Shown piece after piece: positions 1 through 64,000 of a stretch of 64,000 nucleotides of DNA (the first letter of the stretch is position 1; the number at the start of each line of letters is the position of its first letter). The notes below the pieces were generated by a model. It saw only the letters and a program-made list of their open reading frames with translations, did no database searches and was not told the DNA's origin. A program made the position numbers and the translations under genes. Source of the stretch: Mycolicibacterium tusciae JS617 (GTDB lineage: Bacteria; Actinomycetota; Actinomycetes; Mycobacteriales; Mycobacteriaceae); NCBI RefSeq assembly GCF_000243415.2, contig NZ_KI912270.1, positions 868,001 through 932,000 on the forward strand, written 5' to 3'.

Positions 1-1065
1 GAACCGCGGGAACTGGAACAGATACGGCGGCACGACGATGATCTGGCTCATCGAGAGGTTCCAGCCGTAGAAGCCCATCATCCTGTTGATCCACCGCTTG
101 TAGTTGGCGACGATGGGCGCGAAGAGTTTGCGTAGCCCGGTCCGCTCGGCGATTTCGCCGCGATAGAACGCGACGGCCTCAGACGCGTCGCGCAGCCGCA
201 CCAGCGCATACCGGAAGGCCGCGTTGAACTTCTCGTTCCGAAACGACAACCAGATGATCGGCCGGCCAACCCAGAACGCGATGACCGAGGCGAAAAGCAC
301 GTAGGTCAGCAAGATCCAGAACATGGCCTTGGGGAGTTCGTAGTTCACGATCGGCAGCGTGAGGGTGCCGGAAAGGTTCCACAGAATCGCGGTGAACGAA
401 ATCATCGAGGCGATGGCGTCGACCGAGCCGAACAGCAGCGTCGACGTCGAAGTGTTTCCCGGTGTGTTCGGAAGACCGCCCACGCCGGCGGTGAAGATGT
501 CGATGTCGTACTGAATTCGCTGGTCGGGGTTGTCGATCGTGTCATCGATGAAGCGACCGCGGTAGTACGCCTTTCCGTCGAGCCAGTCGCCGGTCAGCCG
601 ATCGGTCAGCCACGCGCGCCACGCCAGCATGAAGCGCTGGGTGACGAACAGATCGAACATGATCCGTGCGACGTGCAGGATGGCCAGCGCCGAGAACACA
701 AACATCGACATGTAGAAGCCGTCGCGTCCGGAGTCCTTTATCGCGTCATCGCCAGCGGCGACGCCTGACGCCACGACCTGGAAGCTGGTCATCATGTCGC
801 TGCCCTGGAACGTGAAGAGCACCGAAAGCCGGACGCCGGCCACCACCGACAGCAGGATCACCGAGAGCCACAGCCACACCTTGACGCTCTCGGGGCCTTT
901 GAAGTAGTCGCCGGTGATGCGCCAGAACTGCCTGCCCCAGACCGTGTACCTGGCGATGAGGACACAGATCAGCAGCGTGGCGACCGCGGCGATCAACCAT
1001 GCCTGGCCGATCCACTTCAGCGATATCAGCAGCTCATGGCCCCAGTCCAGCGTCGGGGCAAACAT
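1..1065 (-). CDS. bacA: SbmA/BacA-like ABC transporter, N-terminal part (cut by window edge)
   Basis: Membrane domain of an ABC transporter of the SbmA/BacA family, which in mycobacteria (Rv1819c) imports vitamin B12 and hydrophilic compounds such as bleomycin. The 355 visible codons start at ATG 1065 after a GGAAGAGG ribosome site and run off the left edge, so the C-terminal ATPase is not seen. Several long hydrophobic segments alternate with the family's conserved stretches, for example [20 protein letters not shown] and [11 protein letters not shown]. The family call rests on this sequence and on the position beside ilvG, as in M. tuberculosis. Substrate is inferred from the family only. 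Confidence 0.88.
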
Positions 1066-1198
1066 TCCCTCTTCCACTGTGGCAAGGTACCTCCCCGGCC
1101 CGTTACCGGCTTGCCGGTGGTCTCAACTCCCGTGGCGAGTCGGTCGAGCAGCCACTCTCGGTCGCCGGCGGACTCAGTCGTCGGGGAGTTCGACGCGG

Positions 1199-2800
1199 CT
1201 AGCCGAACGTCGCCCGCAGGTGCGCTGCCAAGCCGTCGATGTCAGCGTGTTCGCCGGCGAATCCGACGTAGCCGTCGGGCCTGACGACGAAGCTGGAATG
1301 CCCCCTGGATTGACCCGTCAAGTACGCGGTGGCGAACTTCGAGTCCGTGTCATGTATCAACGGCAGCACCGTGTTCGCGACGTCGGCGCCCGGCGCGGCG
1401 ATCAGATACCCGTTCAGCTGACTGCCGGCGATTTCCGCCGCAGCATCGGCGGCCCGTTCGAAATGTTCGACGTCAGCAGGCCCTGCGGTGTCGTCCGCAT
1501 ACAGGAGCAGGGTGTGCCCGGGTCCAAACAGCGTGAACAGCCGAAGGGGTCCGGTGACCGCGTCGCGGGTAAGGCCGGTGGCATCCGGTGCGCGCCCGCC
1601 CGCGTGCAGCGCCACGATGGGGCTGTCGGCGTAGTTGATCAGCAACTGGGCTTCGCGACGGATGACGTAGTCGGCATCGGTGGAATCGGCGCCGATGCCC
1701 TCACGGGCACTGCGCACCGTCCGGCCGACGACCTCTTCGCCGACGGGTCGCCGTTCGGCGTCGTAACTGTCGAGCAGGCCGGGCGCCGCGCGTCCGGACA
1801 CCGCGAGCGCGAGTTTCCAGGCCAGGTTGTGCGCGTCCTGGATTCCGGTGTTCATGCCTTGGGCGCCCGTGGGCGGGTGGATGTGTGCGGCATCGCCTGC
1901 GACGAACACCCGGCCCCGGCCATAGGCGTCGACGATGCGGTGGCTGATCCGAAAGACCGAGGACCACCGCAGGTTTCGCGCCGTCGCCGGCTCGGGCGAC
2001 AGTCGGTCCAGCACCGCCTGAATGTGGTGCAGTTCGGGACTGCGGTCACCCTCGAACCCGTGCGCGATCCCCTTCGACGGGGCGGCGGAGAGTTCGTCGG
2101 GAACGAGCATTGACATCCGGTACCTACCCTGTCCGGGCAGCGGAATGCAGACCAGCAGGTCGTCGGTCGCGCCGTCGGTCTGATGCATCGCACGGATGGC
2201 ATATCCACGCGGCATGGACCAGTCCACCTCGACGTCGCCGAGCATGTACTGCTCCTCGAACGCCGCGCCCTCGAAGGTCAGGCCGAGTCCCTTGCGCACG
2301 GCGCTGTGGGCACCGTCGGCCCCGATGAGGTAACCGGCCGCCACGGTCTGCTCACCGCCGTCACCGGCCAGGGTGGCGCGCACGCCGTCGGCGTCCTGTT
2401 CGAACCCGCCGAGCCGCAGGCCGCGCTCGACCTCTACGCCGCGCAGCGCCAATTCCTCGCGCAGGATCCGCTCGGTGGCGTACTGGGGGACTGCGGTGAA
2501 GCCGAACGGTACGTCGCCGGGTACGGCCCAATCGAACTGGGCGACCCGCTCACCGTTGACGTAGACGATCTGCCCACGCATCTCGATAGCCGCGTCCAGG
2601 ATGCGCCCCAGCAGGCCCATGGATTCGAATACTTCGAGCGTACGTGGTTGCACACCAACGGCTTTAGCGTACTGAGGTGGGTCCAGGAGTGGATCGACGA
2701 TGCGGCAGTCGACGCCGCGACGGGTCAACTCGATGGCTGCGGTGAGGCCGATGGGGCCGGCGCCGGCAATGAGTACTTGCGTTTGCGAGGAGTGCGGCAC
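1199..2800 (-). CDS. FAD-dependent aromatic-type monooxygenase (PheA/TfdB family)
   Basis: Flavoprotein hydroxylase of the class that uses NAD(P)H and O2 to hydroxylate aromatic or polycyclic substrates. The N-terminus has the FAD dinucleotide motif ([14 protein letters not shown]). The middle has the DG motif [10 protein letters not shown] and then the GD motif [20 protein letters not shown], and the C-terminal ~130 residues look like the thioredoxin-like tail of phenol hydroxylases. GTG 2800 is chosen (533 aa), since a longer reading would run into the divergent ilvG. Only 20 bp separate the two start codons. I recall no equivalent between bacA and ilvG in M. tuberculosis. Substrate unknown. 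Confidence 0.88.
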
Positions 2801-2808
2801 GCGGTGAT

Positions 2809-2814
2809 TATGCT
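2809..2814 (+). promoter_or_regulatory. -10 element of a probable leaderless ilvG promoter
   Basis: TATGCT lies 6 nt before the ilvG ATG, so a transcript starting 7 nt downstream would begin at the start codon. No Shine-Dalgarno sequence precedes the ATG, which fits leaderless initiation, common in mycobacteria. A TTGCGA at 2783-2788 is a poor -35 because its spacer is 20 nt. Confidence 0.45.
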
Positions 2815-2820
2815 GCCCAC

Positions 2821-4479
2821 ATGAGCAACGACGCTCCACCTTCGGCGGATTCGACGGTCAACGCCGGGCACGTGATCGCCCGGCGACTGCGCGCCAGCGG
2901 AATCGACACGATATTCACCCTGTCCGGTGGCCACTTGTTTTCGATATACGACGGCTGTCAGGCAGAAAATATCCGGCTGATCGACACCAGACATGAGCAG
3001 ACCGCCGCGTTCGCGGCCGAGGGCTGGTCGAAGGTGACCCGCGTGCCGGGCGTCGCGGCGCTGACCGCCGGGCCCGGCGTCACCAACGGGATGAGCGCCA
3101 TGGCTGCCGCTCAGCAGAACCAATCGCCTCTGGTGGTACTCGGCGGCCGGGCGCCCGCGGCGCGCTGGGGTCAAGGTTCGCTGCAGGAGATCGACCACGT
3201 TCCGTTCGTCGCACCGTTGACCCGGTTCGCCGCGACTGCGCAGTCACCGGACGCGGTCGGCCCGCTGATCGACGATGCGCTGCGCGCCGCGGCAGGTTTC
3301 GACGGGCAGCCGACGGGAGTATCGTTCGTCGACTTCCCGATGGATCACGTGTTCGGTGCGGCCCATGACAGCGGCGGACCCGGTGCGCTGGCAGCTCCGT
3401 CCGCGGTTGTTCAGCCGGACGGCAACGCCGTCGACGAGGCGGTCCGACTGCTCACCAACGCCCGCCGGCCTGTCATCATGGCGGGCACCAATGTGTGGTG
3501 GGGACACGCCGAGACCGCGCTGCTGCGGCTGGCGGAGATGCTGCGCATCCCGGTGCTGATGAACGGCATGGCGCGGGGAACCGTGCCGGCCGACCACGAC
3601 CTTGCGTTCTCACGCGCGCGTTCGAAAGCCTTGCGGGAGGCCGACGTCGCCGTGGTGATCGGTGTGCCCATGGACTTCCGGCTCGGTTTCGGTGGCGTGT
3701 TCGGAACGGAAACCAAGCTCGTAGTCGCAGACCGGGTCGAACCCGAGCGGCAGCATCCTCGCGAGGTCGCCGCTGGACTGTACGGAGACCTGACGACCTC
3801 GCTGTCGGCACTATCGGGGGCGGCGCCGACCGATCACGAAGCCTGGATCGCCGACCTGCGCACCCTGGAAACCACCTCGCGGGCCGGTGAGACTGCCGAG
3901 TTGGCCGACGACCGCACCCCGCTGCACCCGATGCGGGTGTACGCGGAGGTGAGCGCGCTGCTGGACCGTGACGCGATCGTCGTGATCGACGCGGGCGACT
4001 TCGGCTCGTACGCCGGCCGGGTCATCGACAGCTATGTGCCGGGCGCATGGCTGGACAGCGGCCCGTTCGGTTGTCTGGGTTCCGGGCCCGGTTACGCGCT
4101 CGCCGCCAAGTTGGCCCGGCCCGACCGGCAGGTCGTGCTTTTGCAGGGCGACGGCGCATTCGGGTTCTCCGGCATGGAGTGGGACACGTTGGTGCGTCAT
4201 GGAGTTCACGTGGTGTCCGTGATCGGCAACAACGGAATCTGGGGTCTGGAGAAACACCCGATGGAGATGCTCTATGGCTATTCGGTGGTCGCCGAGCTGC
4301 GGCCCGGCACCCGCTACGACGAAGTCGTCACCGCTTTGGGCGGGCACGGTGAATTGGTGGCAACGCCGGCTGACCTGCGGCCCGCGCTCGATCGCGCGTT
4401 CTCTGCCGGGTTGCCCGCTGTCGTCAACACACTGACCGATCCGACAGTGGCATACCCGCGTCGCTCTAATCTCGGCTGA
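2821..4479 (+). CDS. ilvG: Acetolactate-synthase-like ThDP-dependent enzyme IlvG
   Basis: Thiamin-diphosphate enzyme of the acetohydroxyacid synthase superfamily, equivalent by sequence and position to Rv1820 (552 aa). The N-terminal PYR domain carries the activating glutamate (E59 in [14 protein letters not shown]). The C-terminal PP domain has the Mg/ThDP motif beginning [13 protein letters not shown] near residue 443 and ending with the NN of VIGNNG. Family members join two pyruvates or a 2-oxoacid pair. Whether this one makes acetolactate or acts on another acyl donor (oxalyl-CoA decarboxylase-like relatives exist) cannot be read from sequence. No regulatory small subunit is adjacent. It is divergent from the FAD monooxygenase with a 20-bp gap. 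Confidence 0.92.
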
Positions 4480-4567
4480 GTCTCGCCGGCCTTGCGTCGA
4501 ACGTGCGAGTCCGCGGCCGACACGTCGACGAAATGTCGAAGTTCGTGAACGCTCGCAAGGAAATTCG

Positions 4568-4603
4568 ATGGACGGCGTCGACCACGGCAGTCACCCTTGG
4601 TGA
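4568..4603 (+). CDS. Candidate 11-codon leader peptide before the GNAT gene
   Basis: ATG 4568 follows a good ribosome site (AAGGAAA) and encodes MDGVDHGSHPW. Its TGA (4601-4603) is followed without a gap by the GTG start of the next gene, a layout suited to re-initiation. It may be a chance ORF. The following gene has no convincing Shine-Dalgarno of its own, which is the main argument for coupling. Confidence 0.25.
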   Translation: MDGVDHGSHPW

Positions 4604-5443
4604 GTGGTTGATGTACGCCTACACCAGTCTGTCGAGGAGTTCCGCACCATCGCCGAGCCCCTGTATCGGCGCGACCCTGTCATGCACACAATTGAGCTGA
4701 CGCTGCTCGACGGTGGCGACTTTCCTGACGACTCCTTCTTTCTCACCGTGTGGGAAGGCAAGACGCCGCTCGGTGCGGCGATCCAGACTCCGCCATATCC
4801 CTTGGTGTGCACCGGAATTCCGGCGGCGACGGTCGAGTCTGTCGTCGAAGTGATAGCCGGAGCACGTCGGGGTCTCGACGGAGTGCGCGGAGTGCGGGAC
4901 ACCGCGTTCAGGTTCGCGGACGCCTGGCATACGGTCACCGGACTGAGCGGCCGCGTATCGGTCGAGGAGCGCCTCTACCGACTGGGTGCCTTGGAAACCC
5001 CGGATACCGTGGCAGGCGCGTCTCGGCTTGCGACCGACGACGACGGCGGACTGCTGGTGGAGTGGGTCGAGCTTTTCTTTGGTGAGACGTTTGGACATCG
5101 ACGCGATGATGCCGCCGGGGTGGCGTTCGTCGATGCTGCAAAGAACAAGCGCGACCGGTTTGTGCTGTGGGAAGCCGGCGGTGATCCCGTGAGCATGGCG
5201 ATGCTGCGCGCTCCCGCGGCAGCCGTGTCACGGATCGGGCCCGTCTTCACGCCTCGAGATCGCCGAGGCAATGGGTACGGCTCTGCCGTCACCGCAGCGG
5301 CCGCGAAATTGGCTATCCGCCTCGGGGTCACCGACGTCGTGCTGTTCGCGGATCTGGCGAACCCAACCTCCAATGGCATCTACCAGAACATCGGCTTCGA
5401 TGCGGTGGCCGATTCGGTCCGCATCGAATTTCGTGAAGGCTGA
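4604..5443 (+). CDS. GNAT-family N-acetyltransferase
   Basis: Predicted acetyl-CoA-dependent N-acyltransferase of 279 aa. The acetyl-CoA pyrophosphate-binding motif A is visible near residues 215-240 ([20 protein letters not shown]), followed by a typical motif B ([17 protein letters not shown]). The N-terminal half is a divergent GNAT-like extension without clear motifs. GTG 4604 is the only plausible start, because an in-frame TGA lies directly upstream and the next Met is at residue 27. It sits between ilvG and secA2, an insertion relative to the M. tuberculosis order, and ends 5 nt before secA2. Substrate unknown. Confidence 0.85.
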
Positions 5444-5448
5444 CTGAC

Positions 5449-7809
5449 ATGTGGGCTCACGCCAAAATGTGGGCCGCGTACCGTAAAGCTGTGGCGAAGA
5501 CCAAAACCCGCACCTCAGGTCGTGTCAGCAATCGGTTCTGGCGGATGCTCGGCGCGAGCACAGACAGGGATCAGGCCTCGTCAATGGCCCAGGTCGACGA
5601 TTCGGCAGAGTTCGACGCGAAGGCCGCCGATCTCGACGACGAGCAACTACTCAAGGCCGCCAAGCTGCTGAACCTGGACGACCTCGCCGATTCCGCTGAC
5701 ATCCCGCAGTTCCTGTCGATCGCGCGCGAGGCGTCCACCCGGGCGACCGCGCTGCGACCGTTCGACGTGCAGCTGCAGGCGGCCCTGCGGATGCTCGCCG
5801 GCGACGTCGTCGAGATGGCCACCGGTGAGGGCAAGACCCTCTCTGGTGCGATCGCCGCGGCGGGCTATGCGATCGGCGGCCGCCGCGTGCACGTCATCAC
5901 CATCAACGACTACCTGGCACGACGCGACGCTGAATGGATGGGGCCGCTGTTGAAGGCCCTTGGCCTGACGGTCGGCTGGGTCACCGCCGACTCGACAGCC
6001 GAGGAGCGGCGCGAGGCGTACAAGTGCGATGTCACGTATGGCTCGGTCAACGAAATCGGCTTCGACGTCCTGCGCGACCAGCTGGTCACCGACGTGGCTG
6101 ATCTGGTGTCCCCGAACCCCGACGTGGCCGTGATCGACGAGGCTGACTCGGTGCTTGTCGACGAGGCGCTGGTGCCGCTGGTGTTGGCCGGCACCACACA
6201 CCGGGAGATGCCGAAGGTCGAATTGATTCGGATGGTCGGCGAGCTGATCGAGGACCAGGACTACGAGACCGATTCCGACAGCCGCAACGTGCACCTCACC
6301 GAGACCGGCGCCCGGAAGCTGGAGGCCAAGCTCGGTGGCATCAATCTGTACTCCGAGGAACACGTCGGCTCGACCCTGACGGAGGTCAACGTCGCCCTGC
6401 ATGCCCACGTGCTACTGCAACGCGACGTGCACTACATCGTTCGTGACGATGCGGTGCATCTCATCAACTCCTCCCGTGGCCGCATCGCGCAGTTGCAGCG
6501 GTGGCCCGACGGCCTTCAAGCCGCGGTGGAAGCCAAGGAGGGCATTGAGACGACCGAAACCGGCGAGGTGCTCGACACGATCACTGTGCAGGGCCTGATC
6601 AACCGCTACCCGACGGTGTGCGGAATGACCGGCACCGCTTTGGCCGCGGGCGAGCAGCTGCGCCAGTTCTACAAACTCGGGGTATCCCCAATCCCGCCGA
6701 ATACTCCCAACATTCGCGAGGACGAAGAGGACCGGGTCTACGTCACCGCGGCCGCCAAGAACGACGCGATCGTCGAGCACATCGTCAAGGTGCACGAAAC
6801 CCGTCAGCCGGTGCTGGTGGGCACCCGCGACGTCGCCGAGTCCGAGGACCTGCACGAGCGGCTGGTCAAGGCAGGGGTCCCGGCGGTCGTGCTGAATGCG
6901 AAGAACGACGCGGAGGAAGCCGCCGTCATCGCCGAGGCGGGCGCGCTCGGGGTGGTGACGGTGTCGACGCAGATGGCCGGCCGCGGCACCGACATCCGGC
7001 TCGGCGGGTCCGATGAAGCCGACCACGATAAGGTCGCCGAACTCGGCGGCCTGCACGTGATCGGCACCGGACGCCACAAGACCGAGCGGCTGGACAATCA
7101 GCTGCGTGGCCGTGCCGGACGCCAGGGCGATCCGGGATCTTCGGTGTTCTTCTCCAGCTGGGAAGACGACCTCGTCACCGCTCACCTCGACGCGAGCAAG
7201 CTGCCGATGCAGACCGACGAGGACGGTCGCATCGTCAATCCCCGTGCGGCGAGCCAGCTCGACCATGCGCAACGCATCGCCGAGGGGCTCCTGCTGGAAG
7301 TGCACGCCCAGACGTGGCGCTACAACCAGCTGATCGCCCAGCAGCGCGCCATCCTGGTGGAGCGCCGCGACACGCTGCTGCGTACTCCGACCGCACGCGA
7401 GGAGCTGCGAGAGCTATCGCCGGACCGGTACGAAGCGCTGGTTGACGACATTGGCGAGGAGAAGCTGGAGAAAATCTGCCGGCTGATCATGCTGTATCAC
7501 CTCGACCGCGGCTGGGCCGACCACTTGGCATTCCTGGCCGACATCCGCGAGAGCATCCACCTGCGGGCGCTTGGTCGACAGAATCCGCTGGACGAATTCC
7601 ACCGGATGGCCGTCGATGCGTTCGGTTCGCTGGCCGCCGACGCGATCGAGGCCGCACAGCAGACCTTCGACACCGCCGCGTCCATCGAGGACGAGCCGGG
7701 TATCGACCTGTCGAAGCTCGCGCGACCGACCTCGACGTGGACGTACATGGTGCACGACAACCCACTCTCCGATGACTCGGCGCTGAATCTGCCCGGGGTA
7801 TTCCGCTAG
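5449..7809 (+). CDS. secA2: Accessory Sec translocase ATPase SecA2
   Basis: ATPase of the accessory protein-export pathway that works with SecYEG on a subset of exported proteins. At 786 aa it is shorter than housekeeping SecA. Walker A is GEGKT at residues 126-130 and Walker B/DEAD is DEAD at 230-233. Helicase motifs [13 protein letters not shown] and [14 protein letters not shown] (shown here in family form) lie near residues 505-565. ATG 5449 follows a GAAGG ribosome site. GTG 5491 would remove 14 residues and start at [20 protein letters not shown], which is where similarity to other mycobacterial SecA2 proteins seems to begin, so the exact start is open. The C-terminal Zn-binding tail of SecA1 is absent, as expected. 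Confidence 0.95.
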
Positions 7810-7818
7810 GTTCTAGCC

Positions 7819-8463
7819 ATGACGGAGCCGCCCAGCCGGCGACCTCAGACAGAGGGGGCCGGGTCCGCAGCGCGCGACCGGGTGCTCACGGTGCCCAATG
7901 TGCTCAGCGCGCTGCGCCTGGTGCTGGTGCCGGTCTTCCTTTGGCTGCTGCTGGTGGTGCACGAAAACGCATGGGCCGTCGCGGTGCTCATGTTCAGCGG
8001 ATTCTCGGATTGGGCCGACGGCAAGATCGCACGCCTGGTCGACAACCAATCGTCCAGACTCGGAGAGCTGCTGGATCCGGCCGTCGACCGCATCTACATG
8101 GTCGCCATCCCCATCGCCATGGCGATCCACGGGTCGGTGCCATGGTGGATCGTGCTGATCCTGCTTGGACGCGATGTCGTGCTGGCCGCCACGCTGCCCC
8201 TGTTGCGCAGCCGGGGATTGACCGCGCTGCCCGTCACCTATATCGGTAAGGCAGCGACCTTCGCGCTGATGTCCGGGCTCCCGCTGATCTTGCTCGGTCA
8301 GTGGGATGCGTTGTGGAGCCGGGTGATTCTCGCGTGCGGGTGGGCGTTCCTGATCTGGGGCCTGGCGATGTACCTGTGGTCGGGCGTGTTGTATCTGATT
8401 CAGGTTTCGATGGTGATGCGCCGCATGCCCAAAGTGGGGCGCCCCGGCCACCCGAGACGATGA
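7819..8463 (+). CDS. pgsA2: CDP-alcohol phosphatidyltransferase PgsA2
   Basis: Integral membrane enzyme that transfers a phosphatidyl group from CDP-diacylglycerol to an alcohol, likely glycerol-3-phosphate or a similar acceptor, in phospholipid synthesis. The family signature is complete: D64-x2-D67-G68-x2-A71-R72-x9-G82-x3-D86-x3-D90, followed by several hydrophobic helices. The protein is 214 aa and starts at ATG 7819, 9 nt after the secA2 stop. Its TGA overlaps the next ATG by 4 nt (ATGA), so translation is probably coupled to the DUF881 gene. Position and length match Rv1822. The acceptor substrate is not proven by sequence. Confidence 0.92.
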
Positions 8464-9362
8464 TGACCAACCTCGGCGGCTATGACCCGGAAGCCGGACG
8501 CAGCGCCCATGCGGCGGACAGACCGACGCTCATCCCGCTGCCGTCGCTGTTGCGGTCCCTGTTGTCGGACCACCTGGATCCTGGCTACCAGGCGGCGGCC
8601 GACGCCAAACAGCAGGGCAAAGAGCGGAAGCGGTGGCAGTCGTGGGCGTGGCAGATCGCGGGTGCGTTCCTGATCGCGTCGGTGTTCGTCGTTGCGGTCG
8701 CCCAGGCCCGGTCGACCGCGCCCGGCGTGCGCGAGACGCAACATGTGCTTTCCGGCAGTGTGCGCTCCGCTGAAGCCACAGTGGCTGACGCTTCCAGCCG
8801 ACGTAATGAGCTGGCGGCCCAGGTTGATTCCGAGCAGCGCCGACGACTGGAGGGTGACGCGCGCGGCCAAGTGCTTCTCGGCCAACTCGACGGGTCGAAC
8901 CTCGCCGCGGCGGCCACCGGAGTGATCGGGCCGGGTCTGGAGATCACCGTGACGGATCCGGGAATGTCCGCGGATCTCAGCGACGTGTCCAAGGAACGCA
9001 TTCCCGGTAGCCAGCAGGTGATTCTGGACCGCGACCTACAGCAGGTGGTCAACTCGCTATGGGTCAGCGGCGCGGAGGCGATCTCGGTGGGCGGCGTCCG
9101 CATCGGACCGAACGTGACGATCCGGCAGGCGGGTGGGAGCATCCTGGTCGACAATCAACCGATCAGCAGTCCCTACGTCATTCTCGCGATCGGACCACCG
9201 CACGCGGTGCAGGAGGTCTTCGAGCGCAGTCCCGGTCTGCACCGTCTTCGTCTGCTGGAAGCCTCGTACGGTGTGGGAGTTACGGTGAGCACCTCCGACG
9301 CGCTCACCTTGCCGGCGAGTCCGATTCGGGATGTCAACTTCGCCAAGGAGATTGGGCAGTGA
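8460..9362 (+). CDS. DUF881 membrane-anchored protein (Rv1823-like)
   Basis: Conserved actinobacterial protein of unknown biochemical role (300 aa). A cytoplasmic N-terminus of about 60 residues is followed by one transmembrane helix ([20 protein letters not shown]), a short coiled-coil-like stretch ([20 protein letters not shown]) and an extracytoplasmic DUF881 domain. The chosen ATG 8460 overlaps the pgsA2 stop; ATG 8463 is equally possible. An ORF open further upstream in this frame lies inside pgsA2 and is not expected to be used. It forms a unit with the DUF1290 and second DUF881 genes downstream. Some firmicute and actinobacterial relatives sit near division genes, but no function is claimed. 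Confidence 0.9.
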
Positions 9363-9383
9363 CAACAAGATGAATCCGCACAC

Positions 9384-9716
9384 ATGATCGGAATCGCCGC
9401 GCTCGTCATCGGGATCGTGCTGGGGCTGGTGTTCCACCCGGACGTGCCCGAGTTCGTTCAGCCGTACCTGCCGATCGCCGTCGTCGCCGCACTCGACGCC
9501 GTATTCGGTGGTCTGAGGGCTTATCTGGAGCGCATCTTCGACTCGAAGGTGTTCGTGGTGTCCTTTGTGTTCAACGTGTTGGTCGCTGCGCTCATCGTCT
9601 ACGTCGGCGACCAACTCGGCGTCGGCACGCAGTTGTCCACCGCGATAATCGTGGTGCTCGGCATCCGGATATTCGGAAACGCAGCCGCCTTGCGGCGCAG
9701 ACTGTTCGGCGCATGA
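9384..9716 (+). CDS. DUF1290 small basic membrane protein (Rv1824-like)
   Basis: Short (110 aa) membrane protein of the DUF1290 or small-basic-protein family. It has three to four hydrophobic segments (IGIAALVIGIVLGLVF, YLPIAVVAALDAVFGGL, VFVVSFVFNVLVAALIVYVG, STAIIVVLGIRIF) and a basic C-terminus. It is always found between two DUF881 genes in mycobacteria, suggesting the three products act together in the membrane. There is no strong ribosome site before ATG 9384. Function unknown. Confidence 0.9.
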   Translation: MIGIAALVIGIVLGLVFHPDVPEFVQPYLPIAVVAALDAVFGGLRAYLERIFDSKVFVVSFVFNVLVAALIVYVGDQLGVGTQLSTAIIVVLGIRIFGNAAALRRRLFGA

Positions 9717-9738
9717 GTGCGAGTCGGGGCATCGTCTG

Positions 9739-10560
9739 ATGAGTGACGAGTCGCCGCAGCACCCGGCCGAGGCTGATCGGCACGGCCGCCACGAACTGCC
9801 GCCGGATGCGCCGCCGCCCGAGATCGGCGAGGTGCATGGCGGCGGCGTCGCCGGCGTCACGCGGCGCGGCAGGTCGCAGATAGTGTTCGGCGCTCTCGCG
9901 GTGCTGCTGTGCGTGCTGTTGGGCCTGGCGATCATCACCCAGGTTCGGCAGACCGAATCCGGCGACTCGCTCGAGACAGCCCGGCCCGCCGATCTGCTGG
10001 TCCTGCTGGACTCGCTGCAGCAACGCGAGGCGGCACTGAACACCGAAGTGGCCGACCTGCAGCGCACCCTGGGGCAACTGCAGGCCTCCGGGACCAGCGA
10101 TCAGGCGGCGATCGAGAACGCGCAGGCTCGGCTGGCCGCGTTGTCGATTCTGATCGGCACGGTGCCCGCGACCGGCCCTGGCGTGACGCTGACCATCACC
10201 GACACCACCCCCGGCGTGCCGGCCGAGACCATGCTCGACGTGATCAACGAGCTGCGCAACGCTGGTGCCGAGGCCGTAGAGATTCGCGGCGGCGGGTCGG
10301 CCGTGCGGGTGGGGCTGGACACCTGGGTCGTCGGTGCCCCCGGCGCACTGGTCGCCGACAGCGTGACACTGAACCCACCGTATTCGGTGCTGGCAATTGG
10401 GGATCCGGCGACCCTCGCCGCGGCCATGAACATTCCCGGCGGCGCAATGGACAGCGTCGAGCGCGTCGGCGGCACCATGGAAGTGCAGCAGTCGGACCGA
10501 GTGGATGTCACCGCCTTGCGGCAACCGAAACCTCGCCAATACGCTCAGCCAGTCAAGTGA
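9739..10560 (+). CDS. DUF881 membrane-anchored protein (Rv1825-like)
   Basis: Second DUF881 protein of the triad (273 aa). The N-terminal ~50 residues are hydrophilic and proline/histidine-rich, then comes one transmembrane helix (IVFGALAVLLCVLLGLAIIT), a coiled-coil-like region (LLVLLDSLQQREAALNTEV) and the extracytoplasmic DUF881 domain. It resembles the upstream DUF881 protein in plan and in motifs such as TGPGVTLTITD versus [11 protein letters not shown], so the pair looks like an old duplication. It ends 44 nt before gcvH. Biochemical function unknown. Confidence 0.9.
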   Translation: MSDESPQHPAEADRHGRHELPPDAPPPEIGEVHGGGVAGVTRRGRSQIVFGALAVLLCVLLGLAIITQVRQTESGDSLETARPADLLVLLDSLQQREAALNTEVADLQRTLGQLQASGTSDQAAIENAQARLAALSILIGTVPATGPGVTLTITDTTPGVPAETMLDVINELRNAGAEAVEIRGGGSAVRVGLDTWVVGAPGALVADSVTLNPPYSVLAIGDPATLAAAMNIPGGAMDSVERVGGTMEVQQSDRVDVTALRQPKPRQYAQPVK

Positions 10561-10604
10561 TGTGCGGGCGGCAGCAGTGAACCGCGGAACCAACTAGGAG
10601 CACC

Positions 10605-11000
10605 GTGAGCGAAATCCCAGCCCAGCTGTACTACACCGAGGAACACGAGTGGGTGCAGCGGACCGGCGACGACACCGTCCGCGTCGGAATCACCGATTAC
10701 GCGCAGTCAGCGCTGGGGGACGTGGTTTTCGTCCAGTTGCCCGACGTCGGCGCGGAGGTGGCCGCGGGCGAGTCGTTCGGCGAGGTGGAATCGACGAAGT
10801 CGGTGTCGGACCTGTACGCGCCGCTCAGCGCGAAAGTCGTTGCCGTCAATGGCGATCTGGAGGGCAACCCCCAGCTCGTCAACTCCGACCCCTACGGCGG
10901 GGGTTGGCTGGTCGATTTGCACGTGGACGGCGCCGTCCTGGAGGAAAGCTTCCGCAGGCTTCTCGATGCCGACGGCTACCGCGCCACCGTGGCCGAATGA
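10605..11000 (+). CDS. gcvH: Glycine cleavage system H protein
   Basis: Lipoyl carrier of the glycine cleavage complex, shuttling the aminomethyl group from GcvP to GcvT. The lipoylation site is K65 in GEVESTKSVSDLYAP, in a complete 131-residue H-protein fold. GTG 10605 follows AGGAG at a good distance. It lies apart from gcvP (14229) and has no glycine riboswitch of its own visible in the short gap before it, so it may be expressed with the membrane-protein triad. gcvT is not in the window. Confidence 0.97.
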   Translation: MSEIPAQLYYTEEHEWVQRTGDDTVRVGITDYAQSALGDVVFVQLPDVGAEVAAGESFGEVESTKSVSDLYAPLSAKVVAVNGDLEGNPQLVNSDPYGGGWLVDLHVDGAVLEESFRRLLDADGYRATVAE

Positions 11001-11188
11001 CGGGTTGTTAGGGTCACCCAAGACCGGATACCAACCAGAGGCGGATCCGGCGGTGGTGGACACAACGATGTCCGCCTCGCGGTACGGTCGACACCAGACG
11101 GGACTTCGGCTGAGGGTTCGGCCGGAATTTGCACTGATTTGGATGGATCTAGATCGATAACGCCACAGCAGCCAGTGAGGAGCAGCGG

Positions 11189-11665
11189 GTGACGGACAAG
11201 GACCAGAATTCTGGGGCGGACCAGGCGTCTGACGATCTCACCGTGGAAACGACGTCGGTTTTCCGCGCGGACTTCCTCAACGAGTTGGACGCCCCGGCGG
11301 CCGCGGGCGCCGAAGGCGCGGTCACGGGGGTCGAGGGCTTGCCCGTCGGTTCCGCGCTGCTTGTCGTCAAGCGCGGGCCGAACGCCGGCTCACGGTTCCT
11401 GCTCGACCAGCCCACCACATCGGCGGGTCGCCATCCCGACAGCGACATTTTCCTCGATGATGTGACTGTGAGCCGCCGTCACGCCGAGTTCCGACTCGAA
11501 GGCAGTGAGTTTCAGGTCGTCGACGTCGGCAGCCTCAACGGCACCTACGTCAACCGCGAGCCCGTGGATTCCGCGGTGCTCGCCAACGGCGACGAGGTGC
11601 AGATCGGGAAGTTCCGCCTGGTTTTCCTCACCGGGCCAAAAAGTGATGACGACGGTGCCAGCTAG
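11189..11665 (+). CDS. garA: FHA-domain regulator GarA
   Basis: Forkhead-associated protein that controls 2-oxoglutarate and glutamate metabolism by binding 2-oxoglutarate decarboxylase and glutamate dehydrogenase, and is switched off by phosphorylation. The N-terminal phosphorylation motif ETTSVFRADF has threonines at 21 and 22, the positions used by PknG and PknB in M. tuberculosis. The FHA domain (about residues 55-150) shows GRHPDSDIFLDDVTVSRRHA and GSLNGTYVN. GTG 11189 follows GAGGAG. The 188-bp gap upstream probably holds its own promoter. Confidence 0.97.
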   Translation: MTDKDQNSGADQASDDLTVETTSVFRADFLNELDAPAAAGAEGAVTGVEGLPVGSALLVVKRGPNAGSRFLLDQPTTSAGRHPDSDIFLDDVTVSRRHAEFRLEGSEFQVVDVGSLNGTYVNREPVDSAVLANGDEVQIGKFRLVFLTGPKSDDDGAS

Positions 11666-11694
11666 TGGCCCATGAGCGCTCCCGCGACGAGTAA

Positions 11695-12471
11695 ATGAGC
11701 CAGCCCGACACCCCCGCTCTGACTGGGATGTCGATCGGAGCGGTCCTCGATCTGCTGCGACCGGACTTCCCGGACGTGACCATCTCCAAGATTCGGTTCT
11801 TGGAAGCCGAAGGACTGGTCACACCGGAGCGCACGGCGTCGGGCTATCGGCGGTTCACCGCCTATGACTGCGCTCGCCTCCGGTTCATCCTGACCGCCCA
11901 GCGTGACCAGTATCTGCCCTTGAAGGTCATCAAGGCTGCGCTGGATGCTCAGCCCGACGGTGAATTGCCGCAGAGCGGATCCGCCTACGGCGTACCGCGT
12001 TTGGTGACGGTGTCCGGCGACTCCAAGGAATTTGCGAACTTTGCGAACCATCCGGACTTCGACGACGGCGCGGCCGGAGTATCGGCTGTGGCGCGGACTC
12101 AGGTGCGGCTGTCGCGCGAGGATCTGTTGGCTCGGTCCGGCGTTGACGACGAACTTCTCACGGCGCTGGTCAAGGCGGGCGTGATCACCACCGGACCGGC
12201 CGGTTTCTTCGACGAACACTCTGTGACAATCGCCCAATGCGCCCGCGCGCTGGCTGAGTACGGCGTCGAACCACGCCACCTGCGTGCGTTCCGTTCGGCG
12301 GCCGACCGCCAGTCCGATCTGATCGCACAGATCGCAGGACCGGTAGTCAAGGCAGGCAAGGCGGGGGCCAGGGACCGCGCCGACGATCTGGCGCGTGAGG
12401 TGGCGGCGCTGGCCATTACCTTGCACACGTCGTTGATCAAGTCGGCGGTGCGCGACGTACTCGACCGCTGA
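11695..12471 (+). CDS. MerR-family transcriptional regulator (Rv1828-like)
   Basis: MerR-type winged-helix DNA-binding protein of 258 aa. The N-terminal HTH is clear ([20 protein letters not shown], then [20 protein letters not shown]). The C-terminal half is a second wing/effector region without the cysteines used by metal-sensing MerR proteins. Effector unknown. It starts 29 nt after garA with only a weak ribosome site (GACGAG). It shares the GcvH-GarA neighbourhood with a second MerR gene (13244), a conserved mycobacterial arrangement. Confidence 0.93.
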
Positions 12472-12518
12472 GGATTAGACTCAAATTTTGCAGGCTATTG
12501 CGCGAAGGGCGGACACAG

Positions 12519-13013
12519 ATGGGTGAGGTTCGTGTGGTCGGCATTCGTGTGGAGCAGCCCCAGAATCAGCCGGTGCTGCTCCTTCGCGAGTCCAACGGCG
12601 ACCGCTACCTGCCGATCTGGATCGGGCAGTCGGAGGCCGCGGCCATCGCGCTCGAGCAGCAGGGTGTGGAGCCCGCGCGACCACTGACTCACGACCTGAT
12701 CAGAGATGTCATTGGTGCCCTTGGCCATTCGCTCAAGGAAGTGCGCATTGTCGATCTGCAAGAGGGCACGTTCTACGCGGACCTGATCTTCGACCGGGAT
12801 ATCAAGGTGTCGGCGCGCCCATCGGATTCGGTGGCGATCGCGCTGCGGGTCGGAGTGCCGATCTACGTCGAGGAGGCGGTACTCGCCGAGGCCGGCCTGC
12901 TGATCCCCGACGAGAACGACGACGAAGCCACCGGTGCTGTGCGCGAGGACGAGGTCGAGAAGTTCAAGGAATTTCTCGACAGCGTGTCGCCCGACGACTT
13001 CAAGGCCACTTAA
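12519..13013 (+). CDS. Bifunctional nuclease (BFN/DUF151) family protein (Rv1829-like)
   Basis: 164-residue protein of the DUF151/bifunctional nuclease family, whose founding plant and bacterial members were reported to cleave DNA and RNA. The family pattern is present: LPIWIGQSEAAAIA near residue 32, YADLIFDRD in the middle and SARPSDSVAIALRVGVPIYV near residue 105. The acidic tail includes EDEVEKFKEFLDSVSPDDF. ATG 12519 follows AAGGGCGG and gives the same length as the M. tuberculosis protein. Nuclease activity is not proven for the mycobacterial member. Confidence 0.92.
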   Translation: MGEVRVVGIRVEQPQNQPVLLLRESNGDRYLPIWIGQSEAAAIALEQQGVEPARPLTHDLIRDVIGALGHSLKEVRIVDLQEGTFYADLIFDRDIKVSARPSDSVAIALRVGVPIYVEEAVLAEAGLLIPDENDDEATGAVREDEVEKFKEFLDSVSPDDFKAT

Positions 13014-13243
13014 ACTTTTCCGGGCCCGTTCGCAGGCGTTTTGTCACGGAAGCGTCTCGTCGGCCTCGACACGCGGCGTGGGTTTCTTCCAACGGCCAAT
13101 CGGGCAGCCATACTTTGGGAGTCGGACCTGCTGATGGGCAGTCGCGGGCTCGGCGAAAGCGTATGCTCGACACATTCGAGCTTGGGCAAACGTGCTGCCA
13201 TGCAGGTCACAGTTGCGAGTTCGACCGGCGAGAGGATTCGAAA

Positions 13244-13867
13244 GTGGGAGACACGCCACGTCAAGAGGAGTTCGATCTGTCCTCGACCAGCGGTCCCGCC
13301 GAATCGGGAATCACCGTAACCAGCGCACCCGTTCAGGGTGGTCTGTTCCCCGACGACTCGGTGCCCGATGAGCTCGTCGGTTATCGAGGTCCCAGCGCAT
13401 GTCAGATCGCCGGAATCACCTATCGGCAGCTGGACTATTGGGCCAGGACGTCGCTGGTGGTCCCGTCTATCCGTAGCGCCGCCGGTTCCGGCAGCCAGCG
13501 GCTGTACTCGTTCAAGGACATCCTCGTCCTCAAGATCGTCAAGCGTCTGCTGGATACCGGCATCTCGTTGCACAACATCCGGGTCGCCGTGGATCACCTG
13601 CGTCAGCGCGGTGTTCGCGACCTGGCCAACATCACGCTGTTCTCCGATGGCACCACCGTTTACGAGTGCACCTCGGCCGAAGAGGTCGTCGACCTGCTTC
13701 AGGGTGGTCAGGGCGTCTTCGGCATCGCGGTGTCCGGCGCGATGCGTGAACTGACCGGTGCGATCGCCGACTTCCCAGGCGAGCGAGCCGACGGCGGTGA
13801 ATCCATCGCCGCACCCGAGGATGAACTCGCGTCTCGGCGTAAACACCGCGACCGCAAGATCGGCTAG
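13244..13867 (+). CDS. MerR-family regulator (Rv1830-like, resR/mcdR)
   Basis: MerR-type regulator (207 aa). M. tuberculosis Rv1830 has been linked to growth and division control and to antibiotic recovery (names resR and mcdR). The HTH region runs from YRGPSACQIAGITYRQLDYW to FKDILVLKIVKRLLDTGISL, followed by a small C-terminal domain and a basic end. GTG 13244 follows GAGAGG; an ORF reading from 13115 exists, but its first 43 codons lack coding character. The 230-bp gap upstream (13014-13243) should contain its promoter and shows no other gene. Confidence 0.93.
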   Translation: MGDTPRQEEFDLSSTSGPAESGITVTSAPVQGGLFPDDSVPDELVGYRGPSACQIAGITYRQLDYWARTSLVVPSIRSAAGSGSQRLYSFKDILVLKIVKRLLDTGISLHNIRVAVDHLRQRGVRDLANITLFSDGTTVYECTSAEEVVDLLQGGQGVFGIAVSGAMRELTGAIADFPGERADGGESIAAPEDELASRRKHRDRKIG

Positions 13868-13958
13868 TTCTTCGCGGCGAAACTGCAGACAGATCGCGAA
13901 AACCTCGAAATTTGCGATTTCTGGGCAGTCTCGGCGCGGGTATGAAGCCCCGCACCGG

Positions 13959-13964
13959 TAAACT
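13959..13964 (+). promoter_or_regulatory. Candidate -10 element of the gcvP riboswitch transcript
   Basis: TAAACT matches TANNNT and stands about 25 nt before the first paired segment of the glycine riboswitch, so a transcript starting near 13971 would contain the whole aptamer. No good -35 is seen. Prediction from sequence only. Confidence 0.3.
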
Positions 13965-13981
13965 CGTCAACGCATCGCCCT

Positions 13982-14190
13982 TGTGCGGGAGAGTTCCGTG
14001 ACCGCCAGCCACGGACGCCGAAGGAGCAACACCTCTCCGTCAACCTCTCAGGCACCCCGGACCGCTCAGGGCCCCGATGTCTCTGGAAAGTGGTGGGCTC
14101 AGGCCTACCCGCCCATGGGGAAAGGCATATCTCGCATTCGCTGCGGGGCGCCGAATCTCTCAGGCACCGACGACAGAGGGAGAGGAACCC
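13982..14190 (+). promoter_or_regulatory. Tandem glycine riboswitch
   Basis: Two glycine aptamers in series precede gcvP. The first (about 13985-14072) has GGGAGAG, the conserved core GACGCCGAAGGAGCAA and CTCTCAGGCAC. The second (about 14078-14187) opens with CTCTGGAAAG, has GGCGCCGAATCTCTCAGG and closes with GACAGAGGGAGAG. This is the usual two-aptamer plan that raises expression of glycine cleavage genes when glycine is abundant. About 40 nt separate the last aptamer from the GTG start. No clear intrinsic terminator follows, so control at translation is as likely as at termination. Confidence 0.92.
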
Positions 14191-14228
14191 AACGGTTCTG
14201 AACCCTCACGCGTCTGGAGCAATCGCCG

Positions 14229-17195
14229 GTGTCCGACTCCGAACATGATCCCCTCACCTTCGCCGCGCGCCATATCGGACCTGACGCCGACGCCATCGCC
14301 ACCATGCTGGCGACCATCGGAGTGGGGTCGCTCGACGAGCTCGCCGACAAGGCGTTGCCCGCGGGCATCCTCGACTCGTTGACTGCCGATGAGGTGGCAC
14401 CCGGTCTGGATGAGCTCCCGCCGGCGGCGAGTGAGGAGGAGGCGCTGGCGGAACTGCGGGCGCTCGCCGACACCAACACCGTCGCGGTCTCGATGATCGG
14501 GCAGGGCTACTTCGACACGCTCACCCCACCGGTGTTGCGCCGCAACATACTTGAGAATCCGGCGTGGTATACCGCTTACACGCCGTATCAGCCGGAGATC
14601 AGCCAGGGCCGGCTCGAGGCGCTGCTGAACTTCCAGACCATGGTCTGTGACCTCACCGGCCTCGAGGTCGCCAACGCCTCGATGCTCGACGAGGGCACCG
14701 CCGCCGCCGAGGCGATGACCCTGATGCGCCGGGCGGTGCGCGGGGCGTCAAACCGGCTGGTGGTCGACCGCGACGTATACCCGCAGACCGCCGCCGTGCT
14801 GGCCACCCGCGCCAAGCCGCTCGGCATCGAAATCGTCACCGCCGACCTCGGGCAAGGCCTGCCGGAAGGCGAGTTCTTCGGGGTCATCGCCCAGTTGCCG
14901 GGTGCCAGCGGCGCCATCGTCGACTGGAGCGACGTGGTGGCGCAGGCGCACGACCGTGGTGCGCTGGTCGCGATCGGCGCCGACCTGCTCGCCATGACAC
15001 TCATCACGCCGCCCGGCGAGGTCGGGGCCGACGTCGCATTCGGCAGCACCCAGAGGTTCGGCGTGCCAATGGGATTCGGGGGACCGCACGCCGGCTACCT
15101 CGCCGTGCACGCCAAGCACGCCCGGCAACTGCCCGGCCGTCTCGTGGGAGTGTCGCTCGACGCCGACGGGGCCCCGGCTTACCGGTTGGCGCTGCAGACC
15201 CGCGAACAGCACATCCGGCGGGACAAGGCGACGAGCAATATCTGTACTGCGCAGGTGCTGCTGGCAGTGATGGCTGCGATGTACGCGAGCTATCACGGTG
15301 CCGACGGGTTGACCGCGATCGCGCAACGGGTGCATCGGCGTGCTCGCGCGGTGGCAGCGGCATTGGTCAATGGTGGAGTGGAAGTTGTCCACAACGCATT
15401 CTTCGACACGGTCCTGGCTCGGGTGCCGGGCAGGGCCACCGAGATCCGCGATGCCGCCAAGGCGCACGGGGTGAACATCTGGCTGGTCGACGACGACCAC
15501 GTGTCGGTCTCCTGCGATGAGGCCACCACCGCGCGGCATGTCGAGGCAGTGCTTTCGGCCTTCGGAGCCGCCCCGGCGGCGACATCGGGAGGGGGAGCCG
15601 CCCCGGCGGCGACATCGGGAGGGGGAGCCGCCCCGGCGGCGACATCGGGAGGGGGAGCCGCCCCGGCGGCGGACGCGTTCGACGGTCCGGCCATCTCGAC
15701 CCGCACCTCGGAGTTCCTGACCCATCCCGCGTTCACGAAGTACCGCACCGAGACGGAGATGATGCGGTATCTGCGATCTTTGGCGGATAAGGATATTGCG
15801 TTGGACCGCAGCATGATTCCGCTCGGATCGTGCACGATGAAGCTCAACGCGGCCGCCGAGATGGAGCCGATCACCTGGCCAGAATTCGCGCGGCAGCATC
15901 CGTTTGCCCCGGCGTCCGATACTCCTGGCCTGCGCAAGCTGATCGCCGACCTCGAGACGTGGTTGACCGGTATCACCGGCTACGACGCGGTGTCACTTCA
16001 GCCCAACGCGGGATCGCAGGGGGAGTACGCCGGTCTACTCGCCATCCAGGCCTACCACGCCGAGAACGGACAGCCCGACCGGGACGTTTGCCTGATCCCG
16101 TCGAGCGCACACGGCACCAATGCCGCGTCGGCGGCGCTGGTGGGGATGCGGGTCGTGGTGGTGGCATGCCGAGCCAACGGCGATGTCGATCTCGACGACC
16201 TTCGCGCGAAGGTCGCAGAGCACGCGGATCGGTTGTCGGCGTTGATGATCACCTATCCGTCGACCCACGGCGTCTTCGAACACGACATCGCCGATATCTG
16301 TGCCGCCGTTCACGACGTCGGCGGCCAGGTGTACGTCGACGGCGCCAACCTCAACGCTCTCGTCGGCCTCGCCCGTCCCGGTCGGTTCGGCGGCGACGTC
16401 AGCCACCTCAATCTGCACAAGACGTTTTGCATACCGCACGGTGGCGGCGGTCCCGGCGTCGGACCGGTCGCGGTGCGCTCACATCTCGCCAAGTACCTGC
16501 CTGGCCATCCGCTGGCCGACGAGTTGGGCGCCGATGCCGAGACCGACGGGGCCCCACGGCCCGTGGTGTCGTCGGCACCATACGGTTCGGCGTCGATCCT
16601 GCCGATCAGCTGGGCATACATCCGGATGATGGGTGCCAACGGCCTGCGTGCGGCGTCGCTGACGGCGATCGCGTCGGCCAACTACATCGCCCGTCGGTTG
16701 GGGGAGCACTACCCCGTCCTCTACACCGGCGAGAACGATATGGTCGCCCACGAATGCATCCTGGATTTGCGCGCCATCACCAAGGAGACGGGTGTCACCG
16801 TCGACGATGTGGCAAAACGGCTGGCGGACTATGGCTTCCACGCTCCAACGATGAGCTTCCCGGTGGCGGGCACGTTGATGGTCGAGCCGACGGAAAGCGA
16901 AAGCCTGACTGAGGTCGATGCCTTCTGCGAGGCGATGATCGCGATCCGCGGCGAGATCGACGCGGTCGCCGCGGGCACCTATCCGGTGGACGACAATCCG
17001 CTGCGCGGCGCACCGCACACCGCGGAATGCCTGCTGGTGTCCGACTGGGACCATCCGTACACGCGTGAGCAGGCCGCCTACCCGCTCGGCAAGAACTACC
17101 GCCCGAAGGTGTGGCCGCCGGTGCGCCGCATCGACGGCGCGTACGGCGATCGCAACCTCATGTGCTCGTGCCCTCCGGTGGAGGCGTTCGCGTAA
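14229..17195 (+). CDS. gcvP: Glycine dehydrogenase (decarboxylating), P protein
   Basis: PLP-dependent decarboxylase of the glycine cleavage system (called gcvB in M. tuberculosis), fused from P1-like and P2-like halves. The PLP lysine is K731 in [16 protein letters not shown], and the C-terminal half carries the conserved [22 protein letters not shown] 14229 follows a GGAG 13 nt away. At 988 aa it is longer than the ~940-950 usual for mycobacteria. The excess comes from a 30-bp tandem repeat (15565-15671) encoding [10 protein letters not shown] units in the linker between the halves. Reading frame and all key residues are intact. Confidence 0.97.
15565..15671 (+). repeat. 30-bp tandem repeat inside gcvP
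   Basis: About 3.6 identical copies of a 30-bp unit starting GAGCCGCCCCGGCGGCGACA, at 15565, 15595, 15625 and 15655 (partial). Each unit keeps frame and adds the decapeptide [10 protein letters not shown] (in phase). The copies show no base differences, which points to recent expansion by slippage. Confidence 0.97.
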
Positions 17196-17248
17196 AGCGG
17201 CTCAGGCAATTTCTGCCCCTCCGCCAACGGTGTTGATACGTTCGACAC

Positions 17249-18121
17249 GTGTTACCCCCCAGCGTGGCAGAGTGGCGCGACGGCGGCACGCTGATGGACA
17301 CGCCATCGGGTCGGGTGTTCGTCCGCTCGGCCCCCGGCGACGGCCCGACGATCCTGCTCTTGCACGGCTATCCGTCCAGCTCGTACGACTACCACCAGGT
17401 GGTGTCGCGCTTGGACGGCCGGGCATGGGTGGCGCTGGACTTCCTCGGCTTCGGGTTGTCGGACAAGCCGCGTCCGCACCGTTACAGCCTGCTCGAACAG
17501 GCTGACATCGTGGCGGCCGTGGTAGCGCAGGCGACATCGGGTCCGGTGGTGTTGATCGCCCACGATATGGGCACCTCGGTGGCCACGGAGCTGCTGGCAC
17601 GAGATCTGCAGGGCCAGTTGCCATTCGAGTTGCAAGCTGCGGTGATCGGCAATGGGAGTGTGATCCTGGACCGGGCCAGCCTGCGGCCCGCCCAAAAGCT
17701 GCTTCGCGGTCCGCTGGGGCCGATCTTGTCCCGGCTGTCCAGCAAGTCGTCGTTCGTCAGGGGCTTCGGAAGGCTCTTCAGTGCCGGCCATCCGTTGACC
17801 GCACAGGAGGGACGGGCGCAGTGGGCGCTGTGGTCGGCCAACGACGGGCACCGCATCGCGCACCTGCTCATCTCATACCTCGACGAACGAGTCCGCTATG
17901 CGTCGCGATGGCACGGCGCCGTCGGCGGCTGGCCCAAGCCGCTGAGCTTCCTGTGGGCACTGGACGACCCGGTCGCGACCACGAACGTACTCGACGGGTT
18001 ACGTGAACTGCGGCCCGCCGCAACCGTTGTCGAGCTTCCCGGCGTTGGACATTACCCCCAGGTGGAGGTGCCGGACGAGTTCATCCGAGCGGCGCTGCGC
18101 CTCTTGTCAACCGCGCACTAG
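17249..18121 (+). CDS. Alpha/beta hydrolase, haloalkane-dehalogenase/epoxide-hydrolase type (LipZ-like)
   Basis: Alpha/beta-hydrolase of 290 aa resembling Rv1834 (LipZ). The oxyanion-side motif is HGYPSSSYDY (from residue 39). The nucleophile position is Asp106 in AHDMGTS, not Ser, as in haloalkane dehalogenases and epoxide hydrolases, and the catalytic His lies in GVGHYPQ near the C-terminus. A lipase name is therefore doubtful. GTG 17249 stands 6 nt after a TACGTT -10-like hexamer (17237-17242), so the mRNA may be leaderless. Its TAG stop interlocks by 4 nt (CTAG) with the stop of the convergent gene. Confidence 0.9.
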   Translation: MLPPSVAEWRDGGTLMDTPSGRVFVRSAPGDGPTILLLHGYPSSSYDYHQVVSRLDGRAWVALDFLGFGLSDKPRPHRYSLLEQADIVAAVVAQATSGPVVLIAHDMGTSVATELLARDLQGQLPFELQAAVIGNGSVILDRASLRPAQKLLRGPLGPILSRLSSKSSFVRGFGRLFSAGHPLTAQEGRAQWALWSANDGHRIAHLLISYLDERVRYASRWHGAVGGWPKPLSFLWALDDPVATTNVLDGLRELRPAATVVELPGVGHYPQVEVPDEFIRAALRLLSTAH

Positions 18122-20178
18122 CCCAGGAAGTCGGCGACCGCCGACGTCAACTCGGGGCCTGTCGAGTTGGCCAGGTTCTGGTAGCCGCCGCCGCTGATCT
18201 CCGCGACCGCCTCCCAGGTGGCGCGGTCGGAGTCGGAGCCGAAGTCGATCACGTTCACCTTGACCCGACGGGCGGGATCGACCGCTCCGCGGATGAACTG
18301 CTCGAGGCCCGCGCCGTTCAATGACTGGTCGGTGTGCGGGCCGGTGGTGATGACCAGAACCGAGTTGCTCTGGCCTTCACGGAAATTCTCCTTGGCCTGG
18401 TTGTAGACCAACCGCAGCGTGGTGAAAGAGACGGCGCCGCCACTCGACGCGCTCTGTCCGTCCAGCTCACCGGTGAGTGCCGCCGACCTGGGTCTGCCGT
18501 CGACCTGATCTGACAGTGGGCCCATCGTCACCTCGGACCGGCCCTCGACCCCGTCGAATGTCCACAGACCGACTGCGGAGTTAGGCGGCAGCGACTGCAG
18601 TCGTGCGTTGAGTGCCGCGGCGACATTGGCCAGTCGCGTTCGGCCGCCCTCGTCGACCGGCATCGACTGGTCGAGCATGATGGTCACCGCGGGGCTTGCG
18701 ACAGGGGCAGTCAGTGTGTTGGCAAGCGAAACGCGCATTGCGTTGTCACCCACCGACAGTGGAGCCGCGAGCGGCGCAAAATCGGTGACGTCGCTCTGCG
18801 GTGGCGCGCCGCCTTCGGTGCGGAAACCCGCTTTCGCCAACTCGGCCAGCTGTTCCGGCTTGCGCATGAACCGGGCGAATTCGCTGGCCGCGGATACCTG
18901 CTCCTGTGACAGCCATTCGCCGGCCAGCAATGCCGTCGGGTAGTCCGCGAGCGCCACCGGTGCCGGCGGTAACCACGAGGCCACCGCGTTCTTCGCGTCG
19001 TCCAGCTTGGCGGCGCGCTGGAAAAGTTGCTGCTCGGTTGTGACGACCGCGTGCACCGGTGCCCCCGCTGGGTCGGTCGCGTTCAGCAGCGCGTCCATTG
19101 CGGTCGAGGCCGTCTTGTCGGCCAACTTGGGTTGCCCGGCCACGAGCGAGTTCACCGCACCGATACCCGAGCTGGGCGGTGCTCCTGGGGGTGCGGCTTC
19201 GGCGGCCACCGCCTCCGCCGCCAGGTACGAGGCATCGCTGTCGCCCGACAGTGGTAGGGCCAGCCGCAACGAGCCCCAGCCCGTCAGGCCCAGCCCGTCC
19301 AACGCGCTGGGATTGGTCTGCAACGACGGCAGGGTGCCCCAGTTCTGTTGTCCCAGAGCGGCCTTGAGGTCTGGCCGGACCGCGAGCACTACGGGCGAGG
19401 TGACCAGCGAACGACTGTCGCTGATCGTCTTCTCGCCGGCGCTGGCTTCAAGGCGGGCCGCCGACACGGAGCTCGCCGGGATCCACAGGGCGGGCTGCTC
19501 GCCGAGTTCACCGGGCCACTGGCCGATGAATCCGTTGACCACCTGATCGGATTCGGCCGGTGTGACTCCCACCTTCACACAGCGGTCGCCTACCGGCGCA
19601 GCGTCACGGTTGTAGTTGTCTGCGAGAGTTTGGATCTGACCGGAGACCGACGGGTCGGCGACCACGGCGACGGTGAGTTCGCCGTTTACACACCGGGCGG
19701 CGGCGGTATCACTGCGATTGGACAGGGCGTCGCCGAAGAAGCGCCATCCGATGACCGCTCCGACGACTACGACGACAGCGACGAGGGCGACGATCACGCT
19801 GATACTGACGCCCCGCCTGCCTGCGGTCACCGCGCGGTGGCTGCCCGTCCATTCGCCGCCGTCCCATTCGCCACCGTGCGCGGGGCCGGAGCGCGGACGA
19901 CTCGGCTGCGGCGGAGTTGACGACCCAACCCGCTGTAGATCGAAGGAACCCGCGGGTTCGAGGTCTTCGAATTCCACCTGACGGTAGTCGGGGTCGTCGA
20001 AGCTGAATGCGCCAGGAGCCGAGTTTTCGTCGTCCGAATCGCCGAAATCCTCGCTGCGATAGCCGGGTTCGGAATCCGCCTCGGGGTCGTCGGATTGGCC
20101 GAAGCGCTGGGTCTGCGGTTCTTCGTGCTGCTCTTCGCCGGCCGAATCGTCGGGGTCGGGAATGCTATGCCTGCCCAC
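18118..20178 (-). CDS. Membrane protein with solute-binding-like and VWA domains (Rv1836c-like)
   Basis: 686-aa protein with an acidic, serine/glutamate-rich cytoplasmic N-terminus (about 130 residues) and one transmembrane helix (SVIVALVAVVVVVGAVIGW). An extracytoplasmic region resembling bacterial solute-binding proteins follows (about residues 165-470), then a C-terminal von Willebrand A domain. The VWA MIDAS motif is DQSMPVDEG, a variant of DxSxS in which the second Ser is not at the usual place. GTG 20178 is the chosen start. It lies 38 nt downstream of glcB on the same strand, as in M. tuberculosis. Function unknown. Confidence 0.9.
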   Translation of the reverse strand: MGRHSIPDPDDSAGEEQHEEPQTQRFGQSDDPEADSEPGYRSEDFGDSDDENSAPGAFSFDDPDYRQVEFEDLEPAGSFDLQRVGSSTPPQPSRPRSGPAHGGEWDGGEWTGSHRAVTAGRRGVSISVIVALVAVVVVVGAVIGWRFFGDALSNRSDTAAARCVNGELTVAVVADPSVSGQIQTLADNYNRDAAPVGDRCVKVGVTPAESDQVVNGFIGQWPGELGEQPALWIPASSVSAARLEASAGEKTISDSRSLVTSPVVLAVRPDLKAALGQQNWGTLPSLQTNPSALDGLGLTGWGSLRLALPLSGDSDASYLAAEAVAAEAAPPGAPPSSGIGAVNSLVAGQPKLADKTASTAMDALLNATDPAGAPVHAVVTTEQQLFQRAAKLDDAKNAVASWLPPAPVALADYPTALLAGEWLSQEQVSAASEFARFMRKPEQLAELAKAGFRTEGGAPPQSDVTDFAPLAAPLSVGDNAMRVSLANTLTAPVASPAVTIMLDQSMPVDEGGRTRLANVAAALNARLQSLPPNSAVGLWTFDGVEGRSEVTMGPLSDQVDGRPRSAALTGELDGQSASSGGAVSFTTLRLVYNQAKENFREGQSNSVLVITTGPHTDQSLNGAGLEQFIRGAVDPARRVKVNVIDFGSDSDRATWEAVAEISGGGYQNLANSTGPELTSAVADFLG

Positions 20179-20216
20179 GGAAGCCCTTGTGCTCGCTACG
20201 TCGACGGGTCATCGAA

Positions 20217-22424
20217 TCAACCACCGTTGTTTGCTGCCTTGTACTCGCGGCGCTTGCGATGCAGGATCGGTTCGGTATAGCCATTCGGCTGGACGGCACC
20301 GGACAGGATCAGCTCCTCGGCGGCGGTGAACGCCACACTGCCGTCGGGGTCGGTTGCCATCGGCCGAAATTCCGGATCCGCCTCGTTCTGCTGGTCGACC
20401 ACCGCGGCCATGCGTCGCAGGCTGGCCTTCACATCTTCCTCGGTGATCACGCCGTGGCGCAGCCAGTTCGCCAGCAGCTGGCTCGAGATACGGAGGGTGG
20501 CACGGTCTTCCATCAGCGCGACGTCGTGAATGTCGGGCACCTTGGAGCAGCCGACACCCGCGTCGATCCAGCGAACCACGTAACCGAGGATGGACTGGCA
20601 GTTGTTGTCGACCTCTTCGCGGATCTCCTCGGGCGCCCACGCGAGGTCCTTACCCAGCGGCACGGTGAGCAGCTCGTCGACGGTGGTCCGAGTCTTGCCC
20701 TCCAGCTCCTTCTGCACCGCGTGCACGTCCACCTCGTGATAGTGCATGGCATGCAGGGTGGCCGCCGTCGGCGATGGCACCCACGCCGTGCTGGCGCCGG
20801 CCTTCGGCTGACCGATCTTCTGCTCGACCATGTCGGCCATCAGCTCGGTCATCGCCCACATGCCCTTGCCGATCTGCGCGCGCCCGGAAAATCCGGTGGC
20901 CAGACCGACGTCGACGTTCTGGTCCTCGTAGGCCAGGATCCACGGCTGCGTCTTCATGGCGCCCTTGCGGATCATCGGGCCCGCCTCCATCGACGTGTGG
21001 ATCTCGTCGCCGGTGCGGTCCAGGAAGCCGGTGTTGATGAACGCCACGCGGTCGGCTGCGGCCTTGATGCACGCCTTGAGGTTGAGGGTGGTGCGTCGCT
21101 CCTCGTCCATGATGCCGACCTTGATGGTGTTCTGCGGCAGGCCGAGCACGTCCTCGACCCGGCTGAACAGGTCGACGGTAAACGCCACCTCATCGGGTCC
21201 GTGCATCTTGGGCTTGACGATGTAGATCGAGCCTGCGCGGCTGTTGACGAACGGACCGTTCTCGTCGCCGGAGCGCAGACCGTGTATCGCGATCAGACTG
21301 GTGAACAGCGCGTCCTGGATGCCCTCGTGGATCTCTTTACCGTCAGCATCGACAATCGCGTCGTTGGTCATCAGGTGACCGACGTTGCGCACGAACAGCA
21401 GGCTGCGGCCGGGCAGCGTGAGCTTGTCCTCGCCGTCGGGGCCCGAATTCGGCCGAGTGTAGGTGCGGTCCTCGTTGAGCACGCGAGTGAACGACTTGCC
21501 GTCCTTGGCCACCTCTTCGGTCAGGTCGCCCCGGTTCAGGCCCAGCCAGTTGCGGTAGCCCAGAACCTTGTCATCGGCGTCGACCGCGGCCACCGAGTCC
21601 TCGAAATCCTGGATCGTGGTGATCGCGGACTCCAGGACGACGTCCTTGATCCCTGCCGGATCGGTCGCGCCGACGGGAGAGTCGGGGTCGATGAGGATCT
21701 CGACGTGCAGGCCGTGGTTGAGCAGCAGCACCGACCACGACGGGGAGCCGAGCTCGCCGGTGTAGCCGACGAACTGCTCGGGAGCGGCCAGTTCCGTCGA
21801 CTCACCGTTGTTCAACGCGACGACGAGCGAGCCGTCGTCGATCTTGATGCCGGTCGCCTCGCTCCACGCACCGTTCGCCAGCGGGACGGCCTTGTCGAGG
21901 AAGCCGCGGGCGTACGCGATGACCTTGTCGCCGCGGACACGGTTATAGCTGGTGCCCTTCTCGGCGCCGTCGGCCTCGGAGATGACGTCGGTGCCGTACA
22001 GCGCGTCATACAGCGAACCCCACCGGGCATTCGCGGCGTTGAGCGCGAAGCGGGCGTTGAGGATCGGCACCACGAGCTGCGGGCCCGCGGTGGTGGTGAT
22101 CTCGTCGTCGACGCCCGCGGTGGTGATGGTGAAGTCGTCGGGTTCGGGCAGCAGGTACCCGATCTCGGTGAGGAACTCGCGGTAGGCCTCGGGGTCGAGG
22201 GGCTCAATGACCCGCTGGCGATGCCACTTGTCGATGCGGGCCTGCAGATCGTCGCGGCGCGCGAGCAGTTCCTCGTTCTTCGGTGTCAGGTCGGCGACGA
22301 CCTTGTCCACGCCCGACCAGAAGGTGTCAGGATCGAGGCCGGTGCCCGGCAGCGCCTCGTCGTTGATGAAGTCGTACAGCACTTGGGCAACACGCAGGTT
22401 GCCGACCTTCACGCGATCGTTCAT
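20217..22424 (-). CDS. glcB: Malate synthase G
   Basis: Glyoxylate-shunt enzyme joining acetyl-CoA and glyoxylate to malate. Length 735 aa and sequence match mycobacterial GlcB (Rv1837c) throughout: [20 protein letters not shown] at the start, the central TIM-barrel stretch [36 protein letters not shown], and the C-terminal [23 protein letters not shown] 22424 follows GGGAGGAAA. An 896-codon open frame on the opposite strand is antisense to this gene and is not coding. Confidence 0.98.
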
Positions 22425-22532
22425 ATTTCCTCCCTCGCCGCAAAGGCGCGTTCCGCAGTGCCGTCGATCCAGCTTACCCGCGGGTATCGGCGACTATTCC
22501 GTCGCGCATCTCTCGCACACCACGTCGTTGTT

Positions 22533-23435
22533 TTAGCAGGTCACCGCGCCCACCGGGGCGAGCAGCTGCTCACACCGATCGGCCAGATGCTCCCGCAGCG
22601 GCGCCGCCCGCTCGGCGACGTGCTGCTGAAGCCGAACGTATTCGGCACGCCCTGCCGACGTCTCGATCGCGATCGGATCGAATCCGTAATCGCGTAGATC
22701 ATAGGGACTGGCACGCATATCGAGTTCACGGGCTTGCGCCGCGAGGTCCAGACAATCCATCAGGAGCGTCGAGTCCACCAGGGGACCCAACTTGTACGCG
22801 AACTTGTAGAGATCCATGGCCGTGTGCAGGCAGCCGGGTTGTTCCGCGCCGACCTGGCCATCCCGGGTCAGCTGCTCGCTGTTGCGCTCGGCGGCGGGCT
22901 CGGTGAAGAACCGGAAGGCATCGAAATGGCTGCACCGCAACGGCATTGACTCGACGACGGCGTTGGTCGCGGCGGCACCGATTCGCAGCGGAACCCGGTC
23001 GTGACGCACCGTCGGTGCCCGGTAAACCATTGCCCATTCGTGCAGTCCGAAGCAGTTGAGTCGCGCCGGGCGCGACGCCGTCGCGCGCAGCAGTTCGGCG
23101 ATGAACCGCACGGTATCGGCGCGACCGGCCAGGAACTCACGGGTCACCGTCACCCCCGCCGGGGTGCGCCCGTAACCGCTGCGGCCTAGATAGCGCGCAG
23201 CAGAGTCGCCGGCCAGCACGACGCCGAACCCGGGATGCCATGTGCGCAACTGCCGGGGCCGCAGGCTGTAGTACGTGAACAGGAAATCCCAGACGGGATG
23301 GGGCTCGCCGGCAGGTGCGCGGAACGACCGCAGAAAACTGTCGACCCGTTGGCGGTGCATCTGTTCGCGAGTGGTCCAGTCGCGCCCGTCGAGCACTGTG
23401 CCGTGCGCAGCCTCACACACGGTGGGTTCCGTCAC
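22533..23435 (-). CDS. Putative 3-methyladenine DNA glycosylase-like protein
   Basis: Actinobacterial protein of about 300 aa that public annotations often call 3-methyladenine DNA glycosylase; I see no classical HhH-GPD motif to confirm that. Conserved-looking stretches are DFLFTYYSLRPRQLRTWHPG, LNCFGLHEWAMVYR and GCLHTAMDLYKFAYKLGPL, the last His/Asp-rich. The reading frame stays open far into the upstream gene, but those codons are antisense-phase and not used. Starts possible are GTG 23435, 23420 or 23396, so the overlap with the upstream CNNM gene is 23 or 8 nt, or none. It is probably the last gene of the guaB1-CNNM operon. Confidence 0.8.
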   Translation of the reverse strand: MTEPTVCEAAHGTVLDGRDWTTREQMHRQRVDSFLRSFRAPAGEPHPVWDFLFTYYSLRPRQLRTWHPGFGVVLAGDSAARYLGRSGYGRTPAGVTVTREFLAGRADTVRFIAELLRATASRPARLNCFGLHEWAMVYRAPTVRHDRVPLRIGAAATNAVVESMPLRCSHFDAFRFFTEPAAERNSEQLTRDGQVGAEQPGCLHTAMDLYKFAYKLGPLVDSTLLMDCLDLAAQARELDMRASPYDLRDYGFDPIAIETSAGRAEYVRLQQHVAERAAPLREHLADRCEQLLAPVGAVTC

Positions 23436-24477
23436 GCACGGTGCCGACCAGGTCCTCGACCAGGTCCTCCAGCGCCACCATGGCCGACACACTGCCGTCG
23501 GGTGCGGTGAGAAGTGCCAGGTGAGCGTTGTCCCGTCGCAGCCTCGAGAGCGCGTCCGGCAGCGACATGGAGGCCGGGACCCGAGGCAGCGGACGCACCA
23601 TCGAGGCGTCCAGCACGGCCTGATCGTTGGCGGGATCGTGGACGAGCGGCAGGACGTCCTTGATGTGCAGATAGCCGACGAAATCGCCGGACGAATCGCT
23701 GACCGGGAAGCGCGAGTAGCCGGTTTCGGCGAGTGCATCTTCGATCGCGCCAAGCGTGGGGCCCGACCCCTCGCGCGCCACGGGGACGGCACGGATCTCG
23801 GTCAGCGGCACAGCGACGTCGTTGGCGACGCGGTCGCGGATCTGCAGGGCGCGGGTCAGCCGGGTGTGCTCCTCCTGGTCGAGCAGGCCCTCTGACACCG
23901 ATTCGGCGATCATCTCGGACAGCTCGACAGTCGAGACCGCGACGGCGAGTTCGTCCTTCGGTTCAACCCCGAACGACCGCAGCGTGGCGTTGGCACACCA
24001 GTTGTAGAACGCGATAAACGGCCGGGCCATCCGGATGTAGACGAGGTAAGGGGGAATCAGCAGCATCGCCGACGATTCCGGTCCGGCGATCGCGATGTTC
24101 TTCGGCACCATTTCGCCGAGCAGCACGTGCAGGGTGACCACGACGGCCAGCGCGACAAAGAAGGACACGGTGTGCAGCACCGAGTCAGGAATGCCGAAAA
24201 ACCCGAACGGCTTCTCCAGCAGGTGCGCCACTGCGGGCTCGCCGACGCGACCCAACAGGATCGAACAGATGGTGATGCCGAGCTGGGCGCCTGCGAGCAT
24301 CAGGGACAGTTTCTCGCCGGCGTGGATCACGGTCACGGCGCGCTTTTTGCCCTGCTCGGCCAGCGCCTCGAGCCGGTCGCGGCGTGCCGAGATCAACGCG
24401 AACTCCGAGGCGACGAAGAACGCGTTGGCGCCGAGCAGCAGAACTGTCAGCAGTACGCCGAAGATGTCGCCGCCCAT
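23413..24477 (-). CDS. CNNM/CorC-type membrane protein with CBS pair (Rv1841c-like)
   Basis: 354-aa protein of the CNNM/HlyC-CorC family, often misnamed hemolysin; family members are linked to Mg2+ or Co2+ efflux. An N-terminal DUF21 domain with three to four transmembrane helices (GVLLTVLLLGANAFFVASEF; VALAVVVTLHVLLGEMVPKN) is followed by a CBS-domain pair (about residues 200-345). It ends with DLVEDLVGTVRD and lacks the C-terminal CorC_HlyC domain of its upstream partner. Its ATG overlaps the partner's TGA by one base (TGATG), so translation is coupled. Confidence 0.92.
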   Translation of the reverse strand: MGGDIFGVLLTVLLLGANAFFVASEFALISARRDRLEALAEQGKKRAVTVIHAGEKLSLMLAGAQLGITICSILLGRVGEPAVAHLLEKPFGFFGIPDSVLHTVSFFVALAVVVTLHVLLGEMVPKNIAIAGPESSAMLLIPPYLVYIRMARPFIAFYNWCANATLRSFGVEPKDELAVAVSTVELSEMIAESVSEGLLDQEEHTRLTRALQIRDRVANDVAVPLTEIRAVPVAREGSGPTLGAIEDALAETGYSRFPVSDSSGDFVGYLHIKDVLPLVHDPANDQAVLDASMVRPLPRVPASMSLPDALSRLRRDNAHLALLTAPDGSVSAMVALEDLVEDLVGTVRDGTHRV

Positions 24478-25834
24478 CAGCTGTCATCTCCTGCGTCACG
24501 GCGGCCCAGCTCGGTGAGTTCGAGCAGGTCGATGCGCCTGCCGTCCATGCGAACGACTGTGGCCAGCCACCGAATCGGATCGTCCAGCGCGGCACCGTCG
24601 GGGTCGAACGCCGTCAGCTCCACCGACTCGGCCTGGTCTGGGATGTGTCCCAGCTTCTCGAGGACCAGTCCGCCGATCGTTTCGTAATCTCCTTCGGGCG
24701 CACGGAAACCGGTGGCGCCGGCGACCTCGTCGATGCGCAGCAGTCCCGACACCCGCCAGCCCCGTCCTGCGGCCACCACGTCGGGCGGTTCGACGTCGTG
24801 CTCGTCGCGCACGTCGCCGACGATCTCCTCGATCAGGTCCTCCATGGTGACCATGCCCGCGGTACCGCCGTACTCGTCCACCACCAGCGCGGTCTGTAGG
24901 CCGTTGGCGCGGATCTGAGTCATCACCGCATCGCCGTCGAGGGTGGACGGCACCGTGGCGACGGGTAGCGCCAAGGTGGCAAGCGCGGTGGAGGCCCGCC
25001 GCTGCGGCGGCACCTCGAACACCTGCTTGACATGTGCGATGCCGATGGTCTGGTCGAGGTCGCCCTCGATGATCGGGAAGCGCGAGAATCCGGTCTTGAT
25101 GGCGGCGGCCACCAAGTCGGCGGCGGTCGCGTCGGACTCCAGCGCCTCGATCTTGGATCGCGGAGTCATCAATTCCTCTGCGGTGCGTTCACCGAACTGA
25201 AGCGATCGGTCCACGAGAATGGCGGTGACGGGGTCCAATACGCCGCTGCGCGCCGAGCTGCGGACCAGTGACACCAGCTCCTGCGGGGAGCGGGCGGAGC
25301 GCAGTTCCTCGGCGGGCTCGATACCCAACCGGCGAAGAATCCAGTTGGCGGTTCCGTTCGTCATCCGGATCAGCGGAGTGAAAAGCGCCGAGAACAGCAG
25401 CTGCGGACCCGCCGACCAGCGCGCCGTCTGCACCGGCCGGGCCACCGCCAGGTTCTTGGGCACCAGTTCGCCGAACACCATCGACAACGACGTGGCGATG
25501 ACCACGGCGAAGAAAAGGGCGAGCCCGCCAACGAAACGGTCGGGCACACCGATCGCTTCGAGGCCGGGGCGGATCAGCCGTCCGACCACGGGTTCGGCAA
25601 GGTAGCCGGTGGCCAGTGTGGTGATCGAGATGCCGACCTGTGCGCCGGAGAGCTGAAATGACAACGTGCGGTGGGCCCGTCGCACCATGTGGTCACGCCG
25701 GTCGCCGCTGCGCGCGTTGGATTCCACCGTGCTGCGCTCGAGTGCGGTCAGGGAGAACTCAGCGGCGACGAACACCGCGGTGCCGGCGGTCAGCAGCACG
25801 ATCGCGCCGATGGAAAGCAGGGAGGTCGCGAGAT

Positions 25835-25838
<4 letters not shown>
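24477..25838 (-). CDS. CNNM/CorC-type membrane protein with CBS and CorC_HlyC domains (Rv1842c-like)
   Basis: 453-aa partner of the downstream CNNM protein. DUF21 membrane domain ([40 protein letters not shown]), then a CBS pair and a full C-terminal CorC_HlyC domain ([38 protein letters not shown]). Probable role in divalent-cation handling, inferred from family. The start ATG 25838 overlaps the stop of a 74-codon ORF by 4 nt (ATGA). Confidence 0.92.
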
Positions 25839-27515
<1,677 letters not shown>

Positions 27516-27530
27516 CGAGCCTGCTCCATG

Positions 27531-27614
27531 CCGCCGAGACTGCCCCCGGCTTCGCGAGACTGCTGAGAGATCGCAATATCGAGCCAAAACGAGCTCTGAC
27601 AGCAGTCTCGGCGG
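27531..27614 (-). promoter_or_regulatory. Competing inverted repeats in the gnd1-guaB1 gap (candidate cis-regulatory RNA or terminator)
   Basis: Reading along the minus-strand transcript, one 5' arm (27614-27600, CCGCCGAGACTGCTG) can pair with either of two later arms. CAGCAGTCTCG at 27565-27555 gives 11 bp with a 34-nt loop. GCAGTCTCGGCGG at 27543-27531 gives 13 bp. Pairings are perfect and mutually exclusive. This could be a gnd1 terminator region, an attenuator of guaB1, or a repeat relic. Confidence 0.5.
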
Positions 27615-27619
27615 AGAAG

Positions 27620-29080
27620 TTACGCCTCGACCTCGCTGCGATCCCCGCTCCACAGCGTGTGGAACCGCGCCGAGGGATCGGAGTCGATGCGGCCGTACGT
27701 GTGGGCTCCGAAGAAGTCGCGCAGGCCCTGGGTGAGCGCGGCGGGCAGCCGCTCGGTGCGCAGCCCGTCGTAGTACGACAGCGCCGAGGAGAACCCGGGG
27801 ATCGGGATGCCCAGCTCGGTGGCGGTCACCACGACACGGCGCCAGCTGTCGATCGCGGACTCGATCGCACTGCGGAAATAGGGGGCCACGATCAGCGAGG
27901 GCAGCTCGGGGTCCTCGTCGAACGCCTCCTTGATGCGGTTGAGGAATTTCGCCCGGATGATGCAGCCGCCGCGCCAGATGGTCGCCATGTCACCCGGGGT
28001 GATGCCCCAGTCGTATTCGGCACTGCCTGCCTGAATCTGATTGAAGCCTTGCGCATAGGCGATGATCTTGGATGCGTACAGCGCCTTGCTGACATCATCG
28101 ACGAATCGCTTTGCGTCACTGGGTTTCTCGCCCAGATCGCCAGATGCCAGACCCGTCGTGGCCTTGCGCTGGGCCACCGAGCCCGACAGCGCTCGGGCGA
28201 ACACCGCCTCGGCGATCCCGGTCACCGGCACTCCGAGGTCCAGCGCCGACTTCACCGTCCACCGGCCGGTGCCCTTCTGCTCGGCCTCGTCGAGGATGAG
28301 GTCGACGAGCGGCTTACCGGTCTTGGCGTCGGTCTGCCGCAACACCTCGGCGGTGATCTCGATCAGGAAGCTGTCGAGGTCGCCGGAGTTCCACTCGGAG
28401 AAGACGTCTGCGATCTCGGGTGCGGTCAAACTCAGCCCGTCGCGCAGCAGTTGGTACGCCTCGCCGATCAGCTGCATGTCGGAGTACTCGATGCCGTTGT
28501 GCACCATCTTCACAAAGTGCCCCGCACCGTCTGGACCGATGTGGGTGCAGCACGGCACGCCGTCGACGTGCGCCGAGATCTCCTCCAACAGCGGCCCCAG
28601 TGACTTGTACGACTCGGCGGGACCGCCGGGCATGATCGAGGGGCCCTTCAGGGCACCCTCCTCACCACCGGAGATGCCGGCACCGACGAAGTGCAGGCCG
28701 CGCTCGCGAATCGCCTTCTCGCGGCGGATGGTGTCGGTGTAGAGCGCATTGCCGCCGTCGATGATGATGTCGCCTTCCTCCATCGCATCGGCGAGCTCGT
28801 TGATGACGGCGTCGGTCGGATCGCCCGCCTTGACCATGATGATCACCCTGCGCGGCTTCTCCAAGGCGGCAAGGAATTCGGCGATCGTCTCGCTGCGCAC
28901 GAAGTTGCCCTCCGAGCCGTGCTCGGCAAGCAGCGCATCGGTCTTGGCGACCGACCGGTTGTGCAGTGCGACGGTGTACCCGTGGTTGGCGAAGTTGCGC
29001 GCGAGATTGGACCCCATGACGGCGAGGCCGGTGACCCCGATCTGAGCGGTGCCGGTCGCGGGACTTTCAGACGAGCTCAT
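27620..29080 (-). CDS. gnd1: 6-phosphogluconate dehydrogenase (decarboxylating)
   Basis: Oxidative pentose-phosphate enzyme converting 6-phosphogluconate to ribulose-5-phosphate with NADP+ or NAD+ (486 aa). N-terminal Rossmann motif GVTGLAVMGSNLARN; substrate/catalytic segments GAGISGGEEGALKGPSIMPG and HFVKMVHNGIEYSDMQLIGE are intact. The C-terminal all-helical domain ends with AHTYGRIDSDPSARFHTLWS. ATG 29080 follows AAGG. It lies downstream of the blaI/blaR-like genes on the same strand with a 55-bp gap that holds a TACTACA half-site (29120-29126). Confidence 0.97.
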   Translation of the reverse strand: MSSSESPATGTAQIGVTGLAVMGSNLARNFANHGYTVALHNRSVAKTDALLAEHGSEGNFVRSETIAEFLAALEKPRRVIIMVKAGDPTDAVINELADAMEEGDIIIDGGNALYTDTIRREKAIRERGLHFVGAGISGGEEGALKGPSIMPGGPAESYKSLGPLLEEISAHVDGVPCCTHIGPDGAGHFVKMVHNGIEYSDMQLIGEAYQLLRDGLSLTAPEIADVFSEWNSGDLDSFLIEITAEVLRQTDAKTGKPLVDLILDEAEQKGTGRWTVKSALDLGVPVTGIAEAVFARALSGSVAQRKATTGLASGDLGEKPSDAKRFVDDVSKALYASKIIAYAQGFNQIQAGSAEYDWGITPGDMATIWRGGCIIRAKFLNRIKEAFDEDPELPSLIVAPYFRSAIESAIDSWRRVVVTATELGIPIPGFSSALSYYDGLRTERLPAALTQGLRDFFGAHTYGRIDSDPSARFHTLWSGDRSEVEA

Positions 29081-29135
29081 ACGGGCAGCCTTTCGTTTTT
29101 TGGTGTGCAGAACCGGGCCTACTACAGAGAAATGC

Positions 29136-30077
29136 CTATGCCGTGAACAACCGATTCAACTCTGTCAACCACGGCAGGACCACTGCGACGGTAGGCACCA
29201 CCAGTACGGCTGCGGCGGCCACGTACGCACAGCCCGCGAATACCAGACTGTTGCCGCGACCACCGAGGCGGCGTACGCGAGCCACGGTGGTCGGTCCGCC
29301 TGCGGCCAGCGCTCCCGCCGGTGTGCGGCCGGTGGCGCAGGCGACCAACGCGCGAGCCAGGGGAGTGGGACCGGCGGCACGCACTGCGGCGTCGTCGGCC
29401 AGCATCTCGATCAGTAACCTCACCGCATCCAGTGCGCTGGCGCTGCGGACAAAGCGAGGGAACGCGGCGTGTACCGCCATGAACATCTCGAGTACCAAGT
29501 CATGCCTCGCCCGCAGATGGGCGCGCTCGTGCGACAGAATTGCGGCGATCTCGTTGTCCGCCAAGGTCGTCAGTGTGCCCTCGCTGACCACCACCCGACT
29601 CCGAACGCCGGGCAGACAGTAGGCCAGCGGCTCCTTGACGTCGAGAATGCGCAATCCATCCCCGCCATGCGCGTGGGTCCACTTGCCCGACTTACCCACC
29701 AGGTCGACGACCATCCGGTGACGTGCGCGCCTGCGTCGGGTTGCGATGGCGACCTGCACGACAGCAACGGCGAGCCGCGCTCCGATCACCAGCGTCAGCG
29801 CGAACACCGCAAGGTAGGTGATCCACAGCGGCCAACCCAGGACGGCGATCTCGCTGGTGATCGTCGCGGTGGGAGTGCCGTCCAGACCTGGTGCAAAAAG
29901 CCTGCTTGCGATGGCGATTCCGGCGGAGAAGGCCGAAAGGACGGCGGCCAGAGCGATCGCCTGCCACAGCACGATGGCGGCCCGTGGTGCCCGCGACGGC
30001 CACGTTGCCCGCGCCAGCATCGCAGGCACCGGTCCCGACAGGACCAGCGCCATGACGGTGAAGGCCAGCGCGGACAC
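29136..30077 (-). CDS. BlaR1-like M56 membrane metallopeptidase (Rv1845c-like)
   Basis: 313-aa membrane protein of the M56/BlaR1 family. Hydrophobic helices at about residues 1-20, 35-60, 80-110 and 280-305 surround a cytoplasmic zinc-protease domain with HERAH at 183-187 (HEXXH). It lacks the C-terminal penicillin-binding sensor of true BlaR1. It probably inactivates BlaI by cleavage in response to an unknown signal, as shown for the M. tuberculosis pair. GTG 30077 is the start, 14 nt after the blaI stop. Confidence 0.93.
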   Translation of the reverse strand: MSALAFTVMALVLSGPVPAMLARATWPSRAPRAAIVLWQAIALAAVLSAFSAGIAIASRLFAPGLDGTPTATITSEIAVLGWPLWITYLAVFALTLVIGARLAVAVVQVAIATRRRRARHRMVVDLVGKSGKWTHAHGGDGLRILDVKEPLAYCLPGVRSRVVVSEGTLTTLADNEIAAILSHERAHLRARHDLVLEMFMAVHAAFPRFVRSASALDAVRLLIEMLADDAAVRAAGPTPLARALVACATGRTPAGALAAGGPTTVARVRRLGGRGNSLVFAGCAYVAAAAVLVVPTVAVVLPWLTELNRLFTA

Positions 30078-30091
30078 GCTGTAAGTGTCTC

Positions 30092-30508
30092 TCAGCCGGC
30101 GCCGAGCTCGCCAGCGGGTGGCGATATCCGGTGCTTGGTTTCCAACTCGGACAGGGCACGACGCAGAGCCGCGGCCTCATCGGCATTGACGCGCTCAACG
30201 AAATGCACCAGCGCCGCCTCCCGACCACCCGAGTCCGCAGCTTGATCCAGGGCATCGACCATCAACCCGGCCACCAGTTCGTCGCGCCCGTGCGTCGGGG
30301 CGTATCGATGGGCGCGGTCATCGCGATGCTGAACGACGAGGTTCTTCTTCGCCAGCCGCTGCAAGACGGTCATGATCGTGGTGTAGGCAAGGTCGCGCCT
30401 GGCCGCGAGTGCCTCGTGTACCTGGCGCACGGTCTGGGGCTCTCGCGCGGACCACAGGTGGTCCATCACTGCGCGTTCGAGTTCTCCTAAACGCGTCATC
30501 TTGGCCAT
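30092..30508 (-). CDS. blaI: BlaI/CopY-family transcriptional repressor
   Basis: 138-aa winged-helix repressor closely matching M. tuberculosis BlaI (Rv1846c), which represses beta-lactamase, its own operon and several respiratory genes. The N-terminal wHTH contains LGELERAVMDHLWS and DLAYTTIMTVLQRLAKKNLV; a C-terminal dimerisation helix follows (ALVHFVERVNADEAAALRRA). The start matches the tuberculosis protein. Autoregulation is likely: TACTAC repeats lie upstream (30529-30563). Confidence 0.96.
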   Translation of the reverse strand: MAKMTRLGELERAVMDHLWSAREPQTVRQVHEALAARRDLAYTTIMTVLQRLAKKNLVVQHRDDRAHRYAPTHGRDELVAGLMVDALDQAADSGGREAALVHFVERVNADEAAALRRALSELETKHRISPPAGELGAG

Positions 30509-30528
30509 TCTTCTTTCATCTCCTAGAG

Positions 30529-30563
30529 ACGGTAGATCCAGCGTACTACGGGTTTACTACCGT
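30529..30563. promoter_or_regulatory. Candidate BlaI operator region
   Basis: Upstream of blaI there are two direct TACTAC repeats 11 nt apart (30544 and 30555), about one helix turn. A flanking inverted repeat has arms ACGGTAG at 30529 and CTACCGT at 30557. A single TACTACA recurs before gnd1 (29120). The arrangement fits a dimeric wHTH repressor, but the exact BlaI motif was not available to compare. Confidence 0.5.
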
Positions 30564-30710
30564 GCGTCGTATCGCGCACCGCTACGTCGTCCGGCGCGGT
30601 CACGCCCGTGCCCGATGCAACTGGCCCCCCTCAATTCTTTCGAGGTCACCGCCCCTTCGCCCACCCTTGTGAGTCCAATCACAGGGTCTGGCACCGACGG
30701 TCAGCCTGAC

Positions 30711-30729
30711 TATAGTAAGGCTAACCTAA
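30711..30729 (+). promoter_or_regulatory. IdeR iron box upstream of the FhuF-like gene
   Basis: TATAGTAAGGCTAACCTAA agrees with the IdeR consensus TTAGGTTAGGCTAACCTAA at 15 of 19 positions, with a perfect right half. It includes a TATAGT -10-like hexamer, so iron-loaded IdeR would block the promoter. It lies 20 nt before the ATG; a GGGAGG ribosome site sits between. Confidence 0.8.
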
Positions 30730-30748
30730 CTGATACTCGGGAGGTCCC

Positions 30749-31537
30749 ATGACGGTTCTGGTCGACGACCCGCTCATCTCGAGCATGGCCATCGCACAGT
30801 CGCTGCCGTTGCACGAGTCGAGCCGCCGGCTGCGCGAGCTCTATCCCGAATGTCCGAGGGTCTACGGCGTCGCGGTGATCGGTGACTTGTCGCGCAGGCG
30901 ATGGTGGCCGCTGACGCAAGCGCTGAGGACCGACCGGCTGCATTCGATGTTCAAGCTCGCGGCCGAAGAGACCGATAACCGCGCCGCGGTGACCCAGCAG
31001 CTCGCCGCGACCTTGGCGCACGTGGTCATCGGTCGAGTCGTGCCGCTGCTCGTGTTGGAGGGCCGCGCCTGGGACACCGGGCTGGAGAACCTGTGGGTGC
31101 ACGTGGATTCCGAGGGTGCGATCGACTGGGTCGGGGTCGTCGATCCGACGCTGCGCGCCCTGCCCGACGACCCATTCTTCGGTGGGCGCTCGGCGGCCAG
31201 GTCAAATGGTGCTGCCCGCGACGGGATCGTCGCCCTGCCCAACGAGTCCGCGCTGACGACGTGGATCGCACACCGTAGCCATCGCACCCTCGCGCCGCTG
31301 TTCGGCAAGCTTGCCGAGGTCAGCGGGTCGGCGATCTCGATTGCGGCGATGTGGCACATCGTCGGCGCCGCAGTGGTGGGCGCGGCGACCCAGGTGCCCG
31401 TATTGGCGGGTTCGAGCGAGCTGACCAGCATGCGCCGCGGTCAAGCAGTGCTTGACGCGCTGGTCGGATTCGGTCTGCCGGTTCGGGGCGCCCGACGAAC
31501 TTCGGCGCGAGGCGGAACGAAGGGCTTGCTAAATTAG
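30749..31537 (+). CDS. FhuF-like iron-acquisition protein (putative siderophore-iron reductase)
   Basis: 262-aa protein whose C-terminal half (HRTLAPLFGKLAEVSGSAIS, then AMWHIVGAAVVGAATQVP) resembles the FhuF ferric-siderophore reductase family and the related IucA/IucC tail. The paired cysteines that hold the 2Fe-2S cluster in classical FhuF are absent; the only Cys is near residue 35 (YPECPRVY). Redox activity is therefore uncertain, and siderophore binding is an alternative. A strong IdeR-like box directly upstream supports iron-starvation induction. It is inserted between blaI and the mrsI/Rv1847 region relative to M. tuberculosis. No signal peptide, so probably cytoplasmic. Confidence 0.75.
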   Translation: MTVLVDDPLISSMAIAQSLPLHESSRRLRELYPECPRVYGVAVIGDLSRRRWWPLTQALRTDRLHSMFKLAAEETDNRAAVTQQLAATLAHVVIGRVVPLLVLEGRAWDTGLENLWVHVDSEGAIDWVGVVDPTLRALPDDPFFGGRSAARSNGAARDGIVALPNESALTTWIAHRSHRTLAPLFGKLAEVSGSAISIAAMWHIVGAAVVGAATQVPVLAGSSELTSMRRGQAVLDALVGFGLPVRGARRTSARGGTKGLLN

Positions 31538-31555
31538 GGCAGCCTTGCCTATGCT
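31526..31555 (+). promoter_or_regulatory. MrsI promoter with IdeR box
   Basis: -35 TTGCTA (31526-31531), an 18-nt spacer and -10 TATGCT (31550-31555). The IdeR-like box TTAGGGCAGCCTTGCCTAT (31534-31552) fills the spacer and overlaps the -10; its halves are near-perfect inverted copies (TTAGG/CCTA). The -35 and part of the box lie in the last codons of the FhuF-like gene. Confidence 0.82.
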
Positions 31556-31561
31556 CTTGAC

Positions 31562-31667
31562 AGATCAAACTTGAACCACCGGACCGCACCGGAGTCCTGA
31601 GGGCTGCAGAGACTCCCGGTCCACACGAAGGACGAGCCCCGCACAATGTGCGGGGCTCGTCCGCTTT
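31562..31667 (+). ncRNA. mrsI: Small RNA MrsI (iron-sparing sRNA)
   Basis: Predicted ~105-nt sRNA between an IdeR-controlled promoter and an intrinsic terminator, directly upstream of the Rv1847 homologue. M. tuberculosis MrsI (ncRv11846) occupies the same site and represses non-essential iron proteins during iron limitation. The predicted transcript holds a nested hairpin: GGACCG (near 31579) with CGGTCC, and GGAGTC with GACTCC, closing a loop CTGAGGGCTGCAGA and leaving a CACC bulge. That loop is a natural candidate for target pairing. No ORF is present. The 5' end is inferred from the -10. Confidence 0.85.
31631..31667 (+). terminator. Intrinsic terminator of MrsI
   Basis: Perfect 14-bp stem: GACGAGCCCCGCAC (31631-31644) and GTGCGGGGCTCGTC (31648-31661), 3-nt loop AAT, followed by CGCTTTT. 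One of the two clearest terminators in the window. Confidence 0.92.
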
Positions 31668-31718
31668 TCCGGGCATCCGACGCGGGCGGTTCCGGCATCA
31701 CCGTGTAGACAAATCTGC

Positions 31719-32123
31719 GTGACGACAGACATCCCGCCCGGCTTGGGTGCCGGATTCGACTCCGCGATCGGCCTCGAATTCGTCGAGCTGACCCCCGACG
31801 GCGGCAGCGCCCGCCTTCAGATCGACGACAAGCTGCTGCAACCGTGGGGGATCGTGCACGGCGGCGTGTACTGCTCGATCATCGAGAGTCTGGCCAGCGT
31901 TTCGGGACAGGTCTGGCTCAGCGAGAACGGCGGCGGTCATGTCGTCGGGGTCAACAACAACACCGATTTCCTGCGCGCCATCTCCGCGGGGACGGTGACG
32001 GCGGTTTCGGTGCCGATCCACCGCGGCCGTCGCCAGCAGCTGTGGCTGATCACCATCACCGACGAGAAAGAGCGAGTGGTGGCGCGGGGTCAAGTGCGAC
32101 TCCAGAACCTGCCGGCCGAGTAA
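31719..32123 (+). CDS. PaaI-family hotdog thioesterase (Rv1847-like)
   Basis: 134-aa hotdog-fold acyl-CoA thioesterase. The family signature is visible: PWGIVHGGVYCSIIESLASV (HGGxxxxxxD/E-type motif), with VGVNNNTDFLRAISAG and a C-terminal RGQVRLQNLP strand. GTG 31719 is chosen. It follows MrsI by about 50 nt and precedes ureA by 55 nt, so it may be cotranscribed with urease. Substrate unknown. Confidence 0.9.
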   Translation: MTTDIPPGLGAGFDSAIGLEFVELTPDGGSARLQIDDKLLQPWGIVHGGVYCSIIESLASVSGQVWLSENGGGHVVGVNNNTDFLRAISAGTVTAVSVPIHRGRRQQLWLITITDEKERVVARGQVRLQNLPAE

Positions 32124-32178
32124 CGGCCACCATTCCTCGCGCTGCTGAGGTGTGCGGCGCGTGGCAGGATCGCCGACT

Positions 32179-32481
32179 ATGCGATTAACGCCGCATGAAC
32201 AGGACAGGTTGCTGCTGTCGTACGCCGCGGAACTGGCGCGTCGGCGACAAGCCCGTGGCCTCAAACTCAATCACCCCGAGGCGGTCGCGCTGATCACCGA
32301 TCACCTCCTAGAGGGGGCGCGCGACGGACGCACGGTCGCGGAGTTGATGGCCAGTGGGCGTGAGGTTCTCAGCCGTGACGATGTCATGGCGGGCGTGCCG
32401 GAGATGCTTTACGACGTCCAGGTGGAGGCGACGTTCCCCGACGGAACGAAGCTCGTGACCGTGCACCATCCGATCCCATGA
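32179..32481 (+). CDS. ureA: Urease gamma subunit
   Basis: Complete 100-aa gamma subunit of nickel urease (urea to ammonia and carbamate). Diagnostic start [20 protein letters not shown] and end [19 protein letters not shown] 32179 (after AGGA) is preferred to an upstream in-frame ATG at 32152. Its stop overlaps the ureB ATG by 4 nt. Confidence 0.97.
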
Positions 32482-32813
32482 CGGCGGACGGCACGCCGTG
32501 GGCTCCCGGCGAGATTGTCTACGGGCAGGGCGATATCGAGATCAATGAGGGCGCACAGCGGCTCGAGATGGACATCGTCAATACCGGTGACCGCCCCGTG
32601 CAGGTCGGCAGCCACGTGCACCTGCCGCAGAGCAACGCCGCGCTGCAGTTCGATCGCACCGCCGCCCACGGCCGAAGGCTCGACATTCCTGCGGGCACGG
32701 CTGTTCGGTTCGAACCCGGTGTGGCCCAACGGGTCTACTTGGTCCCACTTGGCGGTTCGCGCGAGGTTTACGGCCTGAGCCTGCAACCGCCCGGACGATT
32801 GGATCCGCAATGA
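32478..32813 (+). CDS. ureB: Urease beta subunit
   Basis: 111-aa beta subunit of urease, with [16 protein letters not shown] at the start and [15 protein letters not shown] in the core. Gamma and beta are separate genes here, as in other mycobacteria. It overlaps ureA and ureC by 4 nt on each side (ATGA), so the three structural subunits are translationally coupled. Confidence 0.97.
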
Positions 32814-34531
32814 GCGCTGTTTCCCGGGCCAGGTACGCGGCACTGTTCGGGCCGACCACCGGCGACCGCATCCGGCTGGCCGATACGGATCTATTCGTCG
32901 AGATCACCGAGGATCGCAGTGGCGGACCGGGTCTGGCGGGCGACGAGGCGGTGTTCGGTGGCGGCAAGGTGCTGCGCGAGTCGATGGGGCAGGGCCGCGC
33001 TACTAGGGCTGAGGGCGCACCCGACACGGTGATCACCGGTGTCGTGATCATCGACCACTGGGGAATCATCAAAGCCGACATCGGCATTCGCGACGGTCGC
33101 ATCACCGCGATCGGCAAAGCGGGCAATCCCGACGTCATGTCCGGTGTACATCCCGATCTGGTGGTCGGTCCGTCGACCGAGATCATCGCGGGCAACGGCC
33201 GGATCGTCACCGCCGGCGGTATCGACTGCCACGTGCACCTCATCTGTCCTCAGATCAAGGAGGAAGCGCTCGGCGGTGGAATCACCACGATCATCGCCGG
33301 CGGTACCGGGCCCGCGGAGGGCAGCAAGGCCACCACGGTCACTCCCGGGGCGTGGCACCTGGGCCGCATGCTGGAGGCCCTGGACTCCTGGCCGATGAAC
33401 ATCGCGCTGCTCGGCAAGGGCAACACCGTGAGCGCCGAGTCGATGTGGGAGCAATTGCGCGGTGGCGCTTCGGGTTTCAAGCTGCATGAAGATTGGGGTT
33501 CGACGCCCGCGGCGATCGACGCTTGCCTGTCCGTGGCAGACGCGTCCGGGGTGCAGGTAGCTCTGCACTCGGACACCCTCAACGAGGCCGGTTTCGTCGA
33601 GGACACAATCGGCGCGATCAACGGGCGGTCGATTCACGCGTACCACACCGAGGGCGCCGGCGGCGGGCACGCGCCGGACATCATCCGCGTCGCAGCCGAA
33701 CCGTACGTGCTGCCGAGTTCGACGAATCCCACCCGCCCGCACACCGTCAACACGCTCGACGAGCACCTCGACATGTTGATGGTGTGCCATCACCTCAACC
33801 CTGCGGTGCCAGAGGATCTCGCGTTCGCCGAAAGCCGCATCCGGCCGTCGACGATGGCCGCCGAGGATCTGCTTCACGACATCGGCGCGATATCGATGAT
33901 CGGCAGTGACTCCCAGGCCATGGGCCGCATCGGCGAGGTGGTGATCCGCACCTGGCAGACCGCCCACGTGATGAAGCGACGACGCGGCGCACTACCCGGC
34001 GACGGGCCCGCCGACAACAACCGTGCTCGCCGATACGTCGCGAAATACACGATCTGTCCGGCCGTCGCCCATGGGCTCGACCACGAGATCGGTTCGATCG
34101 AGGTCGGCAAGCTCGCCGACCTGGTGCTGTGGGAGCCGGCGTTCTTCGGCGTGCGCCCGCATGCGGTGATCAAAGGCGGGATGATCGCCTGGGCGGCAAT
34201 GGGCGACGCGAACGCATCGATCCCCACACCGCAGCCGGTGCTGCCGAGACCGATGTTCGGTGCGGAGCCGGCGGCCGCGGCGGCGACGTCGGTGCACTTC
34301 GTGTCTCCACAGGCCATCGATGACAGGCTGGCCGACCGGCTCGCCGTCAACCGCAGGCTCGTCGCGGTCAAGGACGTGCGCGGGGTCGGGAAAGCCGAAA
34401 TGCCGCTCAACAACGCGCTTCCCGAGATCGAGGTCGACCCCGATACCTTCACGGTGCGCATCGACGGCGACGTCTGGCAGGAAGACCCTGCCGTCGAACT
34501 GCCGATGGCGCAACGCTATTTTCTGTTTTAG
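32810..34531 (+). CDS. ureC: Urease alpha (catalytic) subunit
   Basis: 573-aa catalytic subunit with all dinuclear nickel ligands: H141 and H143 (DCHVHL), carbamylated K224 ([10 protein letters not shown]), H253 (VALHSD), H279 (HAYHTEG) and D367 (GSDSQA). The flap cysteine is C326 in MVCHHLNP. The structural genes are followed at once by ureF, ureG and ureD, the nickel-insertion chaperones. No ureE is present, as in M. tuberculosis. Confidence 0.98.
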
Positions 34532-34538
34532 GGCCCGG

Positions 34539-35174
34539 ATGACGAACCTCGCGACGCTGCTGACACTGTCGGACTCGCGGCTGCCGACCGGTGGTCACGT
34601 GCACTCCGGTGGCATCGAGGAGGCCGTCACCGAGGGTCTGGTCCGCGACCTCGTGACGCTGCGGGCTTTCCTGTGCCGACGGATCCGCACCACCGGCCTG
34701 GTGACTGCTTCGGTGGCCGCGGCGGTACACGGCGGCAGCCTGCCGGTCACCCAGGCGGATCACGAGATCGACGCCCGCACACCGGCACCCGCCGCGCGCC
34801 AGGCATCCCGCGCACAGGGGCGAGGCCTGCTACGACTGGCTCGACGAGTCTGGCCTGCCGAGAGCTGGGAAGCACTCGGTGCCACACCACACCTCGCGGT
34901 GGTGGCCGGTGCGGTCGGGGCGGCCAGCGGTCTGGAGCCTGAACAAACGGCGCTGACGGTCGTGTACACGACGATGACCGGGTCGGCGACAGCCGCGCAA
35001 CGGCTACTTGCCCTTGACCCGGGCGATGTTGCGGCGCTGACTTTCGAGCTGGCCGGGCCGTGCGAGGCGACCGCCGCCTCGGCCTGCAAGGAGTTGGCCG
35101 ACCTGTCCGATCCGCTGCTCGACGTGCTGGCTGCAAGACACAGCCAACGCGAGCGACCCCTGTTCGCATCCTGA
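34539..35174 (+). CDS. ureF: Urease accessory protein UreF
   Basis: 211-aa GTPase-activating or gating factor for UreG during urease nickel loading. Family features: [20 protein letters not shown] at the N-terminus (in place of the usual D..FPxGxFxxSxGxE) and a largely helical body. ATG 34539 lies 7 nt after ureC; an open frame running in from 34260 is antisense-phase over ureC and not used. 13 nt separate it from ureG. Confidence 0.94.
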
Positions 35175-35187
35175 AAGAGAGTTCCCC

Positions 35188-35862
35188 ATGCCACCGCATT
35201 TCCTCGACGGCCAGCCACATAGTCAGTCCGACCGCCCCAGGCGCCAGCGGACGGCGGGGGAGCCGCTGCGCATCGGGATCGGCGGCCCCGTGGGTTCGGG
35301 TAAGACGGCGCTGGTCGCCGCGTTGTGCAGGCAACTGCGTGACGAGCTGTCACTTGCGGTGCTCACCAATGACATCTACACGACTGAAGACGCCGACTTC
35401 CTGCGCCGTCATGCCGTCCTGCCCGACAGCCGCATCACTGCCGTGCAGACGGGCGGCTGCCCACATACCGCGATTCGTGACGACATCACCGCGAACCTCG
35501 ATGCGATCGACGACCTCATCGCGGGCAACGAGCGGCTCGATCTGATCTTGGTGGAGTCCGGCGGCGACAACCTGACGGCCACCTTCAGCTCGGGGCTTGT
35601 CGACGCACAGATCTTCGTCATCGACGTGGCAGGTGGTGACAAGGTGCCGCGCAAGGGTGGGCCGGGCGTGACCTACTCGGATCTGTTGGTGATCAACAAG
35701 ACCGACCTGGCACCGTTCGTCGGAGCCGACCTGGAGGTGATGCGCCGGGACGCGGCCACCGTGCGCGACGATCGCCCGGCGGTGCTGATTTCGCTGACCG
35801 AAGACCCCGCTGCGACGGCGGTGCTGGCGTGGGTGCGTGAGCAGCTAAAGGTTTCGGTCTAG
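35188..35862 (+). CDS. ureG: Urease accessory GTPase UreG
   Basis: 224-aa SIMIBI-class GTPase that powers nickel delivery to urease. P-loop GGPVGSGKT at residues 32-40, the metal-binding Cys-Pro-His motif in [12 protein letters not shown], and the G4-type [10 protein letters not shown] short His/Gln-containing N-terminal stretch ([10 protein letters not shown]) precedes the domain. ATG 35188 follows GAAAGAGAG. Its TAG shares one base with the ureD GTG. Confidence 0.97.
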
Positions 35863-36488
35863 TGCGATCCGATGTCCTCATCGTCGCGCATCGCGACCGG
35901 CGGCCGCGCATCGAATCCAGAGGCGGTATCGCCGCGCGGGAAACCGAACCCGACACCGTGCATCTGGTGTCGGCGGCAGCCACGCCGCTCGGCGGTGATT
36001 CCGTGTGCGTGCGCATCGTCGTCGAACCGGGCGCGCTACTGCGAGTACGCACAGCCGCGGCGACGGTGACTCTTCCCGGTCCAATCACCCATGAGTCGCA
36101 TGCGATGTGGACTCTTGAAGTCGCGGGTGAGCTCGATCTCGACCCACAGCCCACGGTTGTCGCGGGCGCCTCCCGTCACGTCACCTCGACTCACCTGGCT
36201 CTGGACGGATCCGGCCGGGTGAAGCTGCGCGAACGCATTCAGATCGGCAGAAGCAATGAGCGAGGAGGCTTTTGGTCCGGCTTGCTCCACGCCGACGTCG
36301 ACGGATCGGCTCTGTTGCGACACCGCATCGAGTTGGGCCGCGGTTCGGTGGCCGACGACGAGCTCGCCGCGCCGATGGCATGCATCAGCGAACTGCATTA
36401 TCCCGAAACGGAAGCCGAGACCGCGGGCATGGCGCTCGCGTTGGCGGGCGGCGGCTGTCTGTCGACGTGGCAGGGCGCGCGGCTCTAG
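35862..36488 (+). CDS. ureD: Urease accessory protein UreD
   Basis: 208-aa UreD/UreH scaffold that binds apo-urease and channels nickel. Short but full-looking for an actinobacterial UreD; conserved parts are RTAAATVTLPGPITHESHAM and RERIQIGRSNERGGFWSGLL. GTG 35862 overlaps the ureG stop. The TAG stop interlocks (CTAG) with the stop of the convergent ndh gene. Confidence 0.93.
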   Translation: MRSDVLIVAHRDRRPRIESRGGIAARETEPDTVHLVSAAATPLGGDSVCVRIVVEPGALLRVRTAAATVTLPGPITHESHAMWTLEVAGELDLDPQPTVVAGASRHVTSTHLALDGSGRVKLRERIQIGRSNERGGFWSGLLHADVDGSALLRHRIELGRGSVADDELAAPMACISELHYPETEAETAGMALALAGGGCLSTWQGARL

Positions 36489-37858
36489 ACCGCCGCTTTC
36501 TCCGGGTCCTGTACCAAGGCCGCGATCTCCTCGAGTTCTTCGATCCTGGTGCGGGCGTACGCCTGTTGCTCCGTGATCGTGAGGTTTCCGCGCGCCGTCG
36601 ACAGGAACGTCACCGTCCACGACAACAGCGTGGTGATCTTGCGCCGGAATCCGACGAGATACACCAGGTGCAGCACAAGCCACGCCAGCCAGGCGATGAA
36701 GCCGCCGAACTCCAACGGTCCGATCTTGGCGACCGCAGAGAAGCGGGACACCGTGGCCATCGAGCCCTTGTCGAAGTACTGGAACGGCTCGCGCTCGGCG
36801 GGGTTGGCACCCTTCAGCTCGGCCTTGACCGCCTTGGCGGCATACCTGCCGCCCTGAATGGCGCCCTGCGCCATACCGGGAACGCCTTCGACGGCGGCCA
36901 TGTCGCCGACCACGAACACGTTCGGGTGGCCGGGCACGCTCAGGTCGGGAAGCACCTTCAGCCGTCCGGCCCGGTCGACCTCGGCGTCGGACTGCTCGGC
37001 GATGTCGCGGCCGAGAGGGCTGGCCGACACGCCTGCCGACCAGACCTTGGTCGCACAGTCGATGCGGCGGAACTTGCCGTCGGGATCCTTGACGGTGATT
37101 CCGTTGCGGTCGACGTCGGTGACCATCGCACCGAGCTGGATCTCCACGCCCATCTTCTCGAGGCGGGCCTTTGCCTTGTTGCCGAGTTTCTCACCCATCG
37201 GGGGAAGCACAGCAGGCGCGGCGTCGAGCAGGATCACCCGCGCGGTCGTCGTATCGATGTGCCGGAACGCGCCTTTCAGCGTGTGGTCGGCGAGTTCGGC
37301 GATCTGCCCGGCCATTTCGACGCCGGTCGGACCGGCGCCGACAACGGTGAACGTCAGCAGCTTTTCGCGCCGGGCGGGGTCGCTGGACCGCTCGGCCTGT
37401 TCGAATGCCCCGAGGATGCGGGCGCGCAACTCCAACGCGTCGTCAATCGACTTCATGCCCGGCGCCCATTCCGCGAAATGGTCGTTGCCGAAGTAGGACT
37501 GGCCCGCCCCTGCCGCCACGATCAGCGTGTCGTAGGGCGTGACGTAGGTATGTCCGAGCAATTCAGACCTGACGGTCTGATTGGACAGGTCGATGTGCGT
37601 CACGTTGCCCAGCAGCACCTGCGCGTTCTTCTGTTTGCGCAGGATCATCCGGGTCGGGGGCGCGATCTCGCCCGAGGCGATGATGCCCGTCGCCACCTGG
37701 TACAGCAGCGGCTGGAACAGGTGGTGGGTGGTCTTCGCGATCATCTTGATGTCGACGTCGGCGCGCTTGAGCGCCTTGGCTGCGGTCAGACCGCCGAACC
37801 CCGAACCGATGATGACGACCTTGTGCCTATCAGTCGCAGTGGCTCCGGGATGGCTCAT
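36485..37858 (-). CDS. ndh: Type II NADH dehydrogenase
   Basis: 457-aa non-proton-pumping NADH:menaquinone oxidoreductase, main electron entry point in mycobacterial respiration. Two dinucleotide folds: FAD motif VVIIGSGFGGLTAAKAL and NADH motif FTVVGAGPTGVEMAGQIAEL; the FAD-tail motif NVFVVGDMAAVEG is present. The C-terminal amphipathic/membrane-binding region (GGFIAWLAWLVLHLVYLVGF) is intact. Matches Rv1854c in place and length. Confidence 0.97.
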   Translation of the reverse strand: MSHPGATATDRHKVVIIGSGFGGLTAAKALKRADVDIKMIAKTTHHLFQPLLYQVATGIIASGEIAPPTRMILRKQKNAQVLLGNVTHIDLSNQTVRSELLGHTYVTPYDTLIVAAGAGQSYFGNDHFAEWAPGMKSIDDALELRARILGAFEQAERSSDPARREKLLTFTVVGAGPTGVEMAGQIAELADHTLKGAFRHIDTTTARVILLDAAPAVLPPMGEKLGNKAKARLEKMGVEIQLGAMVTDVDRNGITVKDPDGKFRRIDCATKVWSAGVSASPLGRDIAEQSDAEVDRAGRLKVLPDLSVPGHPNVFVVGDMAAVEGVPGMAQGAIQGGRYAAKAVKAELKGANPAEREPFQYFDKGSMATVSRFSAVAKIGPLEFGGFIAWLAWLVLHLVYLVGFRRKITTLLSWTVTFLSTARGNLTITEQQAYARTRIEELEEIAALVQDPEKAAV

Positions 37859-37971
37859 TCTTGGGCTCCTCGACGGTGCTTCACGTGCAGTTCCTACCCA
37901 CTACGGTAGCGGCCTGAACCTCCGATCGTCGCATCGTTTGGCTGTGTTGTTTCCCACGTCAAGGGGTGGAA

Positions 37972-38901
37972 TCATGCGCCAAGGAGTGGTTTCAACACCT
38001 CGCCGACAGCGGTGACCCCGCCGGGGTGATACCCGTTGAGGCTTGTCACCGGGCTGAGGATCACGCCGGTCACGCCCGCGTCGAGCACCTTGGTCTTGAT
38101 TTGTTCGGCGATGCGCTCGGCGCTGCCGAATACCGCCTGCTGCTTGAAGTCGTCGGGGATCATGTCCTCGGTGACGTTCTCGTCGATCATCGCGACGACC
38201 AACATGCTTGTCTCGAGCGTCGCCGGATCGCGGCCGATCTCCTCGCAACGCTGTTTGGCCACGGCCAGTTTGCGGGGCAACTCATCGAATCCCGCGATGA
38301 TGTTGAGATGGTCGAAGTGCTTGGCCGCCAACGGAATCGTCTTCTTCTCGCCGCTGCCGCCGATCATCAGCGGAATGTGATCGCGGAAGCGTGGTTCGGC
38401 CATGGCTTCATGCGTGCGGTAGTACTTGCCGTTCACCGTCGGTCGCTCGCCGGCGAGCATCGGCAGGATGATCTGCAGCGCCTCGCCCAGCTTGTTGAAG
38501 CGACCGGTGAAGGTGCCGAATTCGTAGCCGAGCGAGTCGTGCTCGAGTTCGAACCAGCCGGTGCCGATGCCGAGGATCGCGCGCCCCTGACTGATCACGT
38601 CGAGTGTGGTGATGGCCTTGGCCAGCAGCGTCGGGTTGCGGTACGTATTGCCCGTCACCAGGGTCCCGAGCTGAACGCGTTCCGTCGCGGTGGCCAGCGC
38701 GCCGAGGGCGGTGTAGGCCTCGAGCATCGGCTGGTCGGGTGTTCCGAGGCCCGGTAGTTGATAGAAGTGGTCCATCACGAAGACGGAGTCGAAGCCTGCA
38801 GCCTCGGCCTCCTGAGCCTGCGCGATGACGGTGGGAAAGATTTCGGCGACGCCGGTGCCGTAGGAGAAGTTGGGGATCTGGAGTCCGAGTTTGATAGCCA
38901 C
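37972..38901 (-). CDS. LLM-class F420-dependent oxidoreductase (Rv1855c-like)
   Basis: 309-aa luciferase-like monooxygenase-family protein, probably using coenzyme F420. Typical pieces: KLGLQIPNFSYG at the start, FDSVFVMDHFYQLPG, LGTLVTGNTYRNPTLLAKAI and ILGIGTGWFELEHDSLGYEF. GTG 38901 is preferred to the further-upstream ATG 38919, matching the ~307-aa tuberculosis protein. Substrate unknown. It lies 67 nt beyond the SDR start on the same strand. Confidence 0.92.
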   Translation of the reverse strand: MAIKLGLQIPNFSYGTGVAEIFPTVIAQAQEAEAAGFDSVFVMDHFYQLPGLGTPDQPMLEAYTALGALATATERVQLGTLVTGNTYRNPTLLAKAITTLDVISQGRAILGIGTGWFELEHDSLGYEFGTFTGRFNKLGEALQIILPMLAGERPTVNGKYYRTHEAMAEPRFRDHIPLMIGGSGEKKTIPLAAKHFDHLNIIAGFDELPRKLAVAKQRCEEIGRDPATLETSMLVVAMIDENVTEDMIPDDFKQQAVFGSAERIAEQIKTKVLDAGVTGVILSPVTSLNGYHPGGVTAVGEVLKPLLGA

Positions 38902-38968
38902 GTCTTCACGTAACCACAACTAACCGGAGCGGTCACCCCGCTTTAGCTTTCGGCGAACGAGGGAATAT

Positions 38969-39640
38969 CTAGCCGAAGTTCGCCAGCGCACCGTGGCTGA
39001 CGTGCAGCGTCTCGCCGGTGATATGCCGGGCGGCCGGTGTGGTCAGGAACAACGCGAGGCGACTGATCTCGTCGGCCACCGGTGGCGGCGTCCGAGACAA
39101 CCCGTCGTAGCCGGGCTCGGCATTTCGGCCCGACGCGACGGCGTTCACGGTGATGCCCCGGATGCCGAAGTGCGGGGCCTGCCCGGCGGTCCAATCGGAT
39201 ACCGCAGCCTTGATGGCCGCCTGGGCACCGCCCTCGGTCGGGTTCTCGGGTATGACGTTGATGATCGAGCCGCCCGACCGCAGGTGATCACCCAGGATCT
39301 GGACGGTGAGCACGGCCGAAAGTACCGTCGCGTCGAGCGCATTGCGCCACGCCGCAGCCCGATCCGCGAGGGAGTACGTCCGCGGATCGCCGGCATCGAA
39401 GCGCGGGGCCGGCACATTGACGATGGTGTCGAGATGGTGGGGGAACTGGTCGCGTGCTTCTTCCAGGCTTGCCGCATCGGTGTTGTCGAAAACGATTGCG
39501 TCGAGCTCGAGTTCCTTCGCGGCGACCTCCAGCTCGTCGCGGCGTGCGCCGGCGATCACCACCTGGTGCCCCGCGTCACGGAAGCTCTCCGCGATCGTGC
39601 GGCCTAGATCGGTGTCGCCTCCGGTGACTAGCACCTCCAT
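38969..39640 (-). CDS. Short-chain dehydrogenase/reductase (Rv1856c-like)
   Basis: 223-aa SDR-fold protein. The glycine motif is atypical (VTGGDTDLGRTIAE, with Asp in place of a Gly/Ser), and the usual YxxxK triad is not evident: the expected region reads GAQAAIKAAVSDWTAG, with Lys but no Tyr. It may therefore be a catalytically altered or non-enzymatic SDR. ATG 39640 is preferred over the longer reading from 39685. Located between the LLM gene and the divergent modBC genes. Confidence 0.88.
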   Translation of the reverse strand: MEVLVTGGDTDLGRTIAESFRDAGHQVVIAGARRDELEVAAKELELDAIVFDNTDAASLEEARDQFPHHLDTIVNVPAPRFDAGDPRTYSLADRAAAWRNALDATVLSAVLTVQILGDHLRSGGSIINVIPENPTEGGAQAAIKAAVSDWTAGQAPHFGIRGITVNAVASGRNAEPGYDGLSRTPPPVADEISRLALFLTTPAARHITGETLHVSHGALANFG

Positions 39641-39692
39641 CGCCAGGACCTCCTCCGTGTTCAGCACTGAACCCAGCCAGTGCACAAAATGT

Positions 39693-39704
39693 TACTGGAC
39701 AGTA
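39693..39704. promoter_or_regulatory. Palindromic operator candidate in the SDR/modB divergent region
   Basis: TACTG-GA-CAGTA is a perfect 5+5 palindrome 53 nt upstream of the SDR start and about 70 nt before the short ORF preceding modB. The shape (TTACT..AGTA) is like operators of TetR-family regulators. No regulator gene is adjacent. Confidence 0.4.
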
Positions 39705-39775
39705 GCTATAGGACGAAACGCGGCACGCGCGACTTGCCACCACATCGCGGCCGAAGTGCCATAGGGTCGTGATCT

Positions 39776-39844
39776 GTGAAGCCCATCGCGGCGGTTACCA
39801 CCTCTGAAGCCAGCGCGATTCCCGCAGCTCTCGCCACGCCTTGA
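39776..39844 (+). CDS. 22-codon ORF coupled to modB
   Basis: GTG 39776 opens a 22-codon ORF ([20 protein letters not shown], then TP) whose TGA overlaps the modB TTG start by TTGA. It sits where modA lies in M. tuberculosis. It could be a leader peptide or a worn remnant of modA, but no similarity to a solute-binding protein is visible. May be chance. Confidence 0.3.
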
Positions 39845-40641
39845 GCCCTTCGGCCGTCCTGCCTCGCTGGATCTACATCCCCGCCGCGCTCGGGGCCCTT
39901 TTCGTTGCAGTCCCTCTCGTCGCGGTCGCCGCCAAAGTCGACTGGCCGCGCTTCTGGACCTTGATCACGAGTCCCGCATCGCTGTCTGCGCTGGTGCTCA
40001 GTCTGGAAACCGCGACGGCGAGCACCGTGTTGTGCTTGATCCTCGGTGTGCCGATGGCTCTGGTATTCGCCCGCAGCGACGCCAGGCTGGTGCGGATGAC
40101 GCGGCCATTGATCCTGCTTCCACTCGTGCTTCCGCCGGTGGTCGGTGGCATTGCACTGTTGTACGCCTACGGCCGTCTTGGCCTGGTCGGTCAATATCTG
40201 GACGCCGCAGGGATTCAGATCGCCTTCACGACGACGGCCGTCGTGCTGGCACAGACTTTCGTATCGCTGCCGTTCCTGGTGATCTCGCTGGAAGGCGCTG
40301 CCCGCACGGCGGGGGTCGACTACGAGGTGGTCGCCGCGACCCTGGGTGCCCGGCCCACCACCGTCTGGTGGCGGGTATCCATGCCGCTGTTGGCTCCAGG
40401 CCTGGTGTCGGGCGCGGTGCTGGCATTCGCCCGCGCGTTGGGCGAATTCGGCGCCACCCTCACATTCGCGGGTTCGCGCGAGGGCGTCACCCGCACCCTT
40501 CCGCTCGAGATCTATTTGCAGCGCGAGAGCGATGCCGATGCAGCCGTCGCGCTGTCGCTGCTGCTCGTCGTGGTCGCCGCGATCGTCGTTCTGGGTCTCG
40601 GCAGCAGGCGCCTGCGGGCCGGGGGCGCCAATGCGTGGTGA
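39841..40641 (+). CDS. modB: Molybdate ABC transporter permease
   Basis: 266-aa inner-membrane permease of the ModB/CysTW family with about six transmembrane helices. The EAA loop that docks the ATPase is [19 protein letters not shown], followed by [16 protein letters not shown], a hallmark of molybdate/sulfate permeases. The start is TTG 39841 in this reading; no better in-frame start lies upstream before a stop. Directly followed by modC (6 nt). The binding protein ModA is missing from this locus. Confidence 0.92.
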
Positions 40642-40647
40642 CCGATC

Positions 40648-41706
40648 GTGACCGACGTCAGCGTGCGGGCGGTCGTCGAAAACCGGGGCGTGGACCTCGA
40701 ATTCGCGGTTGCCGCTTCAGAGGTACTCGCCGTCCTCGGCCCGAACGGCGCCGGTAAGTCGACGGCCGTTCAGGTGATCGCCGGCTTGGTTCGCCCCGAC
40801 GACGGCGTCGTTCGTGTCGGCGACCGCGTGCTGACCGACACGGCCGCGGGCACGCATATCGCCACCCATGACCGTCAGGTCGGCCTGCTGCTGCAGGACC
40901 CGCTGCTGTTCCCGCATCTGAGCGTCGCCGCCAACGTCGCGTTCTCGCCGCGCAGCTCGCGGGCGGATGCAGCACGCTGGCTGGAGGAGGTCGAGGCAGC
41001 CGACCTCGCCGACCGCATGCCCCGACAGCTCTCAGGAGGGCAGGCGCAGCGGATCGCGCTGGCGCGCGCATTGGCCGCCGAGCCAGATGTGCTGCTCCTC
41101 GACGAGCCGCTGGCCGGCTTGGACGTGGGCGCCGCGGCCGCGATGCGCAAACTGCTGAGCCGGGTGCTTGTCCGTGGGGGCCGATCGGCGGTGCTGATCA
41201 CCCACGACCTGGTTGACGTGCTCACCCTCGCCGATCGGGTGCTGGTCTTGGAGGCGGGAAGAACCGCTGAAATAGGTTCCACTGCAGGCATTTTGGCTGC
41301 ACCTCGCAGCAAGTTCGGTGCGCGGTTCGCCGGGGTGAACCTGGTCGCTGGGATCGCGGGTCCCGACGGTGTGCTGACGACACCGTCGGGCGTGCCCTGG
41401 CACGGAGTCTCTGCGCCCGACACCGTATCCGGCGGGTCGACGGTGGCATTGTTCTCACCAGCCGCGGTCGCTGTGTACCGGGACAAACCGCACGGCAGCC
41501 CCCGCAACACCGTGGAAGTGACCATCGCCGAACTCACCAGCCACGGGCCCGCCATCCGCATCCGCGCCGAGGAGCAATCGGACGGCGCGCCGGGCTTGGC
41601 CGCCGACATCACCGCCGGCTCGGCCGCCGAATTGCGACTGACGTCGGGGGAGCGCGTTTACTTCTCGGTGAAGGCGCAGGAGGTCACGCTGCTTCCGAGC
41701 CCGTAA
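40648..41706 (+). CDS. modC: Molybdate ABC transporter ATP-binding protein
   Basis: 352-aa ATPase. Walker A GPNGAGKST at residues 31-39, signature LSGGQAQRIALARAL near 127, Walker B LLLDEPLAGLD and the switch-His region VLITHD. The C-terminal ~80 residues form a TOBE/Mop-like regulatory domain (TVEVTIAELTSHGPAIRIRA; SGERVYFSVKAQEVTLLP), typical of ModC. GTG 40648 starts it. Confidence 0.94.
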   Translation: MTDVSVRAVVENRGVDLEFAVAASEVLAVLGPNGAGKSTAVQVIAGLVRPDDGVVRVGDRVLTDTAAGTHIATHDRQVGLLLQDPLLFPHLSVAANVAFSPRSSRADAARWLEEVEAADLADRMPRQLSGGQAQRIALARALAAEPDVLLLDEPLAGLDVGAAAAMRKLLSRVLVRGGRSAVLITHDLVDVLTLADRVLVLEAGRTAEIGSTAGILAAPRSKFGARFAGVNLVAGIAGPDGVLTTPSGVPWHGVSAPDTVSGGSTVALFSPAAVAVYRDKPHGSPRNTVEVTIAELTSHGPAIRIRAEEQSDGAPGLAADITAGSAAELRLTSGERVYFSVKAQEVTLLPSP

Positions 41707-41895
41707 CGGTGCGGCTCATCGGCGCGATTTACCGACTGATCGCCGCCGACAGCCAGCGCACGCCGCCGTGAGCGCAACCCGCGCCACGCGTGGATGCCTT
41801 GTCGTCTCAGCAATCAGCTATTGCCGTGCCTTCCTTGCGGTTTATCACTCACAGCAATGTCACAATTTAGCACTTTTGGAGCAACTCGCACTTGC

Positions 41896-41919
41896 GTCAC
41901 GGCGGTAACACGGTAGTTT
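41896..41919 (+). promoter_or_regulatory. apa promoter region
   Basis: A TAGTTT -10-like hexamer (41914-41919) ends 7 nt before the apa ATG, which has no Shine-Dalgarno, so the mRNA may be leaderless or nearly so. Direct repeats GTCACG (41896) and GTAACA (41905), 9 nt apart, sit just upstream, with a third, GTCACA, at 41859. They look like binding sites of a response regulator such as MtrA, but that is a guess. Confidence 0.35.
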
Positions 41920-41926
41920 CTTCCCC

Positions 41927-43015
41927 ATGAATGAGCGAGACGCGATACGCGAACACCGCAAGGGCCTCTCAAAGTCGCTGACGATTGCGGCGCTGACCGG
42001 CGTGACCGCGATCGCGCTCGCACTGCCTTCGATCGCGCAGGCGCAGCCCGAGCCCACACCGACGCCACCGCCGCCACCGACCGGCAATACGTTCATGCAG
42101 GGTCCGCCTCCTCCGCCGGCCGACCCCAACGCGCCTCCGCCGCCGCCTCCGCCGCCGGGAGCCCCGGTGCCGCCGCCTGCGCCCGCTGATCCGAACGCGC
42201 CGCCGCCTCCGCCGGCTGATCCGAATGCGCCGCCGCCTCCGCTGGCTGATCCGAACGCGCCGCCGCCTCCGCCGCCCGCCGATCCGGGCCGCGTCGACAA
42301 CGCGGCCGGGGGCCTGAGCTACGTGGTCCCTGCGGGATGGAAGGTTTCGGATTCCACCCAGCTGTCGTACGGCCAGGCGCTGTTGACCAAGATCGCCCCG
42401 GAAGGTGCGGAGCCGCCGAACGACACGAGCGTTCTGCTCGGACGGCTCGATCTGAAGCTGTTCGCGGGCGCCGAAACCGACAACACCAAGGCCGCCCAGC
42501 GGCTGGCGTCGGATATGGGCGAGTTCTTCATGCCCTTCCCCGGCACCCGGATGAATCAGGAAACGATTCCGCTCGACGCCGCTGGCATGCCGGGTGTCGC
42601 GTCCTACTACGAGGTGAAGTTCACCGACACCAACAAGCCCACCGGTCAGATCTGGGCCGGTGTCGTGGGTGAGCCGGTCGAACCCGGTACCCCGCGGGGC
42701 CAGCGCACCCCGCAGCGCTGGTTCGTCGTCTGGCTTGGGACCGACGCCAACCCGATTCCCAAGGACGAGGCAGCCATTCTCGCCAATTCGATCCGGCCTT
42801 ACGCCCCACCTTTGGCTCCGCCGCCGCCGCCTCCAGGCACTCCGCCTCCGCCTGCCGATCCGAACGCGCCGCCGCCTCCGCCCGCTGATCCGAACGCGCC
42901 GCCGCCTCCGCCCGCTGATCCGAACGCGCCGCCGCCTCCGCCTGCGCCTGCGGCCGTCGGAGTGCCCGTGCCGGTGGCACCGGAGGATGCGCCAGGAATG
43001 CTGCCCCCCGGCTGA
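41927..43015 (+). CDS. apa: Alanine-proline-rich secreted glycoprotein Apa (fibronectin-attachment protein)
   Basis: 362-aa exported protein of the Apa/MPT32/FAP family, an O-mannosylated surface antigen that binds fibronectin. Signal peptide about residues 1-39 (LTIAALTGVTAIALALPSIA). A Pro-rich head (ADPNAPPPPP repeats), a central folded FAP domain (GGLSYVVPAGWKVSDSTQLS to KDEAAILANSIRPY) and a second Pro-rich tail follow. The old name modD comes only from its place after modC; it is not a transporter part. Repeat arrays in head and tail have a 30-bp period. Confidence 0.95.
   Translation: MNERDAIREHRKGLSKSLTIAALTGVTAIALALPSIAQAQPEPTPTPPPPPTGNTFMQGPPPPPADPNAPPPPPPPPGAPVPPPAPADPNAPPPPPADPNAPPPPLADPNAPPPPPPADPGRVDNAAGGLSYVVPAGWKVSDSTQLSYGQALLTKIAPEGAEPPNDTSVLLGRLDLKLFAGAETDNTKAAQRLASDMGEFFMPFPGTRMNQETIPLDAAGMPGVASYYEVKFTDTNKPTGQIWAGVVGEPVEPGTPRGQRTPQRWFVVWLGTDANPIPKDEAAILANSIRPYAPPLAPPPPPPGTPPPPADPNAPPPPPADPNAPPPPPADPNAPPPPPAPAAVGVPVPVAPEDAPGMLPPG
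42185..42274 (+). repeat. 30-bp tandem repeat in the apa N-terminal region
   Basis: Three copies of a 30-bp unit (start GCTGATCCGAACGCGCCGCC) with few base changes, each encoding ADPNAPPPPP or a close variant. Likely length-variable between strains. Confidence 0.9.
42851..42940 (+). repeat. 30-bp tandem repeat in the apa C-terminal region
   Basis: Three copies of nearly the same 30-bp unit (CCCGCTGATCCGAACGCGCC plus 10 nt) encoding PADPNAPPPP. The last two copies are identical. Same coding content as the N-terminal array, so the two arrays can exchange by recombination. Confidence 0.9.
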
Positions 43016-43068
43016 CCGCCGGGTGCACGCCGCGGGGTCGGACCCGAAATCTAACTGTCAGTTGGCGT

Positions 43069-43320
43069 TCAGGGGCCGACCCGCGGTGGCTGGGCGCTGC
43101 CCACGTTGACGATGAAGCAGTTGGTCCCGCCGAACCCGAGCACTCCCGTGGACTGGCAGCGCTCGAAGTTGCCGTCGGGCGCGACCGGTCCGTCGCAGAT
43201 CTCGCCGCCGCCCCACGGCGTCCAGCCCGCCTGACATCCGGCGTTCGCCGGAGCAGCCAGGGCGACGGCGACACCGCTGGCCGCCAGCGCACTGATCGTC
43301 ACTGCAACAAGTGTTTTCAT
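43069..43320 (-). CDS. Small secreted four-cysteine protein
   Basis: 83-aa protein with a clear signal peptide (about residues 1-27, ending APANA). The mature ~56-residue protein has four Cys (29, 42, 55, 68) that could form two disulfides, and a Gly/Trp-rich sequence (AGWTPWGGGEICDGPVAPDG). It resembles a family of small mycobacterial exported proteins sharing the CDGPV/I element; function unknown. It is convergent with apa, 53 bp between stops. Confidence 0.85.
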   Translation of the reverse strand: MKTLVAVTISALAASGVAVALAAPANAGCQAGWTPWGGGEICDGPVAPDGNFERCQSTGVLGFGGTNCFIVNVGSAQPPRVGP

Positions 43321-43565
43321 ATCTCCACCTCTCCCTGCGGTACCGATACAGAGACCGGCGCGTGGCCGTCTTGTGCGCGTCTACGCTCGGACGCGTTATT
43401 TCCAGGTTATGCGCTCGTGACCGATTGGGAACCGGGAATCCACGCCGTATTGACGACAGCCGATCTTGACCGTGGTAGCCGCCGAATCGTTACCCACGTG
43501 CGGTATATCTCAAGGTGGCCCGGCGGCTGCGCTGAGCCACGGGCAGCGATTGGCAGGAGATCCTG

Positions 43566-43871
43566 ATGGACATCATTGCGGCTACTGAATTCCTCGGAGA
43601 ACGGTCCACAACGCTCACCAGCGTCGGCTGGATCGGCTACATCATCATCGGAGCGCTCGCCGGCTGGATCGGCGGAAAGATCGTCAAGGGCAGCGGATCC
43701 GGGATTCTGATGAACATCGTGATCGGCGTCATCGGCGCCTTGATCGGTGGCTTCCTCCTCAGCTTCTGGTTCGACACCGCCGAAGGTGGCTGGTGGTTCA
43801 CGTTCTTCACCGCGATTCTCGGATCGGTGATCCTGCTGTGGCTCGTTAGCCTGGTGCAGAAAAAGACCTAG
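43566..43871 (+). CDS. GlsB/YeaQ/YmgE-family small membrane protein (Rv1861-like)
   Basis: 101-aa membrane protein with three transmembrane helices and the glycine-rich family pattern IIIGALAGWIGGKIVKGSGS, then IVIGVIGALIGGFLL. Family members are stress-associated in other bacteria; exact role unknown. ATG 43566 follows AGGAGA. The 245-bp divergent gap upstream (43321-43565) should hold promoters for this gene and for the secreted protein; no other feature is visible in it. Confidence 0.9.
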   Translation: MDIIAATEFLGERSTTLTSVGWIGYIIIGALAGWIGGKIVKGSGSGILMNIVIGVIGALIGGFLLSFWFDTAEGGWWFTFFTAILGSVILLWLVSLVQKKT

Positions 43872-43886
43872 CGTCACGATGGGGTG

Positions 43887-44918
43887 ATGACCACCCCAAC
43901 CATGAAGGCATGGCGGGTCCGCCGGCCGGGGCCCATGAACACTCGGCCGCTGGAGCACGTCACGACTGAGGTACCCCGGCCCGCGCCCGGCGAACTTCTC
44001 GTCGCGGTTCGAGCATGTGGCGTGTGCCGCACCGACCTTCACGTTGCCGAGGGCGACCTGCCGGTGCACCGCCCCGGAGTGATTCCGGGCCACGAAGTCG
44101 TGGCTGAAGTCATCCAAATAGGCCCCGAAGGAGGCCCGACAACCCAGGCCGGTGAGTTCGCGGTCGGCGACCGGGTGGGAATCGCGTGGCTGCGATACAC
44201 ATGTGGCCGGTGCAAGTTCTGTGGGAGCGGCAACGAGAACCTGTGCCCGGAATCTCGCTACACCGGGTGGGACGCCGACGGGGGATACGCCGAATTCGCC
44301 ACCGTCCCAGCGACTTACGCGCACCCTCTGCCGGATCGGTACTCCGACACGGAGTTGGCGCCGCTGTTATGCGCCGGTATCATCGGCTATCGCGCACTGC
44401 TGCGCGCCGAACTGCCTGCAGGCGGGAGGCTGGGCATCTACGGGTTCGGAGGAAGCGCACACCTCACCGCGCAGGTGGCACTGGCACAAGGCGCCGAAGT
44501 GCACGTGATGACGCGCGGCGATAAGGCAAAGGAATTGGCGTCGTCGTTAGGTGCTGCGTCGGTGCAGGGCGCCGATGACCGTCCGCCGGTGGCGCTGGAC
44601 TCCGCGATTCTCTTCGCCCCGGTCGGTGATCTGGTGCTGCCCGCACTCGAGGCGCTGGACCGCGGCGGCACCCTGGCCGTGGCCGGTATCCACCTCTCTG
44701 ACATCCCGCCGATGAACTACCAGCGCCACCTCTTTCAGGAGCGCCAGTTGCGGTCGGTGGCATCGAACACCCGCGCCGACGCCCGCGAATTCCTTGCCTT
44801 TGCCGGCAGCCATCACCTGGAGGTGACGACTCCGCGGTACCCGTTGGGCAAGGCCGACGATGCGCTGACCGACCTCGCCGAGGGCCGCATCTCGGGTGCG
44901 GCGGTACTGGTGATTTAG
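43887..44918 (+). CDS. adhA: Zinc-dependent alcohol dehydrogenase AdhA
   Basis: Medium-chain, zinc-dependent alcohol dehydrogenase of about 343 aa. Catalytic zinc ligands lie in [14 protein letters not shown] and GHE of [11 protein letters not shown]; the structural-zinc cysteines are in [15 protein letters not shown]. The nucleotide motif [14 protein letters not shown] departs from GxGxxG (GFGGSA). GTG 43884 or ATG 43887 could start it. The TAG stop overlaps the convergent gene's TAA by 4 nt (TTAG). Physiological alcohol unknown. Confidence 0.93.
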
Positions 44919-45406
44919 AGCGCAGCCAGGGCGGCGCCGAGCCGGCCCCGCAGGTCGCCGCGCCCGTACCGATAGAGCGGACCTGTTCCGTCGCCCAGGA
45001 TCTGGCGCAACCGCGCCATTCCGCGCGCGCTCACCGGCCGCGGTGAGTGCAGCCGCAGCGCGATCGCGTTGATCACGTCCTCGGCCGCCGCGATATTGGG
45101 GACATTCAGCGCCACCCGTGATGACAGCAGTACGCGGCGGTCGCGGGCATCGGCCACCGTCGCGCGTAACGACCGTGCGATTGCCTCCCGTTCCGCGCTC
45201 GATGTCAGACGCGCCTCATGCGCGGCCAGCGCACTGCCCGCCGGTGCGGGCACCCCGACGGCAAGAAGGCCGTCGAGCCGGCCGGCCCGAAGTCGCGCGA
45301 TCAGCCGTGACCTCATTGAGGGCCGTGGCATCGCGTCGGTCCGGATTGCGGCGGTGACGTGGGAAAAACTGGGAAGAACTTCGGCTGGAATCTTGTTGTC
45401 AGCCAT
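44915..45406 (-). CDS. Hypothetical basic protein
   Basis: 163-aa soluble, Arg/Ala-rich protein with no motif I recognise. Predicted mostly helical; a conserved-looking part is [23 protein letters not shown] 45406 is the start. It is divergently placed from the CGNR zinc-finger gene, and the 122-bp gap carries a large inverted repeat. It may thus be a target of that putative regulator. Convergent with adhA. Confidence 0.8.
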
Positions 45407-45472
45407 GGATATCTACCTCTTTGCCGGGTTTCGGCATTTGCTTTCTACTATGACTATCTATCACGTTACAAC

Positions 45473-45512
45473 GGTCACGCATGACCAGTCAAGTTGATAT
45501 ACCGGTCATGCG
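45473..45512. promoter_or_regulatory. Inverted-repeat operator candidate between the hypothetical and CGNR genes
   Basis: CGCATGACC (45478-45486) and GGTCATGCG (45504-45512) are perfect 9-nt arms with a 17-nt spacer. A nested GGTCA-N4-TGACC occurs at 45473-45486. The site lies between the divergent starts (45406 and 45529), suited to autoregulation. Confidence 0.6.
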
Positions 45513-45528
45513 AACTTACAGTGGAGTC

Positions 45529-46119
45529 ATGGTTGCCGAACCGACGCGTTGGCTTGCCGACGACGAACCCAAGCCAGCGCCCGGACCGCTGCTTCGGGTT
45601 CAAGCGTTGGTGAACACCGTCGAGCTCCCCACTGGGCCGGACAGACTCGCGGACACCGAGGATGCCCGCCCGTGGCTGATCGACAACGAGCTGTTGGCAT
45701 CTGACGCCGCCCTCGATGACGCCGACCTGCCGCTGCTGCGTGATGTGCGCGAGGCGCTGCGCGCACTGTTGATGCACAACAGCGGTGGGCCGCCGCCGAC
45801 GGAGGCGGACTTGGCGCCGCTTCGTGTGGTGGCCGCCGGCGGCGCCGCGCGCGCCGAATTCAACAGTGACGGCGTGGTACGACTCGCGGCGGCCGGTGAT
45901 TCGCTGGCCGAGCGCCTGGTCGAGCTGGTCTTGATCATGCGCGACGCACAACACGACGGCAGTTGGGCGCGTCTGAAGGTCTGCGCGAACGACGAATGTC
46001 GGTGGGCGTTTTACGACCGGTCCCGCAACCACGGCGGAACCTGGTGCGAGATGTCCGCGTGCGGGAACAAGCTCAAGAACCGTGAGTTCCGCGCCCGGCG
46101 CCGAAGGGCGAGCGGCTGA
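45529..46119 (+). CDS. CGNR zinc-finger (ABATE-domain) putative transcriptional regulator
   Basis: 196-aa protein of the ABATE/CGNR family, often described as stress-activated regulators. The N-terminal ABATE-like domain is followed by a C-terminal zinc finger with two CxxxxC pairs: CANDEC and CEMSAC, continuing GNKLKNREFRARRR (CGNR-type with Lys as fourth residue). ATG 45529, preceded by GGAG, is preferred to 45481, because the longer start would place the operator repeat inside the coding region. Target genes unknown. Confidence 0.88.
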   Translation: MVAEPTRWLADDEPKPAPGPLLRVQALVNTVELPTGPDRLADTEDARPWLIDNELLASDAALDDADLPLLRDVREALRALLMHNSGGPPPTEADLAPLRVVAAGGAARAEFNSDGVVRLAAAGDSLAERLVELVLIMRDAQHDGSWARLKVCANDECRWAFYDRSRNHGGTWCEMSACGNKLKNREFRARRRRASG

Positions 46120-46210
46120 TGGCCGGGGCGAGCGAAGCGACGGGAAGGATGGCCGGGGCGAGCGAAGCGACGGGAAGGATGGCCGGGGCGAGCGAAGCGA
46201 CGGGAAGGAT
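46118..46210 (+). repeat. 30-bp minisatellite in the CGNR/CPBP convergent gap
   Basis: Three perfect copies of a 30-bp unit (GATGGCCGGGGCGAGCGAAG plus 10 nt) at 46118, 46148 and 46178, beginning in the CGNR stop codon and ending 8 nt before the CPBP stop. It fills nearly the whole gap. Possibly a locus of variable copy number like mycobacterial VNTRs. Confidence 0.97.
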
Positions 46211-46218
46211 TCCTTCAG

Positions 46219-46983
46219 TCAGGTCGACAGATGCCACACCAGAGCGGCGGCCAGCGCACCCAAGCCGTTGAGCGACCAGTGCAGGGCGATCGGTGCGATC
46301 AGACTCCCGCTGCGCCTGCGCAGCCAGGTGAACACGAAGCCGGCGAAAGCCGTGGCCGCTACCGCAAGGACGACACCGGCCACCGTGCCAAGCAGCCCGC
46401 CGCCGAATATGCGGGTGAACCCGACGTTACTGCTGGTCAGGCCGAATGAGGTCGCGATATGCCAGAGGCCGAAAAGCAACGAGCCCGCCGCCGCGACGCC
46501 CCGCCAGCCCCATGCACGGTCGAGCGCACCGTGCAGTACGCCACGGAACGCCAACTCCTCGGGGATCACCGTCTGCAGCGGAATGATGATCATCGACGCG
46601 AGCAACGCACCGGAGATCGTCGCGTAGTTGTTGTTCATGAACATCGGCCGCGTCCACGGCAGCAATGCGCCGATCGCGATCACCGAGACCACCAGTGCGA
46701 CGGCGGCCAGGGCGTAGCCCGCACCGGAGCGCCAGTGCTCCCTGCCCAGACCCAACTCGGTCCAGCCCAGGCCGCGCGAACGCACGAGAAGCAGGAGGCC
46801 GACGGCGGCCGCGGGAACCGTGGCGAAACTGGCCAACGGGGTGGTGAAGTGTGCGATCAGATTGGTGAGCGCGAGGACCACCACGACCACGGCGATATCC
46901 GCGTAGATGCGGAAGTGATGAAGTGCGGACAATTGTTCGATCAGCGGGTGTGGAGGCTCTGCTACCAGCGCTTGATCCGACAC
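46219..46983 (-). CDS. CPBP-family intramembrane metalloprotease (Rv1863c-like)
   Basis: 254-aa multi-pass membrane protein of the CPBP/Abi family. The catalytic EE is at 142-143 in PEELAFRGVL, with the later motif LLFGLWHIATSFGL (FxxxH-type) and HWSLNGLGA near the C-terminus. GTG 46983 is chosen, giving the length known for the tuberculosis protein; the frame stays open far upstream but without coding character. Substrate unknown. Confidence 0.9.
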   Translation of the reverse strand: MSDQALVAEPPHPLIEQLSALHHFRIYADIAVVVVVLALTNLIAHFTTPLASFATVPAAAVGLLLLVRSRGLGWTELGLGREHWRSGAGYALAAVALVVSVIAIGALLPWTRPMFMNNNYATISGALLASMIIIPLQTVIPEELAFRGVLHGALDRAWGWRGVAAAGSLLFGLWHIATSFGLTSSNVGFTRIFGGGLLGTVAGVVLAVAATAFAGFVFTWLRRRSGSLIAPIALHWSLNGLGALAAALVWHLST

Positions 46984-47118
46984 GGATGACGATTCTACCG
47001 GCTTTCGCTGAGCATCTCCTGAGACAGCGACCGCACCTCGCCCATCGGGCATAACGTGAACGACCGGCGTTAGATGGGTATCCGAAACCCGACCCCGACG
47101 CGACAGGAGCATGGTGCG

Positions 47119-49593
47119 ATGACCACAAAGTCCGGTTTGACGCACACCTGGCCTTCCGCCGAATCGCACTCGCTGAGCAACGAGACGCTCGCCCAGATCG
47201 ACGGTTGGTGGCGCGCCGCGAACTACCTGTCTGTGGGTCAGATCTATCTGCTGGCCAACCCGCTGCTGAAAACACCGCTGTCGCGCGATGATGTCAAACC
47301 TCGGCTGCTCGGTCATTGGGGAACCACGCCCGGCCTGAACTTCTTGTACGCGCACCTCAACAGGGTCATCAAGGAGCGTGGGCAGTCGACCATGTACATC
47401 ACCGGGCCCGGACACGGCGGTCCCGGACTGGTCGCCAACGCCTACCTCGACGGCACGTACTCGGACGTGTACTCCGAGATCACCCAGGACACCGAGGGCA
47501 TTCGGCGGTTGTTCCGCCAGTTCTCCTTCCCCGGCGGCATCCCGTCGCACGTTGCGCCGGAAACACCGGGCTCCATCCACGAAGGTGGAGAGCTCGGGTA
47601 TGCGCTCTCGCACGCGTACGGCGCCGCGTTCGACAACCCGGACCTGTTGGTCGCAGCGGTCGTCGGCGACGGCGAGGCCGAGACCGGCGCGCTCGCGACG
47701 AGTTGGCATTCGAACAAGTTCGCCAACCCCGCCAAAGACGGGGTGGTGCTACCGATCCTGCACCTCAATGGCTACAAGATCGCCAATCCGACGGTTCTGG
47801 ATCGCATACCCACCGATGAACTTCGAAGCCTGATGGTCGGCTACGGCCACCACCCCTACTTCTTCGAGGCGAACGAAGGCGACGACATCGCCGACGCACA
47901 TCGGCGGTTCGCATCGTTGCTCGATGAGGTGCTCAACGAGATTTCGGAGATCAAGGCCAGAGCGGTCGAGGGCGATGAGCGGCGGCCGGCGTGGCCGATG
48001 ATCGTCTTCCGCAGCCCGAAGGGATGGACTGGCCCGGATTACATCGACGGAAAGAAGACCACGGGATCCTGGCGCGCACATCAGGTTCCGCTAGCCAGCG
48101 CCCGCGATACACCTGAGCATCTGCAAGTGCTCGCCGACTGGTTGGGTTCCTATCGGCCCGATGAACTGTTTGACGAGGACGGCAAACTCGATCCTGCCAT
48201 CGCAGAACTCGCACCGGATGGCGCGCTCCGAATGAGCGACAATCCGCACACCAACGGCGGAATGTTGTTGAAAGATCTGCGACTGCCCGACTTTCGGAAG
48301 TTCGGCGTGGACGTACCCGCGCCGGGTGCGACCATCGCCGAGGCGACCAAGGTGCTCGGCCAGTGGCTCACTGAAGTGATTCGCCTCAACCCTGACAACT
48401 TTCGGATCTTCGGCCCCGACGAGACCGCATCGAACCGCCTTCAACCCGTGTTCGATGCGACCGCCAAACAATGGAACGCCGACTTCGTCGGTCCGGAAGT
48501 GGACGAGCACCTCGCCCGCGCAGGGCGCGTCGTCGAGATGCTGTCCGAGCACCAGTGCCAGGGTTGGCTCGAGGGATACTTGCTGACCGGCCGGCACGGT
48601 CTTTTCAATTGCTACGAGGCGTTCATCCACATCATCGACTCCATGGTCAACCAGCACGCCAAATGGCTGAAGGTTACCAACCACATACCGTGGCGCCGAC
48701 CGATCGCCAGCCTGAATTACCTGCTGTCAAGCCATGTTTGGCGACAGGACCATAACGGCTTCAGTCATCAGGATCCCGGCTTCATCGACCACGTCGTCAA
48801 CAAGCGGGCCGAGATCGTCAGGGTGTACCTGCCTCCGGACGCAAACACCCTGCTGTCTACCTACGACCACTGTCTGCGCTCCCGCCAATACGTGAACGTC
48901 GTGGTGGCGGGCAAGCAGCCCCACCCCAATTTCCTCACCATGCAGGAGGCGATCGCGCATTGCACCAGGGGACTGGGCATTTGGGAATGGGCAAGCACCG
49001 AAGAAGTCGGTACCGACCCGGACGTCGTCATCGCGACCGCAGGGGACGTGCCGACACTGGAGGGTCTCGCGGCTGTCGACTTGCTGAGGCAGCACCTGCC
49101 CGACCTGAAGGTGCGCTTCGTCAACGTCGTCGACCTGATGCGCCTGCAGGACGAAACCGAGCACCCGCACGGTCTGTCGAATCGCGCATTCGACATGATC
49201 TTCACTCGCGACAAGCCGGTGATCTTCGCCTATCACGGTTATCCGTGGCTGATCCATCGGCTCATCTATCGCCGCGACGGCGCCAACAACGTGCACGTGC
49301 GGGGCTACAAGGAAGAGGGAACCACAACCACCCCATTCGACATGGTCATGCTCAACGACCTCGACCGGTTCCACCTGGTGATCGACGTGATCGACCGGGT
49401 GCCGTTCCTGCAGTCGCGATGCGCGACGCTGCGTCAGCGCATGGTCGACATGAGGATCACCGCCCGCCAGTACACCCGTGAGCACGGCGACGACCTCCCT
49501 GAGGTGCGCGACTGGGTGTGGCCCGACGCGCGCAAGTTGGCTGGGCAGACGAATATCGCCGCGACCGCCGCGACCGGAGGCGACAACGAGTAG
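47119..49593 (+). CDS. xfp: Xylulose-5-phosphate/fructose-6-phosphate phosphoketolase
   Basis: ThDP-dependent enzyme (824 aa) splitting xylulose-5-P (or fructose-6-P) with phosphate into acetyl-phosphate and a triose- or tetrose-phosphate. Family landmarks: [40 protein letters not shown], the ThDP motif VGDGEAETG and [19 protein letters not shown] 47119 follows GGAG by 9 nt and is preferred to the in-frame ATG 47074. No acetate kinase gene is beside it. I recall no copy in the tuberculosis equivalent of this locus. Confidence 0.96.
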
Positions 49594-49622
49594 TCGCGAA
49601 TGCACGCACTACCCTGTCGGTC

Positions 49623-50498
49623 GTGCTCGGATTCGCAGTGCCGCAATACGGCGCGGCCGCCTACGCGGAGCTGGCCCGCTTCGCGTCCACGGCCGAGGAA
49701 CTCGGCGCCGACAGCCTCTGGGTCGGGGATCGGCTGCTCGCTGCGGTACAACCGACCGTCGGATACGCGGGCAAGGACACCATCCCCGAACAGTTCCGCA
49801 CCGGAATCGACCCGTTCATCGCCCTCGCGGTGGCCGCGACCGCGACGACGAGGGCCCGCCTTGGGGCCAGCGTGGTCGTCGCCCCGTGGTATCCGCCGGT
49901 CCAGCTGGCCCGGCAACTGACCAGCCTGGATGTGGTCAGTGGTGGCCGACTGCTGCCGGGCTTCGGTATCGGCTGGTCGCCCGAGGAGTACGAGGCGGCG
50001 GGCGCGCCGTTTAGCCGCCGCGGGGCACAGCTCGATGAGCTCCTGGACGCGCTGGACGCGTTGTGGACGACGAATCCCGTTGCACACCAAGGCGAACGTT
50101 GGTCCATTCCGCAATCGTGGGTGGACCTCAAGCCGGTGCAACAGCCGCGACCACCGATCTACCTGGCGGCCTTCAGCCCCGCCGGTCTGAAGCGGATCGG
50201 TGAGCGCGCCGACGGCTGGAGCGCCGTCGTGCAGGTGCCGGGCGGAGTGAGCCTCGACATGCTGAGCCGGCAGCGCCAGGCGATCGACGACGCCGCACGC
50301 GCCGCCGGACGCGATTCGTCGACGATCCACACCTACGTCCGGATCAACGTCGCCGAGGGCACCCCCGTCAACCAGGTGGTCGAAGCCGTCCGAGTGCTGG
50401 CCGACAACGGCTATCCCGACACGTTCGTCGACCTGCTCCACGTCGCCTCCACCACCGACGCCCATCTCGACTGGGTGGAACGGCTGGTGGCCGGGTGA
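49623..50498 (+). CDS. LLM-class F420-dependent oxidoreductase
   Basis: 291-aa luciferase-like oxidoreductase with VLGFAVPQYGAAAYAELARF at the start, ADSLWVGDRLLA, RLGASVVVAPWYPPVQLARQ and LLPGFGIGWSPEEYEA. GTG 49623 lies 7 nt after a TACCCT -10-like hexamer (49610-49615), so the mRNA could be leaderless. Its TGA overlaps the GTG of the CoA-transferase gene by 4 nt (GTGA). It heads a three-gene unit with the CoA-transferase and the thiolase, suggesting a shared acyl-CoA or sterol/lipid degradation role, but substrates are unknown. Confidence 0.9.
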   Translation: MLGFAVPQYGAAAYAELARFASTAEELGADSLWVGDRLLAAVQPTVGYAGKDTIPEQFRTGIDPFIALAVAATATTRARLGASVVVAPWYPPVQLARQLTSLDVVSGGRLLPGFGIGWSPEEYEAAGAPFSRRGAQLDELLDALDALWTTNPVAHQGERWSIPQSWVDLKPVQQPRPPIYLAAFSPAGLKRIGERADGWSAVVQVPGGVSLDMLSRQRQAIDDAARAAGRDSSTIHTYVRINVAEGTPVNQVVEAVRVLADNGYPDTFVDLLHVASTTDAHLDWVERLVAG

Positions 50499-52864
50499 GT
50501 GGACTGCTGGCCTCGGTGCGCGTCCTGGACTTGGGCGGCGCAACATCCGATGGCGTTTCCCGACTGTTCGCGGACCTGGGTTCCGACGTCTTGAAGGTGG
50601 AGCTACCCGGCGGGAGCGAGGCGCGTCATGCACGGCCCGACGTCGCGGGCACGAGCATCGCGTTTGCGGTGCACAACGCCAACAAGCGCAGTGCGGTGCT
50701 CGATCCGGACAGTGCCGACGACCGGCGCCGGTTGGTCGACCTGGCAGGTACTGCCGACATCGTCGTGGACAGCGGCAACCCGGGAACCGCCGCGGCCTTC
50801 GGAACATCGTGTGCCGCACTTGCCGATCAGTTCGGCCGCCTGGTGGCGTTGTCGGTGACCGACTTCGGCACCGCCGGCCCATATCGTTCGCGGCAGGCCA
50901 GCGACGCCGTGTTGTATGCGATGTCGACGGCCCTTTCACGTACCGGTCCGACGACGGGCACGCCGGTACTGCCGCCCGAGGGGGTGGCATCGGGGACAGC
51001 CGCGGTGCAGGCGGCATGGGCCGCGCTCGCCGCCTTCTATCGCCGATTGCGGGACGGCAGAGGCGATTACATCGATTTCTCGCGTTTCGAGGGCGTTCTG
51101 CAGTCGCTCGATCCGCCGTTCGGTTCGGAGGGCCAGGCCGCCGTTGGTCTGAAGGCGGCGGGGGAGCTCTGGCGGGGCAGGCCGCGCAATCAGCAGATCT
51201 ATCCGATCTTCGCCTGCAAGGACGGCAACGTTCGCATCTGCCTGCTTTCGGCCCGGCAGTGGCGCGGAATGCGTGGCTGGCTCGGCGAACCCGAGCAATT
51301 CGTCGACCCGAAGTTCGACACGATCGCGGCACGCTACGGGGCCTCGCGTGAATTGAACGCCGCGATCGCCGACTTGTTCGCATCGCAGACAATGGACGAG
51401 TTGGTCGCCGGCGGACAGGCGCGCGGGGTGCCCGTGGCCGCGGTCCTCACCGCCGCAGAGACCCTGGCGTCGGAGCACTTTCGCGCGGTCGGCGCACTGA
51501 CCGACCTGCCGATCACCGATGATGTGACCCTGACCGTCCCGGTGGGGCCCGTGATCGTCGGCGGCCATCACGCCGGGTTGGTGCGCCCCGCACCGAAGGC
51601 GGGCGCAGATGACCCCGATTGGGCCGCAGCCCCGTTCGCAGGCGAACCAGGCGACGCCGATGTCCAACGCCCGTTCGATGGCCTGCGAATCCTCGACCTC
51701 GGAGTGATTGTGGCAGGCGGAGAACTGGGTCGGCTCTTCGCCGACCTGGGCGCCGAGGTGATCAAGGTGGAAAGCGCGGCGTATCCCGACGGCCTTCGCC
51801 AATCGGCGCCCGGCATGACGATGAGTAGATCGTGGGCACTGACACACCGAAACGAGAAGAGTCTGGGTCTCGACCTGCGGCATCCGGAGGGGGCCGAACT
51901 CTTCCGGCGCCTTGTCGCAGTATCAGACGCCGTATTGGCCAACTTCAAGCCGGGAACCCTTGATTCGCTGGGCTTTTCATATGAGCGGCTGCAGGAGATC
52001 AATCCACGCATCGTACTGGCGGAGAGCAGTGCTTACGGGCCGACCGGACCGTGGAGCGACCGTATGGGGTACGGCCCGCTGGTGCGTGCGGCGACGGGCG
52101 TCACCTGGCTGTGGACCTCCCAGGACGCGATTTCGGAAGGAAGCTTCTCCTCCACCCAATTTTTTGATGCGACCACCGTTTTTCCCGACCACGTCGCCGC
52201 CAGGCTGACGGCGGTCGCGGCGCTGGCCGCGATGATCCGGCGGGAACACACCGGAAGCGGTGCGCACGTACACATCCCGCAGGCTGAGGCGGCGATCAAT
52301 CAGCTCACCACCGCCTACGTCACCGAGGCGGCACTCACCGCGGGGGTGCCGGTCACCGAGGATGACGCGATCCACGGCGTCTATCCGTGCGCCGGCGATG
52401 ACGAATGGTGCGTCATCTCCATTCGGTCCGAGACCGACCGCGCCGCACTCACAGAGGTGATGGGTCGTGTCGACCTGCTCGACCCGCCATGCCAGCGGGC
52501 GCCGTTCATCACCGCCGTGTCGGAGTGGACGCGTGGCAAGGACAAGGCAGATGTCGCCGAAATGCTGCAACGGGCGGGCATTCCCGCCGGGCCGATGAAC
52601 CGGGCCGTGGACGTCCCCGCCGATCCGCAGGTGGTGTTCCGGCGGCTGTATTCCGACATGGCGCATCCGTTGTTCGACGCGCCGATGCTCAGCGAGACAG
52701 GCCCCGCGCCCTACACACGCATTCCCGCCGCGGAGCTTCGGCCCGCCCCGATGCCAGGGGAGCAGACCCGACAGATCTGCGGCGAGGTGCTCGGATTGAG
52801 CGCCGACGAAACCGATCGGCTCATTGCCGACGGTGTGCTTTTCACTCAACAAGGGAGCCGATGA
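50495..52864 (+). CDS. Fused two-domain class III (CaiB/BaiF) CoA-transferase (Rv1866-like)
   Basis: 789-aa protein made of two CaiB-type domains (about residues 1-380 and 390-789), each opening with a similar motif: LASVRVLDLGGATSDGVSRL and FDGLRILDLGVIVAGGELGR. The catalytic aspartate of the family is present in the second domain (D565 in VFPDHVAARL). The matching place in the first domain reads GVASGTAAVQ and lacks it, so only the C-terminal domain is likely to be catalytic. It transfers CoA between carboxylic acids; the substrate is unknown. It overlaps both neighbours by 4 nt. Confidence 0.92.
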   Translation: MSGLLASVRVLDLGGATSDGVSRLFADLGSDVLKVELPGGSEARHARPDVAGTSIAFAVHNANKRSAVLDPDSADDRRRLVDLAGTADIVVDSGNPGTAAAFGTSCAALADQFGRLVALSVTDFGTAGPYRSRQASDAVLYAMSTALSRTGPTTGTPVLPPEGVASGTAAVQAAWAALAAFYRRLRDGRGDYIDFSRFEGVLQSLDPPFGSEGQAAVGLKAAGELWRGRPRNQQIYPIFACKDGNVRICLLSARQWRGMRGWLGEPEQFVDPKFDTIAARYGASRELNAAIADLFASQTMDELVAGGQARGVPVAAVLTAAETLASEHFRAVGALTDLPITDDVTLTVPVGPVIVGGHHAGLVRPAPKAGADDPDWAAAPFAGEPGDADVQRPFDGLRILDLGVIVAGGELGRLFADLGAEVIKVESAAYPDGLRQSAPGMTMSRSWALTHRNEKSLGLDLRHPEGAELFRRLVAVSDAVLANFKPGTLDSLGFSYERLQEINPRIVLAESSAYGPTGPWSDRMGYGPLVRAATGVTWLWTSQDAISEGSFSSTQFFDATTVFPDHVAARLTAVAALAAMIRREHTGSGAHVHIPQAEAAINQLTTAYVTEAALTAGVPVTEDDAIHGVYPCAGDDEWCVISIRSETDRAALTEVMGRVDLLDPPCQRAPFITAVSEWTRGKDKADVAEMLQRAGIPAGPMNRAVDVPADPQVVFRRLYSDMAHPLFDAPMLSETGPAPYTRIPAAELRPAPMPGEQTRQICGEVLGLSADETDRLIADGVLFTQQGSR

Positions 52865-54327
52865 TGGATCCGCGGACGCCAGTACTGATCGGCTACGGCC
52901 AGGTCAATCAGCACGACGAGAACCCCGAGGTGGAACCGGTCGACCTGATGGTGTCGGCTGCCCGCGCTGCAGCCGATCCACGGGTGTTGGAGGCCGTCGA
53001 CTCCGTGCGCGTGGTGAACCTGCTGTCCTGGCGGTACCGCGATCCGGGACTGCTGCTGGCGCAGCGCATTAACGCCGACGGTGCGGCCACGCGCTATACG
53101 GGCATCGGCGGGAACGTGCCGCAGACGCTGGTCAATAAGGCCTGCCTCGACATCCAGGCGGGCCGATCGGACGTCGTGCTGATCGCGGGAGCCGAGACAT
53201 GGCGCACCCGTTCCCGGGTTCGGAAGGCAGGCGCCAAACTCGACTGGACCAGACAAGACGATTCCGTTCCGATCGCCGAAGGTTCCGACGAAGGCATCGA
53301 ACTCGCCGGCCCGTCGGACCTGCGAATCAAGCTGGACCGTCCCGCTTACGTCTATCCGATGTTCGAGCAGGCACTGCGGATCGCGGCGGGCGAATCCCCG
53401 GACGATCATCGGCGCCGCATCGGCGAACTCTGGTCCCAGTTCAGCGCTGTGGCTGCGACGAACCCGTATGCATGGAGCCGAGAAGCATTGTCGGGCAACG
53501 ACATCGCCGAGTCCAGCCCGAGTAACCGGATGGTCAGCTGGCCGTACACGAAGTTGATGAACTCGAACAACATGGTGGATCAGGGTGCGGCGCTGGTGCT
53601 GATGTCGGTCGACAAGGCGACGTACCTGCAGATCCCGCGAGACCGCTGGGTGTTTCCCTACACGGGAACCGATGCCCATGACACCTACGCCATAAGCGAT
53701 CGCGCCGAATTCCACACCTCGCCGGCCATCCGGATCGCGGGCAACCGCGCGCTGGAATTGGCAGGCGCGCGGATCGACGACATGGCACTGATCGACCTCT
53801 ACTCATGCTTCCCCTCGGCCGTGCAGGTGGCGGCCAACGAACTGGGCCTGCCGACCGGTGACCCGTCTCGGCCCCTCACCGTGACGGGCGGGCTCACGTT
53901 CGCCGGCGGTCCCTGGAACAACTACGTGACGCACTCGATCGCCACCATGGCCGAACGTCTGGTCGCCAGTCCAGGCCAGCGCGGTCTGATCACCGCCAAC
54001 GGCGGCTACCTCACCAAGCACAGCTTCGGCGTATACGGGACCGAGCCGCCGTCGCATGAATTCCGCTGGGAGGACGTGCAAGAGGCCGTCGACCGCGAAC
54101 CCACCCGCGCTGCGGTCATTGAATGGTCTGGGGTGGGCACCGTCGAATCCTGGACCACCCCGTTCAACAGAGAGGGCTCGCCCGAGAAGGCCTTCCTCGC
54201 TGTCCGCACACCCGACGATGCGCGGGCGCTCGCGGTGGTCCACGACGACGTCGAAGCGACGGTCCGCGAGGACATCGCCGGGGCCAAAGTTCAGGTCAAC
54301 CAGGACGGCACTGCGATTCTGTTGTGA
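52861..54327 (+). CDS. Thiolase-fold acetyl-CoA acetyltransferase-like protein (Rv1867-like)
   Basis: 488-aa thiolase-superfamily protein. Likely acyl-binding Cys95 in LVNKACLDIQAG, followed by DVVLIAGAETW; C-terminal catalytic regions are CFPSAVQVAANELGL, YVTHSIATMAERL and ITANGGYLTKHSFGVYG. It is longer than biosynthetic thiolases (~390 aa) because of a C-terminal OB-like extension (TRAAVIEWSGVGTVESWTTP). Lipid substrates are unknown. ATG 52861 overlaps the CoA-transferase TGA (ATGA); ATG 52864 is an alternative. Confidence 0.9.
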   Translation: MMDPRTPVLIGYGQVNQHDENPEVEPVDLMVSAARAAADPRVLEAVDSVRVVNLLSWRYRDPGLLLAQRINADGAATRYTGIGGNVPQTLVNKACLDIQAGRSDVVLIAGAETWRTRSRVRKAGAKLDWTRQDDSVPIAEGSDEGIELAGPSDLRIKLDRPAYVYPMFEQALRIAAGESPDDHRRRIGELWSQFSAVAATNPYAWSREALSGNDIAESSPSNRMVSWPYTKLMNSNNMVDQGAALVLMSVDKATYLQIPRDRWVFPYTGTDAHDTYAISDRAEFHTSPAIRIAGNRALELAGARIDDMALIDLYSCFPSAVQVAANELGLPTGDPSRPLTVTGGLTFAGGPWNNYVTHSIATMAERLVASPGQRGLITANGGYLTKHSFGVYGTEPPSHEFRWEDVQEAVDREPTRAAVIEWSGVGTVESWTTPFNREGSPEKAFLAVRTPDDARALAVVHDDVEATVREDIAGAKVQVNQDGTAILL

Positions 54328-54329
54328 TG

Positions 54330-55127
54330 TCAGTCCAAGTCCGACAGCAGCGCGTCGACTCGCTGTCGGGCCACTTCGGCCGCGCCGGGACCCACGACAG
54401 CATGCACCCTCCGTGCCTCAACGGCGGCGATCGCCGCCTGCGCCACGATCAGGGGACTGATCGCGCCCATCTCCGCCATATCCTGACCCTCGACAGGAAT
54501 CGTCGCCGCGCCGGGCGGTGCCAACGCGGCGGAGTTCGCACCGAGAGGGGTGTCCACCATTCCCGGGCACAACACGGTGGCGCCCAGATCCTTTGAAACA
54601 GACTTGAGTTCGGCATCCAACGTCTCGGTCAGTCCGACGACCGCGTGCATGGTGGCGTTGTAGGGCGCGAGGGTGGGCAACGCCATCAATCCGCCTGCCG
54701 ATGCGGTGTTGAGGAAATGCCCTGAGCCGGCGGCGATGAACAATGGCGCGAATGTCCGCACTCCGTGCACGACACCCATCAGCTTGACGTCGATGAGCCA
54801 ACGCCAGTTCGGCAGCCGCTGCTCCCACATGGGCGCCTGTTGACCGACCACACCTGCGTTGTTGCATACGAGGTCGACGCGCCCGAATCGTTCGATGGTC
54901 TCATCCGCCAGGGCATCCACATCGGCGTCGACGCTGACGTCGGCGTGTACGCCGACAACTCGGCCGAGGTGCCGCGACAGTGCGTTGACGGCGGCGGGGA
55001 TCGCATCCGCGCGCACATCGGCGATCATCACGTTCACTCCGCGACGCGAAAGCACGGTGGCCAAGGCGAATCCGATGCCGCTGGTTCCTCCGGTCACGAC
55101 GGCGACCTGTCCCGCTTCGATCCTCAT
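54330..55127 (-). CDS. Short-chain dehydrogenase/reductase (Rv1865c-like)
   Basis: 265-aa classical SDR: cofactor motif VVTGGTSGIGFALA, the NNAG motif (VCNNAGVVGQQ), and an active-site region reading LAPYNATMHAVVGLTET. In that region Tyr is followed by Asn-Ala-Thr-Met, so the YxxxK lysine is replaced by Met. It may therefore bind cofactor but be catalytically impaired. Position and strand correspond to the tuberculosis gene. It ends 2 bp from the convergent thiolase stop. Confidence 0.9.
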   Translation of the reverse strand: MRIEAGQVAVVTGGTSGIGFALATVLSRRGVNVMIADVRADAIPAAVNALSRHLGRVVGVHADVSVDADVDALADETIERFGRVDLVCNNAGVVGQQAPMWEQRLPNWRWLIDVKLMGVVHGVRTFAPLFIAAGSGHFLNTASAGGLMALPTLAPYNATMHAVVGLTETLDAELKSVSKDLGATVLCPGMVDTPLGANSAALAPPGAATIPVEGQDMAEMGAISPLIVAQAAIAAVEARRVHAVVGPGAAEVARQRVDALLSDLD

Positions 55128-55129
55128 GA

Positions 55130-55735
55130 CTAGGGGGCCTCCGTCGGCACGTCGGTGTATTGCGGGACGAAACGATCAGGGGAGAACGTGAAGCCGTTGC
55201 CGCTGAACTCGCTGAGACACGAAACCCCGGTGGCCTCCTGTACGTTGCAGCGGAATCCCGCCGCCGCCAGGATCCTGTTGAACGGCAAGACCTTCGCTGG
55301 TCCGGGATCGAGTGAGAATTCCGGCTGGTCGAGTGCGACGAACCGGGCGGCGCCCTCACGCGCAATGACAAGGGCGTTGGGGGTGGTGGTCTCACCGGTA
55401 GAGTCGGTCACCGAGTCCGGCTCGCCCGTGATACCCATTGCCGACGGCCAGTTCGTCGCGGACTGACAGCCCACCTTCATTCGCGGCATGATCGCGCACG
55501 CCCAGCTACCGCTGGGAGAGGTGAAGTAGTAGGTCGTGCCGCTCGGCGGGTATGCGACGTAGTCGAATGCGTTCGCCAAGTGCTTGTTGCTCGGCGGTGG
55601 CCCAGGGGTCTCCGAGGCCGAGCTGACCGGCCCAGCTGCCGGTGCCTCGTCGGTGTTGGTGATCGCCGCTCCCGAGCAACCCGCAGCCAGCACCGCCACC
55701 GCTGAGACAGTCACGGGAAATGTGCGCACGTTCAC
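55130..55735 (-). CDS. Lipoprotein of unknown function
   Basis: 201-aa putative lipoprotein: signal peptide with lipobox VLAAGC (Cys at about residue 20) and a flexible Ala/Pro/Ser-rich linker. The folded domain has several Cys (SWACAIMPRMKVGCQSATNW; FRCNVQEATGVSCLSEF) that could form disulfides. This pattern recurs in mycobacterial lipoproteins of unknown role. GTG 55735 is taken as start. It sits between the ferredoxin reductase and the SDR with gaps of 9 and 2 nt, so probably one operon. Confidence 0.85.
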   Translation of the reverse strand: MNVRTFPVTVSAVAVLAAGCSGAAITNTDEAPAAGPVSSASETPGPPPSNKHLANAFDYVAYPPSGTTYYFTSPSGSWACAIMPRMKVGCQSATNWPSAMGITGEPDSVTDSTGETTTPNALVIAREGAARFVALDQPEFSLDPGPAKVLPFNRILAAAGFRCNVQEATGVSCLSEFSGNGFTFSPDRFVPQYTDVPTEAP

Positions 55736-55744
55736 CTATGCGCT

Positions 55745-56950
55745 CTATGCGCCGACAAGTTGATCCGGGTCGACCGGCTCCCGTGACCGGATCAGCGTCT
55801 TGATGTCGTCGAGACCTTCCCAGATGTTGACGTTCATCCCGGCGAGCACGCGGTTCTCGCGGTCGAGCCAGAATGCCGTGAACTCGCGGCCGGCCACATC
55901 TCCGCGGGTCACCATGCGGTCGTAGGCGGGTGCGTACCCGACGTACTCCATGCCGAGGTCGTACTGGTCGGTGAAGAAGTAGGGCAGCTCGGTGTACTCC
56001 TGAGGCTTGTCGAGCATCCCGGCGACGGCGATTGCCGGCTGCTTGAGCGCATTCGCCCAATGCTCGGTGCGAATCCGGGTGCCGAAGAGTGGATGTTCGG
56101 CCGCGGCGATATCGCCGACCGCGAAGATGTCCGGGTCGCTGGTGCGTAGCGACGCATCTACGAGCACGCCGCCATGCCCGGTGGCCAGACCGGCCTGCTC
56201 GGCGAGCCCGATGTTGGCGGCCGCCCCCACCGCCACCAGAACCGCGTCGGCGGTGACCGTCGACCCGTCGCCGAGCTTGAGCCCGGTCGCGCGGCCTCCT
56301 GACGTGGTGATCTCGTCAACCGTCGTATTGAGCCGAAGATCCACGCCGTGGTCGCGATGCATGGCCGCGAACACCTCACCGGCCTCGCGGCCGAGGGCCG
56401 CCATCAACGGCACCTCCGCGGCTTCGACGACGGTGACCGATGCGCCGCGTTCGCGAGCGCCCGCGGCCACTTCCAGTCCGATCCATCCCGCGCCGACGAT
56501 CGCCAGTGAAGCACCTTCTGTCAGAAGGGAAGTCAAAGTTTTTGCGTCGTCGATGGTGCGCAGGTAGTGCACGCCGTCACAGTCGGCACCGGGGATCGGT
56601 GGCCTGCGCGGGGTGGATCCCGTCGCCAGCAGGAGCTTGTCGTAGGTCACGGCGGTCCCGTCGGGCAGGGACAGCGTGTGGGCGCCGGGGTCGATGGCGG
56701 ACACCTCGGTGCCCAGCTGCAGCTCGACGTGGTGGTCGCGGTACCAGGCAGACGGGGCGGTGGTGAAATCCCCGAGCTGCTTCTTGCCGAGCAGAAAATC
56801 CTTGGACAGCGGGGGCCGTTCGTAGGGCAGATGCTCCTCTGCGGCAAACAGCGCCACGTGACCGTCGAAATCCTTGTCACGCAATGCTTCTGCGGCCTTG
56901 GCCCCGGCCAGGCCACCGCCTACGATGGCGAATGTCGAAGACGTTGTCAT
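55745..56950 (-). CDS. NAD(P)/FAD-dependent ferredoxin-type reductase (Rv1869c-like)
   Basis: 401-aa flavoprotein of the ferredoxin/rubredoxin reductase family, moving electrons from NAD(P)H to an iron-sulfur partner. FAD motif FAIVGGGLAGAKAAEALRD, NAD motif LAIVGAGWIGLEVAAGARER, second FAD motif DIFAVGDIAAAEHPLF, and a C-terminal Reductase_C domain (GREFTAFWLDRENRVLAGM). No ferredoxin or P450 gene is beside it, so the partner is unknown. Confidence 0.93.
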   Translation of the reverse strand: MTTSSTFAIVGGGLAGAKAAEALRDKDFDGHVALFAAEEHLPYERPPLSKDFLLGKKQLGDFTTAPSAWYRDHHVELQLGTEVSAIDPGAHTLSLPDGTAVTYDKLLLATGSTPRRPPIPGADCDGVHYLRTIDDAKTLTSLLTEGASLAIVGAGWIGLEVAAGARERGASVTVVEAAEVPLMAALGREAGEVFAAMHRDHGVDLRLNTTVDEITTSGGRATGLKLGDGSTVTADAVLVAVGAAANIGLAEQAGLATGHGGVLVDASLRTSDPDIFAVGDIAAAEHPLFGTRIRTEHWANALKQPAIAVAGMLDKPQEYTELPYFFTDQYDLGMEYVGYAPAYDRMVTRGDVAGREFTAFWLDRENRVLAGMNVNIWEGLDDIKTLIRSREPVDPDQLVGA

Positions 56951-56986
56951 GTCAGCTGAGCTTACTCGCGAGGGGGTGCGGCTGGG

Positions 56987-57709
56987 TCAAGCCAACAGTT
57001 CTTTGAGCTTTCGCCCGTTGTGGATGGCGTGTCCGCCAAGGTCGTTGTTGAAGTAGACCAGCACCCGCCGCCCCTCCTCGTCCCAACCGGCGATCCTGTC
57101 GGCCCATTCGCGCAGCTCGTCGTCGGTATACGAGCCCGCATAGATCGAGTCCTGCGGCGGGCCGTGCATGCGGATGTAGACGAGCTCGCTGGTTGCGCGC
57201 GGAACACACGACAGGCCGGCGCCGCTCATCACCACATACGCGGCGTTGTGTTGTTCGAGCAGGGCGAAGACGGCGTCGTCGTCCCAGGAGGGATGGCGCA
57301 ACTCCATGGCCACCGGGATCCAGTCGGGCATCAGGTTCAAGAAGTACGCAAGCCGTTCGTCGTCGCGTTCCAGCTCTGGATGCAGCTGGACGAGCAGGAC
57401 CTCTCGCCTGTCACCGAGCGCTTTCCAAGCCCGCTCGAACCGCTCCACCCACGGTTCCGGTGAACGCAATCTGCGGTAGTGGGTGAGTCCTCGTTGCGCC
57501 TTGACCGACATTGTGAAGCCGTCGGGTAACCGCTGTCGCCAACCCTCGAAGGTGGCGTCCTTCGGCCACCGGTAGAAACTGGCGTTTAGCTCGACGGTGT
57601 CAAATTCCTCGACATAGACCGCCAGCCGTTTGGCCACCGGCAGTCGCGGCGGATACAACACGCCCGCCCAGTGGTCGTAAGACCATCCGGAGGTGCCGAC
57701 GCGGATCAC
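56987..57709 (-). CDS. DUF72 (YecE-like) family protein
   Basis: 240-aa DUF72 protein with the usual opening IRVGTSGWSYDHWAGVLYPP, FDTVELNASFYRWP, and the C-terminal YIRMHGPPQDSIYAGSYTDD and VYFNNDLGGHAIHNG. The family has a TIM-barrel fold and no established activity; a link to nucleic-acid or sugar metabolism has been suggested only from context. GTG 57709 overlaps the upstream gene's TGA by 4 nt, tying it to the HhH protein. Confidence 0.92.
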   Translation of the reverse strand: MIRVGTSGWSYDHWAGVLYPPRLPVAKRLAVYVEEFDTVELNASFYRWPKDATFEGWRQRLPDGFTMSVKAQRGLTHYRRLRSPEPWVERFERAWKALGDRREVLLVQLHPELERDDERLAYFLNLMPDWIPVAMELRHPSWDDDAVFALLEQHNAAYVVMSGAGLSCVPRATSELVYIRMHGPPQDSIYAGSYTDDELREWADRIAGWDEEGRRVLVYFNNDLGGHAIHNGRKLKELLA

Positions 57710-58353
57710 GTCGCGGCCAGCAATTCGTCCCGGAGATCGGCATCGAGTGATACGCGCACCAGGGCCGCGGCGAGTTTCGCGACCGAGCGCGGCGCCGGAT
57801 CGCTGAGCTCGCCTGCGCGGGCTGGAAGACCGAGTTCTTCAGCGGCGGCGAGGGTGCGGTCGTCGAAGAAGGGCCGGACCCAGGTCCAGTGGTCCTGTAT
57901 CTCGCGCAGGAAGATGTCGGCGCCGGTATCACCGATTCCCTTGAACCGCTTCAACAGTCGCTGAGCTGCTGCGGGGTCGTGCTCGCTCCTGTCGGCGAGC
58001 CCGCGCAGATCGTCGGCGTATTCGTCATGGACCATGCGTGCGATGTCGGTCAGCCGTGTCGCTGAGCTTTCGTCGTAGCGCGCGTAGTGCGCACGCCCGA
58101 AGGCCGCGATCATCGTCGACCGGTCGGCCTCGAGAACCGCCTTCGGGGTTCGCAGACCGGCCTCGAACACCTCGCGGGCGGCCTGCGTGGCGATGGCCGC
58201 ATCGATGGGCTTACTTGCGAGCATGCAAAGAACAAGCAACTGGAACAGCGGCATGGGCTTGTCCTGCAGCCGAATACCGGCTTGTTGCGCATAGGTCGTG
58301 CCGGCCCGCTCGAGCAGGCCTTTCAGCAGCTGTTTGGTCGACGCCCTGGGCAC
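57706..58353 (-). CDS. Endonuclease III-like HhH protein (Rv1870c-like)
   Basis: 215-aa protein with a helix-hairpin-helix repair-glycosylase-like core: KRFKGIGDTGADIFLREIQ is the HhH, followed by the helical region with a possible catalytic Asp (FFDDRTLAAAEELG). No Fe-S cysteine cluster is present. Likely related to base-excision DNA glycosylases, but substrate unproven. It pairs with DUF72 by a 4-nt overlap. Confidence 0.85.
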   Translation of the reverse strand: MPRASTKQLLKGLLERAGTTYAQQAGIRLQDKPMPLFQLLVLCMLASKPIDAAIATQAAREVFEAGLRTPKAVLEADRSTMIAAFGRAHYARYDESSATRLTDIARMVHDEYADDLRGLADRSEHDPAAAQRLLKRFKGIGDTGADIFLREIQDHWTWVRPFFDDRTLAAAEELGLPARAGELSDPAPRSVAKLAAALVRVSLDADLRDELLAAT

Positions 58354-58371
58354 ACGGCTGGCGTACCCGTG

Positions 58372-58704
58372 CTATTTGGCGGGGAAACTCTTCGCGTAAT
58401 CGACACCACGAGTCACCCAGCTCTGCAACTGTCGCTTCGTCTTCACACCGTCGACGCTCACCCGCAACCAGCCGCGAGTCTCGCGGCCGGCCATCACCAT
58501 AGGTTCAACGTGCTCGCGGACCAGCAGCTTCTCCGTGTCGTCGCGCGGCACCCGGACCATCAGCCCACCCTGTCCGCTGACACAGACCGACATGTTGCCG
58601 TTGATGAGGAATGCCAGCCCGCCGAACATCCGCCTCTCCTCGACACCGCGCTGGGTGCCGAGGAGTTCGCGGATGCGGTCAGCCAGGTCCTCGTCATAGG
58701 CCAT
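58372..58704 (-). CDS. TfoX N-terminal domain protein
   Basis: 110-aa protein matching the TfoX/Sxy N-terminal domain: RIRELLGTQRGVEERRMFGG, LAFLINGNMSVCVSGQGGLM and GRETRGWLRVSVDG. Stand-alone proteins of this type are common in mycobacteria and are not known to control competence. ATG 58704 starts it, 27 nt downstream of lon on the same strand, so it may be read with lon. Confidence 0.9.
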   Translation of the reverse strand: MAYDEDLADRIRELLGTQRGVEERRMFGGLAFLINGNMSVCVSGQGGLMVRVPRDDTEKLLVREHVEPMVMAGRETRGWLRVSVDGVKTKRQLQSWVTRGVDYAKSFPAK

Positions 58705-58731
58705 GGGATCAAACTACTGCCGTCATTGCGG

Positions 58732-61056
58732 CTAGGCGGCGGCTGTCGCCTCAACCTCGGCGGGCGCCAGCGCCTGCGCGACGATGTCGGCGACGTCGAC
58801 CATCGGCTTGACCTCCAGCGACTCGAGCACGTCGGCCGGGACATCGTCCAGGTCGGCCTCGTTGCGCTGGGGGATGAAAACCGTTGACAGTCCCGCACGT
58901 TGGGCAGCCAGCAGCTTCTGCTTGACGCCGCCGATCGGCAAGACTCGGCCGTTGAGTGTCACCTCACCGGTCATGCCGACATCGGAGCGGACCTGCCGCC
59001 CGGTGGCCATCGACACCAGCGCTGTCACCATCGTCACGCCGGCCGACGGACCGTCCTTGGGCACCGCGCCCGCGGGCACGTGCACGTGAATCCTGCGGTC
59101 CAGAGACTTCGGGTCGACGCCCAACTGCTCGGCGTGGGCACGCACGTAGGACAGCGCGATCTGCGCGGACTCCTTCATCACGTCACCGAGCTGACCGGTC
59201 AGTTGCAGTCCGGCCTCACCGTCGGTGGCCCCGGCTTCGATGTACAGCACATCGCCGCCCAGGCCCGTGACCGCCAGTCCGGTGGCCACACCGGGCACCG
59301 CGGTACGTTCCGCCGATTCGGGGAGGAACCGCGGGCGGCCCAGGTAGTCAACGAGATCGGGCTCGTCGATCGTCAGCACCGCCGGGTCCGCCGCCAATTT
59401 GGTGGTGGCCTTGCGCAACGCCTTGGCCAGCAGTCGCTCGAACTGCCGCACACCGGGCTCGCGGGTGTAGTCGGCCGCTATCTTGCGCAGCGCGTCCTCG
59501 GTCACCGTCACCTCGGCTTCGGTCAGCGCCGCGCGCTCCCGCTGCCGGGGCAGCAGGAAGTCCCGTGCGATGGCGACCTTGTCGTCGGAGGTGTAACCGT
59601 CGATCTGGATCAGCTCCATGCGGTCCAGCAGTGCCGACGGGATATTCTCGATCACGTTGGCCGTCGCCAGGAACACGACGTCCGACAGGTCCAGATCCAG
59701 CTCCAGGTAGTGGTCGCGGAACGTGTGGTTTTGGGCCGGATCCAGCACCTCGAGCAGCGCGGCAGACGGATCGCCGCGGTAGTCGGAGCCGACCTTGTCG
59801 ATCTCATCGAGCAGCACGACGGGATTCATCGAACCCGCCTCGCCGATCGCGCGCACGATGCGGCCGGGCAACGCACCGACGTAGGTACGACGGTGACCAC
59901 GGATCTCGGCCTCGTCGCGCACGCCGCCAAGGGCGACGCGAACGAACTTGCGGCCCAGTGCCCGGGCGACGCTCTCACCGAGGGATGTCTTACCGACACC
60001 CGGGGGACCGGCCAGAACCATCACGGCGCCTGAGCCGCGGCCGCCGACAACGGCCATCCCGCGTTCGGCGCGACGCGCCCGCACTGCCAGGTACTCGACG
60101 ATGCGATCCTTCACGTCAGTCAGCCCATGGTGATCGGCATCGAGGATTTCCCTGGCCGACTTCAGGTCGGTGGAGTCCTCGGTGGAGACGTTCCACGGCA
60201 ACTCGAGAACGGTGTCCAGCCAGGTCCGGATCCAGCCGCCCTCGGGGCTCTGCTCGCTCGAGCGCTCCAGCTTGCCGACCTCACGGAGTGCGGCCTCTCG
60301 TACCTTCTCCGGCAGATCGGCGGCCTCGATTCGAGACCGGTAGTCATCGGACCCGTCAGGCTCACCTTCGCCCAGCTCTTTGCGGATCGCGGCGAGCTGC
60401 TGGCGCAGCAGGAATTCCTTCTGCGTCTTCTCCATGCCCTCGCGGACGTCGTCGGCGATCTTGTCGGTGACCTCGACCTCCGCCAGATGGTCGCCGGTCC
60501 ACTCGATGAGGACCTTCAGCCGCTCACCGATGTCGGGGGTCTCCAGCAGCTCGCGCTTCTGCACCTGCGTGAGGTACGACGCGTACCCGGCCGTGTCTGC
60601 CAGCGCCGACGGGTCGGTCAGCTGGTTGACGAAGTCGATGATCTGCCAGGCCTCACGGCGCTGCAGCATCGCCAGCAGCAGTTTCTTGTACTCGGCGGCC
60701 AGCGCGCGGACCTCGTCGGTCGGTTCGACCTCTTCGACCTCGGTCACCTCGACCCACAACGCGGCACCGGGGCCGTTGGCGCCCGCGCCGATGTGCGCAC
60801 GCTTGGTGCCACGCACCACCGCCGCGGTCCCATTACCACCGGCGATCCGGCCGACCTGCACGATCGTTGCGAGCACGCCGTACGAGGCGTACCGGTCTCC
60901 CAGGCGAGGGGCGATAAGCAGCTCACCGGACTCGGTGGCCTGTCCTGCGTCGACGGCGGCGCGGGCCGCGTCGTCCAGCTCGATCGGCACAACCATTCCC
61001 GGCAGCACGATCGACTCACTCAGAAACAGCACCGGCACTGATTTGGCTTCAGCCAT
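58732..61056 (-). CDS. lon: ATP-dependent Lon protease
   Basis: 774-aa LonA-type protease: N-terminal LON substrate-binding domain (SVPVLFLSESIVLPGMVVPI), AAA+ module with Walker A GPPGVGKT near residue 355, and the C-terminal protease domain with the Ser671-Lys714 dyad (KDGPSAG; GGVKQKLLAA). It degrades misfolded and regulatory proteins in the cytoplasm. M. tuberculosis lacks lon while M. smegmatis has it, so its presence helps place the organism. ATG 61056 follows GGAGGAG. The upstream region has a HAIR-like box and an ECF-type promoter. Confidence 0.98.
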   Translation of the reverse strand: MAEAKSVPVLFLSESIVLPGMVVPIELDDAARAAVDAGQATESGELLIAPRLGDRYASYGVLATIVQVGRIAGGNGTAAVVRGTKRAHIGAGANGPGAALWVEVTEVEEVEPTDEVRALAAEYKKLLLAMLQRREAWQIIDFVNQLTDPSALADTAGYASYLTQVQKRELLETPDIGERLKVLIEWTGDHLAEVEVTDKIADDVREGMEKTQKEFLLRQQLAAIRKELGEGEPDGSDDYRSRIEAADLPEKVREAALREVGKLERSSEQSPEGGWIRTWLDTVLELPWNVSTEDSTDLKSAREILDADHHGLTDVKDRIVEYLAVRARRAERGMAVVGGRGSGAVMVLAGPPGVGKTSLGESVARALGRKFVRVALGGVRDEAEIRGHRRTYVGALPGRIVRAIGEAGSMNPVVLLDEIDKVGSDYRGDPSAALLEVLDPAQNHTFRDHYLELDLDLSDVVFLATANVIENIPSALLDRMELIQIDGYTSDDKVAIARDFLLPRQRERAALTEAEVTVTEDALRKIAADYTREPGVRQFERLLAKALRKATTKLAADPAVLTIDEPDLVDYLGRPRFLPESAERTAVPGVATGLAVTGLGGDVLYIEAGATDGEAGLQLTGQLGDVMKESAQIALSYVRAHAEQLGVDPKSLDRRIHVHVPAGAVPKDGPSAGVTMVTALVSMATGRQVRSDVGMTGEVTLNGRVLPIGGVKQKLLAAQRAGLSTVFIPQRNEADLDDVPADVLESLEVKPMVDVADIVAQALAPAEVEATAAA

Positions 61057-61068
61057 GTCTCCTCCAAA

Positions 61069-61113
61069 GTTCAGTCAGATCGACTCAACCTTGGGGGCGC
61101 CCCCTTTGTTCCC
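61069..61113 (-). promoter_or_regulatory. Candidate lon promoter: ECF-sigma-type with HspR/HAIR-like box
   Basis: On the minus strand, GGGAACA (61113-61107) is followed 16 nt later by GGTT (61090-61087), fitting the SigH/SigE consensus GGAAC-N18-GTT. The 21-bp element GTTGAGT-N7-ACTGAAC (61089-61069) matches the HAIR consensus CTTGAGT-N7-ACTCAAG at 11 of 14 positions and overlaps the -10. A GGGGGCGCCCCC palindrome (61093-61104) lies in the spacer. The lon ATG is 12 nt downstream. Confidence 0.6.
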
Positions 61114-61152
61114 GGCTCAATGGGGCGTTCGCTGTGCGAATAGTGTCCGGGC

Positions 61153-61883
61153 ATGGACACCTCCCACAAAGTCATCGCCATCACAGGTGCCAGCAGCGGT
61201 ATCGGAGAGGCCACCGCACGTCTGCTCGCTTCCCGCGGGGCCGCGTTGGTCCTCGGTGCCCGCCGCACGGACCGCCTCGATCGGATCGCAGGCGAACTCG
61301 AAGGCTCCGAGGTAATCACGGTGGCCACAGACGTGACGCGCCGCGACGATCTCGATCGCCTGGTGCGCACGGCCGTCGACAGATTCGGCCGGCTTGACGT
61401 TCTGGTGAGCAACGCGGGCATCAGTTATCTCGGCCCGCTCGCCGACGGCGATGTCGAGGGTTGGTCGGCGATGATCGACGTCAACGTGAACGGTGTGCTG
61501 TACGGCATCGCCGCTGCGATGCCGTGTTCACCAGGCAGGGCAGAGGCCACTTCGTGACCACCGTGTCGACGGCGGGTCTGAAGGTCACGCCCACGATGGG
61601 GGTCTATGCGGCGACGAAGAACGCCGTGCGCACGGTGATGGAGACGCTGCACCAAGAGTCCACCGATGGTGTCATCCGGACGACATCGATCAACCCGGGC
61701 TTCGTCTCGACCGAGCTGGCGAACACCATCGACGACGCGGAGATCCGAGCCAGAATACAGAGCAACATGGACGCGTTCGGCCTTGCGCCCGAAGCCGTCG
61801 CGCGGGCAATTGCATTCGCTATCGACCAGCCCGATGACGTCGAAATCGGCGAGATCACCATCCGCCCAACGGTTCAGGACTAG
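61153..61883 (+). pseudogene. Short-chain dehydrogenase/reductase broken by a -1 frameshift
   Basis: Two overlapping frames make one SDR of about 243 aa. The first (from ATG 61153) has ITGASSGIGEATARLLASRG and SNAGISYLGPLADGDVEGWS. It shifts near 61523-61524, where GCGATGCCG is followed by TGTTCACC; one extra G (CCG GTG TTC ACC) would restore the frame. The second frame continues with FTRQGRGHFVTTVSTAGLKV and the YxxxK motif YAATK, ending at 61883. The break lies before the catalytic tyrosine. It is either a real pseudogene or an assembly error. It follows lon divergently with a 96-bp gap. Confidence 0.85.
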
Positions 61884-61911
61884 CGCGCAAAGTTGGCCCG
61901 CAGACAAATGG

Positions 61912-61954
61912 AACAGGGAGCCTGCCGTTCGGGGGTTACGGCAGGCTCCCTGTT
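61912..61954. terminator. Bidirectional intrinsic terminator between the SDR and Ag85 genes
   Basis: Perfect 17-bp stem: AACAGGGAGCCTGCCGT (61912-61928) and ACGGCAGGCTCCCTGTT (61938-61954) with a 9-nt loop. It sits between the stop of the plus-strand SDR (61883) and that of the minus-strand mycolyltransferase (61966), so it can end both transcripts. U-runs are short, as usual in mycobacteria. Confidence 0.88.
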
Positions 61955-61965
61955 GTGGGTGGAAC

Positions 61966-63135
<1,170 letters not shown>

Positions 63136-63163
63136 TCAGTGGGAATGCTGTGACTAAAGCGAT

Positions 63164-64000
63164 TTACGACGCGCCGGGTACAAACCGGTGTAGCTGTGTC
63201 ACATGCCGGGGCTCCAACTCCTCGAGCGACGTCACGCCGAGAAGCCGCATCGTGCGGCTGACCTGGCCTGACAGGATCTCGATCGCGCGATCTACGCCCG
63301 CCTCGCCGCCGGCCATCAGACCATATAGATAGGCGCGTCCTATCAACGTGAACCGGGCTCCCAGCGCGATCGCAGCCACGACGTCCGCACCGGACATGAT
63401 GCCGGTGTCCAGCAAAACCTCTGTGTCGTTTCCGAGCTCTGAGGCAACGCGTGGCAGCAGATGAAACGGCACCGGTGCGCGGTCGAGTTGGCGGCCGCCG
63501 TGATTGGACAGCAGGATGCCGTCAGCGCCGAGGTCGACAACTGACTTCGCGTCCTGGAGGGTCTGAATTCCCTTGACCACCAACTTCTTCGGCCATTGTG
63601 CCTTTATCCAGGCTAGATCCTCGAACGTCACGGTCGGGTCGAACATGGTGTCGAGGTACTCGGCGACGGTGCCGGGCCAGCGGTCGAGCGAGGCGAACGA
63701 CAGCGGTTCGGTGGTCAGCAGGTCGAACCACCAGCCGGGGTGGGGTACCGCATCGAGAACTGTGCGTAGCGTCAACGCGGGCGGAATGGACATCCCGTTG
63801 CGGGTGTCGCGCAAGCGGGCTCCCGCGACCGGCACATCGACTGTGACGAGCAGCGTGTCGAAACCCGCGGCAGCGGCCCGCTCGACCAGCGCCATCGACC
63901 GATCCCGGTCTTTCCACATGTACAGCTGAAACCAATTGCGCCCACGTGGATTTGCGGCCTTGACGTCTTCGATGGAGGACGTCCCGAGGGTGGACAACGA
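63164..64000 (-). CDS. lldD2: FMN-dependent L-lactate dehydrogenase, C-terminal part (cut by window edge)
   Basis: 279 C-terminal codons of an FMN alpha-hydroxy-acid oxidase, most like mycobacterial LldD2 (quinone-linked L-lactate to pyruvate). Visible landmarks: [53 protein letters not shown], the catalytic His/Arg motif [15 protein letters not shown], and [20 protein letters not shown] for phosphate binding. The N-terminus lies beyond the right edge. Its position after the HhH and TfoX genes parallels M. tuberculosis, with lon, SDR and Ag85 inserted between. Confidence 0.94.

Follow-up and report, generated by a model that had tools for sequence, protein, structure and literature searches.

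The short stretch between a FhuF-fold gene and a thioesterase gene in Mycolicibacterium tusciae JS617 raises the question of which RNA is encoded there, how it might be controlled and which genes it might act upon. We studied it within a 64-kb stretch of DNA (hereafter the window), in which an earlier note had recognised the iron-sparing small RNA MrsI with an IdeR box in its promoter. A BlaI-type repressor gene (30092-30508, PF03965, the position of Rv1846c) lies on the minus strand, as does an M48/M56-type peptidase gene. On the plus strand follow the gene of a FhuF-fold protein (30749-31537, 262 aa), the small RNA and its downstream neighbour, a 4HBT thioesterase gene (31719-32123, PF03061, the position of Rv1847). 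The genes beyond the thioesterase are presumably urease genes, and we take the whole region to correspond to Rv1845c-Rv1848.

The promoter elements can be read directly from the plus strand, where the earlier note had put them: a -35-like hexamer TTGCTA (31526-31531), an IdeR box TTAGGGCAGCCTTGCCTAT spanning the promoter spacer (31534-31552) and, at 18-bp spacing from the -35, a -10-like hexamer TATGCT (31550-31555). One detail of that layout had to be corrected, namely that the frame of the upstream gene crosses the -35 hexamer and ends within the IdeR box, its TAG stop occupying 31535-31537. Counting from the -10 hexamer, the predicted transcript of about 105 nt would cover 31562-31667 (+). 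The IdeR-type pattern TTAGGNNAGCCTNNCCTA was found at this single place in the window at 0 mismatches (mean of 0.04 in shuffles), and with 2 mismatches the only further match was the reverse strand of the same place. The exact 19-mer of the box has one copy in the whole 7.3-Mb genome, and a box with at most 2 mismatches stands at the sRNA in 29 of the 29 loci found by BLAST (L003-L031). Generic sigma-70 and U-tract terminator scans, which covered 31300-31900, made no calls, because by those rules both hexamers count as weak, as does the U-tract, which is short (CTTTT); the case for promoter and terminator therefore rests on other evidence. Further downstream, directly before the GTG start of the thioesterase (31719), we noted the stretch GTGTAGACA at 31703-31711, which was found again in many relatives and looks like a -10 element serving a separate, leaderless thioesterase mRNA.

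According to the portions of the published accounts that were accessible, MrsI (ncRv11846) of M. tuberculosis is an RNA of about 100 nt at 2096766-2096867 (+), between blaI and Rv1847; it has an IdeR box, a seed of 6 nt (or 6-8 nt) and an apical loop of 7 nt, and acts on bfrA, fprA and hypF (PMC8628891, PMC11188477, PMC12101431). The M. tusciae RNA lies between blaI and the position of Rv1847, on the strand of Rv1847, with one extra gene on the blaI side. It has the IdeR box at its promoter, is about 100 nt long with its 5′ end placed from the -10 hexamer, and is structured and closed by a 3′ terminator. Its 7-nt apical loop and 6-nt seed agree in length with the accessible published descriptions, which give lengths and no letters, and its likeness in target is one of sequence, as complementarity to the bfrA leader. 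Location, strand, size, IdeR box, terminator, loop and bfrA site, all shared with the MrsI of M. tuberculosis and M. smegmatis, bear out the earlier identification and support the view that this sRNA is an MrsI orthologue, hence of a known kind, with orthology to the M. tuberculosis RNA drawn from features rather than from an alignment. The M. tusciae locus differs from those of the two species in that blaI and the sRNA are separated by a FhuF-fold gene, which has an IdeR-like box of its own; and the target proposed here is the region before a hydrogenase small-subunit gene, whereas the accessible parts of the reviews name hypF. RyhB of enterics, PrrF of Pseudomonas, FsrA of Bacillus and IsrR of Staphylococcus are likewise iron-sparing RNAs that repress dispensable iron proteins; MrsI is not known to share sequence with any of them.

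A search of the sRNA region against Rfam 15, which the earlier note had proposed as a check, brought no match at the gathering score and sub-threshold matches only. Elsewhere in the window two Rfam families were matched. One is the glycine riboswitch aptamer (RF00504, 56.9 bits) at 13976-14074 (+). The other, 5_ureB_sRNA (RF02514, 59.5 bits), lies at 32977-33263 (-), antisense within a frame that we take to be ureC, and here the model probably cross-matches the conserved coding sequence of urease, so that no genuine antisense RNA need be assumed. A second MrsI-like stretch in the genome, at G000:C4:1642815-1642838, lies inside a reading frame (presumably that of a PhzF-type protein) without such a hairpin, and we took it for a coding coincidence. 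An exact copy of the 19-nt core was absent from IMG/VR.

Folding of 31560-31667 (108 nt) gave -57.1 kcal/mol (z -6.8), an energy that none of 200 shuffles reached and to which the terminator contributes much. The terminator hairpin (31630-31662, +) has arms at 31630-31644 and 31648-31662 and a loop AAT; the earlier note was right about its presence and one pair short on its stem, which has 15 pairs rather than 14. We aligned 67 sequences from BLAST loci and pattern-scan loci, thinned by similarity, and counted two-sided changes in 19 of 29 pairs (143 cells) of the whole structure, against shuffle means of 10.3 pairs and 36.4 cells, the counted structure being the window's own fold and so biased in favour over slid controls. 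Of the 14 modelled terminator pairs, 13 are so changed. In the 5′ hairpin alone (31581-31622, +), which would present the seed, 6 of 15 pairs have two-sided changes, in 20 cells (2.6 pairs and 4.0 cells on average in shuffles); one of its pairs, at columns 32-55, is formed in the window and unpaired in 54 of the 67 sequences. The RNAalifold consensus put a different hairpin in the 5′ half, with two-sided changes in 0 of its 7 pairs there, so we counted the minimum-free-energy hairpin of the window instead.

The earlier note had taken the 14-nt stretch CTGAGGGCTGCAGA for the apical loop, but its ends pair as CUG/CAG. This loop-closing stem is swapped to CAG/CUG in 2 loci of the genus and reads CCG/CGG in 4 loci outside it, the pairs being kept in both cases; one further copy of the loop letters, closed by GCG/CGC, was counted with its place in the genomes left aside. 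Since the swaps keep the pairs, the apical loop is the 7-nt AGGGCUG (31600-31606, +), within which lies the seed GGGCUG (31601-31606, +). Loop letters in the pattern-scan loci would be circular evidence, the pattern having contained CTGAGGGCTGCAG, and we used the BLAST and covariance-model sets instead. A comparison across mycobacteria, as the earlier note had envisaged, found AGGGCUG constant in 29 of 29 BLAST loci, and it recurred in 21 of the 21 covariance-model loci read outside the genus, where 27 genomes matched a model whose training sequences mostly carry this loop.

With BLAST, the RNA was found in 31 of 61 genomes, all within the genus (31 of the 37 genus genomes sampled, our own included). 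The covariance model reached further, matching 173 of 198 sampled genus genomes, again with our own (166 of 185 among the good ones), and, over the order, 68 of 397 genomes. Of these 68, 37 belong to the genus and 27 to nine other genera in its family, and 4 are weak matches in another family. The four weak matches, in family f15, were treated as chance; at the one inspected (L193), the IdeR-like box, thioesterase, FhuF-fold gene and loop were all absent. Nine genomes listed for genus g27, which has genomes of 2.2-2.9 Mb, had no covariance-model match. At the loci read outside the genus (from 21 of the 27 matching genomes) an IdeR-like box with at most 3 mismatches, two of them borderline, stood at the start in 21 of 21, and a thioesterase lay downstream in every one. 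Among the pattern-scan matches listed outside Mycobacterium are Prescottella defluvii, R. xishaensis, two Antrihabitans, Smaragdicoccus and Rhodococcus sp. RD6.2, KRD197 and SMB37.

The neighbourhood is also conserved, and this changes how the gene upstream is to be seen. Its description as a coding gene inserted between the sRNA and blaI finds no support: among the 135 loci with at least 900 nt of upstream sequence a FhuF-fold gene stands directly upstream of the sRNA in 76, including Rhodococcus-type genera, and blaI adjoins the sRNA in its place in 57. On the downstream side, 128 of 131 loci have a thioesterase no more than 1300 nt away. The FhuF-fold gene is preceded by its own IdeR-like box, TATAGTAAGGCTAACCTAA (30711-30729, +), which was the sole match in the window to TTAGGTWAGSCTWACCTAA at up to 3 mismatches (0 in shuffles), and a similar box with at most 5 mismatches was found in 40 of 43 chosen orthologues, three of the 40 being doubtful.

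The FhuF fold, used as a test of the protein encoded upstream, was found in it. Set against the ferric-siderophore reductase FhuF (PF06276; PDB 7qp5), the window protein differs in having no Pfam or NCBIfam match; PF06276 was matched, mostly weakly, by 13 of its 40 relatives. Siderophore synthetases such as AcsD and IucA score as high as FhuF or higher against it. FhuF carries [2Fe-2S] cysteines, which seem to be missing from the window protein and its relatives, since the 40 aligned relatives have no invariant or near-invariant cysteine column.

We then turn to the genes that the loop might recognise. The bfrA gene of M. tusciae lies 58 kb downstream, and CAGCCCTCA (G000:C4:958088-958096), starting 24 nt before its first ATG, is the full complement of the 9-nt sRNA stretch UGAGGGCUG (31598-31606, +). 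Mononucleotide shuffles paired as strongly in 0.8% of cases. The hexamer CAGCCC, complement of GGGCUG, is found in the 75-nt stretch ahead of bfrA in 20 of 25 sRNA-bearing genomes of the genus (one of these, G716, counted as bearing the sRNA from a promoter-side match only, and the second bfrA copies of G004 and G024 left out) and is missing in 5. In 2000 shuffles the mean was 2.4 and the largest count 9, four other 75-nt regions gave 0-2 of 25, and CAGCCC is the commonest hexamer in the 75 nt before bfrA in these 25 genomes. Outside the genus it precedes bfrA in 2 of 6 genomes with a BfrA match, from a search of 30 genomes in which 7 matched, our own among them. Six genomes of the genus, G016, G022, G097, G102, G125 and G174 (4.3-5.3 Mb), have no covariance-model match to MrsI, and CAGCCC stands before bfrA in 1 of the 6 and is lacking in the other 5, so that sRNA and bfrA site seem to be absent together there.

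A pattern search of the genome also surfaced the small subunit of a [NiFe]-hydrogenase with CAGCCC before its start. We gathered a set of our own genome and the 16 gene-bearing genomes among 44 searched, and found CAGCCC within 75 nt before the Huc-type small-subunit gene in 12 of 17 and missing in 5; 1000 shuffles had a mean of 1.1 and a largest count of 6, and six other regions gave 0-1 of 17. In this set alone CAGCCC ranks fifth, behind four Shine-Dalgarno hexamers. The sites lie at -31/-32 or at -51 to -58, so that they seem to have been retained although their position shifted. In M. tusciae itself the hydrogenase pairing energy does not go beyond shuffles, 21% of mononucleotide shuffles being as strong.

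Downstream of the small subunit, on the same strand, are genes for the large subunit, HycI, a NifU-Rieske protein, an NHL protein, HypF and HypC; of these, the NifU-Rieske protein agrees with HucE as given in the accessible part of a description of the Huc operon (PMC6883350). On the upstream side, a DUF1641 gene of the same orientation stops 83 nt short of the small-subunit start, so close that CAGCCC may lie inside an operon, between two of its genes, and not at an mRNA 5′ end. This genome has two hypF genes. The one in the hydrogenase cluster has CAGCCC 59 nt before the GTG of its longest frame, a position well ahead of the likely start; for the other no CAGCCC was listed close before it. 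A hydrogenase gene whose upstream site is often conserved precedes hypF, and this could plausibly explain the presence of hypF in published MrsI profiles.

When the bfrA and hydrogenase sets were pooled, CAGCCC came first of 4096 hexamers (32 of 42), in counts that are not independent and are inflated by kinship among the compared genomes. Across 15 hexamers taken along the conserved hairpin, the loop hexamer has the highest count for both targets. Genome-wide, CAGCCCT before starts was not enriched (14 against 33 for the reversed pattern), and CAGCCC together with AGGAG gave 32 places against 16. Loci were available for 30 of these 32 places, 20 with a frame of at least 80 aa (L310 left out); many of the 30 are unconvincing as gene starts, several lying inside longer frames, and genome-wide target prediction by pattern is thus noisy. 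CAGCCC with a Shine-Dalgarno sequence was also seen before genes for SufB, a cytochrome P450 and an MBL-rhodanese protein, further candidate targets, at G000:C4:1369907-1369955 (L321), 2931686-2931711 (L328) and 776328-776364 (L317). Near-identical CAGCCCAAAACTGCCCACAACAAGGTGAGGAG stretches precede a start at G000:C4:1244882, 2771182 and 5928465, and these three are probably a repeat family rather than independent targets.

Taken as a whole, the locus very likely encodes an IdeR-controlled MrsI orthologue that uses its loop as a seed to repress bfrA and probably the Huc small subunit. The comparison demonstrates the structure by covariation, the distribution and the conservation of boxes and target sites; by analogy with the MrsI already described, we infer IdeR binding, transcription and repression as follows. 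With plentiful iron, iron-loaded IdeR would occupy the box between the -35 and -10 hexamers and block transcription; with scarce iron the block would be lifted, and an RNA of about 105 nt would be made and stopped at the terminator hairpin. This RNA would expose GGGCUG in the 7-nt loop that caps a strong hairpin, and the seed would pair with CAGCCC shortly upstream of the ribosome-binding sites of dispensable iron-user genes, lowering expression chiefly of the bacterioferritin gene bfrA and probably of the Huc-type [NiFe]-hydrogenase small subunit. Since the FhuF-fold gene has its own IdeR-like box, it would be switched on together with the sRNA.

The element might instead belong chiefly to the FhuF-fold mRNA as its 3′ end, a terminator and 3′-UTR RNA set free from it, and the inner box would then serve as a roadblock or as a secondary promoter. 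In 31 of 43 orthologues the FhuF-fold frame does end inside the box, just past it or beside it (no box was found in 8 of the 43), and the box before that gene would suit such an arrangement. However, blaI rather than the FhuF-fold gene adjoins box and RNA in the 57 loci mentioned above, and the M. tuberculosis RNA is described, in the accessible part of PMC11188477, with a start site of its own; we regard this explanation as unlikely. It is distinctly improbable, in our judgement, that the RNA is homologous to MrsI and without an iron-sparing role in this species, its bfrA and hydrogenase matches being fortuitous. The lack of genome-wide enrichment of CAGCCCT and the unremarkable hydrogenase pairing energy would agree with this, but the 9-nt match before the organism's own bfrA and the CAGCCC sites found at more than one position across many genomes argue against it. 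We give the least credence to a locus without any sRNA, made up of a promoter of the downstream thioesterase with an attenuator. The frequent nearness of the thioesterase invites the idea; yet many relatives have an GTGTAGACA-like element directly ahead of the thioesterase, 3 of 131 loci showed no thioesterase within 1300 nt, and the loop is conserved though a terminator would have no need of loop letters.

MrsI itself is already known, and the putative extensions made here are its wider distribution, its FhuF-fold partner and the hydrogenase target. In the accessible portions of the literature we found neither a report of MrsI in bacteria other than mycobacteria nor one that names a hydrogenase structural gene among its direct targets, which is no proof of absence.

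These results point to a precise seed backed by evolutionary evidence and widen the range of the iron-sparing RNA by nine genera of the family. They also offer a plausible reason why hypF is among the MrsI-regulated genes. More tentatively, and at somewhat less than even chances, we propose that MrsI, rather than being peculiar to mycobacteria, belongs to an ancient two-part system under IdeR control, made up of a FhuF-fold protein and an AGGGCUG-loop sRNA, which would predate Mycobacterium, and that in environmental mycobacteria the sRNA would directly repress the Huc genes, so that iron would gate the burning of atmospheric hydrogen. Iron limitation would thereby be linked to hydrogen oxidation in a directly testable way.
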